DNA of 64,000 nt from Micromussa lordhowensis (Eukaryota; Cnidaria; Anthozoa; Scleractinia; Lobophylliidae): contig OZ026600.1 of NCBI GenBank assembly GCA_964020085.1, forward strand, positions 29,816,343 to 29,880,342, written 5' to 3'. The notes under the pieces are model-generated. The model was not told where the DNA came from, did no database searches, and was given only the letters and a program-made list of their open reading frames with translations. Below are positions 1-64,000 of the stretch, piece after piece. Position numbers and translations under genes: made by a program. The first letter of the stretch is position 1; every line of letters begins with the position of its first letter.

Positions 1-770
1 AGAGGACAGTCGTGAAATTTTGGATTTTTTCATATTTTGCTCAAATAACCTCTATAATGAGTTGTTTTCGAAAATACCATTCAAAGGTTCTAAAGCGCTT
101 TAATTTTTTCAAAATCGAGGAAAGTTCGAAAATCGCCATTTTAGCCTCCAGCCGCTACCGAAAATGGCGGAAAATTGTGCATTTTCTTTTCGCTCGTAAA
201 GATCAACGCGATAATATCTATCAATGTACTTTGGATATATAATAGTGCATGTCTTGGTGTTTCCAAAGCATTAATTTGATTTGGAAAAGCTTCTTTTTTT
301 ATAATATTTTACGGCGATCCAAATACCTTTATCGAAGCTCTTAAGCGGAAAGGCTAATTTTAGCTAATTTCAGTACCATCAAAAGCCCCCTGGTACATTG
401 AATTTGAAGTCGAAACTACAATTTTCTAAAAGCTGATATTCTATAGTATTTTGTGTAAAAGTTTCTTCCGCGGCCCGGGAAAAGTACCCTGTCGAGAGAC
501 ACCAACGTGAAGTACATTTTGGACCATTCGTCATGAGTAAAACGAGCATGGAACTTACACAGTGACTTTCATCAAGAACGAAAACAGGCAAATTGAAAAC
601 TTTTTCGTCATTTTGGATGCTTTAACCTTGTTATCACACAAGGTTATATTCCCTGTAGATAACAACATTAAAAAGTTTAGAAAAATTCGCAGTGAAATGA
701 AAATGTAGGCTGCGTTTGAATACATGTAATGTTATGCCAATTCTTCGAGTGAAACGAACATGGCCTTGAA
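1..770. repeat. Left terminal inverted repeat of the transposon
   Basis: Matches the reverse complement of ~9605-10374, including the segment around ACAAGGTTATATTCCCTGTA at ~640-657. Internally it contains partial direct repeats of a phrase with CGAACATGG (about 545 and 755). The inner boundary is approximate because similarity fades after ~770. Confidence 0.8.
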
Positions 771-1593
771 CAATAACGGAAATAGGCGAATGTAAATCTT
801 TTTCGTAATTTTGGATGCTTGTTTTAACATAAGGTGGTATGCCCTTTACATTAACAGCATCATTACACATCTTGAAGGCAGTTGGTGAATCTTGCTGGTC
901 TTTCATGCGGAACATACCATGGGGAGCATCCATCAGTCCTGCGACTGAAATAATTAATGCAGGTCAACATTTCATGCAAAGGTCATTGACAAGGTCAAAA
1001 ATTAATGTTATTCGACGACAATTAAATTTAACAACTGCTCATGCGACAATACGATTGTTTTTACCTACTATTAAAGTTCAACACATATATATTTTTGCGT
1101 AAGAACTAATCTGCTGAAAACGCACTGTTAAAACATTGCGTGACCATATGGCCAAACAATACAGTAATTTGTCGATGCCAAAAAATATTCTGGCGTTTTA
1201 AAACAACGTAGAATAAAACTGCTCTATATGAGGAAAACAGATTGCAATTTTTGGTTTCCTGACTTTAATGTTCAAGCTGCAAAACAGTTCAATATTTAGG
1301 AACAAACGGTAACTGAAAACAATTCAGTACAGCGGCGTGAAAAAGAAAATCGTCTATCTTATAGAAATCTCTGACTCTCCTTGCCGTGGTTACAATGGCT
1401 TCGTCTGGCGAAAAAAATCTAACAACTTACTGCAACGATTTCACGGTAATAAAGCTCACAGTGAGTAAACTGGACGAGCGCAGAAGTATACGAGTGACCA
1501 AACGTTCAAATACAGATTCCAAGCCCGTAACAGCCGTGATATGACTAACGTACAGTAAGGACTGGTGACTAGAGGTAAAAACGCTCCGTGCGT

Positions 1594-2503
1594 TCAAACT
1601 ATTATTGCAGAACAGGAGCAACTGCTAACGAGTTTTTGAAGGAGATCCACGTAAGGTGCTTTTCGTCTAACTTGCGGGGATGGTACGTGCAACTCCAGGC
1701 TCTCACAAAAGACTTGTAACAGCGCCACCTTCAGTTTCTTCACTGCCTTGCTCTTAACCAAAGCACAGATGTCGTATTGGTCAACGACGATAGGATGGCA
1801 GATTTGTAAGGACGATAGTACTGAGTCTCTCGCTAAACAGAAGTTCACTTGTTCTTCTACCGCAAGCACGTCATGATCCGTAACTGGCTGCTGACGTACC
1901 TTAGCTGCCATGCGTGAAAAAAAAAAGATATCTGCTGTGGGGACAAGAATTCCTCTACAAGAAATAACCTCTCCCCATCTATGGCACGAGCACGCTGCAT
2001 TTCTTTTGCGACAACTTCTGGATCCAGCCTTCTTCCGGAGGCCTGGCCGATGTTGAACTTGGCCTCAAGGTATGACTTCTGATTTTCGTTAAACCTCTCA
2101 ACCCTTTTCGCTTCTTTTAAAGCCCAGCCCTCACTGGCTTTCTGTTTGCAGCTCGATGAAACAGCTGAGCTCGGTACTTTGAGAGAGGGAAGAAGACACG
2201 CACCCTCCTGAAGGCGGCTGGCATACTGCTGCTTGGCTAAATCCAGCATGGAGTACTTCTCTGGTGACAGCTCGCAAGCTTCAAGAGATAAGTGTCGCTC
2301 CAGGGCAGACGACCGTTGAAAAACGCGAACACAGCCCTCCTGGGGGCAGGAATACACGGCTTTGTTGTAGATTGGTTCCTCTGGTTTTACGTGTACCACT
2401 TGCTCATCGCGTATGCGGGCTCTGATTGAGCTTGGCTGCCTTACGGTCACAGACTTAAAATCACCGTCTGAAAAAGGAACAGACAGCCAGCTGTAGTTCA
2501 CAT
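1594..2503 (-). pseudogene. Exon 5 of the transposase-like gene: C2HC zinc finger and C-terminal domain
   Basis: The acceptor ACACAG precedes GTGAACTACAGC. The zinc finger is CPQEGC, twelve residues, then HLSLEAC (C-X4-C-X12-H-X5-C). It is followed by a basic, helix-rich stretch (EGWALKEAKRVERFNENQ) and FLSPQQISFF. At that point the A-run at 1917-1926 throws the frame off by one. The next frame continues at once as SRMAAKVRQQ and runs on to a TGA ending at 1594. The continuing frame shows the lesion is a single indel. Confidence 0.65.
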
Positions 2504-3031
2504 CTGTGTAAAAAAGCAAAATAGTGCTTCAATTCGTCTTCCATCCCTATTTTAAAAAACTGAAAAAGTATTACCATTATTGTAAAATTACAAAATCCAT
2601 TAGGTACGAAAATAAATGCTAACTGGTAGCTGGCACGCGCGCGCCTCCTCTTCAGAGTATATTGGTCAAAGTATCTTACTTAATTCGAAAAACAATACAA
2701 GTTTTTGAAGATGGCACGTTTACAGTGGCTAACCGTGTAATGCCCCTCCATGCACAGTCACTTGCAGCAAGCTCTCTTTCATAAAATAATGTCATTTATA
2801 AAAGAAAAGGAGATCATTATCTCGTTTTTCTTACCATGCAATTTATATCTCTGCATGCGCACCGCAGTGTATGTCCAAAATCTACCAAAAATCAACGATA
2901 ATTTTCAATTTTCATAGAAACCCTCGCGTTATTGTTTTCAATCAGCAAATAAACAACAGTAACAGAACAATTTAAAGACTTTCAGATTTCCAATAGAACT
3001 CGCCTAGCGCGTGCTAATAATGCTATGGTAC

Positions 3032-3998
3032 CTGTAATTTTGTCTACCACACGCTTTCCTACGCCAATTCCATACGCTCTCCAAGCCAGTAGGTGGCCGT
3101 CTCTATACTGGAAATTGTTTAGTTTGCTGATTCCTGGGATTTTTTGCTGTTGCTGAACGTTTTCTTGCCCTTCCACAGCCGGCAGGACTGCTACTCGAAC
3201 ACCAGTGACTCCGTGAGAAAGTAATGCCTTCATGTCTTCTGCATTCGTAACATCGTGACCCTCATTGATGTACACACGAATATGCGATTTGCATGTAGCT
3301 GCTAACCTATCACAAGGGCCCTTACCACCCTGGGGATCACTGAAGTCAAAGCAAGCCACTTTAATGCCTGTGGAGTTTTCGATGAAAGCACAGGAAAGGA
3401 CGGTGCTGGCACAATGATAGCAACCGGCATTGTCCTGACAAAAATATGCAGTTGTTACCTCTGGGTGTTGGGACTTCAAAATGCTTAGCACATGCTGCAT
3501 CATCAAAACTACAGCTAAGCTGTCCTGACTGCAGGATTGAATAATGTGAAAAAAAGCCTGCGATTGCAGCTCCCCATCAATTCGTCGAAAAACCACAGCG
3601 ACGTGCCATGAAATTCCTCTTTTTCCAAACCAATCTTGTTGCGACTCTCGATATAGCTGCGGGAGGAATTTCATGGCCCAGTCATTAACTATCAACACGG
3701 TTTCTGGACTGAGCAGGTCTACGACATCGATCCGTGACCGACCCTGTCTCACTGACCGCAATTGGTGACTCTTCCACTCATGAATCGCTCTCTGTGCTTT
3801 TTCATAGAGGTACAGTGTCTCGTCTCTTTCTTCTTCGGATCGAAACGCCGCCTGGCCGATGTCTTTCAAGGCCGCGTTTATAGACTGACACTGGTCACAC
3901 TGCTCCTCGTGTTGGTGATCACAGTCTTGTTTGAAGACGGCCTTGTTTGCGTAAACACTGCAGTGGTCAGCCACCGTAGATTTACTATCAATATGCAC
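3032..3998 (-). pseudogene. Exon 4 of the transposase-like gene: DDE/RNase H-like core
   Basis: A 967-base open exon between an AAG acceptor and an ACAG/GTACC donor. Near the start it has a Cys/His cluster (CDHQHEEQCDQC). Next come VLIVNDWAMKFLP (candidate first Asp), DWFGKRGISWHVAVV (a beta-strand-like block), YFCQDNAGCYHC (candidate second Asp) and DFSDPQGGKGPCDR. NEGHDVTNAEDMK may supply the third acidic residue. The order Asp, Asp, acidic with hydrophobic strands fits an RNase H-like transposase fold, but this assignment is by eye and untested. Confidence 0.6.
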
Positions 3999-4061
3999 CT
4001 TGATATGAAACCAAAAAGCGCATTTACGTTACTACCTCCATCATTATGACCCTAAAAGAGT

Positions 4062-4080
4062 GGGGGGGGGGGGGGGGGGG
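4062..4080 (+). repeat. Poly-G run, 19 bases
   Basis: Nineteen consecutive G on the plus strand inside the third intron of the transposase-like gene. The run can form G-quadruplex structures and its exact length may be unreliable. Confidence 0.8.
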
Positions 4081-5892
4081 AGGTACAAGGGGTCAGAACC
4101 TCCCGCTTCCCGTACTCTGCCCTCCACTTCTTATCTCTCGCCTTTGTTTGTTTTTCTTGTCCCCTGTAGATAAGGGGACTCAAAATACATCCTAGTCATT
4201 TCGCTGCACAATGCTTAGGCGCTTCCGTTTCTTTTTTGCTTTCTTTTCAGCCTTGCTCCTGTTACTCACTTCTTTTAACAGCTTAAGTGACAACATTTCA
4301 TGACCTATGACGTGACCTCTGGAAATTGTTCCAACTTTATCAGAAGTAAACTCCTCAAATGCTCAACGCTTCCCGACCCCTCCCCCAACCCCCTCTCTAC
4401 TAAAGATCACCAATTTCGTCATTTTATTCATGTATTTATATAGCTTAATGCTAGATGAAATACCTTGTAATCTCCCTTTAGGTAGAGTTTTCCTGCCTTG
4501 AGAGAATCTTTCATCACAGTTTCCCAGTCCGAACCAACAGCTCGTAATAAGGAGATGTCGTGCACAATACACAGTAGATCTTCAAATGCTCGTGTTCCCT
4601 CGGCTGCGAAATAATCTAATCCCTGGAGAGACTTCCGAACAGATGCACTGCATTCCCTCAAAATCCTCAGCAGTGTACTGCGACTGAGTGCCTTGAAGTT
4701 GGTCTCGGTGCAAAACTGGATATACTAGGTTACAATACGTTCCGAAATCATCGTACTGATAACGTTTGCTACGGCTATTATCTCACCGGAAGAGAGCTCT
4801 AAATTCTTCTCGCCAAACGGCAGATCCTGCACAAGGTGTGGGCTGGTTATAAAACCAAGGAAATGATCCAGCTGTTGAAGGTCTATTTTGATTCGTGGTG
4901 CTTTCTGCGAAGGCACTGGAACACCTCGCCCATATTGCGTACGGTGGAGATTTGCCATGGTGTACCGATATCGTGTCAAGCCTGGTATAAAGTCAGAAAT
5001 GGCTCCAAAACTAGCCACTCCAGCCATGACTGATAGCACTTGTCGCCGGGTGTCCCAACTAGACGAATTTGAGTAAGCCTCTGCCATTGCTTGTAGATAT
5101 GCCCGTTCTGAAGGGAGAAAAGGCTGATGAGCACCTAGCTGCTGGTTTACCATACTGGAAAACTGTAGCGCGTTCCAAATTTTGGGCGCATTGACCGGGC
5201 AAATGACCCTAAGAACTGTCGAAACAATTTCACCAGATCTCTGTGTGTAGCGCTTCCGAGTTTTTGCATTAACTCTGTCCCAGTCTGTCCATGGCCGTCC
5301 GAGTGGTTGAATCTGACATTGGTTTAAGAGTGTATTTAAGGTTTCACGCGGCCCAGAAGAAGCCTTTGCAGCTGTTTCGTTACCATCTCCAGAGGAAGAT
5401 ACCGTACTGCCCGTTTCGGGGGAGAGAACGTAGCTGTCACCGGTCACATTACAATGCCCAAAACTGACTGCAAGCTCCTCGCACGAAGCACTTCCTTCGT
5501 CATTCTGGATGGAGAAAATTAAAAACACTTCACAGCTCAATTGTCATTCGATTTGCACCATCAGCATTATATAATCACATTGTTGAATAGTTGTTTCACA
5601 TTTTGCATTCCGGTATGACTAATGTAAGCACTCACCAGTTTCTGGGCGGGCGGATTGGGTAGTTCAGGACTGACTTTTAATTCTGCTGATTAGGTAGGCT
5701 GCTGCGGGCATGGAGGCGGGATGATCTCTGATTGGCAGGCAAGCTCAGTCAAGTGACTGGGGGGGTAAGATGCTTCAGTAGTGATTTGCAATACTTCTGG
5801 TGAAATAGGCTGCTGCTGGTATGGATCATCTAAAATGATCTCCGGTTGGGCAACAAGCTCAGTAATATGCTGTCGGCACCGCCTGCAGATGG

Positions 5893-7834
5893 CTTCAAGT
5901 AGAAGGAAATTTAAGAAGACCAATATCAGGCAAAGGAAAAATTGTAGTGATGCCACAGTTCCACATAGTGGTATGGTATGACGATGAACGAAAGATTGAG
6001 GAAATTTCGATTGTTACCCATTTTCAGAGATTAACATATTTTTATTGGCTTTCAGGATGGAGAAAGGAATCAAATAATATAAAGTCGCTCTTAAGGTGTC
6101 CTATTTTTCTAGCTGTCCCCGTATATAATCTAGTAAGTGACATTATATTCTATGCGCAAGCTTTCAGAGTTCTTAGGGAAACGCCAGGATAAGCACTTCT
6201 TCAGATAAACCTAGAGAAGGTTAAGGGTAAGAAAAAGATATTCGCTCAAAGGACTCTTAACGTGAGAGGCTTTGTGCCTAGTAGAAGGAGGGGCAGGGCT
6301 CTAGGTATAGGGTTTCCACGTTAAATCACCAGACCCCATAAGGGTCTTAATCAGGATGAACCCGGTCCTAACAGTCGCACGGTTTAGATCGAGACCCCCC
6401 AAAAGTTGTGTTTTCTAACTCCTGCTTTTTTAAAAACGATTTGACATCCATCTTTTGTTTTACATCATGCATATGTCTCGAAATGGGCAGACGGCATAAA
6501 GGAAGTCTCCTTTTATTTGCATTCATTTCCATGCTTTCCTTTGCAAGAAAGATGATCCCCCAATAGAGTTTCTCTCAGGGTAATCCCTCTTATGGGTCCC
6601 TCTCATGATCTTTTCGATCTCTCCTCAGAAATCGTGAGAGGGCCTAGACCGCCAATCACGTGACCAGATTTTACTAGGCGTTCGGTCAGTTGGCGGGGAA
6701 CAGTGCAAGCACAACTAATCGAACGCTTGTAAGGAGCTCACTATCTAACAAGAAAAAAATATATATACATACGCGACCCAACTGGAACAAGAATCTTTGC
6801 TGAGCGAAAGATGTAAGCGGACTGTACACTCTTAAGCCCACACTGGCCAGTGGATCCTGCGAGTCCATGGACTGCTATCGAAGAAGGAACAGTGCACCGT
6901 GTTCTGTTGCACCGCCAACGAATTCCAAACAAGTTGCGATGACGGGGACACACCGTAATTGTTAAATGAGACTCTTCAACTTCAAAAATGCCTAAAATAT
7001 TGTACAGGGAAATTGAGGGATGATTATAAAGGTCAAAGAGCTACACCAAATAAGGGCAGCAATTAGGGAATTTTTGACAAATAATCATTCAAATTATTTG
7101 TATTACTTGCAACAATAAGTCTGCACAACCAAAATAAGACATATTTCTACCCATATTTCTGATGAACATGATGAGGGGGAAGACCAGAATTTTGAGGAGG
7201 GACAAATAGCGCAAAAAACGCTGGGGGCGAGGGAGGAATAAGGGAATAAAGAAGGGAGGAGGGAGAAAAGGAAATCCTGGGAATTGGGGAGAATTGGATG
7301 GGCCTGGATGGGGAAACAATTTTATGCAATATTTAAAGTAGGGAGGAGGGAAAAATTGGCTCAAAACTATAAAGAAGAGAGAGTTACCCACCTGTTCCTC
7401 CCCGCCCGCTCTGAGTCGGCTTCCGAGTACAGTCGGTTATAATTTCTCTCTCTCTCTCTCTTGGAAAAGGGTTGAGGCCGCCAGGTCTGGCAGGATCACT
7501 AAGAAGTCTTAAAGGGTACTTACATAGATTTCATCTAGGTAGGAGTGCTGAAACTGCAATCTTCGTACAGATAAAGAATAACAATATTTTACTGCCTTAT
7601 GCGGTAGTTCGCCTTGACAATAGCCGTGGCTTTTGAAGGTAAAATTGAATTTTCAGCAAAGTTTTAGTTACAAATAAATTCTCGTCCTGGCAAAAACCGT
7701 TGTACAGGCATATAAAACTATTAAGTTTAACAGAAGGTAACAGAGTATGTAAACGCAACCCACGTATCTAAATTTTGGTGCCTTTTTAAGTTTTAGCCGG
7801 GGTTTAGTTAGGACTACAATGCAAAACACCCTAC
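5893..7834 (-). other. Intron 1 of the transposase-like gene
   Basis: Non-coding by my reading. It includes a purine-rich stretch (~7170-7370) and a short TC microsatellite (~7446-7461). The exon 1 and exon 2 phases match directly, so no further exon is needed here. Confidence 0.5.
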
Positions 7835-8021
7835 CTGCACGAGCAAGCAACAGTTTGGATTTACTGTCCACGCCAACATCGTCACTTACTTTACAAAACG
7901 TCAGATGACCATTCACTTCTTTTTTACACTGGCCGATTGTTATGCACTCCACGTTTGCGAGATTTTCTGAACTGGGGCCGCAATTACCACCGACCAAAGT
8001 CGAGTACTTACAAAACGCCAT

Positions 8022-8841
8022 GGCAGCGCACGTAATCGTGCTTCTCAAGAACCTAGCAGTTATTGGAATCTGCACTGCTTAGTATCTCGTAGTGCGATTG
8101 ACCGGACAACCTAGCTTTTTTGGTAAAATTCTCACAGAATTCGCCGCGCTAGGGAGAAGTCCCCAGGACTTTTCCCTGGGAAAAGTCCCTTTCAGAATTA
8201 ACATGAGGGGATTGGTTGTGGGGGATTGTCCCCTCATGTGTACCTGAGTACGACTAGCAAATGACGTAATACACTGGAACACTTCAAGGAATATTATGGT
8301 CCCTTAAACGTTTTATTCGAATCTATGTGCCATGCTAGGGAATAGGAAGCAAACTACTCATCTGCTTACGAAAGATGACCGAACAGAGTCAACTGTATCC
8401 GGCACAAGAATGGCAGGTCAAGGGTGAGAAATATATTTGTTGTTATTGTTTTGTTTTGTTTGTGTCAACTGCTCTGCAACTGCTCGCGCTTTGTTACCAT
8501 TACCTGGAAGTACCTGGTCACAGGAAACAAGATTTCAAGAATTGATCCGATGAGACTGTTATTTTTAAAGTAGAGTTAAAGTTTACTTAAAATGGTCATG
8601 ATCGAATATTTACTCCAAACATGATCGATGCAAATGTACGTCGGCTGTTGTTTACTCAAGCTTCATGTTTGAATACGCCTGGCAGGAGGGCAAGGTTTCA
8701 AATGAACTAAATACCCGATAGTCAGAAAGTTTCACAGAATTTCCTTTGAAAGATTCTTCAAACTTCTAGAGAGTATTGTTTCTTTAGAAATGTAGAGCGA
8801 TTCCAAAAATTGTGTTCGTTTGCAAGATGACGAAATGTCCG
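8022..8841. other. Transposon 5' region upstream of exon 1
   Basis: No gene seen. A short inverted-repeat segment at ~8150-8240 (words such as GGACTTTTCCCTGGGAAAAGTCC split over two arms) resembles the GGGACAAGTCCC-type MITE at 59608-59870. The rest is AT-rich sequence that would contain any promoter for the minus-strand gene. Confidence 0.35.
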
Positions 8842-9034
8842 GGACGTATACAAAACATGGACCGGGGTCCATGGACCACCCCATGGACCCAGTCCATGGA
8901 CCACCATGGACCACCCCATGGACCTGGTCCATGGACCGGGTCCATGGACCGGGTCCATGGGGTGGTCCATGGTGGTCCATGGACCGGGTCCATGGGGTAG
9001 TCCATGGACCCCGGTCCATGTTTTGTATACGTCC
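8842..9034. mobile_element. Foldback MITE of CCATGG-rich repeats with 9-bp target duplication
   Basis: Almost perfect palindrome. The ends are GGACGTATACAAAACATGG and its reverse complement, and the interior is built from GGTCCATGGACC modules. AAATGTCCG at 8833-8841 is repeated exactly at 9035-9043, the expected 9-bp target-site duplication. It has no coding capacity and is nested inside the larger transposon. Confidence 0.8.
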
Positions 9035-9043
9035 AAATGTCCG

Positions 9044-9604
9044 AGTCCGAGCATACTATAAAATCCGGCGGTATGTGCTTCATACTTTACATCGGCAGAT
9101 AGAGATATTTATCGGACTGTGACAAAAAGTGTCTTTTAAACTTAATGAGAAGATCCGATGTTCCGTTGGAATAGCCAAGTGAATTCTAAAAATTATTGTG
9201 GATTTGTAGTGGACGAATTCTTTAAGTTCCTTATATCCGACTGCCAGTCACAGTCTCAAATAGACTAAATGCCCGGCAGTCAAAATTGTTCACCAAATTC
9301 CAACAGAAAGTCTCGTTGAAACGTTTTGAGACTAATTGAAGATTGTTCGGAAATAAAAAACGAAGTTATTTTGGATTTGTAGTGGACAAATTCTCCGAGC
9401 TTTGTACATACTAAATTCGCCACGTTCTCGATTTTTGCTTGATCACACTGCCGGTCACGGTCTTCAGTACACAAAATATCCGGCAGTCAAAACGCTCGGA
9501 TCTTTCTCGAGAATTCCTCTGCTAAGAATCCAAACTATGTTTTCCAATAGCTTGGCATTTCCGAACAAACATCAGATACTCTCAATATTGATGAAAATCA
9601 CTGT
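9044..9604. other. Non-coding transposon interior before the right TIR
   Basis: No gene recognised. It holds three diverged direct repeats of phrases such as GACTGCCAGTCACAG and AATGCCCGGCAGTCAAA (about 9115, 9240 and 9450), a subterminal repeat pattern often seen near transposon ends. Confidence 0.4.
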
Positions 9605-10374
9605 TCAAGTTCCATGTTCGTTTCACTCGAAAAATTTGCATAACTTTACATGTACCCAAACGTAGCCTATATTTTCATTTTACTGCGAATGTTTCTAAAC
9701 TTTTTATTGTTGTTATCTACAGGGAATATAACCTTGTGTGAAAACAAGGTTAAAGCGTCCGAAATGACGAAAAAGTTTTCCATTCGTCTGTTTTCGTTTT
9801 TGATGAAAGTTACTGTGTAAGTTCCATGTTCGTTTCACTTATGACGAATGGTCCAAAATGTACTTCGCGTTGATGTCTCTTGACAGAGTACTTTTTCCGG
9901 GCCGCGGAAAAGACTTTCACACAAAATACTATAGAATACGGGCTTTAAGAAAATTGTAGTTTTGCCATCAAATTCAATGTACCAGTGGGCTTTTAGTGGT
10001 ATTGAAATTAGCTAAAATTAGCCTTTCCGCTTAAGAGCTTCGATAAAGATATTTGAATCGGCCTAAAATATTATAAACAAAGCAGCTTTTCCAAATCAAA
10101 TTAATGTTTTAGAAACACCAAGACATGCACTATCATATATCCAAAGTGCATTGATAGATACTATCGCGTTGATCTTTACGAGCGATAAGAAAATGCACAA
10201 TTTTCCGCCATTTTCGGTAGCGGCTGGAGGCTAAAATGGCGATTTTCGAACTTTCCTCGATTTTGAAAAAACTAAAGCGCCTTAGAACCTTTGAATGGTA
10301 TTTTCGAAAACAACTCATTATAGAGGTTATTTGAGCAAAATATGAAAAAATCCGAAATTTCACGACTGTCCTCT
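9605..10374. repeat. Right terminal inverted repeat of the transposon
   Basis: Inverted counterpart of 1-770. The outer end CACGACTGTCCTCT pairs with the first bases of the window. The bases after it (CATTCTCGC) cannot be compared because the left flank is outside the window. Confidence 0.8.
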
Positions 10375-10424
10375 CATTCTCGCTTCTTAGAGAAATTGGC
10401 TCTTAAGATTTAATTTGTCTTTAG

Positions 10425-17882
<7,458 letters not shown>

Positions 17883-18260
17883 GTTCATAAGAGGTAAGTC
17901 CTCTTCTGACCATGTTGTCTGAACTGTGCTCAACGATTTGATTAGATAACAGCGCGTACGGCAGTAGTCGGAAGCTGGGAGCGGCCGCCGAATATTTGAT
18001 AGACGATAGCGAAAACGCATTTGTCGGTTGAGCTTCGAATTTTAGAGTCCACGTGTTACTGAAAGGCGTAGTAATTAGTTAAACAAACATTAAAGTTTAC
18101 ACCTTAGTGCCTTGGCGGTAGGGAGCTCCAAAAACCATCTCAATAGTGCATCCTCCACTAAAACATTAGCCGCCGTCGTTCGCGTTCTCCAAAATGCGCA
18201 GAAGTTAGCCAGTTCACGTTGTGCACAGCCACTGTTCTACTCATTAAACCTTTTGTTTGG

Positions 18261-18366
18261 TAGCCTCCTACGCAGACGCTCTTTGGGCTCGTCACGCAAT
18301 CTTCCTCCCCCACGAAGAGGAGGAAGATTGCGTGACGAGTCCAAAGAGCGTCTGCGTAGGAGGCTA
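18261..18366. mobile_element. Palindromic MITE with 9-bp target duplication
   Basis: About 48-base arms starting TAGCCTCCTACGCAGACG fold back over a short centre. TTTGTTTGG flanks the element on both sides (18252-18260 and 18367-18375). The 9-bp duplication is the size produced by Mutator-like transposases. Confidence 0.85.
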
Positions 18367-18497
18367 TTTGTTTGGTGGCCTTCTCGTTACCGCTGTCGTT
18401 GTGGTTTGCTAAATTAAGCTTTTTGTAAAACCTGCATGACTTGCTGAGGTTTTTTTAATTATATCATATTAAGAAATTGACTTCAGGTTTTCATGAA

Positions 18498-18608
18498 TCT
18501 GTCCTGTTATTGACAATGAATTTCGTCATGACATTGTCAAAGTAGCTGTGGATCCACGAGGCCATAGCCAATGTGATGACGAAATTCATTGTCAAGAACA
18601 GGACAGAC
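18498..18608. mobile_element. Foldback MITE, GTCTGTCCTGTT ends
   Basis: Arms of about 35 bases (TCTGTCCTGTTATTGACAAT and its near-complement ending at 18607) surround a unique centre of ~35 bases. There is one mismatch or indel per arm and no clear target duplication. Confidence 0.7.
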
Positions 18609-18660
18609 GCATAAAAAAACTGACATCACTTTGTTTTTTACAATAAAAAAAATTGTAAAA

Positions 18661-18816
18661 TAGCCCAATTTCGATATATTAAAATTCAGCCTAAAACAAT
18701 AGACCTCAGCACGAGGCTCGTGGGAATAAACCCCACAAACTCTGTAGTTATTCCCACAAGCCTCGTGCTGAGGTCTATTGTTTTATGCTGAATTTTAATA
18801 TATCGAAATTGGGCTA
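18661..18816. mobile_element. Long palindrome (foldback MITE)
   Basis: Arms of about 65 bases, starting TAGCCCAATTTCGATATATT, are nearly exact complements around a short loop near 18735. The outermost TAGCCC resembles the TAGCCTCC ends of the neighbouring MITE at 18261. Confidence 0.75.
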
Positions 18817-18831
18817 TTGACTGTTTTCACG

Positions 18832-18976
18832 ATCCCATAATGCAATACGTTTTGGGGGGTTCTTTACATAAAAACAATGCAATTTATTTACTCTTGGGAC
18901 TGTATCATGCTTCACTGAACTGATTATCCATTGTTTTAATGTAAATAACCCCCCAAAATGAACTGTATTATGGGAT
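18832..18976. mobile_element. Foldback MITE, ATCCCATAATGC ends
   Basis: ATCCCATAATGCAATACGTT at the left pairs with the right end finishing TTATGGGAT, and both arms include a GGGGGGTT/AACCCCCC block. The centre is unique. A further small inverted pair CTCGCTCGCT/AGCGAGCGAG follows at 19002-19070. Confidence 0.7.
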
Positions 18977-19079
18977 TGGTGAAAAAAGCGAATTGTCCGC
19001 TCTCGCTCGCTTATACATTCCTTGGTCTGTCCGCTTATTGACAATGAAAATTGGCCAATGAGCGAGCGAGAATTTTAGC

Positions 19080-20500
19080 ACTTATTGTAAAATGGTTGTT
19101 CTCGTGTCTATATCCAAATCTCCTTTTGTCTTTTTAATATCAGCTTTATAAACGTCTTTATTCATTTATTCCCCCATCTGTCTGCTTTACAATTTGTCGA
19201 TAGTGTAAAGGAAAATGAGTTTATACTTTCGTCTTCATTTAGGAACGGCTAGGAACGGTTAACATAACCAGGAAGCACAGCAAAGGGCTCTTAGCTGGAC
19301 ACGTGGAATTTGACGAAGGCATACGAATTTGAAGAATCGTGAATATCGGACAGTATTTGCTTAGATAAGAGCTATGCAAACCCTATGGGATTTTGCTGAT
19401 ATTAAATTTAGTAAATATTTTAATGAAATATTTTTTCGACATTAACTTTATGAAAATCATTATATACATGTAAATGAACCCTGTCATATAATTGTGGCAT
19501 GATGACGAGATAATCTTAGTCATGATCGACTTTAGCCACAATTATTTGATTTGCGTACTTTTAAAAGTTTTGCTTGGTTTCTGTAAAATTTTACAAAATC
19601 AACATCCGGCTAAATTTAGAATCCGAGCAAATTTCAAGCCTCAGCGCTTGTCTGACAGCAACTGAAAATATAACGTTGGACATATCTGTTGTTCATAGCC
19701 CCTCACTTCGATATAGCGACATTTCGAAACTAGCTCTGAAGATAACAAAACAATGTAAACTGGTGAGTTTCTCTTGTCTTGTATTTCGCCCACAGAGTTG
19801 CATGGATGATTAGACAGCTATTGTACACCAAATACATGTTAGAATTGAGGCCGTAAGGTAGATTTTATTTTAACTGAAGCCGGCAAGCTTTAGGGTCATC
19901 CCAAAATATGCGAATTAAAACAAAATATAATATTTAGCTATGTTAATCTAATAAATAAAGTATTTTATCGAAAACCTGCTTGACACAATTTGATTATAGG
20001 ATAAATTTATTTTCTTAGCAACAGTGAATATTGCAATGTGCACTGCCTCGAGAATAGATGCCTCTGGTTCTGCAGTGTTTACTCTTTCTCGTTAACTTTA
20101 TGTGCCTAAGAAACTAAGATGAACATTTCTTTATTCCTTAGGAAAGCAGCTCTGTAAGTAAACAGGTGTTCTCCACGGCACAAATGGAAAAAATTGAAAC
20201 AAGAGCCTAGAAGTGCACATATCACAAGTCATATCGTATTACGCTGGATGCATTGTAGTACTGACAAGCCGTTATAATGAATTTTAATTGCACCCGAACA
20301 GGAACAAATCTGTGTGCAGTGAGACAAGTGGCCGAACTCTTTTCCACTGAAATTCAGTCATTCTTCGTTGTTTATTAACAGTTAAGTCTTGCGATTGAGG
20401 TCAAATAGGTTTTTCTTGGCAACAGTGAAATTGTTAACTTACTAAGTTCTGTATAAGCCTGAAAAAGTTCAGTCAGTCACTTTTTAGCCCACCAATTTTG
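19080..20500. other. AT-rich intergenic stretch, no gene seen
   Basis: No EGF-type or other convincing exon on either strand. Several AATAAA-like words occur. It lies between the stop of the first nidogen-like gene and the first visible exon of the second. Confidence 0.4.
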
Positions 20501-20512
20501 AACTATCGGTCA

Positions 20513-20626
20513 GAACTTCATGCTAGCCCACATATCCATATATGGATAGGACATAACCATATATATGGATATATATGGATAAGACAATATGGGAGTGTGC
20601 TCTATATGTGGGCTAGCATGAAGTTC
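20513..20626. mobile_element. Foldback element with AT-rich centre
   Basis: GAACTTCATGCTAGCCCACA at the left is matched by its complement ending at 20626. The centre is a run of ATATGGATA-type words. GAACTATCGG occurs just outside both ends (20501 and 20632), perhaps part of a longer target duplication. Confidence 0.65.
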
Positions 20627-20639
20627 TTGCCGAACTATC

Positions 20640-21980
20640 GGATTGTACTGTGCTTGTTCCCGTTACATAATTTCTTTGCTTCTAGATCTTTCTTTTGTGT
20701 TTTTGGTAGCAGATTCCTTGCAGGCCTCATTGCATTGTAACTTCAATGTATTTAACACCTTTTTTTTCTTTTAATAAACTAAGCATTTTAAACAAAGTTC
20801 TCACTGACTAATAATGTCAGCATCCATATTTGTTATGCTCCCCATCGTGACCTTTTATCATGCAGAAAACAATAACTTATAACAATAACTGATATTAAGA
20901 TGAAGGCGTGTCTTTTAATTTTCCACGATGATCTTTTTATCGAAACCTTAGCTACAATTGTTTTTCGATCAGGTAATAACTGAGCCATCTATGAAGGTAT
21001 GACACAAACCCACTTTTCGGGCGATGTTTCTATCGGCAGCAGTTACAAGGACCCATTGTGTTTATCAAAAATTAAACAATGGCCCGTGTCTACAAAATCT
21101 AATTGTAAATCAAGGTGTGTTTCTTATGCTTCCCTGATGATCTTTTGTCGAGGCTTTCCCCAAGAGTTCTGTCTACTTCTCACATTATTTCCAGGTGTTC
21201 TTGACAATTTCCTAACCCCTTAAAATGCGTTAGACGTTCCCCCACGATGTCAATTTACTTGGTTATGGTAAAGGAAGAGATCCTAACTGAACTAAGGTTG
21301 ATTAGCCAGGGACCTATTCAGCTGTTAAACATTAACACTTAGTTCTTACACGAGTAAAATTTGAAGCCGGCAATTGTAGTACTAGTAAAAAACAAAGTAT
21401 ATTCACGCTGTTTGGGCAGTCAGTGTTCATGATAAAAGAAAGACTTTAAAAAACAATTTAACTACCTAAAAAGAAATGAAAAATACTTAATTTTTAGCCG
21501 CCCTTCTGCTGTCTCCTTCAGAGCAAAATAACGACTTAAATTATTTAAGAGATTCTTTTTGAGACTTGTTTTAGGTCCCTCGGGCGTGAAAAAAAACAAA
21601 CTAATGGCTCTCCTTTACTCATAAATTGCTTCTCTCTGAGTAGGTTTTTTATGAATTCTTAGACTTCAAAACATTCTCTCCCTCAAAATATTTGATTTGT
21701 GAACTAAGCTATGGAATTTCTAAGCTGCTTTGTGACCCTCTTCTGCCCCGATTATGGGTGTCACGTCAAACGGCGTGTTCAAGCACTAAATACCTTCAGT
21801 TCGATCACTAAATACTGTGTGCATGTTTTGCCGGCAATCCGTCTCAATTTGCTTGGCACCACCTGTAAGGCTGTTTGGATCCACCTATCAACCGAACAGG
21901 CTCTCTCTCTCCTTTCGGACCCGAACAGTGGCCTCACGCTTTGTTCATGCTGAATTGATGCTTCTTCACTGCAATTATGT
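20640..21980. other. Intergenic stretch, no gene seen
   Basis: AT-rich, with two diverged copies of a phrase like TTTCTTATGCTTCCCTGATGATCTTTTGTCGA (split between ~20905 and ~21118). No exon recognised. Confidence 0.35.
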
Positions 21981-22128
21981 AATATATCAAGCACGAGGGA
22001 CAGTGTTTCATCGGGATATCCAAACACCGAGAAGAGAGTTGAAAATACGACGCGCAGCGGAGAATTTTTGACGAAATTCGAGGTGTTTGGATAGCCGATG
22101 AAACACTGTCTCGAGTGTTTGATATATC
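21981..22128. mobile_element. Foldback element, paralogue at 58566
   Basis: The left arm (ATATATCAAGCACGAGGGAC onward) pairs with the right arm ending GTGTTTGATATATC. The left arm, centre and following ~150 bases recur at 58566-58785, where the right arm is missing. Confidence 0.7.
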
Positions 22129-22294
22129 TTCTCAATCAAAACAAAAACTAAGGAGTAAACAAAGAAGTAAAATCGTCAACATCTATGCTAATTAAGACCG
22201 GGTATCCAAACCACCGTCACGGTCATGATTTCCTTTGTTTTAACTTGATGAATTATTAATGAGTTTGAGAACTTCTAATCTCTTCCCGGTATAG

Positions 22295-25200
22295 ATGTTG
22301 ACGAATGCCAAGCTGCAAATAACAGCTGTCATCAGCATGCTAATTGTCTTAACAGTCCTGGGTCATTTTCTTGCCGTTGCAAGCTGGGATACAAAGAAAA
22401 CGGTTTTGAGTGCGAATGTAAGTAGCAATGCATCTGTTGATAGTACTATGATCCCAAAAGCGCTCGTTTTTGTACGGTTTTTGGAAATAGATCAGTTTTG
22501 CGAGACATATTTACTATTTCTAATCCACATGTCGAAAATTAGAATTGATTTACTTTGGCAAAAATGTATGGGTTGTTTTTCTTTATTCCAAACTCGCCTG
22601 ATCTCGGTATTTCTCTTGAATTGTCTCTACTATGAGTGCCACTATAGTCAGATTGAACATCATCTTTTGACACATAATAGAAAAAAAACTAGCAGTCTTC
22701 AATTTCCATATCTGTTCGTACGATAAAACAAGCCTATTCAATCTTAATTCTCAAACTCACAGAAAACAAAAATATTATATTCTGCCAGTGACTAGTTCCC
22801 AATAGAAATTCACCTCCAAATAGTCTTCCTCTGAATAGCTACACGGTGAGATTTCTGCCACTGATTTGACGGGTATACATATTTTGTTCAGCATAATAAA
22901 CAGTGACATATAAAGGAACTTCTCTTTGGCTTCTCAACCGAATAGTCACCCGTAAAATTTCCACAAACAAGCATGGCAAGGCTTACTTTTCTAATGCTAG
23001 GGCTAAGACAGTTTTAATGATATTTGTTATGTGATAATTACAGCTGACGGCACCTGTGCGGGAGAAGTGTGTCACGTAAACGCCAAATGTCGCAACTTGA
23101 TTCAGGGACCAACCTGCGTGTGCAAGAGTGGCTACCAAGGGACTGGGAACACATGCACTGGTGAGTGGGCTTTCAGAAAGAATCCCCTTAGAAACTGCTA
23201 AAATTTAACATAATGATCTACATTGTTTACTCTCTCGACACAAGTCAGGAACGTAAAAAAATATGATCTCTACTTCAACTCGGATTCGAACCAGCGACCT
23301 AAGGATATCAATTACACTTCTACAGTCCTCCGCTCTACCAACTGAGCTATCGAAGGAAGGCATGTGCAACTAGAGTATCCAAGGGCAGATATCGATATTA
23401 TATCAGGCCAAACCGACAAAATTGAAGGGGAATATACAGAGATCCATTTCCTTTCAAAAGGTAACAAGAATACGAGTTTCAAGAAAAACCAAAAAGCAAA
23501 TTAAAAGAGTTATGTATACTAAAACAAAATACTTTGAAAGTGGAACACCCAAGCTCTCGGTTAGGTTAAAGAAAGAAAATGATTCCTTCGAGCCGGATTC
23601 GAACAAGCGCCTAAGGATAACAACTTCACATCTACAGTCCTCCCCTCTACCAACTGACCTATCGAAGGAAGGCGTAAGCAGTTAAGATACCAAACGGCAT
23701 ATATCGATATTATGTCAGGCGAAACCGATAAAATTAAAGGGGAATACACAGATATTCCATAGGTAAAAAGAATACGAGTTTCATGAAAAGCCAAAGACTG
23801 TAGACTTAAACAAAATACTTTGGAAGTGGAACACGCGAGCTGTCGGTTACGTTAAAGAAAGAAAAAAAATCCTTCGAGTAGGATTCGTACCAGCGAACTA
23901 AGGATAACAACTTCGCCTCTACAGTCCTCCGCTATACCAACTGAGCTCTCGAAGGAACACGTTATGTGAATGTATTAAATTGTGTCTAGAGAAATTACGA
24001 GCAAACATATTTTCACTTAACTTATCTTAGATCCAAGGACAAAAGAGTCTTCAATTGAGTGTCGTAAGACAAAAACCAGTGTGATCACTCTGGCCAATAA
24101 AAAAGGACACAGAAAATCCAATAAACCAATCGAAACTTGAGGGCGCAAAGCGCGGTAAAAGGTATACGAACGAGTCACAATATTGGTTTGATTTTTCTTT
24201 AAGCCAATCGTGTGGCGTAGTTAGGAAAACCACATACGTTTCGACGCTGAAATGAACACTGCTCTATATTAGGAAGAGAAAAATAACTGAAGAAAGTAAT
24301 TTGCAACCTGAAAGTAAAAAGAACCAGCGACCTAACGATATCAATTCATCATCTACAGTCCTCCGTTCTACCAACTGAGCTATCGAAGGAAGGCGTATGC
24401 AACTACGATATTAGTGGGTAGACTTTATTACATACCAAACTTGTAAGATTCAAGAAGAATTTACTAGATTCGATCTTTTCCTTTTATAAGGTAACAAGAA
24501 TACGAGTTTCAAGGAAAACGTAATGAAAAGAGTTCTGTATACTCAAATGAAATACTTTGTAAGTGGAACGCGCGAGCCGTAGGTTAAGTTAAAACAAAAG
24601 AAAAAGATTCCTTCGAGCCGGATTCGAACCAGCGACCTAAGGATATCAATACATCTTCTACAGTCCTCCGCTCTACCAACTGAGCTATCGAAGGAAGGCG
24701 TATGCAATTACGATTTCAGTGGGTAGACGTTATTTCATGCCAAACTGATAGGATTCAAGAAGAATTTACTAGATTCGATCTTTTCCTTTCATAAGGTAAC
24801 AAGAATACGAGTTTCTAGGAAAACCTAATGAAAAGAGTTATGTATACTCAAATAAAATACTTTGAAAGTGGAACGTGCGAGCTGTAGGTTAAGTTACAAA
24901 AAAAGAAAAAGATTCAGTGGGTGGACGTTATTTCTTGCCAAACTGATAGGATTCAGGAAGAATTTACTAGATTCGATCTTTTCCTTTCATAAGGTAACAT
25001 GAATACGAGTTTCTACGAAAACCTAATGAAAAGAGTTATGTATACTCAAATAAAATACTTTGAAAGTTGAACGCGCGAGCTGTATGTTAAGATAAAAAAA
25101 AGGAAAAAGATTCCTTCGAGCCGGATTCGAACCAGCGACCTAAGGATATCAATTCATCTTCTACAGTCCTCCGCTCTACCAACTGAGCTATCGAAGGAAG

Positions 25201-28200
25201 GCGAATGTTACGATTTCAGTGGATAGAGGTTATTTCATGCCAAACTGGTAGCATTCAAGAAGAATTTACTAGATTCGATCTTTTCCTTTCATAAGGTAAC
25301 AAGAATATAAGTTTCTAGAAAAATCTAATGAAAAGAGTTGTGTATACTGAAATAAAATACTTTGAAAGTGGAACGCGCGAGCTGTAGGTTAAGTTAAAAA
25401 AAAGAAAAAGATTCCTTCGAGCCGGATTCGAACCAGCGACCTAAGGATATCAATTCACCTTCTACAGTGCTCCGCTCTACCAACTGAGCTATCGAAGGAA
25501 GGCGTATGCAATTACGATTTCAGTGGATAGAGGTTATTTCATGCCAAACTGGCAGGATTCAAGCAGAATTTACTAGTTTCGATATTTTCCTTTCATAAGG
25601 TAACAAGAATACGAGTTTCTTGGAAAACCTAATGAAAAGAGTTATGTATACTCAAATAAAATACTTTGAAAGTGGAACGGGCGAGCTGTAGCTTAAGTTA
25701 AAAAAAAAAGAAAAAGATTCCTTCGAGCCGGATTCGAACCAGCGACCTAAGGATATCAATTCATCTTCTACAGTGCTCCGCTCTACCAACTGAGCTATCG
25801 AAGGAAGGCGTATGCAATTACGATTTCAGTGGATAGAGGTTATTTCATGCCAAACTGGTAGCATTCAAGAAGAATTTACTAGATTCGATCTTTTCCTTTC
25901 ATAAGGTAACATGAATACGAGTTTCTACGAAAACCTAATGAAAAGAGTTATGTATACTCAAATAAAATACTTTGAAAGTTGAACGCGCGAGCTGTATGTT
26001 AAGATAAAAAAAGGAAAAAGATTCCTTCGAGCCGGATTCGAACCAGCGACCCAAGGATATCAATTCATCTTCTACAGTCCTCCGCTCTACCAACTGAGCT
26101 ATCGAAGGAAGGCGTATGCAACTACGATATTAGTAGGTAGACTTTATTACATACCAAACTTGTAAGATTCAAGAAGAATTTACTAGATTCGATCTTTTCC
26201 TTTTATAAGGTAACAAGAATACGAGTTTCAAGGAAAACGTAATGAAAAGAGTTCTGTATACTCAAATAAAATACTTTAAAAGTGGAACGTGCGAGCTGTA
26301 GGTTAAGTTACAAAAAAAGAAAAAGATTCAGTGGGTGGACGTTATTTCTTGCCAAACTGATAGGATTCAGGAAGAATTTACTAGATTCGATCTTTTCCTT
26401 TCATAAGGTGACATGAATACGAGTTTCTAGGAAAACCTAATGAAAAGAGTTATGTATACTCAAATAAAATACTTTGAATGTGGAACGGGCCAGCCGTAGG
26501 TTAAGTTAAAAAAAAAGAAAAAGATTCCTTCGAGCCGGATTCGAACCAGCGACCTAAGGATATCAATTCATCTTCTACAGTCCTCCGCTCTACCAACTGA
26601 GCTATCGAAGGAAGGCGAGTGTTACGATTTCAGTGGATAGAGGCTATTTCATGCCAAACTGGTAGCATTCAAGAAGAATTTACTAGATTCGATCTTTTCC
26701 TTTCATAAGGTAACAAGAATATAAGTTTCTAGGAAAACCTAATGAAAAGAGTTGTGTATACTGAAATAAAATACTTTGAAAGTGGAACGCGCGAGCTGTA
26801 GGTTAAGTTAAAAAAAAGAAAAAGATTCCTTCGAGCCGGATTCGAACCAGCGACTTGAGGATATCAATTCATCTTCTACAGTGCTCCGCTCTACCACATG
26901 AGCTATCGAAGGAAGGCGTATGCAATTACGATTTCAGTGGACAGACGTTATTTTATGCCAAACTGGTAGGATTCAAGAAGAATTTACTAGATTAGATCTT
27001 TTCCTTTCATAAGGTAACATGAATACGAGTTTCGAGGAAAACCTAATGAAAAGAGTTCTGTACACTCAAATAAAATAATTTGAATGTGGAACGCGCCAGC
27101 TGTAGGTTAAGTTAAAAGAAAGAAAAAGATTCCGTCGAGCCGGATTCGAACCAGCGACCTAAGGATATCAATTCATCTTCTACAGTCCTCCGCTCTACCA
27201 ACTGAGCTACCGAAGGAAGGCGTATGCCGTTACGACTTCAGTGGGTAGACGTTATTTCTTGCCAAACTGGTAGGATTCAGGAAGAATTTACTAGATTCGA
27301 TCTTTTCCTTTCATAAGGTAACAAGAATACGAGTTTCTTGGAAGACCTAATGAAAAGAGTTATGTACACTCAAATAAAATACTTTGAAAGTGGAACGCGC
27401 GAGCTGTAGGTTAAGTTAAAAAAAAAAATGAAAAAGATTCCTTCGAGCCGGATTCGAACCAGCGACCTAAGGATATCAATTCATCTTCTACAGTCCTCCG
27501 CTCTACCAACTGAGCTATCGAAGGAAGGCGTTTGCAATTACGATTTCAGTGGACAGAGCTTATTTCATGCCAAACTGGTAGGATTCAAGAAGAATTTACT
27601 AGATTCGATCTTTTCCTTTCATAAGGTAACAAGAATACGAGTTTCGAGGAAAACCTAATGAAAAGAGTTATGTATACTCAAATAAAATAATTTGAATGTG
27701 GAACGCGCGAGCTGTAGGTTAAGTTAAAAAAAAAGAAAAAGATTCCTTCGAGCCGGATTCGAACCAGCGACCTAAGGATATCAATTCATCTTCTACAGTC
27801 CTCCGCTTTACCAACTGAGCTATCGAAGGAAGGCGAATGTTACGATTTCAGTGGATAGAGCTTATTTCATGCCAAACTGGTAGCATTCAAGAAGAATTTA
27901 CTAGATTCGATCTTTTCCTTTCATAAGGTAACAAGAATATAAGTTTCTAGGAAAACCTAATGAAAAGAGTTGTGTATACTGAAATAAAATACTTTGAAAG
28001 TGGAACGCGCGAGCTGTAGGTTAAGTTAAAAAAAAAAAGGAAAAAGAGTCCTTCGATCCGGATTAGAACCAGCGACCTAAGGATACCAATTCATCTCCTA
28101 CAGTCCTCCGCTCTACCAACTGAGCTACCGAAGGAAGGCGTATGCCGTTACGACTTCAGTGGGTGGACGTTATTTCTTGCCAAACTGGTAGGATTCAGGA

Positions 28201-31200
28201 AGAATTTACTAGATTCGATCTTTTCCTTTCATAAGGTAACAAGAATACGAGTTTCTTGGAAAACCTAATGAAAAGAGTTATGTATACTCAAATAAAATAC
28301 TTTGAAAGTGGAACGCGCGAGCTGTATGTTAAGTTAAAAAAAAAAAGGAAAAAGATTCCTTCGAGCCGGATACGAACCAGCGACCTAAGGATATCAATTC
28401 ATCTTCTACAGTCCTCCGCTCTAACAACTGAGCTATCGAAGGAAGGCGTATGCAATTACGATCTCAGTGGGTGGACGTTATTTCTTGCCAAACTGGTAGG
28501 ATACAGGAAGAATTTACTAGATTCGATATTTTCCTTTCATAAGGTAACAAGAATACGAGTTTCTTGGAAAACCTAATGAAAAGAGTTATGTATACTCAAA
28601 TAAAATACTTTGAAAGTGGAACGGGCGAGCTGTAGCTTAAGTTAAAAAAAAAAAAGAAAAAGATTCCTTCGAGCCGGATTCGAACCAGCGACCTAAGGAT
28701 ATCAATTCATCTTCTACAGTCCTCCGCTCTACCAACTGAGCTATCGAAGGAAGGCGTTTGCAATTACGATTTCAGTGGACAGAGCTTATTTCATGCCAAA
28801 CTGGTAGGATTCAAGAAGAATTTACTAGATTCGATCTTTTCCTTTCATAAGGTAACATGAATACGAGTTTCTAGGAAAACCTAATGAAAAGAGTTATGTA
28901 TACTCAAATAAAATAATTTGAATGTGGAACGCGCGAGCTGTATATGTTAAGATAAAAAAAGGAAAAATATTCAGTGGGTGGACGTTATTTCTTGCCAAAC
29001 TAATAGGATTCAGGAAGAATTTACTAGATTCGATCTTTTCCTTTCATAAGGTGACATGAATACGAGTTTCTAGGAAAACCTAATGAAAAGAGTTATGTAT
29101 ACTCAAATAAAATACTTTGAATGTGGAACGGGCCAGCTGTAGGTTAAGTTAAAAAAAAAGAAAAAGATTCCTTCGAGCCGGATTCGAACCAGCGACCTAA
29201 GGATATCAATTCATCTTCTACAGTCCTCCGCTCTACCAACTGAGCTATCGAAGGAAGGCGTATGCAATTACGATTTCAGTGGGTAGACGTTATTTCATGC
29301 CAAACTGATAGGATTCAAGAAGAATTTACTAGATTCGATCTTTTCCTTTCATAAGGTAACAAGAATACGAGTTTCTAGGAAAACCTAATGAAAAGAGTTA
29401 TGTATACTCAAATAAAATACTTTGAAAGTGGAACGTGCGAGCTGTAGGTGAAGTTACAAAAAAAGGAAAAAGATGCAGTGGCTGGACGTTATTTCTTGCC
29501 AAACTGATAGGATTCAGGAAGAATTTACTAGATTCGATCTTTTCCTTTCATAAGGTGACATGAATACGAGTTTCTAGGAAAACCTAATGAAAAGAGTTAT
29601 GTATACTTAAATAAAATACTTTGAATGTGGAACGGGCCAGCTGTAGGTTAAGTTAAAAAAAAGAAAAAGATTCCTTCGAGGCGGATTCGAACCAGCGACC
29701 TAAGGATATCAATTCATCTTCTACAGTCCTCCGCTCTACCAACTGAGCTATCGAAGGAAGGCGAATGTTACGATTTCAGTGGATAGAGGTTATTTCATGC
29801 CAAACTGGTAGCATTCAAGAAGAATTTACTAGATTCGATCTTTTCCTTTCATAAGGTAACAAGAATATAAGTTTCTAGGAAAACCTAATGAAAAGAGTTG
29901 TGTATACTGAAATAAAATACTTTGAAAGTGGAACGCCCGAGCTGTAGGTTAAGTTAAAAAAAAGAAAAAGATTCCTTCGAGCCGGATTCGAAACAGCGAC
30001 CTAAGGATATCAATTCATCTTCTACAGTCCTCCGCTCTACCAACTGAGCTACCGAAGGAAGGCGTATGCCGTTACAACTTCAGTGGGTAGACGTTATTTC
30101 TTGCCAAACTGGTAGGATTCAGGAAGAATTTACTAGATTCGATCTTTTCCTTTCATAAGGTAACAAGAATACGAGTTTCTTGGAAAACCTAATGAAAAGA
30201 GTTATGTACACTCAAATAAAATACTTTGAAAGTGGAACGCGCGAGCTGTAGGTTAAGTTAAAAAAAAAAGGAAAAAGATTCCTTCGATCCGGATTCGAAC
30301 CAGCGACGTAAGGATATCAATTCATCTCCTACAGTCCTCCGCTCTACCAACTGAGCTATCAAAGGAAGGCGTATGCAATTACGATTTCAGTGGGTGGACG
30401 TTATTTCTTGCCAAACTGGTAGGATTCAAGAAGAATTTACTAGATTCGATCTTTTCCTTTCATAAGGTAACAAGAATACGAGTTTCTTGGAAAACCTAAT
30501 GAAAAGAGTTATGTATACTCAAATAAAATACTTTGAAAGTGGAACGCGCGAGCTGTATGTTAAGTTAAAAAAAAAAGGAAAAAGATTCCTTCGAGCGGGA
30601 TACGAACCAGCGACCTAAGGATATCAATTCATCTTCTACAGTCCTCCGCTCTAACAACTGAGCTATCGAAGGAAGGCGTATGCAATTACGATCTCAGTGG
30701 GTGGACGTTATTTCTTGCCAAACTGGTAGGATACAGGAAGAATTTACTAGATTCGATCTTTTCCTTTCATAAGGTAACATGAATACGAGTTTCTTGGAAA
30801 ACCTAATGAAAAGAGTTATGTATACTCAAATAAAATACTTTAAAAGTGGAACGGGCGAGCTGTAGCTTAAGTTAAAAAAAAAAAAGAAAAAGATTCCTTC
30901 GAGCCGGATTAAGGATATCAATTCATCGTCTACAGTCCTCCGCTCTACCAACTGAGCTACCAAAGGAAGGCGTATGCAACTACGATTTCAGTGATACACG
31001 TAATTTCCTGCCAAACTGGTAGGATTCAGGAAGAATTTACTAGATTCGATCTGTTTCTTTCATAAGGTAACAAGAATACGAGTTTCTTGGAAAACCTAAT
31101 GAAAAGAGTTATGTATACTCAAATAAAATACTTTGAAAGTGGAACGCGCCAGCTGTAGGTTAAGTTAAAAAAAAAGAAAAAGATTCCTTCAAGCCGGATT

Positions 31201-34200
31201 CGAACCAGCGACCTAAGGATATCAATTCATCTTCTACAGTCCTCCGCTCTACCAACTGAGCTATCGAAGGCAGGCGTATGCAATTTCGATTTCAGTGGAC
31301 AGACGTTATTTCATGCCAAACTGGTAGGATTCAAGAAGAATCTACTAGATTCGATCTTGTCCTTTCATAAGGTAACATGAATACGAGTTTCTAGGAAAAC
31401 CTGATCAAAAGAGTTATGTATACTCAAATAAAATACTTTGAAAGTGGAACGGGAGAGCTGTATGTTAAGTTAAAAAAAGGAAAAAGATTCCTTCGAGCCG
31501 GATTCGAACCAGCCACCTAAGGATATCAATTCATCTTCTACAGTCCTCCGCTCTACCAACTGAGCTATCGAAGGAAGGCGTATGCAATTACGATTTCAGT
31601 GGATAGAGGTTATTTCATGCCAAACTGGTAGGATTCAAGAAGAATTTACTAGATTCGATCTTTTCCTTTCATAAGGTAACAAGAATATGAGTTTCTAGGA
31701 AAACCTAATGAAAAGAGTTATCTATACTTAACTAAAATACTTTGAAAGTTGAACGCGCGAGCTGTATGTTAAGATAAAAAAAAGGAATTACGAATTACGA
31801 TTCCAGTGGGTGGACGTTATTTCTTGCCAAACTGGTAGGATACAGGAAGAATTTACTAGATTCAATATTTATCTTTCATAAGGTAACAAGAATACGAGTT
31901 TCTTGGAAAACCTAATGAAAAGAGTTATGTATACTCAAATAAAATACTTTGAAAGTGGAACGGGCGAGCTGTAGCTTAAGTTAAAAAAAAAAAATGAAAA
32001 AGATTCCTTCGAGCCGGATTCGAACCAGCGACCTAAGGATATCAATTCATCTTCTACAGTCCTCCGCTCTACCAACGGAGCTATCGAAGGAAGGCGTATG
32101 CAATTACGATCTCAGTGGATAGAGGTTTTTTCATGCCAAACTGGTAGGATTCAGGAAGAATTTACTAGATTCGATCTTTTCCTTTCATAAGGTGACATGA
32201 ATACGAGTTTCTAGGAAAACCTAATGAAAAGAGTTATGTATACTCAAATAAAATACTTTGAAAGTGGAACGGGAGAGCTGTATATTAAGTTAAACAAAAG
32301 GAAAAAGATTCCTTCGAGCCGGATACGAACCAGCCACCTAAGGATATCAATTCATCTTCTACAGTCCTCCGCTCTACCAACTGAGCTATCGAAGGAAGGC
32401 GTATGCAATTACGATTTCAGTGGATAGAGGTTATTTCATGCCAAACTGGTAGGATTCAAGAAGAATTTACTAGATTCGATCTTTTCCTTTCATAAGGTAA
32501 CATGAATACGAGTTTCTACGAAAACCTAATGAAAAGAGTTATGTATACTCAAATAAAATACTTTGAAAGTTGAACGCGCGAGCTGTATGTTAAGATAAAA
32601 AAAAGGAAAAAGATTCCTTCGAGCCGGATTCGAACCAGCGACCTAAGGATATCAATTCATCTTCTACAGTCCTCCGCTCTACCAACTGAGCTATCGAAGG
32701 AAGGCGTATGCAATTTCGATTTCAGTGGACAGACGTTATTTCATACCAAACTGGTAGGATTCAAGAAGAATTTACTAGATTCGATCTTTTCCTTTCATAA
32801 GGTAACAAGAATATGAGTTTCTAGGAAAACCTAATGAAAAGAGTTATGTATACTCAAATAAAATACTTTGAAAGTTGAACGCGCGAGCTGTATGTTAAGA
32901 TAAAAAAAAGGAAAAAGATTCCTTCGAGCCGGATTCGAACCAGCGACCTAAGGATATCAATTCATCTCCTACAGTCCTCCGCTCTACCAACTGAGCTATC
33001 AAAGGAAGGCGTATCCAATTACGATTTCAGTGGGTGGACGTTATTTCTTGCCAAACTGGTAGGATACAGGAAAAATTTACTAGATTCGATATTTTCCTTT
33101 CATAAGGTAACAAGAATACGAGTTTCTTGGAAAACCTAATGAAAAGAGTTTTGTATACTCAAATAAAATACTTTGAAAGTGGAACGGGCGAGCTGTATGT
33201 TAAGTTAAAAAAAAAAGAAAAAGATTCCTTCGAGCCGGATTCGAACCAGCGACCTAAGGATATCAATTCATCTTCTACAGTCCTCCGCTCTACCAACAGA
33301 GCTATCGAAGGAAGGCGTATGCAATTTCGATTTCAGTGGACAGACGTTATTTCATACCAAACTGGTAGGATTCAAGAAGAATTTACTAGATTCGATCTTT
33401 TCCTTTCATAAGGTAACAAGAATATGAGTTTCTAGGAAAACCTAATGAAAAGAGTTATGTATACTCAAATAAAATACTTTGAAAGTTGAACGCGCGAGCT
33501 GTATGTTAAGATAAAAAAAAGGAATTACGAATTACGATTCCAGTGGGTGGACGTTATTTCTTGCCAAACTGGTAGGATACAGGAAGAATTTACTAGATTC
33601 GATATTTTCCTTTCATAAGGTAACAAGAATACGAGTTTCTTGGAAAACCTAATGAAAAGAGTTATGTATACTCAAATAAAATACTTTGAAAGTGGAACGG
33701 GCGAGCTGTAGCTTAAGTTAAAAAAAAAAAATGAAAAAGATTCCTTCGAGCCGGATTCGAACCAGCGACCTAGGGATATCAATTCGTCTTCTACAGTCCT
33801 CCGCTCTACCAACTGAGCTATCGAAGGGAGGCGTTTGCCTTTACGATTTCAGTGGGTACATGTTATTTCTTGCCAAACTAGTAGGTTTCAAGAAGAATTT
33901 ACTAGATTCGATCTTGTCCTTTCATAAGGTAACAAGAATACGAGTTTCGAGGAAAACCTAATGAAAAGAGTTATGTATAATCAAATAAAATACTTTGAAA
34001 GTGGACCGCGCGAACTGTAGGTTAAGTTAAAAGAAAGAAAAAGATTCCTTCGAGCCGGATTCGAACCAGCGACCTAAGGATATCAACTCATCTTCTACAG
34101 TCCTCCGCTCTACCAACTGAGCTATCGAAGGAAGGCGTATGCAATTACGATTTCAGTGGATAGACGTTATTTCATGCCAAACTGGTAGGATTCAGGAAGA

Positions 34201-37200
34201 ATTTACTAGATTTGATCTTTTCCTTTCATAAGGTAACAAGAATCCGAGTTTCTAGGAAAACCTAATGAAAAGAGTTATGTATAGTCAAATGAAATACTTT
34301 GAAAGTTGAACGGGAGAGCTGTATGTTAAGTTAAAAAAAAGGAAAAAGATTCCTTTGAGCCGGATACGAACCAGCCACCTAAGGATATCAATTCATCTTC
34401 TACAGTCCTCCGCTCTACCAACTGAGCTATCGAAGGAAAGCGTATGCAATTACGATTTCAGTGGATAGACGTTATTTCTAGCCAAACTGGTAGGATTCAA
34501 GAAGAATTTACTAGATTCGATCTTTTCCTTTCATAAGGTAACATGAATACGAGTTTCTACGAAAACCTAATGAAAAGAGTTATGTATACTCAAATAAAAT
34601 ACTTTGAAAGTTGAACGCGCGAGCTGTATGTTAAGATAAAAAAAAGGAAAAAGATTCCTTCGAGCCGGATTCGAACCAGCGACCTAAGGATATCAATTCA
34701 TCTCCTACAGTCCTCCGCTCTACCAACTGAGCTATCAAAGGAAGGCGTATCCAATTACGATTTCAGTGGCTGGACGTTATTTCTTGCCAAACTGGTAGGA
34801 TACAGGAAAAATTTACTAGATTCGATATTTTCCTTTCATAAGGTAACAAGAATACGAGTTTCTTGGAAAACCTAATGAAAAGAGTTTTGTATACTCAAAT
34901 AAAATACTTTGAAAGTGGAACGGGCGAGCTGTATGTTAAGTTAAAAAAAAAAGAAAAAGATTCCTTCGAGCCGGATTCGAACCAGCGACCCAAGGATATC
35001 AATTCATCTTCTACAGTCCTCCGCTCTACCAACTGAGCTATCGAAGGAAGGCGTATGCAATTTCGATTTCAGTGGACAGACGTTATTTCATACCAAACTG
35101 GTAGGATTCAAGAAGAATTTACTAGATTCGATCTTTTCCTTTCATAAGGTAACAAGAATATGAGTTTCTAGGAAAACCTAATGAAAAGAGTTATGTATAC
35201 TCAAATAAAATACTTTGAAAGTTGAACGCGCGAGCTGTATGTTAAGATAAAAAAAAGGAAAAAGATTCCTTCGAGCCGGATTCGAACCAGCGACCTAAGG
35301 ATATCAATTCATCTCCTACAGTCCTCCGCTCTACCAACTGAGCTATCAAAGGAAGGCGTATCCAATTACGATTTCAGTGGGTGGACGTTATTTCTTGCCA
35401 AACTGGTAGGATACAGGAAAAATTTACTAGATTCGATATTTTCCTTTCATAAGGTAACAAGAATACGAGTTTCTTGGAAAACCTAATGAAAAGAGTTTTG
35501 TATACTCAAATAAAATACTTTGAAAGTGGAACGGGCGAGCTGTATGTTAAGTTAAAAAAAAAAGAAAAAGATTCCTTCGAGCCGGATTCGAACCAGCGAC
35601 CTAAGGATATCAATTCATCTTCTACAGTCCTCCGCTCTACCAACTGAGCTATCGAAGGAAGGCGTATGCAATTTCGATTTCAGTGGACAGACGTTATTTC
35701 ATACCAACCTGGTAGGATTCAAGAAGAATTTACTAGATTCGATCTTTTCCTTTCATAAGGTAACAAGAATGTGAGTTTCTAGGAAAACCTAATGAAAAGA
35801 GTTATGTATACTCAAATAAAATACTTTGAAAGTTGAACGCGCGAGCTGTATGTTAAGATAAAAAAAAGGAATTACGAATTACGATTCCAGTGGGTGGACG
35901 TTATTTCTTGCCAAACTGGTAGGATACAGGAAGAATTTACTAGATTTGATATTTTCCTTTCATAAGGTAACAAGAATACGAGTTTCTTGGAAAACCTAAT
36001 GAAAAGAGTTATGTATACTCAAATAAAATACTTTGAAAGTGGAACGGGCGAGCTGTAGCTTAAGTTAAAAAAAAAAAATGAAAAAGATTCCTTCGAGCCG
36101 GATTCGAACCAGCGACCTAAGGATATCAATTCATCTTCTACAGTCCTCCGCTCTACCAACTGAGCTATCGAAGGGAGGCGTTTGCCTTTACGATTTCAGT
36201 GGGTACATCTTATTTCTTGCCAAACTAGTAGGTTTCAAGAAGAATTTACTAGATTCGATCTTTTCCTTTCATAAGGTAACAAGAATACGAGTTTCGAGGA
36301 AAACCTAATGAAAAGAGTTATGTATAATCAAATAAAATACTTTGAAAGTGGACCGCGCGAACTGTAGGTTAAGTTAAAAGAAAGAAAAAGATTCCTTCGA
36401 GCCGGATTCGAACCAGCGACCTAAGGATATCAACTCATCTTCTACAGTCCTCCGCTCTACCAACTGAGCTATCGAAGGAAGGCGTATGCAATTACGATTT
36501 CAGTGGATAGACGTTATTTCATGCCAAACTGGTAGGATTCAGGAAGAATTTACTAGATTTGATCTTTTCCTTTCATAAGGTAACAAGAATCCGAGTTTCT
36601 AGGAAAACCTAATGAAAAGAGTTATGTATAGTCAAATGAAATACTTTGAAAGTTGAACGGGAGAGCTGTATGTTAAGTTAAAAAAAGGAAAAAGATTCCT
36701 TCGAGCCGGATACGAACCAGCCACCTAAGGATATCAATTCATCTTCTACAGTCCTCCGCTCTACCAACTGAGCTATCGAAGGAAAGCGTATGCAATTACG
36801 ATTTCAGTGGATAGAGGTTATTTCATGCCAAACTGGTAGGATTCAAGAAGAATTTACTAGATTCGATCTTTTCCTTTCATAAGGTAACATGAATACGAGT
36901 TTCTACGAAAACCTAATGAAAAGAGTTATGTATACTCAAATAAAATACTTTGAAAGTTGAACGCGCGAGCTGTATGTTAAGATAAAAAAAAAAAGAAAAA
37001 GATTCCTTCGAGCCGGATTCGAACCAGCGACCTAAGGATATCAATTCATCTCCTACAGTCCTCCGCTCTACCAACTGAGCTATCGAAGGAAGACGTTTTT
37101 TTATATTTTGGCGGAGTAGTGAGCGGGGAGTGCAATGCTCACCACCCATAGATAAGCACTAGTCAACAAGGAGGGGTGTGCAATCCAAGTGACTAGGCAG

Positions 37201-40200
37201 CCAAGGTGAGGGAGACCCCACTAAACGCAGCCATCTCGCCAACTTCGCCGGGGAATCGAACCCCGCCTCACCAAAACACTCAAAAATTAAAGACACGAAA
37301 ACAGCTTCAGACCGAACTCAACACCGAGCATGTACAACGGAACCAGGGTAACAACTTAGCGAAACGCCCCAGAATACAGCTAGTATGAAGAAAAGGCTCA
37401 AAGATGGAAAACAAGTTCCCCACGACCAATAGAACAAACAACACCGGAGGCGCCCCACTGGCGCAAAAAGTAGCGCTTACGACGAGACGAGACAAAACGC
37501 TTGAAGAACAAAGGTAGGTAAAAACGTAAACGGGCTTTGAGAGCGGCGAGAAGGGCAACAGCCCCAGGTCGCGAGGACCGAAAACGGCAGTCATTCCGCT
37601 GAGACCAAACCAGAAATTTGAGTGAATGAAGCAGATAGACAAAAACCCGGGGGACGACAAGCAACTCGTCCGGACTAAAACCAAAAAGGACATGACGCAG
37701 CACAATAGGAGGGGAGAGAGGGGCAGCACAAAAGAGAAGGGATTGAATCCAGTCGATGCCGCTCTTTGCGAGAGGGCAGTGAAAAAACAGGTGCTCGGCT
37801 GACTCGAGATGAAAGCCACAGAAACAGGCAGCGGGGAGGCTATAACCAAAGGAAAGAAGGCGGTCCATGGTGAGGAGAGCACCATGGGACACTTTCCAAG
37901 CCAAATCAATCGCCTTGCGGTCCAGTGGCATAAGAAATAGCTGGGTCCACGTAGAGGACCAGTACAAGTCGCCAAAAACAGGACGAAACTTGCCAACACA
38001 GTGCGGAACAACATGTGAGAGGTCAAGAAGACGCGTGTAGGTGGATTTACAAGTTACAGCGGAAACCAAAACCCTAACACCAGAGAGGCCACTGATGGAG
38101 GGAGTGCCAGAAGGGGCAACAGAGCCACCAATGGCACACCAGGCCCGGAGCACAGCAGCATAGAAGGGGGGAAGTCGGCGAAGAGCAAAATTAAAAGGGG
38201 TGGACAGCAGGGTGACAGGGTCCACGCCAAACCGATCAAAACACCAGTAGGTCAACAGGGAGACCCAGGCGCTGGGAGAAGCAGCAAAGCGCTTGACCCA
38301 CTGAATCAAAAGGGCTTGGACTTTAAGATCAATGGCAACAACGGCAAAACCACCACAATCCCTAGGCTGAACAACAACTTTTCGACTAACTTTGTCCTTT
38401 TTACCAGCCCAGAAAAAGTTAAAAAGCAGAGTGTTAAGCTCACGAAGTACCCAATGCGGCATGTGAACGAGCGAGGCCACGTACCATATACGCGAAAGCG
38501 CCAAGGCGTTGGCCACAAGCGCACGGCCAGAAAAAGACAAGGAACGGATGCTCCAGGAAGCCAGACATTTGGTAACCGAATCAATGCGGGGTCGCCAGTT
38601 GGCCGAGTCGAGATCGCCAAACCCGATAAAAACACCAAGGACTTTGATCATTAGCTCCGACCAGTCAATGTTGACTGGAGAGTCGGGGCGAGCACGCCAG
38701 GCGCCAAGCCAAAGACCTTTACACTTCTCCAGATTTAATTTCGAGCCAGAAGCCTTCTCAAAACGGCTGTAGACCTCAAAAACAGCCTTGATACCACTGT
38801 CTGAATTCACAATGGCAGATGTATCGTCTGCATAAAGAGAGACGACAGGGAGAGGGGACGGGACGCCGGGCAAAAAGATCCCACAAATATGAGGATGTCC
38901 TCTGAGATTGACAGCAAGAACCTCCATAGTTAGAATGTACAAAAGGGGGGAGAGCGGACAGCCCTGCCTAACACCCCTAGAAGGAAAGAATACGGGCGTG
39001 CTGTAGCCATTAAACAGGACGCTACTACGGACGTTAGAGTACAAAAGACGCACCCATCTAATGAAAGAGGGGCCGAAACCCATGTGCTGAAGGGTGTGAA
39101 ACATAAATGCCCAATCGACTCGGTCAAATGCCTTCTCTTGGTCCAAGGAGAGGATGGCAGCCGGAATGTTAGACTCGCTGGTGTAGCTCACCAGATCACG
39201 AAGCAGCGAGACGTTCTCTCCGATAAAGCGGCCTGGAACTCCACAGGTCTGGTTAACATCAACAACATGATGAATTACACGAAGCAATCTGCCAGCCAGG
39301 GATCTTGCGCAGAGCTTGTAGTCAGCGTTGAGTAGGGTAATCGGTCTCCAGTTTTTGCGATCAAGTCTGTCCCCCTTCTTGAAGCTAAGGGAAATGAGGC
39401 CCTTACGCAAAGAGGAAGGGAGGCACCCAGTTTTATAAGAGGCGTTGAGGACGGACACCAAATCCTCACCAAGAACATCCCAGAATGCCCAGTAGAATTC
39501 AACAGGGAGGCCATCAGACCCAGGAGACTTGTTCTTGGCCATACCCTGAAGGGCCGTAAATACTTCTTGAGACGAAAAAACCCCTTCACATTGAGAAACC
39601 TCAGAGGATGGAAGGAAAGACCTAAGCATGTTAAGCATTTCAGCCTGAACCACAGAGTCAGTGGGCTCCGCCGTAAAGAGGGCGGAGTAAAAAGAGAGCC
39701 AGGCAGCAGAAATACCATCTTTGTCAACGGCGATCACATCGTCATCAGCCCGGATGGCAGAGATCCAACCAGTAGAACCATTTTTCTTCTCCAAACGGAA
39801 GAAAAAAGAGGAGGAAGTTTCTCCCTCCTCTGCCCAACGTACGCGGGAGCGCACCTTGGCCGAGAGGGCCTCGGCCTGTTCAAGCTCAGCCAGTTTAAGA
39901 AGCGTAGACTGGTAAACGTCAAAACAAGACATCAGGCCATCATCAATGCGCTTTTTAAGATGAGTGACAAGGGCAGTGAGAAGGGACCGGGAAGTCTCCC
40001 TGTCTCGCTTTTTGATAGAGCCAAAATGAATCGCAATACGCTTAATTTTCCGCTTGCCAATATCCCACCATTTTGAAAGGGAGGAAAAAAAACCCTTCCT
40101 CCGCTGCCATGACTTCCAGAAGTTACGGACTTCAGCACAAAATAAACTATCAGCTAAGAGGGAAGTATTCAACTTCCAGCGACCAGGGCCTCTAGGAATA

Positions 40201-43200
40201 ACCTCAGGAATCGGGAGCGAGAGGGAGACAATCGAGTGGTCCGAAAAGGGACAAGGACATATAAGGCAGGACGAGATAAATGGAGCCCAAGCAAAAGGCA
40301 CGCCAATAAGGTCAATCCTGGACTTGATGGAACCATCAGGTTTTGACCAAGTAAATGATTTGGCAGTCGGGTGACAGAGGCGCCAAGCATCTAGGACACA
40401 GCAATCGCGAAAAAGCCCGGACAAAAGAGCAGAACTCTCTCTACTGTAGTCGAAAGGGCAAGAGCCCCATCGATCCAAAGTACGGTCAAAAACAGAATTA
40501 AAGTCCCCGCACAAAAATGTGTGCACAGAGGGATCGATTTTGGCCAGAACAAAAGAGAAGAAATTATCCCGGTCTGGATTAACATTAGGGGCATACAAAG
40601 ACGCAACACGGAAAAACTTGCCACGGAAAGTGAAGTCACAGAGAACAAAACGACCCTCAGTGTCACAGAAAGACCCAGAAAGCGAAAAGGTGGGCCTGAA
40701 AAGAATGACAGTCCCTCTAGCATGATTGGAGCCAGGAGAAACAAAGGAACGATACCCAAAGGAATCAAACCAAGAAGAACCCTCAGCCGAAGTCAAGACA
40801 TGGACCTCTTGGAGGCAGACTATGTCAAGAGAGAGATGGCTGAGCCAATGCAAAAACCCCATCCTCTTGTTGCAATCACGTAGCCCGTTAACATTGATTG
40901 TGGCTATAGTCACAGCCATAATTAGACATTGTTGGAAGAAACAAGACTGTCATCAGAATCCAAAACAATTGCACGGGAGACAGACCGAGAGCGTGAACGC
41001 TCAATATTCACAGCAGGAGTGATTCTCCTTCTCCGCTGAGAAGGGGGAGGCGAGATCTGGACTTTAACCACAGAGGCGTAGGAAACCGCCCCAGCACCAT
41101 CCGAAGGGGCAGAGCCAGACGAGGACCCTTCAGAAAGCGAACGCTTCCGAGGGTTGACAGTGCCCATATCAACATCCGCAAGGGAGTCTGGAATGCTATC
41201 GCTATCATCAGCAGCGCCCAAACCACTCAAAATACTCTGCGACAGCTGACTAGGCTCACTAAGCTCGTTATCCCTAATATCAAGGGAGTCGCCAGTAACA
41301 ACGGAATCTTGGGGATCAGCATCCAAAAGAACAGAATCGGAAATAGAGGCAGGGCTCAACTCGGCCCCAGGATCACAGTTTTGGACCTCCTTTTGGGCCC
41401 CTTTTTCAGCCTCGTTTTGGACCTCATTTTGGACCACAATAACATTTTGGACCTCACTTTGGGCTTCATTTTGGACATCATGCACAGGATCCTCACCCGG
41501 AGGGTCGCCCACCGGGGGGTCCTGGGCATCAACAAAAGCACGATCACGAATGGGGCAATTGCGAGCAATGTGCCCCTCCCCTTTACACCTTAAACATTTC
41601 CCTTTATAGGGACAGGAAGCCGCCTTATGACCACCTTCGTTACAGATGTTGCACCGTATGGTCTGACCTCTATGCCAGAGGCGACAGTGGTAGCCACTAA
41701 TTGTGATGTACCGGGGCAATTCATCAACTTCCTCATGTAAGGTCATGCGAACGAGGCGCGACCCCGTGTAAATATCCATATCCTCATAGGGATGTTTTTG
41801 AAAGCGAAAGCTTTTAAAATCGCCAAAAACACCCAGTGCTTCAATAACAGGGTCCATCGGGCCTTCAAAAGGATAATCAAAGAGAACGACAGTAAGGATG
41901 GGGGAGCCACCACCATCAATTTTTATTTTCTCCTTACACACCTCAATGGAAGGTTTTTTGAGAGCCTCAGTCCGACCCTGTGGGGTCTCGAAAGCAACAC
42001 GAATATTATCATAGCCAAACTGCACAGAATCGACATGGCAGGGTTCGAAGGCCGAGATAATATCAATGATAACCTCACGACGGGGCTTAGACCTAAGCCT
42101 GTTACCAGGGAGGAGGGTGACAGTTTTCTCCCACATAATCGTGGGCGAGCTTAAAGTTAACTTAAGTATTCTTTCTTTAAGTAAACTCCGTTCAATAATC
42201 TTTCTTTAAATATTTCTCTTTAGATATTTCTTTATTTAAATATTACTTTCCTTAAATATTTCTTTCCTTAAATATTTCTTTCTTTAAATATTGCTTTCTT
42301 TAAATATTTCTTTCCTTGAATATTTCTTTCCTTAAATATTCCTTCTTCGAATATTTCTTTCTTTAAATATTTCTTTCCTTAAATATTTCTTCCTTAAATA
42401 TTTCTATCTTTAAATATTCCTTTCTTTAAATATTTCTTTCCTTGAATATTTCTTTCTTTAAATATTCCTACTTTAAATATTCTTTCTTTAGGTACTTTAC
42501 TTTAAATATTCCCAGTTAACAATATACTATCAATTAACTACACAATACAGTCCCAAAGGACACACCCTAATATAACAATATTATTAATAATAAGATAATT
42601 CACATGTACAGAAGGTACACGCTTCAACAAGGGCACAAAAGGAAGCGTGAGTCAGGTGCAGGTGAGTGAAAGATAGCAAAAACCGCGCGCGCGGGAAAAA
42701 CCAAGGAGTGGCGAATAAATTAGCACCAAGGCCAAGTTTGACTTTTGGCGCGCAAAATGCAAAATGGGCCGAACGCGAACCAAAAGGAGAAATCAAGACA
42801 CACAAATGACTGAAGCAAACGGGACAAAATCGAAAGCCAAACACGCGGGATACAAGCGAAAATCAGGGCACCGAAAGGGCCCAGCGAAAGCGGCACGACT
42901 AAAAGTCACGAGCGAGACGAGCCGCCTACGAAAACGGCAAAAACCAACAGAACGAAAAAATGTTCGGGCAAACCGAGCGATAGGCAAAACAAGCACTCAA
43001 CGGAATGACAGAATGACAAAATTGAGAGGGGGGAAAGGAATAAAAACCAGTTGACTAAAAGCAGACCAACAGATAGCGAAGGCAAAATTTAGAATTAAAT
43101 ATTCAAAAACGAGAAAAAATTCCAGAAACGAAGCACAATAGAAACACCTATTGAGTCGATGAACAAGGGCGCCAAAACAAAGCTCACTAATGAGGACACA

Positions 43201-46200
43201 ACCACAAGGGAAAAATAGCCAACAAAATTTGAAGAAATAAACCAACAATTCAATGAACATGCACTGAGGGAATAATAGAATAAATTCAAGACTCACAACA
43301 GCCAATGAATACTCCAAGATAAAGCCTCAAAGGACCGATACTCGCCCAGCCAGAGCTTATTTCATGCCAAACTGGTAGGATTCAAGAAGAATTTACTAGA
43401 TTCGATCTTTTCCTTTCATAAGGTAACAAGAATACGAGTTTCGAGGAAAACCTAATGAAAAGAGTTATGTATACTCAAATAAAATAATTTGAATGTGGAA
43501 CGCGCGAGCTGTAGGTTAAGTTAAAAAAAAAGAAAAAGATTCCTTCGAGCCGGATTCGAACCAGCGACCTAAGGATATCAATTCATCTTCTACAGTCCTC
43601 CGCTTTACCAACTGAGCTATCGAAGGAAGGCGAATGTTACGATTTCAGTGGATAGAGCTTATTTCATGCCAAACTGGTAGCATTCAAGAAGAATTTACTA
43701 GATTCGATCTTTTCCTTTCATAAGGTAACAAGAATATAAGTTTCTAGGAAAACCTAATGAAAAGAGTTGTGTATACTGAAATAAAATACTTTGAAAGTGG
43801 AACGCGCGAGCTGTAGGTTAAGTTAAAAAAAAAAAGGAAAAAGAGTCCTTCGATCCGGATTAGAACCAGCGACCTAAGGATACCAATTCATCTCCTACAG
43901 TCCTCCGCTCTACCAACTGAGCTACCGAAGGAAGGCGTATGCCGTTACGACTTCAGTGGGTGGACGTTATTTCTTGCCAAACTGGTAGGATTCAGGAAGA
44001 ATTTACTAGATTCGATCTTTTCCTTTCATAAGGTAACAAGAATACGAGTTTCTTGGAAAACCTAATGAAAAGAGTTATGTACACTCAAATAATATACTTT
44101 GAAAGTGGAACGCGCGAGCTGTAGGTTAAGTTAAAAAAAAAAAGGAAAAAGAGTCCTTCGATCCGGATTAGAACCAGCGACCTAAGGATACCAATTCATC
44201 TCCTACAGTCCTCCGCTCTACCAACTAAGCTATCAAAGGAAGGCGTATGCAATTACGATTTCAGTGGGTGGACGTTATTTCTTGCCAAACTGGTAGGATT
44301 CAAGAAGAATTTACTAGATTCGATCTTTTCCTTTCATAAGGTAACAAGAATACGAGTTTCTTGGAAAACCTAATGAAAAGAGTTATGTATACTCAAATAA
44401 AATACTTTGAAAGTGGAACGCGCGAGCTGTATGTTAAGTTAAAGAAAAAAAGGAAAAAGATTCCTTCGAGCCGAATACGAACCAGCGACCTAAGGATATC
44501 AATTCATCTTCTACAGTCCTCCGCTCTAACAACTGAGCTATCGAAGGAAGGCGTATGCAATTACGATCTCAGTGGGTGGACGTTATTTCTTGCCAAACTG
44601 GTAGGATACAGGAAGAATTTACTAGATTCGATATTTTCCTTTCATAAGGTAACAAGAATACGAGTTTCTTGGAAAACCTAATGAAAAGAGTTATGTATAC
44701 TCAAATAAAATACTTTGAAAGTGGAACGGGCGAGCTGTAGCTTAAGTTAAAAAAAAAAAAGAAAAAGATTCCTTCGAGCCGGATTCGAACCAGCGACCTA
44801 AGGATATCAATTCATCTTCTACAGTCCTCCGCTCTACCAACTGAGCTATCGAAGGAAGGCGTTTGCAATTACGATTTCAGTGGACAGAGCTTATTTCATG
44901 CCAAACTGGTAGGATTCAAGAAGAATTTACTAGATTCGATCTTTTCCTTTCATAAGGTAACATGAATACGAGTTTCTAGGAAAACCTAATGAAAAGAGTT
45001 ATGTATACTCAAATAAAATAATTTGAATGTGGAACGCGCGAGCTGTATATGTTAAGATAAAAAAAGGAAAAATATTCAGTGGGTGGACGTTATTTCTTGC
45101 CAAACTAATAGGATTCAGGAAGAATTTACTAGATTCGATCTTTTCCTTTCATAAGGTGACATGAATACGAGTTTCTAGGAAAACCCAATGAAAAGAGTTA
45201 TGTATACTCAAATAAAATACTTTGAATGTGGAACGGGCCAGCTGTAGGTTAAGTTAAAAAAAAAGAAAAAGATTCCTTCGAGCCGGATTCGAACCAGCGA
45301 CCTAAGGATATCAATTCATCTTCTACAGTCCTCCGCTCTACCAACTGAGCTATCGAAGGAAGGCGTATGCAATTACGATTTCAGTGGGTAGACGTTATTT
45401 CATGCCAAACTGATAGGATTCAAGAAGAATTTACTAGATTCGATCTTTTCCTTTCATAAGGTAACAAGAATATGAGTTTCTAGGAAAACCTAATGAAAAG
45501 AGTTATGTATACTCAAATAAAATACTTTGAAAGTGGAACGTGCGAGCTGTAGGTTAAGTTACAAAAAAAGGAAAAAGATGCAGTGGCTGGACGTTATTTC
45601 TTGCCAAACTGATAGGATTCAGGAAGAATTTACTAGATTCGATCTTTTCCTTTCATAAGGTGACATGAATACGAGTTTCTAGGAAAACCTAATGAAAAGA
45701 GTTATGTATACTTAAATAAAATACTTTGAATGTGGAACGGGCCAGCTGTAGGTTAAGTTAAAAAAAAGAAAAAGATTCCTTCGAGGCGGATTCGAACCAG
45801 CGACCTAAGGATATCAATTCATCTTCTACAGTCCTCCGCTCTACCAACTGAGCTATCGAAGGAAGGCGAATGTTACGATTTCAGTGGATAGAGGTTATTT
45901 CATGCCAAACTGGTAGCATTCAAGAAGAATTTACTAGATTCGATCTTTTCCTTTCATAAGGTAACAAGAATATAAGTTTCTAGGAAAACCTAATGAAAAG
46001 AGTTGTGTATACTGAAATAAAATACTTTGAAAGTGGAACGCCCGAGCTGTAGGTTAAGTTAAAAAAAAGAAAAAGATTCCTTCGAGCCGGATTCGAACCA
46101 GCGACCTAAGGATATCAATTCATCTTCTACAGTCCTCCGCTCTACCAACTGAGCTACCGAAGGAAGGCGTATGCCGTTACAACTTCAGTGGGTAGACGTT

Positions 46201-49200
46201 ATTTCTTGCCAAACTGGTAGGATTCAGGAAGAATTTACTAGATTCGATCTTTTCCTTTCATAAGGTAACAAGAATACGAGTTTCTAGGAAAACCTAATGA
46301 AAAGAGTTATGTACACTCAAATAAAATACTTTGAAAGTGGAACGCGCGAGCTGTAGGTTAAGTTAAAAAAAAAAGGAAAAAGATTCCTTCGATCCGGATT
46401 CGAACCAGCGACGTAAGGATATCAATTCATCTCCTACAGTCCTCCGCTCTACCAACTGAGCTATCAAAGGAAGGCGTATGCAATTACGATTTCAGTGGGT
46501 GGACGTTATTTCTTGCCAAACTGGTAGGATTCAAGAAGAATTTACTAGATTCGATCTTTTCCTTTCATAAGGTAACAAGAATACGAGTTTCTTGGAAAAC
46601 CTAATGAAAAGAGTTATGTATACTCAAATAAAATACTTTGAAAGTGGAACGCGCGAGCTGTATGTTAACTTAAAAAAAAAAGGAAAAAGATTCCTTCGAG
46701 CGGGATACGAACCAGCGACCTAAGGATATCAATTCATCTTCTACAGTCCTCCGCTCTAACAACTGAGCTATCGAAGGAAGGCGTTTGCAATTACGATCTC
46801 AGTGGGTGGACGTTATTTCTTGCCAAACTGGTAGGATACAGGAAGAATTTACTAGATTCGATCTTTTCCTTTCATAAGGTAACATGAATACGAGTTTCTT
46901 GGAAAACCTAATGAAAAGAGTTATGTATACTCAAATAAAATACTTTAAAAGTGGAACGGGCGAGCTGTAGCTTAAGTTAAAAAAAAAAAAGAAAAAGATT
47001 CCTTCGAGCCGGATTAAGGATATCAATTCATCGTCTACAGTCCTCCGCTCTACCAACTGAGCTACCAAAGGAAGGCGTATGCAACTACGATTTCAGTGAT
47101 ACACGTAATTTCCTGCCAAACTGGTAGGATTCAGGAAGAATTTACTAGATTCGATCTGTTTCTTTCATAAGGTAACAAGAATACGAGTTTCTTGGAAAAC
47201 CTAATGAAAAGAGTTATGTATACTCAAATAAAATACTTTGAAAGTGGAACGCGCGAGCTGTAGGTTAAGTTAAAAAAAAAGAAAAAGATTCCTTCGAGCC
47301 GGATTCGAACCAGCGACCTAAGGATATCAATTCATCTTCTACAGTCCTCCGCTCTACCAACTGAGCTATCGAAGGCAGGCGTATGCAATTTCAATTTCAG
47401 TGGACAGACGTTATTTCATGCCAAACTGGTAGGATTCAAGAAGAATCTACTAGATTCGATCTTGTCCTTTCATAAGGTAACATGAATACGAGTTTCTAGG
47501 AAAACCTGATCAAAAGAGTTATGTATACTCAAATAAAATACTTTGAAAGTGGAACGGGAGAGCTGTATGTTAAGTTAAAAAAAGGAAAAAGATTCCTTCG
47601 AGCCGGATTCGAACCAGCCACCTAAGGATATCAATTCATCTTCTACAGTCCTCCGCTCTACCAACTGAGCTATCGAAGGAAGGCGTATGCAATTACGATT
47701 TCAGTGGATAGAGGTTATTTCATGCCAAACTGGTAGGATTCAAGAAGAATTTACTAGATTCGATCTTTTCCTTTCATAAGGTAACAAGAATATGAGTTTC
47801 TAGGAAAACCTAATGAAAAGAGTTATCTATACTTAACTAAAATACTTTGAAAGTTGAACGCGCGAGCTGTATGTTAAGATAAAAAAAAGGAATTACGAAT
47901 TACGATTCCAGTGGGTGGAAGTTATTTCTTGCCAAACTGGTAGGATACAGGAAGAATTTACTAGATTCGATATTTTTCTTTCATAAGGTAACAAGAATAC
48001 GAGTTTCTTGGAAAACCTAATGAAAAGAGTTATGTATACTCAAATAAAATACTTTGAAAGTGGAACGGGCGAGCTGTAGCTTAAGTTAAAAAAAAAAAAT
48101 GAAAAAGATTCCTTCGAGCCGGATTCGAACCAGCGACCTAAGGATATCAATTCATCTTCTACAGTCCTCCGCTCTACCAACGGAGCTATCGAAGGAAGGC
48201 GTATGCAATTACGATCTCAGTGGATAGAGGTTATTTCATGCCAAACTGGTAGGATTCAGGAAGAATTTACTAGATTCGATCTTTTCCTTTCATAAGGTGA
48301 CATGAATACGAGTTTCTAGGAAAACCTAATGAAAAGAGTTATGTATACTCAAATAAAATACTTTGAAAGTGGAACGGGAGAGCTGTATATTAAGTTAAAC
48401 AAAAGGAAAAAGATTCCTTCGAGCCGGATACGAACCAGCCACCTAAGGATATCAATTCATCTTCTACAGTCCTCCGCTCTACCAACTGAGCTATCGAAGG
48501 AAGGCGCATGCAATTACGATTTCAGTGGATAGAGGTTATTTCATGCCAAACTGGTAGGATTCAAGAAGAATTTACTAGATTCGATCTTTTCCTTTCATAA
48601 GGTAACATGAATACGAGTTTCTACGAAAACCTAATGAAAAGAGTTATGTATACTCAAATAAAATACTTTGAAAGTTGAACGCGCGAGCTGTATGTTAAGA
48701 TAAAAAAAAGGAAAAAGATTCCTTCGAGCCGGATTCGAACCAGCGACCTAAGGATATCAATTCATCTCCTACAGTCCTCCGCTCTACCAACTGAGCTATC
48801 AAAGGAAGGCGTATCCAATTACGATTTCAGTGGGTGGACGTTATTTCTTGCCAAACTGGTAGGATACAGGAAAAATTTACTAGATTCGATATTTTCCTTT
48901 CATAAGGTAACAAGAATACGAGTTTCTTGGAAAACCTAATGAAAAGAGTTTTGTATACTCAAATAAAATACTTTGAAAGTGGAACGGGCGAGCTGTATGT
49001 TAAGTTAAAAAAAAAAGAAAAAGATTCCTTCGAGCCGGATTCGAACCAGCGACCTAAGGATATCAATTCATCTTCTACAGTCCTCCGCTCTACCAACTGA
49101 GCTATCGAAGGAAGGCGTATGCAATTTCGATTTCAGTGGACAGACGTTATTTCATACCAAACTGGTAGGATTCAAGAAGAATTTACTAGATTCGATCTTT

Positions 49201-52200
49201 TCCTTTCATAAGGTAACAAGAATATGAGTTTCTAGGAAAACCTAATGAAAAGAGTTATGTATACTCAAATAAAATACTTTGAAAGTTGAACGCGCGAGCT
49301 GTATGTTAAGATAAAGAAAAGGAATTACGAATTACGATTCCAGTGGGTGGACGTTATTTCTTGCCAAACTGGTAGGGTACAGGAAGAATTTACTAGATTC
49401 GATATTTTCCTTTCATAAGGTAACAAGAATACGAGTTTCTTGGAAAACCTAATGAAAAGAGTTATGTATACTCAAATAAAATACTTTGAAAGTGGAACGG
49501 GCGAGCTGTAGCTTAAGTTAAAAAAAAAAAATGAAAAAGATTCCTTCGAGCCGGATTCGAACCAGCGACCTAGGGATATCAATTCGTCTTCTACAGTCCT
49601 CCGCTCTACCAACTGAGCTATCGAAGGGAGGCGTTTGCCTTTACGATTTCAGTGGGTACATGTTATTTCTTGCCAAACTAGTAGGTTTCAAGAAGAATTT
49701 ACTAGATTCGATCTTTTCCTTTCATAAGGTAACAAGAATACGAGTTTCGAGGAAAACCTAATGAAAAGAGTTATGTATAATCAAATAAAATACTTTGAAA
49801 GTGGACCGCGCGAACTGTAGGTTAAGTTAAAAGAAAGAAAAAGATTCCTTCGAGCCGGATTCGAACCAGCGACATAAGGATATCAACTCATCTTCTACAG
49901 TCCTCCGCTCTACCAACTGAGCTATCGAAGGAAGGCGTATGCAATTACGATTTCAGTGGATAGACGTTATTTCATGCCAAACTGGTAGGATTCAGGAAGA
50001 ATTTACTAGATTTGATCTTTTCCTTTCATAAGGTAACAAGAATCCGAGTTTCTAGGAAAACCTAATGAAAAGAGTTATGTATAGTCAAATGAAATACTTT
50101 GAAAGTTGAACGGGAGAGCTGTATGTTAAGTTAAAAAAAAGGAAAAAGATTCCTTTGAGCCGGATACGAACCAGCCACCTAAGGATATCAATTCATCTTC
50201 TACAGTCCTCCGCTCTACCAACTGAGCTATCGAAGGAAAGCGTATGCAATTACGATTTCAGTGGATAGACGTTATTTCATGCCAAACTGGTAGGATTCAA
50301 GAAGAATTTACTAGATTCGATCTTTTCCTTTCATAAGGTAACATGAATACGAGTTTCTACGAAAACCTAATGAAAAGAGTTATGTATACTCAAATAAAAT
50401 ACTTTGAAAGTTGAACGCGCGAGCTGTATGTTAAGATAAAAAAAAGGAAAAAGATTCCTTCGAGCCGGATTCGAACCAGCGACCTAAGGATATCAATTCA
50501 TCTCCTACAGTCCTCCGCTCTACCAACTGAGCTATCAAAGGAAGGCGTATCCAATTACGATTTCAGTGGGTGGACGTTATTTCTTGCCAAACTGGTAGGA
50601 TACAGGAAAAATTTACTAGATTCGATATTTTCCTTTCATAAGGTAACAAGAATACGAGTTTCTTGGAAAACCTAATGAAAAGAGTTTTGTATACTCAAAT
50701 AAAATACTTTGAAAGTGGAACGGGCGAGCTGTATGTTAAGTTAAAAAAAAAAGAAAAAGATTCCTTCGAGCCGGATTCGAACCAGCGACCTAAGGATATC
50801 AATTCATCTTCTACAGTCCTCCGCTCTACCAACTGAGCTATCGAAGGAAGGCGTATGCAATTTCGATTTCAGTGGACAGACGTTATTTCATACCAACCTG
50901 GTAGGATTCAAGAAGAATTTACTAGATTCGATCTTTTCCTTTCATAAGGTAACAAGAATATGAGTTTCTAGGAAAACCTAATGAAAAGAGTTATGTATAC
51001 TCAAATAAAATACTTTGAAAGTTGAACGCGCGAGCTGTATGTTAAGATAAAAAAAAGGAATTACGAATTACGATTCCAGTGGGTGGACGTTATTTCTTGC
51101 CAAACTGGTAGGATACAGGAAGAATTTACTAGATTCGATATTTTCCTTTCATAAGGTAACAAGAATACGAGTTTCTTGGAAAACCTAATGAAAAGAGTTA
51201 TGTATACTCAAATAAAATACTTTGAAAGTGGAACGGGCGAGCTGTAGCTTAAGTTAAAAAAAAAAAATGAAAAAGATTCCTTCGAGCCGGATTCGAACCA
51301 GCGACCTAAGGATATCAATTCATCTTCTACAGTCCTCCGCTCTACCAACTGAGCTATCGAAGGGAGGCGTTTGCCTTTACGATTTCAGTGGGTACATGTT
51401 ATTTCTTGCCAAACTAGTAGGTTTCAAGAAGAATTTACTAGATTCGATCTTTTCCTTTCATAAGGTAACAAGAATACGAGTTTCGAGGAAAACCTAATGA
51501 AAAGAGTTATGTATAATCAAATAAAATACTTTGAAAGTGGACCGCGCGAACTGTAGGTTAAGTTAAAAGAAAGAAAAAGATTCCTTCGAGCCGGATTCGA
51601 ACCAGCGACCTAAGGATATCAACTCATCTTCTACAGTCCTCCGCTCTACCAACTGAGCTATCGAAGGAAGGCGTATGCAATTACGATTTCAGTGGATAGA
51701 CGTTATTTCATGCCAAACTGGTAGGATTCAGGAAGAATTTACTAGATTTGATCTTTTCCTTTCATAAGGTAACAAGAATCCGAGTTTCTAGGAAAACCTA
51801 ATGAAAAGAGTTATGTATAATCAAATGAAATACTTTGAAAGTTGAACGGGAGAGCTGTATGTTAAGTTAAAAAAAAGGAAAAAGATTCCTTCGAGCCGGA
51901 TACGAACCAGCCACCTAAGGATATCAATTCATCTTCTACAGTCCTCCGCTCTACCAACTGAGCTATCGAAGGAAAGCGTATGCAATTACGATTTCAGTGG
52001 ATAGAGGTTATTTCATGCCAAACTGGTAGGATTCAAGAAGAATTTACTAGATTCGATCTTTTCCTTTCATAAGGTAACATGAATACGAGTTTCTACAAAA
52101 ACCTAATGAAAAGAGTTATGTATACTCAAATAAAATACTTTGAAAGTTGAACGCGCGAGCTGTATGTTAAGATAAAAAAAAAAAGAAAAAGATTCCTTCG

Positions 52201-55200
52201 AGCCGGATTCGAACCAGCGACCTAAGGATATCAATTCATCTCCTACAGTCCTCCGCTCTACCAACTGAGCTATCGAAGGAAGACGTACGATTTCAGTGGG
52301 TGGACGTTATTTCTTGCCAAACTGGTAGGATACAGGAAGAATTTACTAGATTCGATATTTTCCTTTCATAAGGTAACAAGAATACGAGTTTCTTGGAAAA
52401 CCTAATGAAAAGAGTTATGTATACTCAAATAAAATACTTTGAAAGTGGAACGGGCGAGCTGTATGTTAAGTTAAAAAAAGGAAAAAGATTCCTTCAAGCC
52501 GGATACGAACCAGCGACCTAAGGATATCAATTCATCTTCTACAGTCCTCCGCTCTACCAACTGAGCTATCGAAGGAAGGCGTATGCAATTACGATTTCAG
52601 TGGATAGAGGTTATTTCATGCCAAACTGGTAGGATTCAAGAAGAATTTCAGTACTAGATTCGATCTTTTCCTTTCATAAGGTAACAAGAATACGAGTTTC
52701 TTGGAAAACCTAATGAAAAGAGTTATGTATACTCAAATAAAATACTTTGAAAGTGGAACGGGCGAGCTGTATGTTAAGTTAAAAAAAGGAAAAAGATTCC
52801 TTCAAGCCGGATACGAACCAGCGACCTAAGGATATCAATTCATCTTCTACAGTCCTCCGCTCTACCAACTGAGCTATCGAAGGAAGGCGTATGCGTTAGG
52901 ATTTCAGTGGATACAGGTTACTTCCTGCCAAACTGGTAGGATTCAGGAAGAATTTACTAGATTCGATCTGTTCCTTTCATAAGGTAACATGAATACGAGT
53001 TTCGAGGAAAACCTAATGAAAAGAGTTCTGTACACTCAAATAAAATAATTTGAATGTGGAACGCGCCAGCTGTAGGTTAAGTTAAAAAAAAGAAAGAGAT
53101 TCCTTCGAGCCGGTTTCGAACCAGCGACCTAAGGATATCAATTCATCTGCTATAGTCCTCCGCTCTACCAACTGAGCTATCGAAGAAAGGCGTGTCATTA
53201 ACGATTTCAGTGGTTGGACGTTATTTCTTGCCAAAGTGGTAGGATTCAGGAAGAATTTACTAGATTCGATCTTTTCCTTTCCTAAGGTAACAAGAATACG
53301 AGTTTCTTGGAAAACCTAATGAAAAGAGTTATGTACGCTCAAATAAAATACTTTGAAAGTGGAACGCGCGAGCTGTAGGTTAAGTTAAAAGAAAGAAAAA
53401 GATTCCTTCGAGCCGGATTCGAAGCAGCGACCTAAGGATACCAATTCATCTTCTACAGTCCTCCGCTCTACCAACTGAGCTATCGAAGGAAGGCGTATGC
53501 CGTTACGATTTCAGTGGGTAGACGTTATTTCTTGCCAAACTGATAGGATTCAAGAAGAATTTACTAGATTCGATCTTTTCCTTTCATAAGGTAACAAGAA
53601 TACGAGTTTCTTGGAAAACCTAATAAAAAGAGTTATGTACACTCAAATAAAATACTTTGAAAGTGGAACGCGCGAGCTGTAGGTTAAGTTAAAAGAAAGA
53701 AAAAGATTCCTTCGAGCCGGATTCGAACCAGCGACCTAAGGATATCAACTCATCTTCTACAGTCCTCCGCTCTACCAACTGAGCTATCGAAGGAAGGCGT
53801 ATGCCGTTACGATTTCAGTGGGTGGGATTCAAGAAGAATTTACTAGATTCGATCTTTTCCTTTCATAAGGTAACATGAATACGAGTTTCTAGGAAAACCT
53901 AATGAAAAGAGTTATGTTTACTCAAATAAAATACTTTGAAAGTGGAACGCGCGAGCTGTAGGTTAAGTTAAAAAAAAAGAAAAAGATTCCTTTGAGCCGG
54001 ATTCGAACCAACGACCTAAGGATATCAATTCATCTCCTACAGTCCTCCGCTCTACCAACTGATCTATCGAAGGAAGGCGTATGCAATTACGATTTCAGTG
54101 GATAGACGTTATTTCATGCCAAACTGGTAGGATTCAAGAAGAATTTACTAGATTACATCTTTTCCTTTCTTAAGGTAACATGAATACGAGTTTCTAGGAA
54201 AACCTAATGAAAATAGTTATGTATACTCAAATAAAATACTTTGCGAGTGGAACGCGCGAGCTGTAGGTTAAGTTAAAAAAAAGAAAAAGATTTCTTCGAG
54301 CCGGATTCGAACCAGCGACCTAAGGATATCAATTCATCTTCTACAGTCCTCCGCTCTACCAACTGAGCTATCGAAGGAAGGCGTATGCAATTAAGATATT
54401 TCATGCCAAAGTGGTAAGACTTAAGAGGAATTAACTAGATTCGATCTTTTCCTTTTATAGGGTAACGAGAATACGAGTATCACGGAAAACCTATTGTACA
54501 GAGTTATGTATACTCAAATAAAATAATTGGAAAGTGGAACGCGCGAGCTGTAGGTTAAGTTAAAAAAATAGAAGGCCTATGCAATTACGATATCAGAGGG
54601 TAGCCCTTATTTCATGCCAAACCGGTAATATTCAAGAGGAATTTAGTAGATTCGATCTTTTCATTCTGAACGGTTACAAGAATACGAGTTTCAAGGAAAA
54701 CCTTGTGAAAAGAGTTATTTATACTAAAATAAAATACTTTGTAAGTGGTATGCGCGAGCTGTGGGTTACGGTTAAAAAAAGAAAACGATTCCATCGAGCC
54801 GGATTCGAAACAGCGACCCTAGGATATTAATTCATCTTCTACAGGCCTTCGCTCTACCAACTGAGCTATCGAAATAAGGCGTATGCCGTTAAGATATCAT
54901 AGGGTAGACAGTATTTCATGCCAAACCCGTAAGATTGAAGAGGAATTTGCTAGATTCGATCTTTTCCTTTGATAAGGTAACTAGAATACGAGTTTCAAAG
55001 AAATCGAAGTGGAAAGAGTTATGAATACTAAAATAAAGTGGAACATGCGTGCTGTCGGTTACGTTAAAGAAAGAAAAAAATTCCTTTCTGCGGGATTCGA
55101 ACCATCGACCTCAGGATAACAACTTCGCCTCTACAGTCCTCCGCTCTACCAACTGAGCTTTCGAAGGAACACGTTATCTGGATGTATTAAATTGCGTCAC

Positions 55201-58200
55201 GTGAAATTGATGAGCTACACCAGTGAGTCTAACATTCCGGCTGCCATCCTCTCTTTGGATCAAGAGAAGGCGTTTGACCGAGTCGATTGGGCGTTTATGT
55301 TTCACACCCTTCAACGCATGGGTTTCGGCCCCTCTTTCATTAGATGGGTGCGTCTTCTGTACTCTAATGTCCGTAGTAGCGTTTTGTTTAATGGCTATAG
55401 CACGCCCGTATTCTTCCCTTCTAGGAGTGTTAGGCAGGGCTGTCCACTCTCCCCCCTTTTGTACATTCTGACTATGGAGGTTCTTGCTGTCAACCTCAGG
55501 GGACATCCTCATATTTGTGGGATCTTGTTGCCCGGCGTCCCGTCCCCTCTCCCTGTTGTTTCTCTTTATGCCGACGATACGTCTGTCATCGTGAACTCAG
55601 ACAATGGTATCATGGCCGTTTTTGAGGTCTACAGCCGTTTTGAGAAGGCTTCTGGATCGAAATTAAATCTTGAGAAGTGCAAAGGTCTTTGGCTTGGCGC
55701 CTGGCGTACCCGCTCGGACTCTCCAGTCAACATTGACTGGTCGGAGCTGATGATCAAGGTCCTTGGTATTTTTATCGGGTTTGGCGATCTCGACTCGGCC
55801 AACTGGCGCCCCCGCATTGATTCGGTTACCAAATGTCTGGCTTCCTGGAGCATCCGTTCCTTGTCTTTTTCTGGCCGTGCGCTTGTTGCCAACGCCCTGG
55901 CGCTTTCGCGCATATGGTACGTGGCCTCGCTCGTTCACATGCCGCACTGGGTACTTCGAAAGCTTAACACTCTACTTTTTAACTTCTTCTGGGCTGGTAA
56001 AAAGGACAAAGTTAGTCGGAAAGTTGTTGTTCAGCCTAGGGATTGTGGTGGTTTTGCCGTTGTCGCCATCGACCTCAAAGTCCAAGCCCTTTTGATTCAG
56101 TGGGTCAAGCGCTTTGCAGCTTCTCCCAGTGCCTGGGTCTCCCTGTTGACCTACTGGTGTTTTGATCGGTTTGGCGTGGACCCTACCACCCTGCTGTCCA
56201 CCCCTTTTAATTTTGCTCTCCGCCGACTTCCCCCCTTCTATGCTGCTGTGCTCCGGGCCTGGTGTTCCATTGGTGGCTCTGTTGCCCCTTCTGGCACTCC
56301 CTCCATTAGTGGCCTCTCTGGTGTTAGGGTTTTGGTTTCCACTGTTACTTGTAAATCTACTTACGCGCGCCTTCTTGACCTAACACATGTTGTTCCGCAC
56401 TGTGTTAGCAAGTTTCGTCCTGTCTTTGGTGACTTGTACTGGTCCTCTACGTGGACCCAACTATCCTTTATGCCACTAGACCGCAAGGTGATTGATTTGG
56501 CCTGGAAAGTGTCCCATGGTGCTCTTCTCACCATGGACCGTCTCCTTTCCTTCGGTTATAGCCTCCCCGCTGCTTGTTTCTGTGGCTTTCATCTCGAGTC
56601 AGCTGAGCACCTATTTTTCCACTGCCCTCTTGCTAAGAGCGGTATCGATTGGATCCAGTCCCTCCTCCTTCGGGCTGCCCCTCTTTCCCCTTCTATTGTG
56701 CTGCGTCACGTTCTTTTTGGTTTTAGTCCGGATGAGTTGCTTGTCGTTCCCCGGGTTTTTGTCTATCTGCTCCACTCACTCAAATTTTTGGTCTGGTCAC
56801 AGCGGAATGATTGTCGTTTTCGGTCCTCTCGTCCTGGGGCTGTTGCCCTTCTCGCTGCTCTCAAAGCCCGCTTGCGTTTCTACCTTCCTTTGTTTTTCAA
56901 GCGTTTTGTCTCGCCTCGTCGTAAGCGCTATTTTTTGCGCCACTGGGGCGCCTCCGGTGTCGTTTGTTCTACTACTTGTGGGGAGCTTGTCTTCCATCTT
57001 TGAGCCTTTTCTCCATATTAGCTGTATTCTGGGGCGTTTTGCTAAGTTGTTAACCTGGTTCCGTTGTACATGCTCGGTGTTGAGTTCGGTCTGAAGCTGG
57101 TTTCGTGTCTTTAATTTTTGAGTGTTTTGGTGAGGCGGGGTTCGATTCCCCGGCGAAGTTGGCGAGATGGCTGCGTTTAGTGGGGTCTCCCTCACCTTGG
57201 CTGCCTAGTCACTTGGATTGCACACCCCTCCTTGTTGACTAGTGCTTATCTATGGGTGGTGAGCATTGCACTCCCCGCTCACTACTCCGCCAAAATAAAA
57301 AAAAAAACGAGCTAGCATCTTTTTACTTGAATTTACTTATTTTAGATCCAAAGAGTTTTCAATTAGGCGTCGTAAGTGACCACCACCAGTGTCACCACTC
57401 TAGACAATCGAAACTTGAAGTAAATATTTGTAGCTGTCGGAAAGTGCGATAAAGGTATGCGAACGGGTCACAATATTGGTTTGATTTTATTTAGGATTGC
57501 ATGAAATAGAGGCGCGAATTTTTGCTGCGCAGCGAGCGTAGCGACATAAACAGGATTTTAGAAGAATATATAGAAGGGGATACGAATTCTCGAATTCATT
57601 ACTTTTTACCAGAATGCATTGCATTTAACCAGAATGCACTGCGTCACTTTTTACCAGAGTGCATTGCGCCACGAACAACACGATTATCTCACACCGTCGA
57701 GCCGCCGTCTTAATTCGCGTAGATTTCAGTGAGAAAGACAAGTGATTTGTTTTGCTCTGATTTACCTGTGAAACGATGTGAAGGAGATCGTGCTTGACTT
57801 TCACAACTCTTGCTTTTGTCCTTAATGCAGTAAGTGAAAGTATGTAAATCTGGATGATTAATTGTGACATCTTAATTTTAACTTAGTATGTCATTTCAGT
57901 TCTTAGCAGTCTCGCCTCCTTGGTCGAATTCGTAAATGAAGAGAAATCGTCGTTACTTAAGCTTGTAGAATAATTAAAAATACGAAAATCGTACAACACG
58001 CTAATTTCATATATGCTGCGATCTATTCATCCAAACATGAATTTAAGCTGAAGCGTTAGCATTTTCACACATCGCGATGGACGCTTCCTCGGCACAGTCT
58101 GTCAACATTTTTGTAAATCTGGATGATTAATCTTAACTTTAGTATATCATTTCTTAGCAGTCTCGCCTCCATGGTGGAAGAGAAATCGTAATTACTAAAG

Positions 58201-59571
58201 CTTGTAGAATAATTAAAAAACGAAAACCGTATAACACGCTAATTTCATACATGCTGCGATCTTTTCCTTTTCATTCAAACATGAATTTAAGCTAAAGCGA
58301 TAGCAATTTCACACATCGCGATGGACGCGTCCTCGGCACAGTCTGTCAACATTCTAGAGACATTTAATGCGTACCAGTACAGAATTTATAAGTTAGAGTT
58401 CTGCTCCTACAATTATCACATCTATCGATTTTTGCGATCTGATAAAGGGGAGGTTGATGTGTATCTTTTTATGTCCAAACATAGTTTAGTTCACTATGTG
58501 CTTTTTTTTTGTCACGATCCCTTTTCACACCTCGCCATCGATGCGTCATTATGCATGGAGTTGATGTAATATATCAAACACGAGCGACAGTGTTTCATCG
58601 CGATATCCAAACACCGAGAAGAGAGTTGAAAATACGACGCGCAGCGGAGTATTTTTGACGAAATTCGAGGAAGAGGAGAGTTAAAATCGTCAAACTCTAT
58701 GCTAATTAAGACCGGGTATCCAAACCTCCTTCACGGTTGTGATTTTCTTTGTTTTAATTTGATGAATCATTAATGAGTTTGAGAAGCATACAAGGACAGA
58801 TTTTAAGTTACGCAACACAATTTGACACTACTTTCAGAAATAAAGGTCTTGGAACGCGCAGATAGATAAATCACTGCGTAAAATATGTCACTATCAACAG
58901 AATGTGCCGCAGCATTACTATCTTTTAGATACTCTAGTTTAAGACAATTTTGTCCCGTAGTTATGCGAAACCATATACGTCTAAAACGGAAATAAAAAAT
59001 GGTCTATATTAAGAATGGGAATGATAAATGAGGAAAGTAATAGGCAAAGTGAAAGTAAAAAACGATTCCTTCGAGCCGGATTCGAACCAGCGACCTAAGG
59101 ATATTAATTCATCTTCTACACTCCTCCGCTCTACTAACTGAGCTATTGAAGGAACGTATATTAACACTATAAACAATTCAAATGTCATTTGGTAAAGAAC
59201 ACTTTTAAGAAGACCATTTTTGTATTCCTAAACAATGAGAAATTTTTGCAGAAGATAATGACTCATTTTACTAAGAAATTTCATTGTTTAGGAACACCAA
59301 CTTTTGCCTCGTCGAAGTCATGTACACATGTTCTATTTTTGAACATTAATAAAATGTAGTATTCACGTTGGAAAGGTTGTACGGTTCTATAAAGATAGTA
59401 TATTGATGTCCATTTCTTTTTTTGTTTTTTTTTTTTTCTGTGAAACAGACATCGATGAATGTCAGACTGATGATCACGAGTGTCACTCAAACGCGGACTG
59501 CCTCAATTCTATTGGCTCCTACACTTGTCAGTGTAAACCAGGATTTACCGGAAGTGGCTTCAGCTGTGAAT
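22295..59571 (+). CDS. Second nidogen-like gene, internal part (three EGF exons, 36-kb intron)
   Basis: Three EGF exons in frame with each other, all phase 1. 22295-22417 is [10 protein letters not shown], calcium-binding type. 23044-23160 is [15 protein letters not shown]. 59449-59571 is [10 protein letters not shown], ending in GFTGSGFSC. This alternation is the same as in the gene ending at 17882, so this is probably a tandem paralogue. No start exon, signal peptide or terminal exon was found in the window: the gene is open at both ends, or decayed. The intron 23161-59448 contains the tRNA-Tyr array and two LINEs. Clean splice sites and intact cysteines argue that the exons are still under constraint. 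Confidence 0.7.
23271..23356 (-). tRNA. tRNA-Tyr (GUA), edge copy
   Basis: 86 bp. Anticodon, D arm and T arm are consensus; the 3' acceptor half is altered (one mismatch and one G-U pair). May be weakened. Confidence 0.6.
23584..23668 (-). pseudogene. tRNA-Tyr pseudogene
   Basis: 85 bp. One base is lost next to the T stem, with substitutions in the D stem (GACCT for GAGCT) and anticodon stem side. Confidence 0.7.
23870..23955 (-). pseudogene. tRNA-Tyr pseudogene, edge copy
   Basis: 86 bp. T loop reads TTCGTAC-like on the plus complement (GATTCGTACC), and there are further changes in D stem and acceptor. Closely related to the copy at 55082. Confidence 0.65.
24321..24389 (-). pseudogene. tRNA-Tyr pseudogene lacking its 3' end
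   Basis: The 5' three-quarters are recognisable, but the 3' acceptor strand and part of the T arm are replaced by spacer sequence. Confidence 0.75.
24609..24694 (-). tRNA. tRNA-Tyr (GUA)
   Basis: Mature sequence equals the array consensus; one intron base differs. Confidence 0.95.
25112..25197 (-). tRNA. tRNA-Tyr (GUA)
   Basis: Full consensus including intron. The preceding unit (junction ~24915) has no tRNA. Confidence 0.95.
25413..25498 (-). tRNA. tRNA-Tyr (GUA), anticodon-stem variant
   Basis: G-to-C change breaks one anticodon-stem pair (plus strand CAGTGCTCC); intron variant. Confidence 0.75.
25719..25804 (-). tRNA. tRNA-Tyr (GUA), anticodon-stem variant
   Basis: Same broken anticodon-stem pair as the copy at 25413; otherwise consensus. 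Confidence 0.75.
26023..26108 (-). tRNA. tRNA-Tyr (GUA), variable-loop variant
   Basis: Single change (plus GACCCAAGG) at the anticodon-stem/variable-loop border. Confidence 0.85.
26526..26611 (-). tRNA. tRNA-Tyr (GUA)
   Basis: Full consensus. Preceded by a tRNA-less unit (junction ~26330). Confidence 0.95.
26827..26912 (-). pseudogene. tRNA-Tyr, probably inactive
   Basis: Three damaged regions: variable loop (GACTTGAGG), anticodon stem (CAGTGCTCC) and D loop (CCACATGAGC), the last within the A box. Confidence 0.65.
27131..27216 (-). tRNA. tRNA-Tyr (GUA), acceptor variant
   Basis: Acceptor stem changed on the 3' side (CCGTCGAG), plus position 7 A to G. Confidence 0.65.
27439..27524 (-). 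tRNA. tRNA-Tyr (GUA)
   Basis: Full consensus; last gene before block B1. Confidence 0.95.
27744..27829 (-). tRNA. tRNA-Tyr (GUA), D-arm variant
   Basis: One D-arm change (plus CGCTTTACC), shared with its B2 counterpart at 43541. Confidence 0.8.
28049..28134 (-). pseudogene. tRNA-Tyr, B-box damaged
   Basis: T loop reads TTCTAAT (G57 to T), plus acceptor and position 7 changes. Counterpart at 43846. Confidence 0.65.
28357..28442 (-). pseudogene. tRNA-Tyr with A58 to T and G19 to T
   Basis: T loop TTCGTAT loses the near-invariant A58, and the D loop loses a conserved G (CTAACAACTG). Counterpart at 44462. Confidence 0.65.
28665..28750 (-). tRNA. tRNA-Tyr (GUA)
   Basis: Full consensus; counterpart 44770. 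Confidence 0.95.
29169..29254 (-). tRNA. tRNA-Tyr (GUA)
   Basis: Full consensus; counterpart 45274. Preceded by a tRNA-less unit (~28971). Confidence 0.95.
29672..29757 (-). tRNA. tRNA-Tyr (GUA), T-stem variant
   Basis: One T-stem change (plus GAGGCGG); counterpart 45777. Preceded by a tRNA-less unit (~29476). Confidence 0.75.
29973..30058 (-). tRNA. tRNA-Tyr (GUA), T-stem and position 7 variant
   Basis: The last T-stem pair is lost (GAAACAGCG) and position 7 is G. The B2 counterpart (46078) has only the second change. Confidence 0.65.
30280..30365 (-). tRNA. tRNA-Tyr (GUA), multiple variants
   Basis: Changes on both acceptor sides and in the variable loop (GACGTAAGG). Boxes A and B intact; counterpart 46385. 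Confidence 0.6.
30587..30672 (-). pseudogene. tRNA-Tyr with A58 to T and G19 to T
   Basis: Same two losses as at 28357, plus a T-stem change (GAGCGGGATACG); counterpart 46692. Confidence 0.65.
30895..30966 (-). pseudogene. tRNA-Tyr pseudogene, T arm deleted
   Basis: 72 bp: 14 bases covering the T loop and inner T stem are missing (GCCGGATTAAGG junction). The identical deletion occurs at 47000. Confidence 0.85.
31185..31270 (-). tRNA. tRNA-Tyr (GUA), acceptor G-U variant
   Basis: One acceptor C to T on the 3' strand, giving a G-U pair. The B2 counterpart (47290) is consensus. Confidence 0.85.
31489..31574 (-). tRNA. tRNA-Tyr (GUA), variable-loop variant
   Basis: Single change (plus CAGCCACC) next to the T stem; counterpart 47594. 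Confidence 0.8.
32005..32090 (-). tRNA. tRNA-Tyr (GUA), A14 lost
   Basis: Conserved A14 changed (plus CAACGGAG), which disrupts the 8-14 contact; counterpart 48110. Preceded by a tRNA-less unit (~31786). Confidence 0.6.
32310..32395 (-). pseudogene. tRNA-Tyr with A58 to T
   Basis: T loop TTCGTAT plus the CAGCCACC variant; counterpart 48415. Confidence 0.6.
32615..32700 (-). tRNA. tRNA-Tyr (GUA)
   Basis: Full consensus. This unit has no counterpart in block B2. Confidence 0.95.
32920..33005 (-). tRNA. tRNA-Tyr (GUA), acceptor variant
   Basis: Acceptor C5 to T (plus ATCAAAGG) and first intron base changed; counterpart 48720. Confidence 0.75.
33226..33311 (-). tRNA. tRNA-Tyr (GUA), A14 lost
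   Basis: A14 changed (CAACAGAG). The B2 counterpart at 49026 is consensus. Confidence 0.6.
33742..33827 (-). tRNA. tRNA-Tyr (GUA), anticodon-stem variant
   Basis: One anticodon-stem change (CCTAGGGAT) and one intron change; counterpart 49542. Preceded by a tRNA-less unit (~33525). Confidence 0.75.
34046..34131 (-). tRNA. tRNA-Tyr (GUA)
   Basis: Consensus mature sequence; one intron base differs. Confidence 0.95.
34351..34436 (-). pseudogene. tRNA-Tyr with A58 to T
   Basis: A58 lost, acceptor change (CCTTTGAG) and the CAGCCACC variant; counterpart 50151. Confidence 0.6.
34656..34741 (-). tRNA. tRNA-Tyr (GUA), acceptor variant
   Basis: Acceptor C5 to T and first intron base changed; counterpart 50456. 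Confidence 0.75.
34962..35047 (-). tRNA. tRNA-Tyr (GUA), variable-loop variant
   Basis: Single change GACCCAAGG. Confidence 0.85.
35267..35352 (-). tRNA. tRNA-Tyr (GUA), acceptor variant
   Basis: Same variant as 34656. This and the next unit are an extra two-unit duplication relative to B2. Confidence 0.75.
35573..35658 (-). tRNA. tRNA-Tyr (GUA)
   Basis: Full consensus. Confidence 0.95.
36089..36174 (-). tRNA. tRNA-Tyr (GUA)
   Basis: Full consensus; counterpart 51278. Preceded by a tRNA-less unit (~35870). Confidence 0.95.
36393..36478 (-). tRNA. tRNA-Tyr (GUA)
   Basis: Consensus mature sequence; intron variant; counterpart 51582. Confidence 0.95.
36697..36782 (-). pseudogene. tRNA-Tyr with A58 to T
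   Basis: A58 lost plus CAGCCACC; counterpart 51887. Confidence 0.6.
37004..37089 (-). tRNA. tRNA-Tyr (GUA), next to the LINE
   Basis: Consensus mature sequence. Its 5' end is 6 bp from the 3' end of the full-length LINE, so its upstream region is now LINE sequence. Confidence 0.95.
37398..40919 (-). CDS. LINE ORF2: AP endonuclease and reverse transcriptase
   Basis: 1173 residues, uninterrupted. The endonuclease occupies ~1-235: TINVNG (N11), CLQEVH (E38), CGDFNS (D139, N141), SRIDLIG (D203) and FSDHSIV (D227, H228). The reverse transcriptase spans about 440-760: [39 protein letters not shown] (catalytic Asp 599), [15 protein letters not shown] and SLYADDT (catalytic Asp pair ~697-699). LGVFIGFG and a C-terminal zinc knuckle ([17 protein letters not shown]) follow. 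These enzymes nick target DNA and copy the LINE RNA onto it. All key residues are present. ATG at 40919 lies two bases after the ORF1 stop. Many apparent ORFs in other frames of this region are shadows. Confidence 0.95.
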   Translation of the reverse strand: MAVTIATINVNGLRDCNKRMGFLHWLSHLSLDIVCLQEVHVLTSAEGSSWFDSFGYRSFVSPGSNHARGTVILFRPTFSLSGSFCDTEGRFVLCDFTFRGKFFRVASLYAPNVNPDRDNFFSFVLAKIDPSVHTFLCGDFNSVFDRTLDRWGSCPFDYSRESSALLSGLFRDCCVLDAWRLCHPTAKSFTWSKPDGSIKSRIDLIGVPFAWAPFISSCLICPCPFSDHSIVSLSLPIPEVIPRGPGRWKLNTSLLADSLFCAEVRNFWKSWQRRKGFFSSLSKWWDIGKRKIKRIAIHFGSIKKRDRETSRSLLTALVTHLKKRIDDGLMSCFDVYQSTLLKLAELEQAEALSAKVRSRVRWAEEGETSSSFFFRLEKKNGSTGWISAIRADDDVIAVDKDGISAAWLSFYSALFTAEPTDSVVQAEMLNMLRSFLPSSEVSQCEGVFSSQEVFTALQGMAKNKSPGSDGLPVEFYWAFWDVLGEDLVSVLNASYKTGCLPSSLRKGLISLSFKKGDRLDRKNWRPITLLNADYKLCARSLAGRLLRVIHHVVDVNQTCGVPGRFIGENVSLLRDLVSYTSESNIPAAILSLDQEKAFDRVDWAFMFHTLQHMGFGPSFIRWVRLLYSNVRSSVLFNGYSTPVFFPSRGVRQGCPLSPLLYILTMEVLAVNLRGHPHICGIFLPGVPSPLPVVSLYADDTSAIVNSDSGIKAVFEVYSRFEKASGSKLNLEKCKGLWLGAWRARPDSPVNIDWSELMIKVLGVFIGFGDLDSANWRPRIDSVTKCLASWSIRSLSFSGRALVANALALSRIWYVASLVHMPHWVLRELNTLLFNFFWAGKKDKVSRKVVVQPRDCGGFAVVAIDLKVQALLIQWVKRFAASPSAWVSLLTYWCFDRFGVDPVTLLSTPFNFALRRLPPFYAAVLRAWCAIGGSVAPSGTPSISGLSGVRVLVSAVTCKSTYTRLLDLSHVVPHCVGKFRPVFGDLYWSSTWTQLFLMPLDRKAIDLAWKVSHGALLTMDRLLSFGYSLPAACFCGFHLESAEHLFFHCPLAKSGIDWIQSLLFCAAPLSPPIVLRHVLFGFSPDELLVVPRVFVYLLHSLKFLVWSQRNDCRFRSSRPGAVALLAALKARLRFYLPLFFKRFVSSRRKRYFLRQWGASGVVCSIGRGELVFHL
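40922..42136 (-). CDS. LINE ORF1 protein (zinc-knuckle nucleic-acid binding)
   Basis: 404 residues from ATG. The N-terminal ~150 residues contain an RRM-like pattern with hydrophobic strands ([22 protein letters not shown]). Two CCHC knuckles follow at about residues 162-200: [14 protein letters not shown] and [14 protein letters not shown]. The C-terminal half is acidic and low in complexity, with repeated QNEV/EVQN words, and ends in an Arg/Ser-rich patch (RRRRI, RSRSRS). ORF1 proteins bind the LINE RNA and form the retrotransposition particle. The stop codon TAA is followed by TT and the ORF2 ATG (TAATTATG), so ORF2 translation may depend on termination and restart. The assignment rests on the knuckles and position; the RRM suggestion is tentative. 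Confidence 0.85.
   Translation of the reverse strand: MWEKTVTLLPGNRLRSKPRREVIIDIISAFEPCHVDSVQFGYDNIRVAFETPQGRTEALKKPSIEVCKEKIKIDGGGSPILTVVLFDYPFEGPMDPVIEALGVFGDFKSFRFQKHPYEDMDIYTGSRLVRMTLHEEVDELPRYITISGYHCRLWHRGQTIRCNICNEGGHKAASCPYKGKCLRCKGEGHIARNCPIRDRAFVDAQDPPVGDPPGEDPVHDVQNEAQSEVQNVIVVQNEVQNEAEKGAQKEVQNCDPGAELSPASISDSVLLDADPQDSVVTGDSLDIRDNELSEPSQLSQSILSGLGAADDSDSIPDSLADVDMGTVNPRKRSLSEGSSSGSAPSDGAGAVSYASVVKVQISPPPSQRRRRITPAVNIERSRSRSVSRAIVLDSDDSLVSSNNV
42137..43350 (-). promoter_or_regulatory. LINE 5' UTR
   Basis: Non-coding 1.2 kb upstream of ORF1. The ORF1-proximal part is a tandem repeat (42160-42510). The distal part (~42600-43350) is A-rich on the plus strand and has no long convincing ORF. 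It is the expected place for an internal promoter, but no specific element was recognised. Confidence 0.6.
42160..42510. repeat. 16-bp tandem repeats in the LINE 5' UTR
   Basis: About twenty imperfect units of TTTAAATATTTCTTTC, period 16 with occasional 15-base units. It ends close to the ORF1 start. Confidence 0.9.
43541..43626 (-). tRNA. tRNA-Tyr (GUA), D-arm variant
   Basis: Same CGCTTTACC variant as 27744. Confidence 0.8.
43846..43931 (-). pseudogene. tRNA-Tyr, B-box damaged
   Basis: G57 to T, as at 28049. Confidence 0.65.
44154..44239 (-). pseudogene. tRNA-Tyr, B-box damaged, extra unit
   Basis: Combines the 3' half of the 28049-type copy with the ATCAAAGG acceptor of the 30280-type copy, plus a D-stem change (CTAAGC). 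It looks like a recombinant unit with no B1 counterpart. Confidence 0.65.
44462..44547 (-). pseudogene. tRNA-Tyr with A58 to T and G19 to T
   Basis: As 28357, with an extra T-stem change (GCCGAATACG). Confidence 0.65.
44770..44855 (-). tRNA. tRNA-Tyr (GUA)
   Basis: Full consensus. Confidence 0.95.
45274..45359 (-). tRNA. tRNA-Tyr (GUA)
   Basis: Full consensus. Preceded by a tRNA-less unit (~45076). Confidence 0.95.
45777..45862 (-). tRNA. tRNA-Tyr (GUA), T-stem variant
   Basis: As 29672. Preceded by a tRNA-less unit (~45580). Confidence 0.75.
46078..46163 (-). tRNA. tRNA-Tyr (GUA), position 7 variant
   Basis: Only A7 to G; the T stem is intact, unlike the B1 counterpart. Confidence 0.8.
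46385..46470 (-). tRNA. tRNA-Tyr (GUA), multiple variants
   Basis: As 30280. Confidence 0.6.
46692..46777 (-). pseudogene. tRNA-Tyr with A58 to T and G19 to T
   Basis: As 30587. Confidence 0.65.
47000..47071 (-). pseudogene. tRNA-Tyr pseudogene, T arm deleted
   Basis: Same 14-base deletion as 30895. Confidence 0.85.
47290..47375 (-). tRNA. tRNA-Tyr (GUA)
   Basis: Full consensus. Confidence 0.95.
47594..47679 (-). tRNA. tRNA-Tyr (GUA), variable-loop variant
   Basis: As 31489. Confidence 0.8.
48110..48195 (-). tRNA. tRNA-Tyr (GUA), A14 lost
   Basis: As 32005. Preceded by a tRNA-less unit (~47890). Confidence 0.6.
48415..48500 (-). pseudogene. tRNA-Tyr with A58 to T
   Basis: As 32310. Confidence 0.6.
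48720..48805 (-). tRNA. tRNA-Tyr (GUA), acceptor variant
   Basis: As 32920. Confidence 0.75.
49026..49111 (-). tRNA. tRNA-Tyr (GUA)
   Basis: Full consensus (A14 present, unlike 33226). Confidence 0.95.
49542..49627 (-). tRNA. tRNA-Tyr (GUA), anticodon-stem variant
   Basis: As 33742. Preceded by a tRNA-less unit (~49321). Confidence 0.75.
49846..49931 (-). tRNA. tRNA-Tyr (GUA), variable-loop variant
   Basis: One change (GACATAAGG) not present in its B1 counterpart 34046. Confidence 0.8.
50151..50236 (-). pseudogene. tRNA-Tyr with A58 to T
   Basis: As 34351. Confidence 0.6.
50456..50541 (-). tRNA. tRNA-Tyr (GUA), acceptor variant
   Basis: As 34656. Confidence 0.75.
50762..50847 (-). tRNA. 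tRNA-Tyr (GUA)
   Basis: Full consensus. Confidence 0.95.
51278..51363 (-). tRNA. tRNA-Tyr (GUA)
   Basis: Full consensus. Preceded by a tRNA-less unit (~51060). Confidence 0.95.
51582..51667 (-). tRNA. tRNA-Tyr (GUA)
   Basis: Consensus mature sequence; intron variant. Confidence 0.95.
51887..51972 (-). pseudogene. tRNA-Tyr with A58 to T
   Basis: As 36697. Confidence 0.6.
52194..52279 (-). tRNA. tRNA-Tyr (GUA)
   Basis: Consensus mature sequence; intron variant. B2 counterpart of the gene beside the LINE, with its natural upstream region. Confidence 0.95.
52490..52575 (-). pseudogene. tRNA-Tyr with A58 to T
   Basis: A58 lost and an acceptor G-U change (CCTTCAAG). Confidence 0.6.
52798..52883 (-). 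pseudogene. tRNA-Tyr with A58 to T
   Basis: Same variant as 52490; the two units are adjacent duplicates. Confidence 0.6.
53101..53186 (-). tRNA. tRNA-Tyr-like with anticodon AUA
   Basis: Plus strand CTATAGTCC gives anticodon ATA instead of GTA. There are also changes in intron, T loop (GGTTTCGAACC) and the first acceptor base. Possibly a pseudogene. Confidence 0.5.
53404..53489 (-). tRNA. tRNA-Tyr (GUA), T-stem variant
   Basis: The last T-stem pair is changed (GAAGCAGCG); intron-border variant. Confidence 0.7.
53708..53793 (-). tRNA. tRNA-Tyr (GUA)
   Basis: Consensus mature sequence; intron variant. Confidence 0.95.
53988..54073 (-). tRNA. tRNA-Tyr (GUA), D-stem variant
   Basis: Changes in acceptor (CCTTTGAG), T-stem flank (CCAACGACC) and D stem (TGATCTATC). 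Weakened. Confidence 0.55.
54292..54377 (-). tRNA. tRNA-Tyr (GUA), acceptor variant
   Basis: One 3' acceptor change (TTCTTCGAG); otherwise consensus. Confidence 0.75.
54790..54875 (-). pseudogene. tRNA-Tyr pseudogene
   Basis: Acceptor ends CCATCGAG and CGAAAT no longer pair, and the anticodon stem is altered (CAGGCCTTCGC). Confidence 0.75.
55082..55167 (-). pseudogene. tRNA-Tyr pseudogene, right edge copy
   Basis: The 3' acceptor and T stem are altered (CCTTTCTGCGGG). Downstream bases (GAACACGTTAT) match those after the left edge copy at 23870. Confidence 0.7.
55209..57307 (+). mobile_element. 5'-truncated sister LINE of the 37096-43350 element
   Basis: Plus strand. It begins inside the reverse transcriptase domain and runs to the same 3' UTR end (CTACTCCGCCAAAATA) with an A tail of about 11. 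The empty site can be read from the duplicated edge at ~23995 (GAAATTACGAGC): the left flank ends GAAATT and the right flank resumes ACGAGC. Insertion is therefore precise, with no obvious long target duplication. It lies ~40 bp upstream of the tRNA-Tyr pseudogene at 55082. Confidence 0.9.
55213..57003 (+). pseudogene. LINE ORF2 fragment: C-terminal part of the reverse transcriptase
   Basis: About 597 codons matching ORF2 of the full-length element from residue ~578 to the stop. It retains [19 protein letters not shown] and the C-terminal zinc knuckle. The frame is uninterrupted and most differences from the full copy appear silent, but endonuclease, ORF1 and promoter are absent. The upstream ATG at 55192 lies in flanking DNA and is fortuitous. 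Confidence 0.9.
57844..58353. repeat. Two-copy direct repeat, about 250 bp each
   Basis: 57844-58110 and 58113-58353 share GTAAATCTGGATGATTAAT, CTTAGCAGTCTCGCCTCC, AACACGCTAATTTCATA and GCACAGTCTGTCAACATT in the same order. Confidence 0.85.
58566..58785. repeat. Second copy of the 21981-22275 repeat
   Basis: Shares ATATATCAAACACGAGCGAC and following sequence up to ATTAATGAGTTTGAGAA with the earlier copy, but lacks the right foldback arm. Confidence 0.75.
59067..59152 (-). tRNA. Solitary tRNA-Tyr-like gene outside the array
   Basis: 86 bp with GTA anticodon and 13-nt intron. Differences: C32 to G (CTACACTCC), D-loop change (CTACTAACTG) and acceptor G-to-A (ATTGAAGG). A and B boxes are still recognisable. 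Its flank matches that of the truncated copy at 24321, so it is part of the duplicated array edge. Confidence 0.65.
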
Positions 59572-59607
59572 GTAAGTAAATAAGTAAATGGTTCCTGTAA
59601 CAAGTTC

Positions 59608-59870
59608 GCGGGGACAAGTCTCATCCTGTGGACTAGCCATTTTGGCCACAAAATCTAGTCACAGGGACCAAAATTTAGTCCCTGCGACTAATCCCATGAA
59701 TTCAAACTGGTTTGAATTTTTGGGACAAGTCCCTGCGACTTGTTCCTCAAAACGCCCCGTGTGAAATGTTCGTGCGACAAGCTCCTGCGACCAGTCCTTT
59801 GGTGTAAACTTTTCAGGGGACTAATTGCAGGGACCAGTCGCAGGGACTAGTCCCCTCGTGTGTGCCGACC
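59608..59870. mobile_element. MITE-like repeat of GGGAC/GTCCC words
   Basis: Starts GCGGGGACAAGTC and ends GACTAGTCCCCTCGTG, with many inner short inverted words such as GGACTAGTCGCAGGGACT in pieces. It lies just after the EGF exon. Confidence 0.65.
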
Positions 59871-60161
59871 TTTGCAGAAGCAGAACCTGTGAATCCACAG
59901 GTTCTATAAACATTTACCAGCAAAACGAATTTGTAACGTTCATCAAAGCATGTTCCTTTACTGTTAAAAATGTTTACCGTTTTCGGTTAACTTGGTTCAC
60001 CAACGGCATTGTTGAAACGGTCTCAAAATTTAACATCGGATTTACCAGCCACACCATAAAAATACAAACAAAAGCGAAAACTGAAATCTCTATTCTGTTG
60101 TAATTGTAAAGCAAATGCCATTTTCTGGTTTGCTTGTAAAATAAACGTGCGCTTTAAAACT

Positions 60162-60520
60162 CGTCCACACTACGCCGGAGAAATTTGAAACGGAGGTTTC
60201 ACTCTGAAAACGCATCAAATGTTTTCCGTCCACACTACACCAGAGGAATTTAAAATTGCAACAGTCACGGATTGTTCGAATTTGTGTTCGAGAAAAAGCG
60301 AAAGCAGATGATCATCGTGACGCCATTGTTTTTTAAAAGCTCAGTTTTCAAAATGTTTTCGGTTCACGCGAAAACGAAAAGCTGTCGTTTTCAATTTCCC
60401 CCAAATTGAAGAGCGTTTTCGAAAAGCTCCGTCTTCGTCACGGATTAGTGTGGAAGGTAGGGCTAACCATAGAAATTAAATAAAGCTGCGTTTTCAAATC
60501 CCTCCGGCGTAGTGTGGACG
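60162..60520. mobile_element. 359-bp MITE with exact 19-bp inverted ends
   Basis: CGTCCACACTACGCCGGAG opens it and the exact complement closes it. An inner copy of CGTCCACACTACACCAGAG occurs at ~60229 and a partial one at ~60450, so the element may be composite. No coding potential. Confidence 0.85.
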
Positions 60521-61025
60521 CTGCGTTAAGCTGGCCAGATAACAATAATTGCCCTGCTGACAACGTCTAGAATGTGGGAATCACAGACAGAGACCACCAC
60601 AAGGCGCGGTTTTTTTTTGCCAGGGCCTTGTCTGAAGACTAGAAGTCAGCCGTGGATTGGTCTCATTTCTGATTGCTACACATTGAGCTTAGACTAAAAA
60701 TCACTCTTTTTTATATAAGAATATATTTTATAAGAATTTCGAAGTTGAAATGTTTGAAATAGGAATCCCGAGGCTGCGATTTTGAAAAAGAATATAATTT
60801 TTTGGTGTGTTGAAATTTTGTAAATACATTACAATCACATTATTATAGGAAATTCTTCTTTTCTCTAAAAAGTGAAATGGGCCAAGAAACAACAAAGACA
60901 TCGTTAGCCCTTTGTTCGATAGTAAATAAGATTTCTGTTGCTTTCTAACGTCTTTGGTATCAGAAGCAAAAGATGAGGTCAATGAGCGGCGAGGGGGGTA
61001 AGAATCATTTTAGCTTTTGAAATGA
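60521..61025. other. Non-coding stretch, no gene seen
   Basis: AT-rich sequence between the MITE and the LINE 3' end. No EGF or other exon recognised. Confidence 0.4.
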
Positions 61026-61029
61026 GTTT

Positions 61030-64000
61030 ATTCACAATAAACCACTAATGTACATAATAAAAAGTGCAAAGCACATGGGCCTGGCCCCTCACATAGAAAT
61101 TCCGTATTAAAATAAAAACCTAGAGTATTACTTCAGCTTCACACTGTTCAAGAATGTCTCTGTTCAACTATAAAATTGACTACACTAGAGAAGAACATGA
61201 AAAGAAGAGTCGGCAACTTTACAAAGTGTAGATTCCCAGGCGGATGCAAAATCGGACTGCGACAAGCGAAAGTGATCTAAAGAAATTCTTTTCCGGATAT
61301 CTGTTTTAATGTAACGAATAATAGCCTGGGAATCCTCGTGACCATTATGAAAAGTGGCTTTATTTCGGAATTTCCAAATTCCGTAAAGAGTCGTTTTAAT
61401 CAGAAATCTGGCCAAGCGTGCACTCTTAGCGTCTGCACGGGGCCATTGGAAAAAGAAGACGGAAATGCAGTTAGGTAAAAATGTCACACCAAGAAGAGAA
61501 GACAATAAAGGCGAGAAGTGTGACCAAACGGCCTTCACGCGGGAGCAATTAAGGAAACAGTGGTCGATTGTTTCCTTTCGAGAGCACGACGCACAGCAAT
61601 CGGAGTTAATGTAGCCCCAATTTTTCAATGCATCGCGAACCTTAACCGCGCGTAATACAATTAACCAAAGTAAATCATTTTTGAAATTCTCACAAAACTC
61701 ATCACGAACAAGTGACCAATGCCGATCCAGGTCAAAACCAATAGTTAAAAACGAGACCCAATGTCGGTGAATAACGGGTGAGGATGACTTTTCCTTAAGT
61801 AGAGTGTAATAACATTTCTTTGAAGTAAAAGCAAAATTGCGCCAGTCTTGGCAAGACAAGATCTTGCGGAGACTGCTCAAAACAGAAAGGCAATTCGAAT
61901 AAAAGGGTGTTAGAAGTTGAGCACTCGGAGAGGAGTTATCCCGAAGGAAACGCCACTCCGGTCGAATTGGAGATAGCTTAGCCCCGAAAAAATACTTAAT
62001 GAGATAAAAAGACTTTGAATCGGCATTGGAGCAATTAGAAACTACGGATGCTAACTTTAAGGCATCTGCCTTGATCTTAAAGTTAATGATGCCTAGACCG
62101 CCCTTTAGGAAGGGCTGATGACACGACTGTCGGCTGACGGTCTCCATTCGGCAACCCCATAGGAAAGGCCAAATCAAATTATTTACCTCCGAAATAACCC
62201 ATTGAGGGACAGGAAGAATAGTAGCTAGATACAGGAGTTTGCTAATTCCTATTGTATTCACAATCAGGGACTTGCCCACCAGGGATAAAGAACGAGATTT
62301 CCAAAAATTAAGATGATTTTCTAACTTCTTAAGCTTTGGCCGCCAATTGTCAGACTCTGCGTTCTGTCCGAAAACAACCCCTAGAATTTTCATTTTTGTT
62401 ACCCATGTGAGGCCAAACGGCTGGTCAGCGCGAGAGCGCCACGCGCCCAGCCACATGGCCTCTGTTTTGGATACATTGAGTTTCGCTCCGGATCCCCTCT
62501 CATACACGTTGATTACGCGAAAGAGGGCTGCAAGAGAATAAACAGATTTGACTAGACTAGTCGTGTCATCAGCATAAATACTTACTTTATATTGAGACCC
62601 GTTAGCACCAGGTAAGAGAAAGCCTTCAATTTGGGAGCATGAACGAATTTGACATGCAAGAGTTTCAACGCAAAGAATATATAGCATTGGGGAAAGGGAA
62701 TCCCCCTGGCGAACGCCGCGAGACAAAGGGATCGGCTCTGTGAGCCATTCATTCACAATAACGCGCATATTAGCACCTTTATAAAACGTGTTAATCCAGT
62801 TACAAAAAGAGGGGCCAAAACCAAAACGAGTTAGCAAACTCTGTAGAAAAGAACGGTTTACGCGATCAAAGGCTTTCTCCTGATCAAGACTTACTAAAAT
62901 ACCAGCTTCCCCTGTGCGGTCAAGGTAATCTAAAATATCCCTAAGAGTATGGAGATTCACTGAAATCTTCCGCCCAGGAACGGAGCATGTTTGGTCAGGA
63001 TCAACAATGAATTCCAGGACTTTAGAAAGGCGAATAGAGATAGCCTTAGAGCAGATTTTGTAATCAACATTGAGAAGGGAGATCGGTCTCCAATTTTTAA
63101 GAGATTTCCGATCCCCCTTTTTATAGATCACGCGAGTATTACTTGTTTTCATGGATTCACACATCTCACCAGCTTGAAAACAGGAGTTGAAAACAAGAAC
63201 TAAATGAGGAGCTAATATATCCCAAAATTTACGATAAAATTCAACGGTTAAACCATCGGGCCCGGGAGATTTGTTCGTATTCATGTTCTTAACTGCAAAG
63301 GAAATTTCATCAATCGTCATTGTGCCCTCGCACAATGACGACTGATGAGGCGACAGCTGGCGAGAAAGTGAAGACAAAAGATCATCCTGGAAAACCATAT
63401 CAACCGGTTCTTCCGAAAACAAGGAAGAATAGAAATCAAAATGTGCCTGCTCAATTTCATCTTGTGACGAAACCTCAACGCCGGATGAATTATATATCGA
63501 TGATATTTTGCTTCTCTGCGCATTAGAAGAATGCAGCTGAAAAAAATAACGAGTTGGGCGTTCGCCCTCCTCGAGCCATTCCGCTCGACTGCGGACTAAA
63601 ATTCCTTCGATTTCTTTAGTGTAGATGACCTTTAAGCGGCATTCTATATCTTGAATAGAATCAACAACGAAATTGTCACCATTGACCAGGCGTTGACGAA
63701 GACTAATTAATTTATTCGTTAGAAAAACACGATCTCGACACAATTGCCGGCGCTTTTGGCGGGAAAACGAAATCGATTCTTCCTTGATGGAAACTTTTAA
63801 AAACTCCCACCAATCTTGAGGAGACGGAAATGAAGCAAGATACAAAACGTGACTTTGAATTAAATTACGAATAATACCACAGAAGTTTTTGTCATCAAGG
63901 AGCGAGTTATTTAATTTCCACACGCCTGGGCCGCGTTTAGCGGCGTCAGGGATATCAAAAACAAAAGAAACAAAATCGTGATCAGATAGCGGACAAGGTG
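61030..64000 (-). mobile_element. Second Tx1-like LINE family, running off the right edge
   Basis: Contains the C-terminal part of an ORF2 (61185-64000) and an AT-rich 3' UTR. The 3' end near 61030 is approximate. It shares motifs but not close sequence with the element at 37096, so it is a separate family. Its 5' part lies outside the window. Confidence 0.85.
61185..64000 (-). CDS. LINE ORF2, partial: end of endonuclease and reverse transcriptase
   Basis: Open from the window edge to TAA/TGA at 61185, ~938 codons. The first residues visible include PLSDHDFVSF, the end of the AP endonuclease, so the ATG at 63923 is internal. Reverse transcriptase motifs in order: [62 protein letters not shown] and SIYADDTT (catalytic Asp pair), then KILGVVFG. 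The C-terminal zinc knuckle reads CCASCSRKETIDHCFLNC. No internal stop was found, so this copy may be intact. Compared with the 37096 element it has Asp for Cys in the RQG(D/C) motif and differs at most other positions. Confidence 0.9.
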   Translation of the reverse strand, partial: PCPLSDHDFVSFVFDIPDAAKRGPGVWKLNNSLLDDKNFCGIIRNLIQSHVLYLASFPSPQDWWEFLKVSIKEESISFSRQKRRQLCRDRVFLTNKLISLRQRLVNGDNFVVDSIQDIECRLKVIYTKEIEGILVRSRAEWLEEGERPTRYFFQLHSSNAQRSKISSIYNSSGVEVSSQDEIEQAHFDFYSSLFSEEPVDMVFQDDLLSSLSRQLSPHQSSLCEGTMTIDEISFAVKNMNTNKSPGPDGLTVEFYRKFWDILAPHLVLVFNSCFQAGEMCESMKTSNTRVIYKKGDRKSLKNWRPISLLNVDYKICSKAISIRLSKVLEFIVDPDQTCSVPGRKISVNLHTLRDILDYLDRTGEAGILVSLDQEKAFDRVNRSFLQSLLTRFGFGPSFCNWINTFYKGANMRVIVNEWLTEPIPLSRGVRQGDSLSPMLYILCVETLACQIRSCSQIEGFLLPGANGSQYKVSIYADDTTSLVKSVYSLAALFRVINVYERGSGAKLNVSKTEAMWLGAWRSRADQPFGLTWVTKMKILGVVFGQNAESDNWRPKLKKLENHLNFWKSRSLSLVGKSLIVNTIGISKLLYLATILPVPQWVISEVNNLIWPFLWGCRMETVSRQSCHQPFLKGGLGIINFKIKADALKLASVVSNCSNADSKSFYLIKYFFGAKLSPIRPEWRFLRDNSSPSAQLLTPFYSNCLSVLSSLRKILSCQDWRNFAFTSKKCYYTLLKEKSSSPVIHRHWVSFLTIGFDLDRHWSLVRDEFCENFKNDLLWLIVLRAVKVRDALKNWGYINSDCCASCSRKETIDHCFLNCSRVKAVWSHFSPLLSSLLGVTFLPNCISVFFFQWPRADAKSARLARFLIKTTLYGIWKFRNKATFHNGHEDSQAIIRYIKTDIRKRISLDHFRLSQSDFASAWESTLCKVADSSFHVLL

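What the first reader, a model, noticed from the sequence alone, without database searches (positions are those of the whole stretch)
1..10374. Large TIR transposon with a multi-exon DDE-like gene, possibly an undescribed superfamily
Arms of ~0.75 kb enclose one five-exon gene of ~1120 codons. The protein order is a Cys-rich N-terminus, a conserved middle region, a DDE-like core (NDWAMKF, QDNAGCYH, SDPQGGKG), a C2HC finger and a C-terminal helical domain. I do not recognise this combination as a named superfamily. I recall relatives as unnamed predicted proteins in cnidarians and fish.
Basis: partly seen in the sequence, partly recalled or inferred. Interest (0 to 1): 0.75.

Follow-up and report, generated by a model that had tools for sequence, protein, structure and literature searches.

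The report
TTAA-targeting transposon, likely Sola3 type
This is one copy of a large DNA transposon whose gene matches at least 116 places in its host genome and whose ends sit in duplicated TTAA; it likely moves by cut-and-paste and likely belongs to the known Sola3 group rather than to a new superfamily.

Summary
The element is real: 10,430 bp, with inverted arms of about 800 bp (92.8% alike), its left end 27 nt before the window. TTAA flanks both ends here and in 6 of 6 other paired copies of its subfamily. A repeat that carries one of these insertions is uninterrupted at 19 other places; the 4 read hold a single TTAA, so TTAA is the target duplication. The gene is predicted to have six exons (1,193 codons), not five, and this copy is broken (two stops, one frameshift). 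Named relatives are cnidarians, lancelets, a crinoid, molluscs, a nemertean and rotifers; no Pfam model reached its cut-off in 14 sequences. The core is modelled as an RNase H fold with an invariant D-D-D triad (59 of 59). Kolobok, Dada, hAT, P and MuDR are disfavoured (their C/DxxH motif is absent in 59 of 59), piggyBac by termini and profile. A DDD transposase with a 4-bp TTAA duplication fits Sola3 as recalled from Bao et al. 2009; no Sola sequence was at hand, so membership is likely but unproven. An undescribed superfamily is not established.

The parts
1..773 (+). Left terminal inverted repeat (part inside the window; another 27 nt plus the left TTAA lie upstream, at G000:C6:29816311-29816342)
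   Evidence: 800 vs 801 nt, 92.8% identical to the right arm
9602..10402 (-). Right terminal inverted repeat, ending ...GGCTC
10403..10406 (.). Right copy of the TTAA target duplication
   Evidence: uninterrupted-site test of a sister insertion
7835..8021 (-). Exon 1 (predicted), Cys-rich N-terminus
   Evidence: colinear with P0002
6773..6991 (-). Exon 2 (predicted), CPxHR-containing Cys-rich part
   Evidence: colinear with P0002
5636..5892 (-). Exon 3 (predicted), CxxC motif; holds an in-frame stop in this copy
   Evidence: that stop is absent from the C2 copy
4464..5504 (-). Exon 4 (predicted), conserved middle region, mostly helical in the model of P0002; holds an in-frame stop in this copy
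3032..3998 (-). Exon 5 (predicted), Cys/His cluster (HC..C.H.H...C..C) and RNase-H-fold core with D106, D189, D230
1594..2503 (-). Exon 6 (predicted), CCHC finger, homeodomain-like three-helix segment, SAP-like C-terminus; frameshift in a run of T in this copy
8842..9034 (.). Near-perfect palindrome of CCATGG/GGTCC units inside the element, role unknown

Best explanation
A 10.4-kb DNA transposon, bounded by 0.8-kb inverted repeats and duplicated TTAA, carries a broken gene (predicted six exons) for a transposase that would move such elements by cut-and-paste with a predicted RNase-H-fold D-D-D active site, and it likely belongs to the Sola3 group. Shown: ends at 5'-GAG...CTC-3', TTAA on both sides, a single TTAA at uninterrupted sites of a sister insertion, sister insertions with unrelated flanks, invariant D-D-D. 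Predicted: the fold, the exon joins, the zinc-binding, homeodomain-like and SAP-like parts. Inferred: these parts hold the arms; the core cuts at the GAG ends; the free ends join TTAA with a 4-nt stagger; gap filling duplicates TTAA. This copy likely makes no working transposase but keeps both ends, so a sister element could move it.
Against: No Sola transposase sequence was available here; that Sola3 has a DDD transposase and TTAA is recalled from Bao et al. 2009, which is not held. One insertion, on C15, has TTAA on one side and TAAA on the other. No experiment shows excision or integration. The splice sites are not supported by RNA. Foldseek alone gave weak matches: best E 3.2e-4 with TM 0.26/0.35 to a herpesvirus terminase nuclease, the mariner Mos1 transposase fourth at E 8.5e-4, and again a terminase first among viral models. 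The row that scores for SAP is 1jjr, labelled thyroid autoantigen (recalled to be Ku70); rows labelled Ku70 reach only E 0.8. A profile comparison with DUF7869, which shares motif order by eye, was not significant (probability 9.4% for the whole exon, 0.1% for the core alone; five shuffled controls, run with the core alone, 0.1-0.7%).
Confidence: 0.75

Rival explanations
1. The element belongs to an undescribed superfamily of TTAA-specific transposons, separate from Sola3, Kolobok and piggyBac.
For: No Pfam model reaches its cut-off in 6 window pieces and 8 full relatives; Kolobok and piggyBac fail defining features. Long arms and a Cys-rich, CCHC, homeodomain-like and SAP-like layout.
Against: The combination DDD plus TTAA is what is recalled for Sola3. 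The family is multi-copy and has proteins named from Nematostella and Branchiostoma, genomes that Repbase curators are recalled to have covered, so it has probably been catalogued.
Confidence: 0.17
2. It is a divergent Kolobok-like element.
For: TTAA duplication and 5'-RR...YY-3' ends (GA...TC), both given for Kolobok in PMC9587614 (passages); cnidarian hosts.
Against: The C/DxxH motif between the second and third catalytic residues, shared by Kolobok, hAT, P, MuDR and Dada, is absent in 59 of 59 rows, where 37-40 residues separate them; the third residue is D, not E.
Confidence: 0.05
3. It is a piggyBac-type element.
For: TTAA duplication; a DDD triad (recalled for piggyBac); piggyBac elements are known from corals (PMC2872659, passages).
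Against: Ends are GAG, not CC[C/T]T as given for piggyBac in PMC2872659; no piggyBac transposase profile among Pfam matches at E<=1 in 14 sequences.
Confidence: 0.02

Closest known systems
Sola superfamily, group Sola3 (Repbase; Bao et al. 2009, recalled)
   Same: 4-bp TTAA target duplication and a D-D-D transposase in animals (Sola3 features recalled; those of this element)
   Different: No sequence comparison was possible; terminal letters and arm lengths of Sola3 could not be checked
Kolobok
   Same: TTAA duplication, RR...YY ends
   Different: No C/DxxH motif; third catalytic residue D at short spacing
piggyBac
   Same: TTAA duplication
   Different: GAG ends instead of CC[C/T]T, no piggyBac profile match
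Retroviral integrase catalytic core (fold only)
   Different: 10% sequence identity; D-D-D rather than D-D-E (the latter recalled); different accessory parts
DUF7869 (PF25273)
   Same: Motifs DN, then GHTK..PDR....K and a later K(L/I)P.I...F.F in the same order by eye; also repeated in this genome, 167 matches
   Different: Profile comparison not significant

Membership tests
Sola3 | 4-bp target duplication, TTAA (recalled) | tested here: met
   10 of 11 independent paired insertions have TTAA on both sides; uninterrupted sites hold one TTAA, 4 of 4 read
Sola3 | D-D-D transposase (recalled) | tested here: met
   D106, D189, D230 in 59 of 59 rows; positions fit the RNase H fold
Sola3 | significant transposase similarity to named Sola elements | not testable with these tools
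   No sequence labelled Sola turned up in the libraries searched; Bao et al. 2009 not held
Sola3 | terminal letters of the group | not tested
   Ends here are 5'-GAG; no passage read gave the Sola3 termini
Kolobok | TTAA duplication | tested here: met
   feature from PMC9587614
Kolobok | 5'-RR...YY-3' termini | tested here: met
   GA...TC
Kolobok | C/DxxH between second and third catalytic residues | tested here: not met
   0 of 59 rows
piggyBac | TTAA duplication | tested here: met
piggyBac | CC[C/T]T terminal motif (PMC2872659) | tested here: not met
   ends are GAGCC, GAGCG or GAGTC, one GGGCC and one GAGCT
piggyBac | piggyBac transposase Pfam profile | tested here: not met
   not among matches at E<=1 in 14 sequences
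Dada | DxxH motif and 6-7 bp duplication (PMC3706591) | tested here: not met
   0 of 59 rows with the motif; duplication is 4 bp
Academ | 3-4 bp (AcademX) or 9-10 bp (AcademH) duplication with an added nuclease or helicase (PMC10045372) | tested here: inconclusive
   4 bp fits AcademX, but no nuclease or helicase profile reached a cut-off in the pieces scanned; no Academ sequence at hand

The most novel reading that the evidence does not exclude
This is the founder of a separate superfamily of TTAA-specific transposons, spread through cnidarians, lancelets, a crinoid, molluscs, a nemertean and rotifers, with 0.4-0.9 kb arms, an integrase-like D-D-D core with about 82 and 40 residues between the catalytic D, and a layout of Cys-rich N-terminus, CCHC finger, homeodomain-like part and SAP-like end not seen together in a named transposase.
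Probability: 0.17. Interest if true: 0.6.

Novelty: new member of a known kind. Interest (0 to 1): 0.3.

Why it matters
Dozens of proteins deposited as 'uncharacterized', 'hypothetical' or 'predicted' in animal gene sets are relatives of this transposase (named rows among the 120 listed). No Pfam model reached its cut-off in the 6 window pieces and 8 relatives scanned, so such proteins can pass as host genes. The layout given here (end sequence, TTAA, triad, order of parts) lets them be filtered, and gives an entry point for testing a TTAA-specific transposase other than piggyBac, a widely used gene-delivery tool (recalled).

Tried and rejected
Prokaryote collection: one locus, in Noviherbaspirillum, 24% identity; read it lies inside an unrelated long membrane-protein-like frame, so I take it as chance. 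Viral contigs: 22 pattern matches, none a relative by tblastn. Pfam on short C-terminal segments: homeodomain E=0.051 in one of three segments and SAP E=0.0048 in one of two, both below their cut-offs; the homeodomain-like alignment found nothing in solved structures up to E=1, the SAP-like one found 9 rows. The profile also drew U-box/CHIP chains (E 0.0036 and 0.0078), taken as chance. Foldseek ranks a herpesvirus terminase nuclease first with poor superposition (viral models alike); VIA-align gives integrase cores. For the full-length model the matches span mainly residues 612-878, so the other parts were barely tested. The DUF7869 link was tested and is not significant. CMITE elements of corals share TTAA but are tied to piggyBac (PMC2872659). 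Papers: in ten searches no listed title or abstract describes this element, and no passage read gives Sola3 termini; this library lacks most subscription papers. Not held: Bao 2009, Yuan and Wessler 2011, the AcademH paper. Read as passages: PMC9587614, PMC10045372, PMC3706591 (abstract too), PMC10799480, PMC8634313, PMC5199201, PMC4455052, PMC10294476, PMC9976928, PMC11071193, PMC8230255, PMC2872659, PMC12220107.

Full report
What is there. Inverted arms at window 1-763 and 9612-10374 are 93% complementary. The window lies at G000:C6:29816343-29880342 of a 580.8-Mb genome in 1,383 contigs. With the upstream DNA (L010) the left arm extends past the window: the element runs from 27 nt before base 1 to base 10402, 10,430 bp, arms 800/801 nt at 92.8% identity.

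Target duplication. The outer 122 nt of the arm match 40 places (of 89 candidates). Six inward-facing pairs, 5.7 to 13 kb apart, were read at both ends: TTAA flanks both ends in 6 of 6, with unrelated flanks, and also here. Eight of 8 single ends also show TTAA; one of them shares its flank with a pair and is not independent. In more divergent subfamilies TTAA is on both sides at C1a, C3 and C6b; C1b and C1c share the flanks of C1a and were not counted. For C6b the ends were first misplaced by an outer repeat and set right. C15 shows TTAA on one side and TAAA on the other; its two copies are mirror duplicates of one insertion and were counted once. So 10 of 11 independent paired insertions have TTAA on both sides. 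No arms were found around the C957 copy, and C8 was fetched on one side only. Because TTAA is its own reverse complement, flanking TTAA alone cannot tell a duplication from part of the arm. The uninterrupted site can: the joined flanks of the C2 insertion match 19 other places over positions 1-124, 17 of them at 97-98% with no change in length, while the filled site matches in two halves that both include TTAA. In 4 of 4 of those sites held, one TTAA stands there without a gap. Element ends are therefore 5'-GAG...CTC-3' (GAGCC, GAGCG or GAGTC by subfamily; one end GGGCC, one GAGCT). The same test for the window's own insertion got no answer.

Copies. Exon 5 has 116 scored matches of 494 candidates. 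A 98% copy on C2 runs from its left end almost to the right end, where an assembly gap begins. Five of the six paired sister insertions overlap none of the 116 scored matches and are 5.7 to 7 kb long, so they look non-autonomous; the sixth (C2:43388342-43401393) holds an exon-5 fragment.

Gene. Splice signals and reading frame give six exons on the minus strand: 8021-7835, 6991-6773, 5892-5636, 5504-4464, 3998-3032, 2503-1594, colinear with the Oculina protein P0002. The third donor was placed by eye on its splice signal and phase; an earlier donor would leave out the exon-3 stop. This copy has stops at residues 203 and 481 and a frameshift in a run of T at residue 1086. The exon-3 stop is absent from the C2 copy, the frameshift is shared with C2 but not with C15, and C2 and C15 carry breaks of their own. 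No intact copy of this subfamily was among those read; in other subfamilies many exon-5 frames are open.

Relatives. 165 proteins at E<=0.01 (120 listed, many without a name), best 64% identity (Oculina); named rows also include Actinostola, Exaiptasia, Nematostella, Paramuricea, Stylophora, Porites, Montipora, Branchiostoma, Antedon, Mytilus, Pinctada, Crassostrea, Saccostrea, Patella, Lineus, Adineta and Rotaria. A profile search gave 680 at E<=0.001 (120 listed; only the 7,994 candidates sharing most words were scored). No fish is named in the listed rows. No Pfam model reached its cut-off in 6 window pieces or 8 relatives. A few listed relatives carry other domains in fusion, such as RING or reverse transcriptase.

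C-terminal parts. A C2H2-type finger is recognised in solved structures (best E 6.3e-7). After it comes a segment with three predicted helices in P0002 and a weak homeodomain match in one of three sequences (E=0.051; no match in solved structures), and a SAP-like end (best row 1jjr, thyroid autoantigen, recalled to be Ku70, E=5.4e-5; DEK 0.019). These are predicted DNA-binding parts.

Which family. Known TTAA-specific groups are piggyBac and Kolobok (PMC9587614, passages) and Sola3 (recalled from Bao et al. 2009). piggyBac has CC[C/T]T ends (PMC2872659) and fails here. Kolobok, with hAT, P, MuDR and Dada, has C/DxxH between the last two catalytic residues, absent in 59 of 59 here. Sola is recalled as a DDD transposase with 4-bp duplications, Sola3 with TTAA. 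That fits, but no Sola sequence could be compared. I therefore file it as likely Sola3, not as proven.

How it would work. Inferred: the transposase binds the arms through its zinc, homeodomain-like and SAP-like parts, the D-D-D core cuts at the GAG ends and joins them to TTAA with a 4-nt stagger, and repair duplicates TTAA. This copy would depend on a sister element for movement.

Noticed in passing
window 24321-54780: Long tandem arrays of about 305-bp units, two of which ARAGORN reads as tRNA-Leu-like.
   Followed up: no
window 37398-42205 (minus) and 55120-57003 (plus): A non-LTR retrotransposon (endonuclease plus reverse transcriptase frame of 1,183 aa and a CCHC protein frame, named by eye) interrupts the tRNA-like array, and a second partial copy in the other orientation lies just after the array. 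It might target the tRNA-like repeat.
   Followed up: no
window 10391-16125: Frames with EGF-like and LDL-receptor-like repeats (named by eye) flank the element on its right, so it may sit in an intron of a host gene.
   Followed up: no
G000, 167 matches: DUF7869 (PF25273) is a highly repeated gene family in this genome and shares motif order with the present core by eye; it may be another unlabelled transposase.
   Followed up: partly
G000:C15:7541900-7570575: Two copies of the element lie as mirror images in a nearly identical inverted duplication of at least 17 kb per arm.
   Followed up: no
G000:C1:8359001-8431000: C1 holds four near-identical copies of a 50% subfamily; the three read at their ends (C1a, C1b, C1c) share the same flanks, that is, a segmental duplication rather than separate insertions.
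   Followed up: partly
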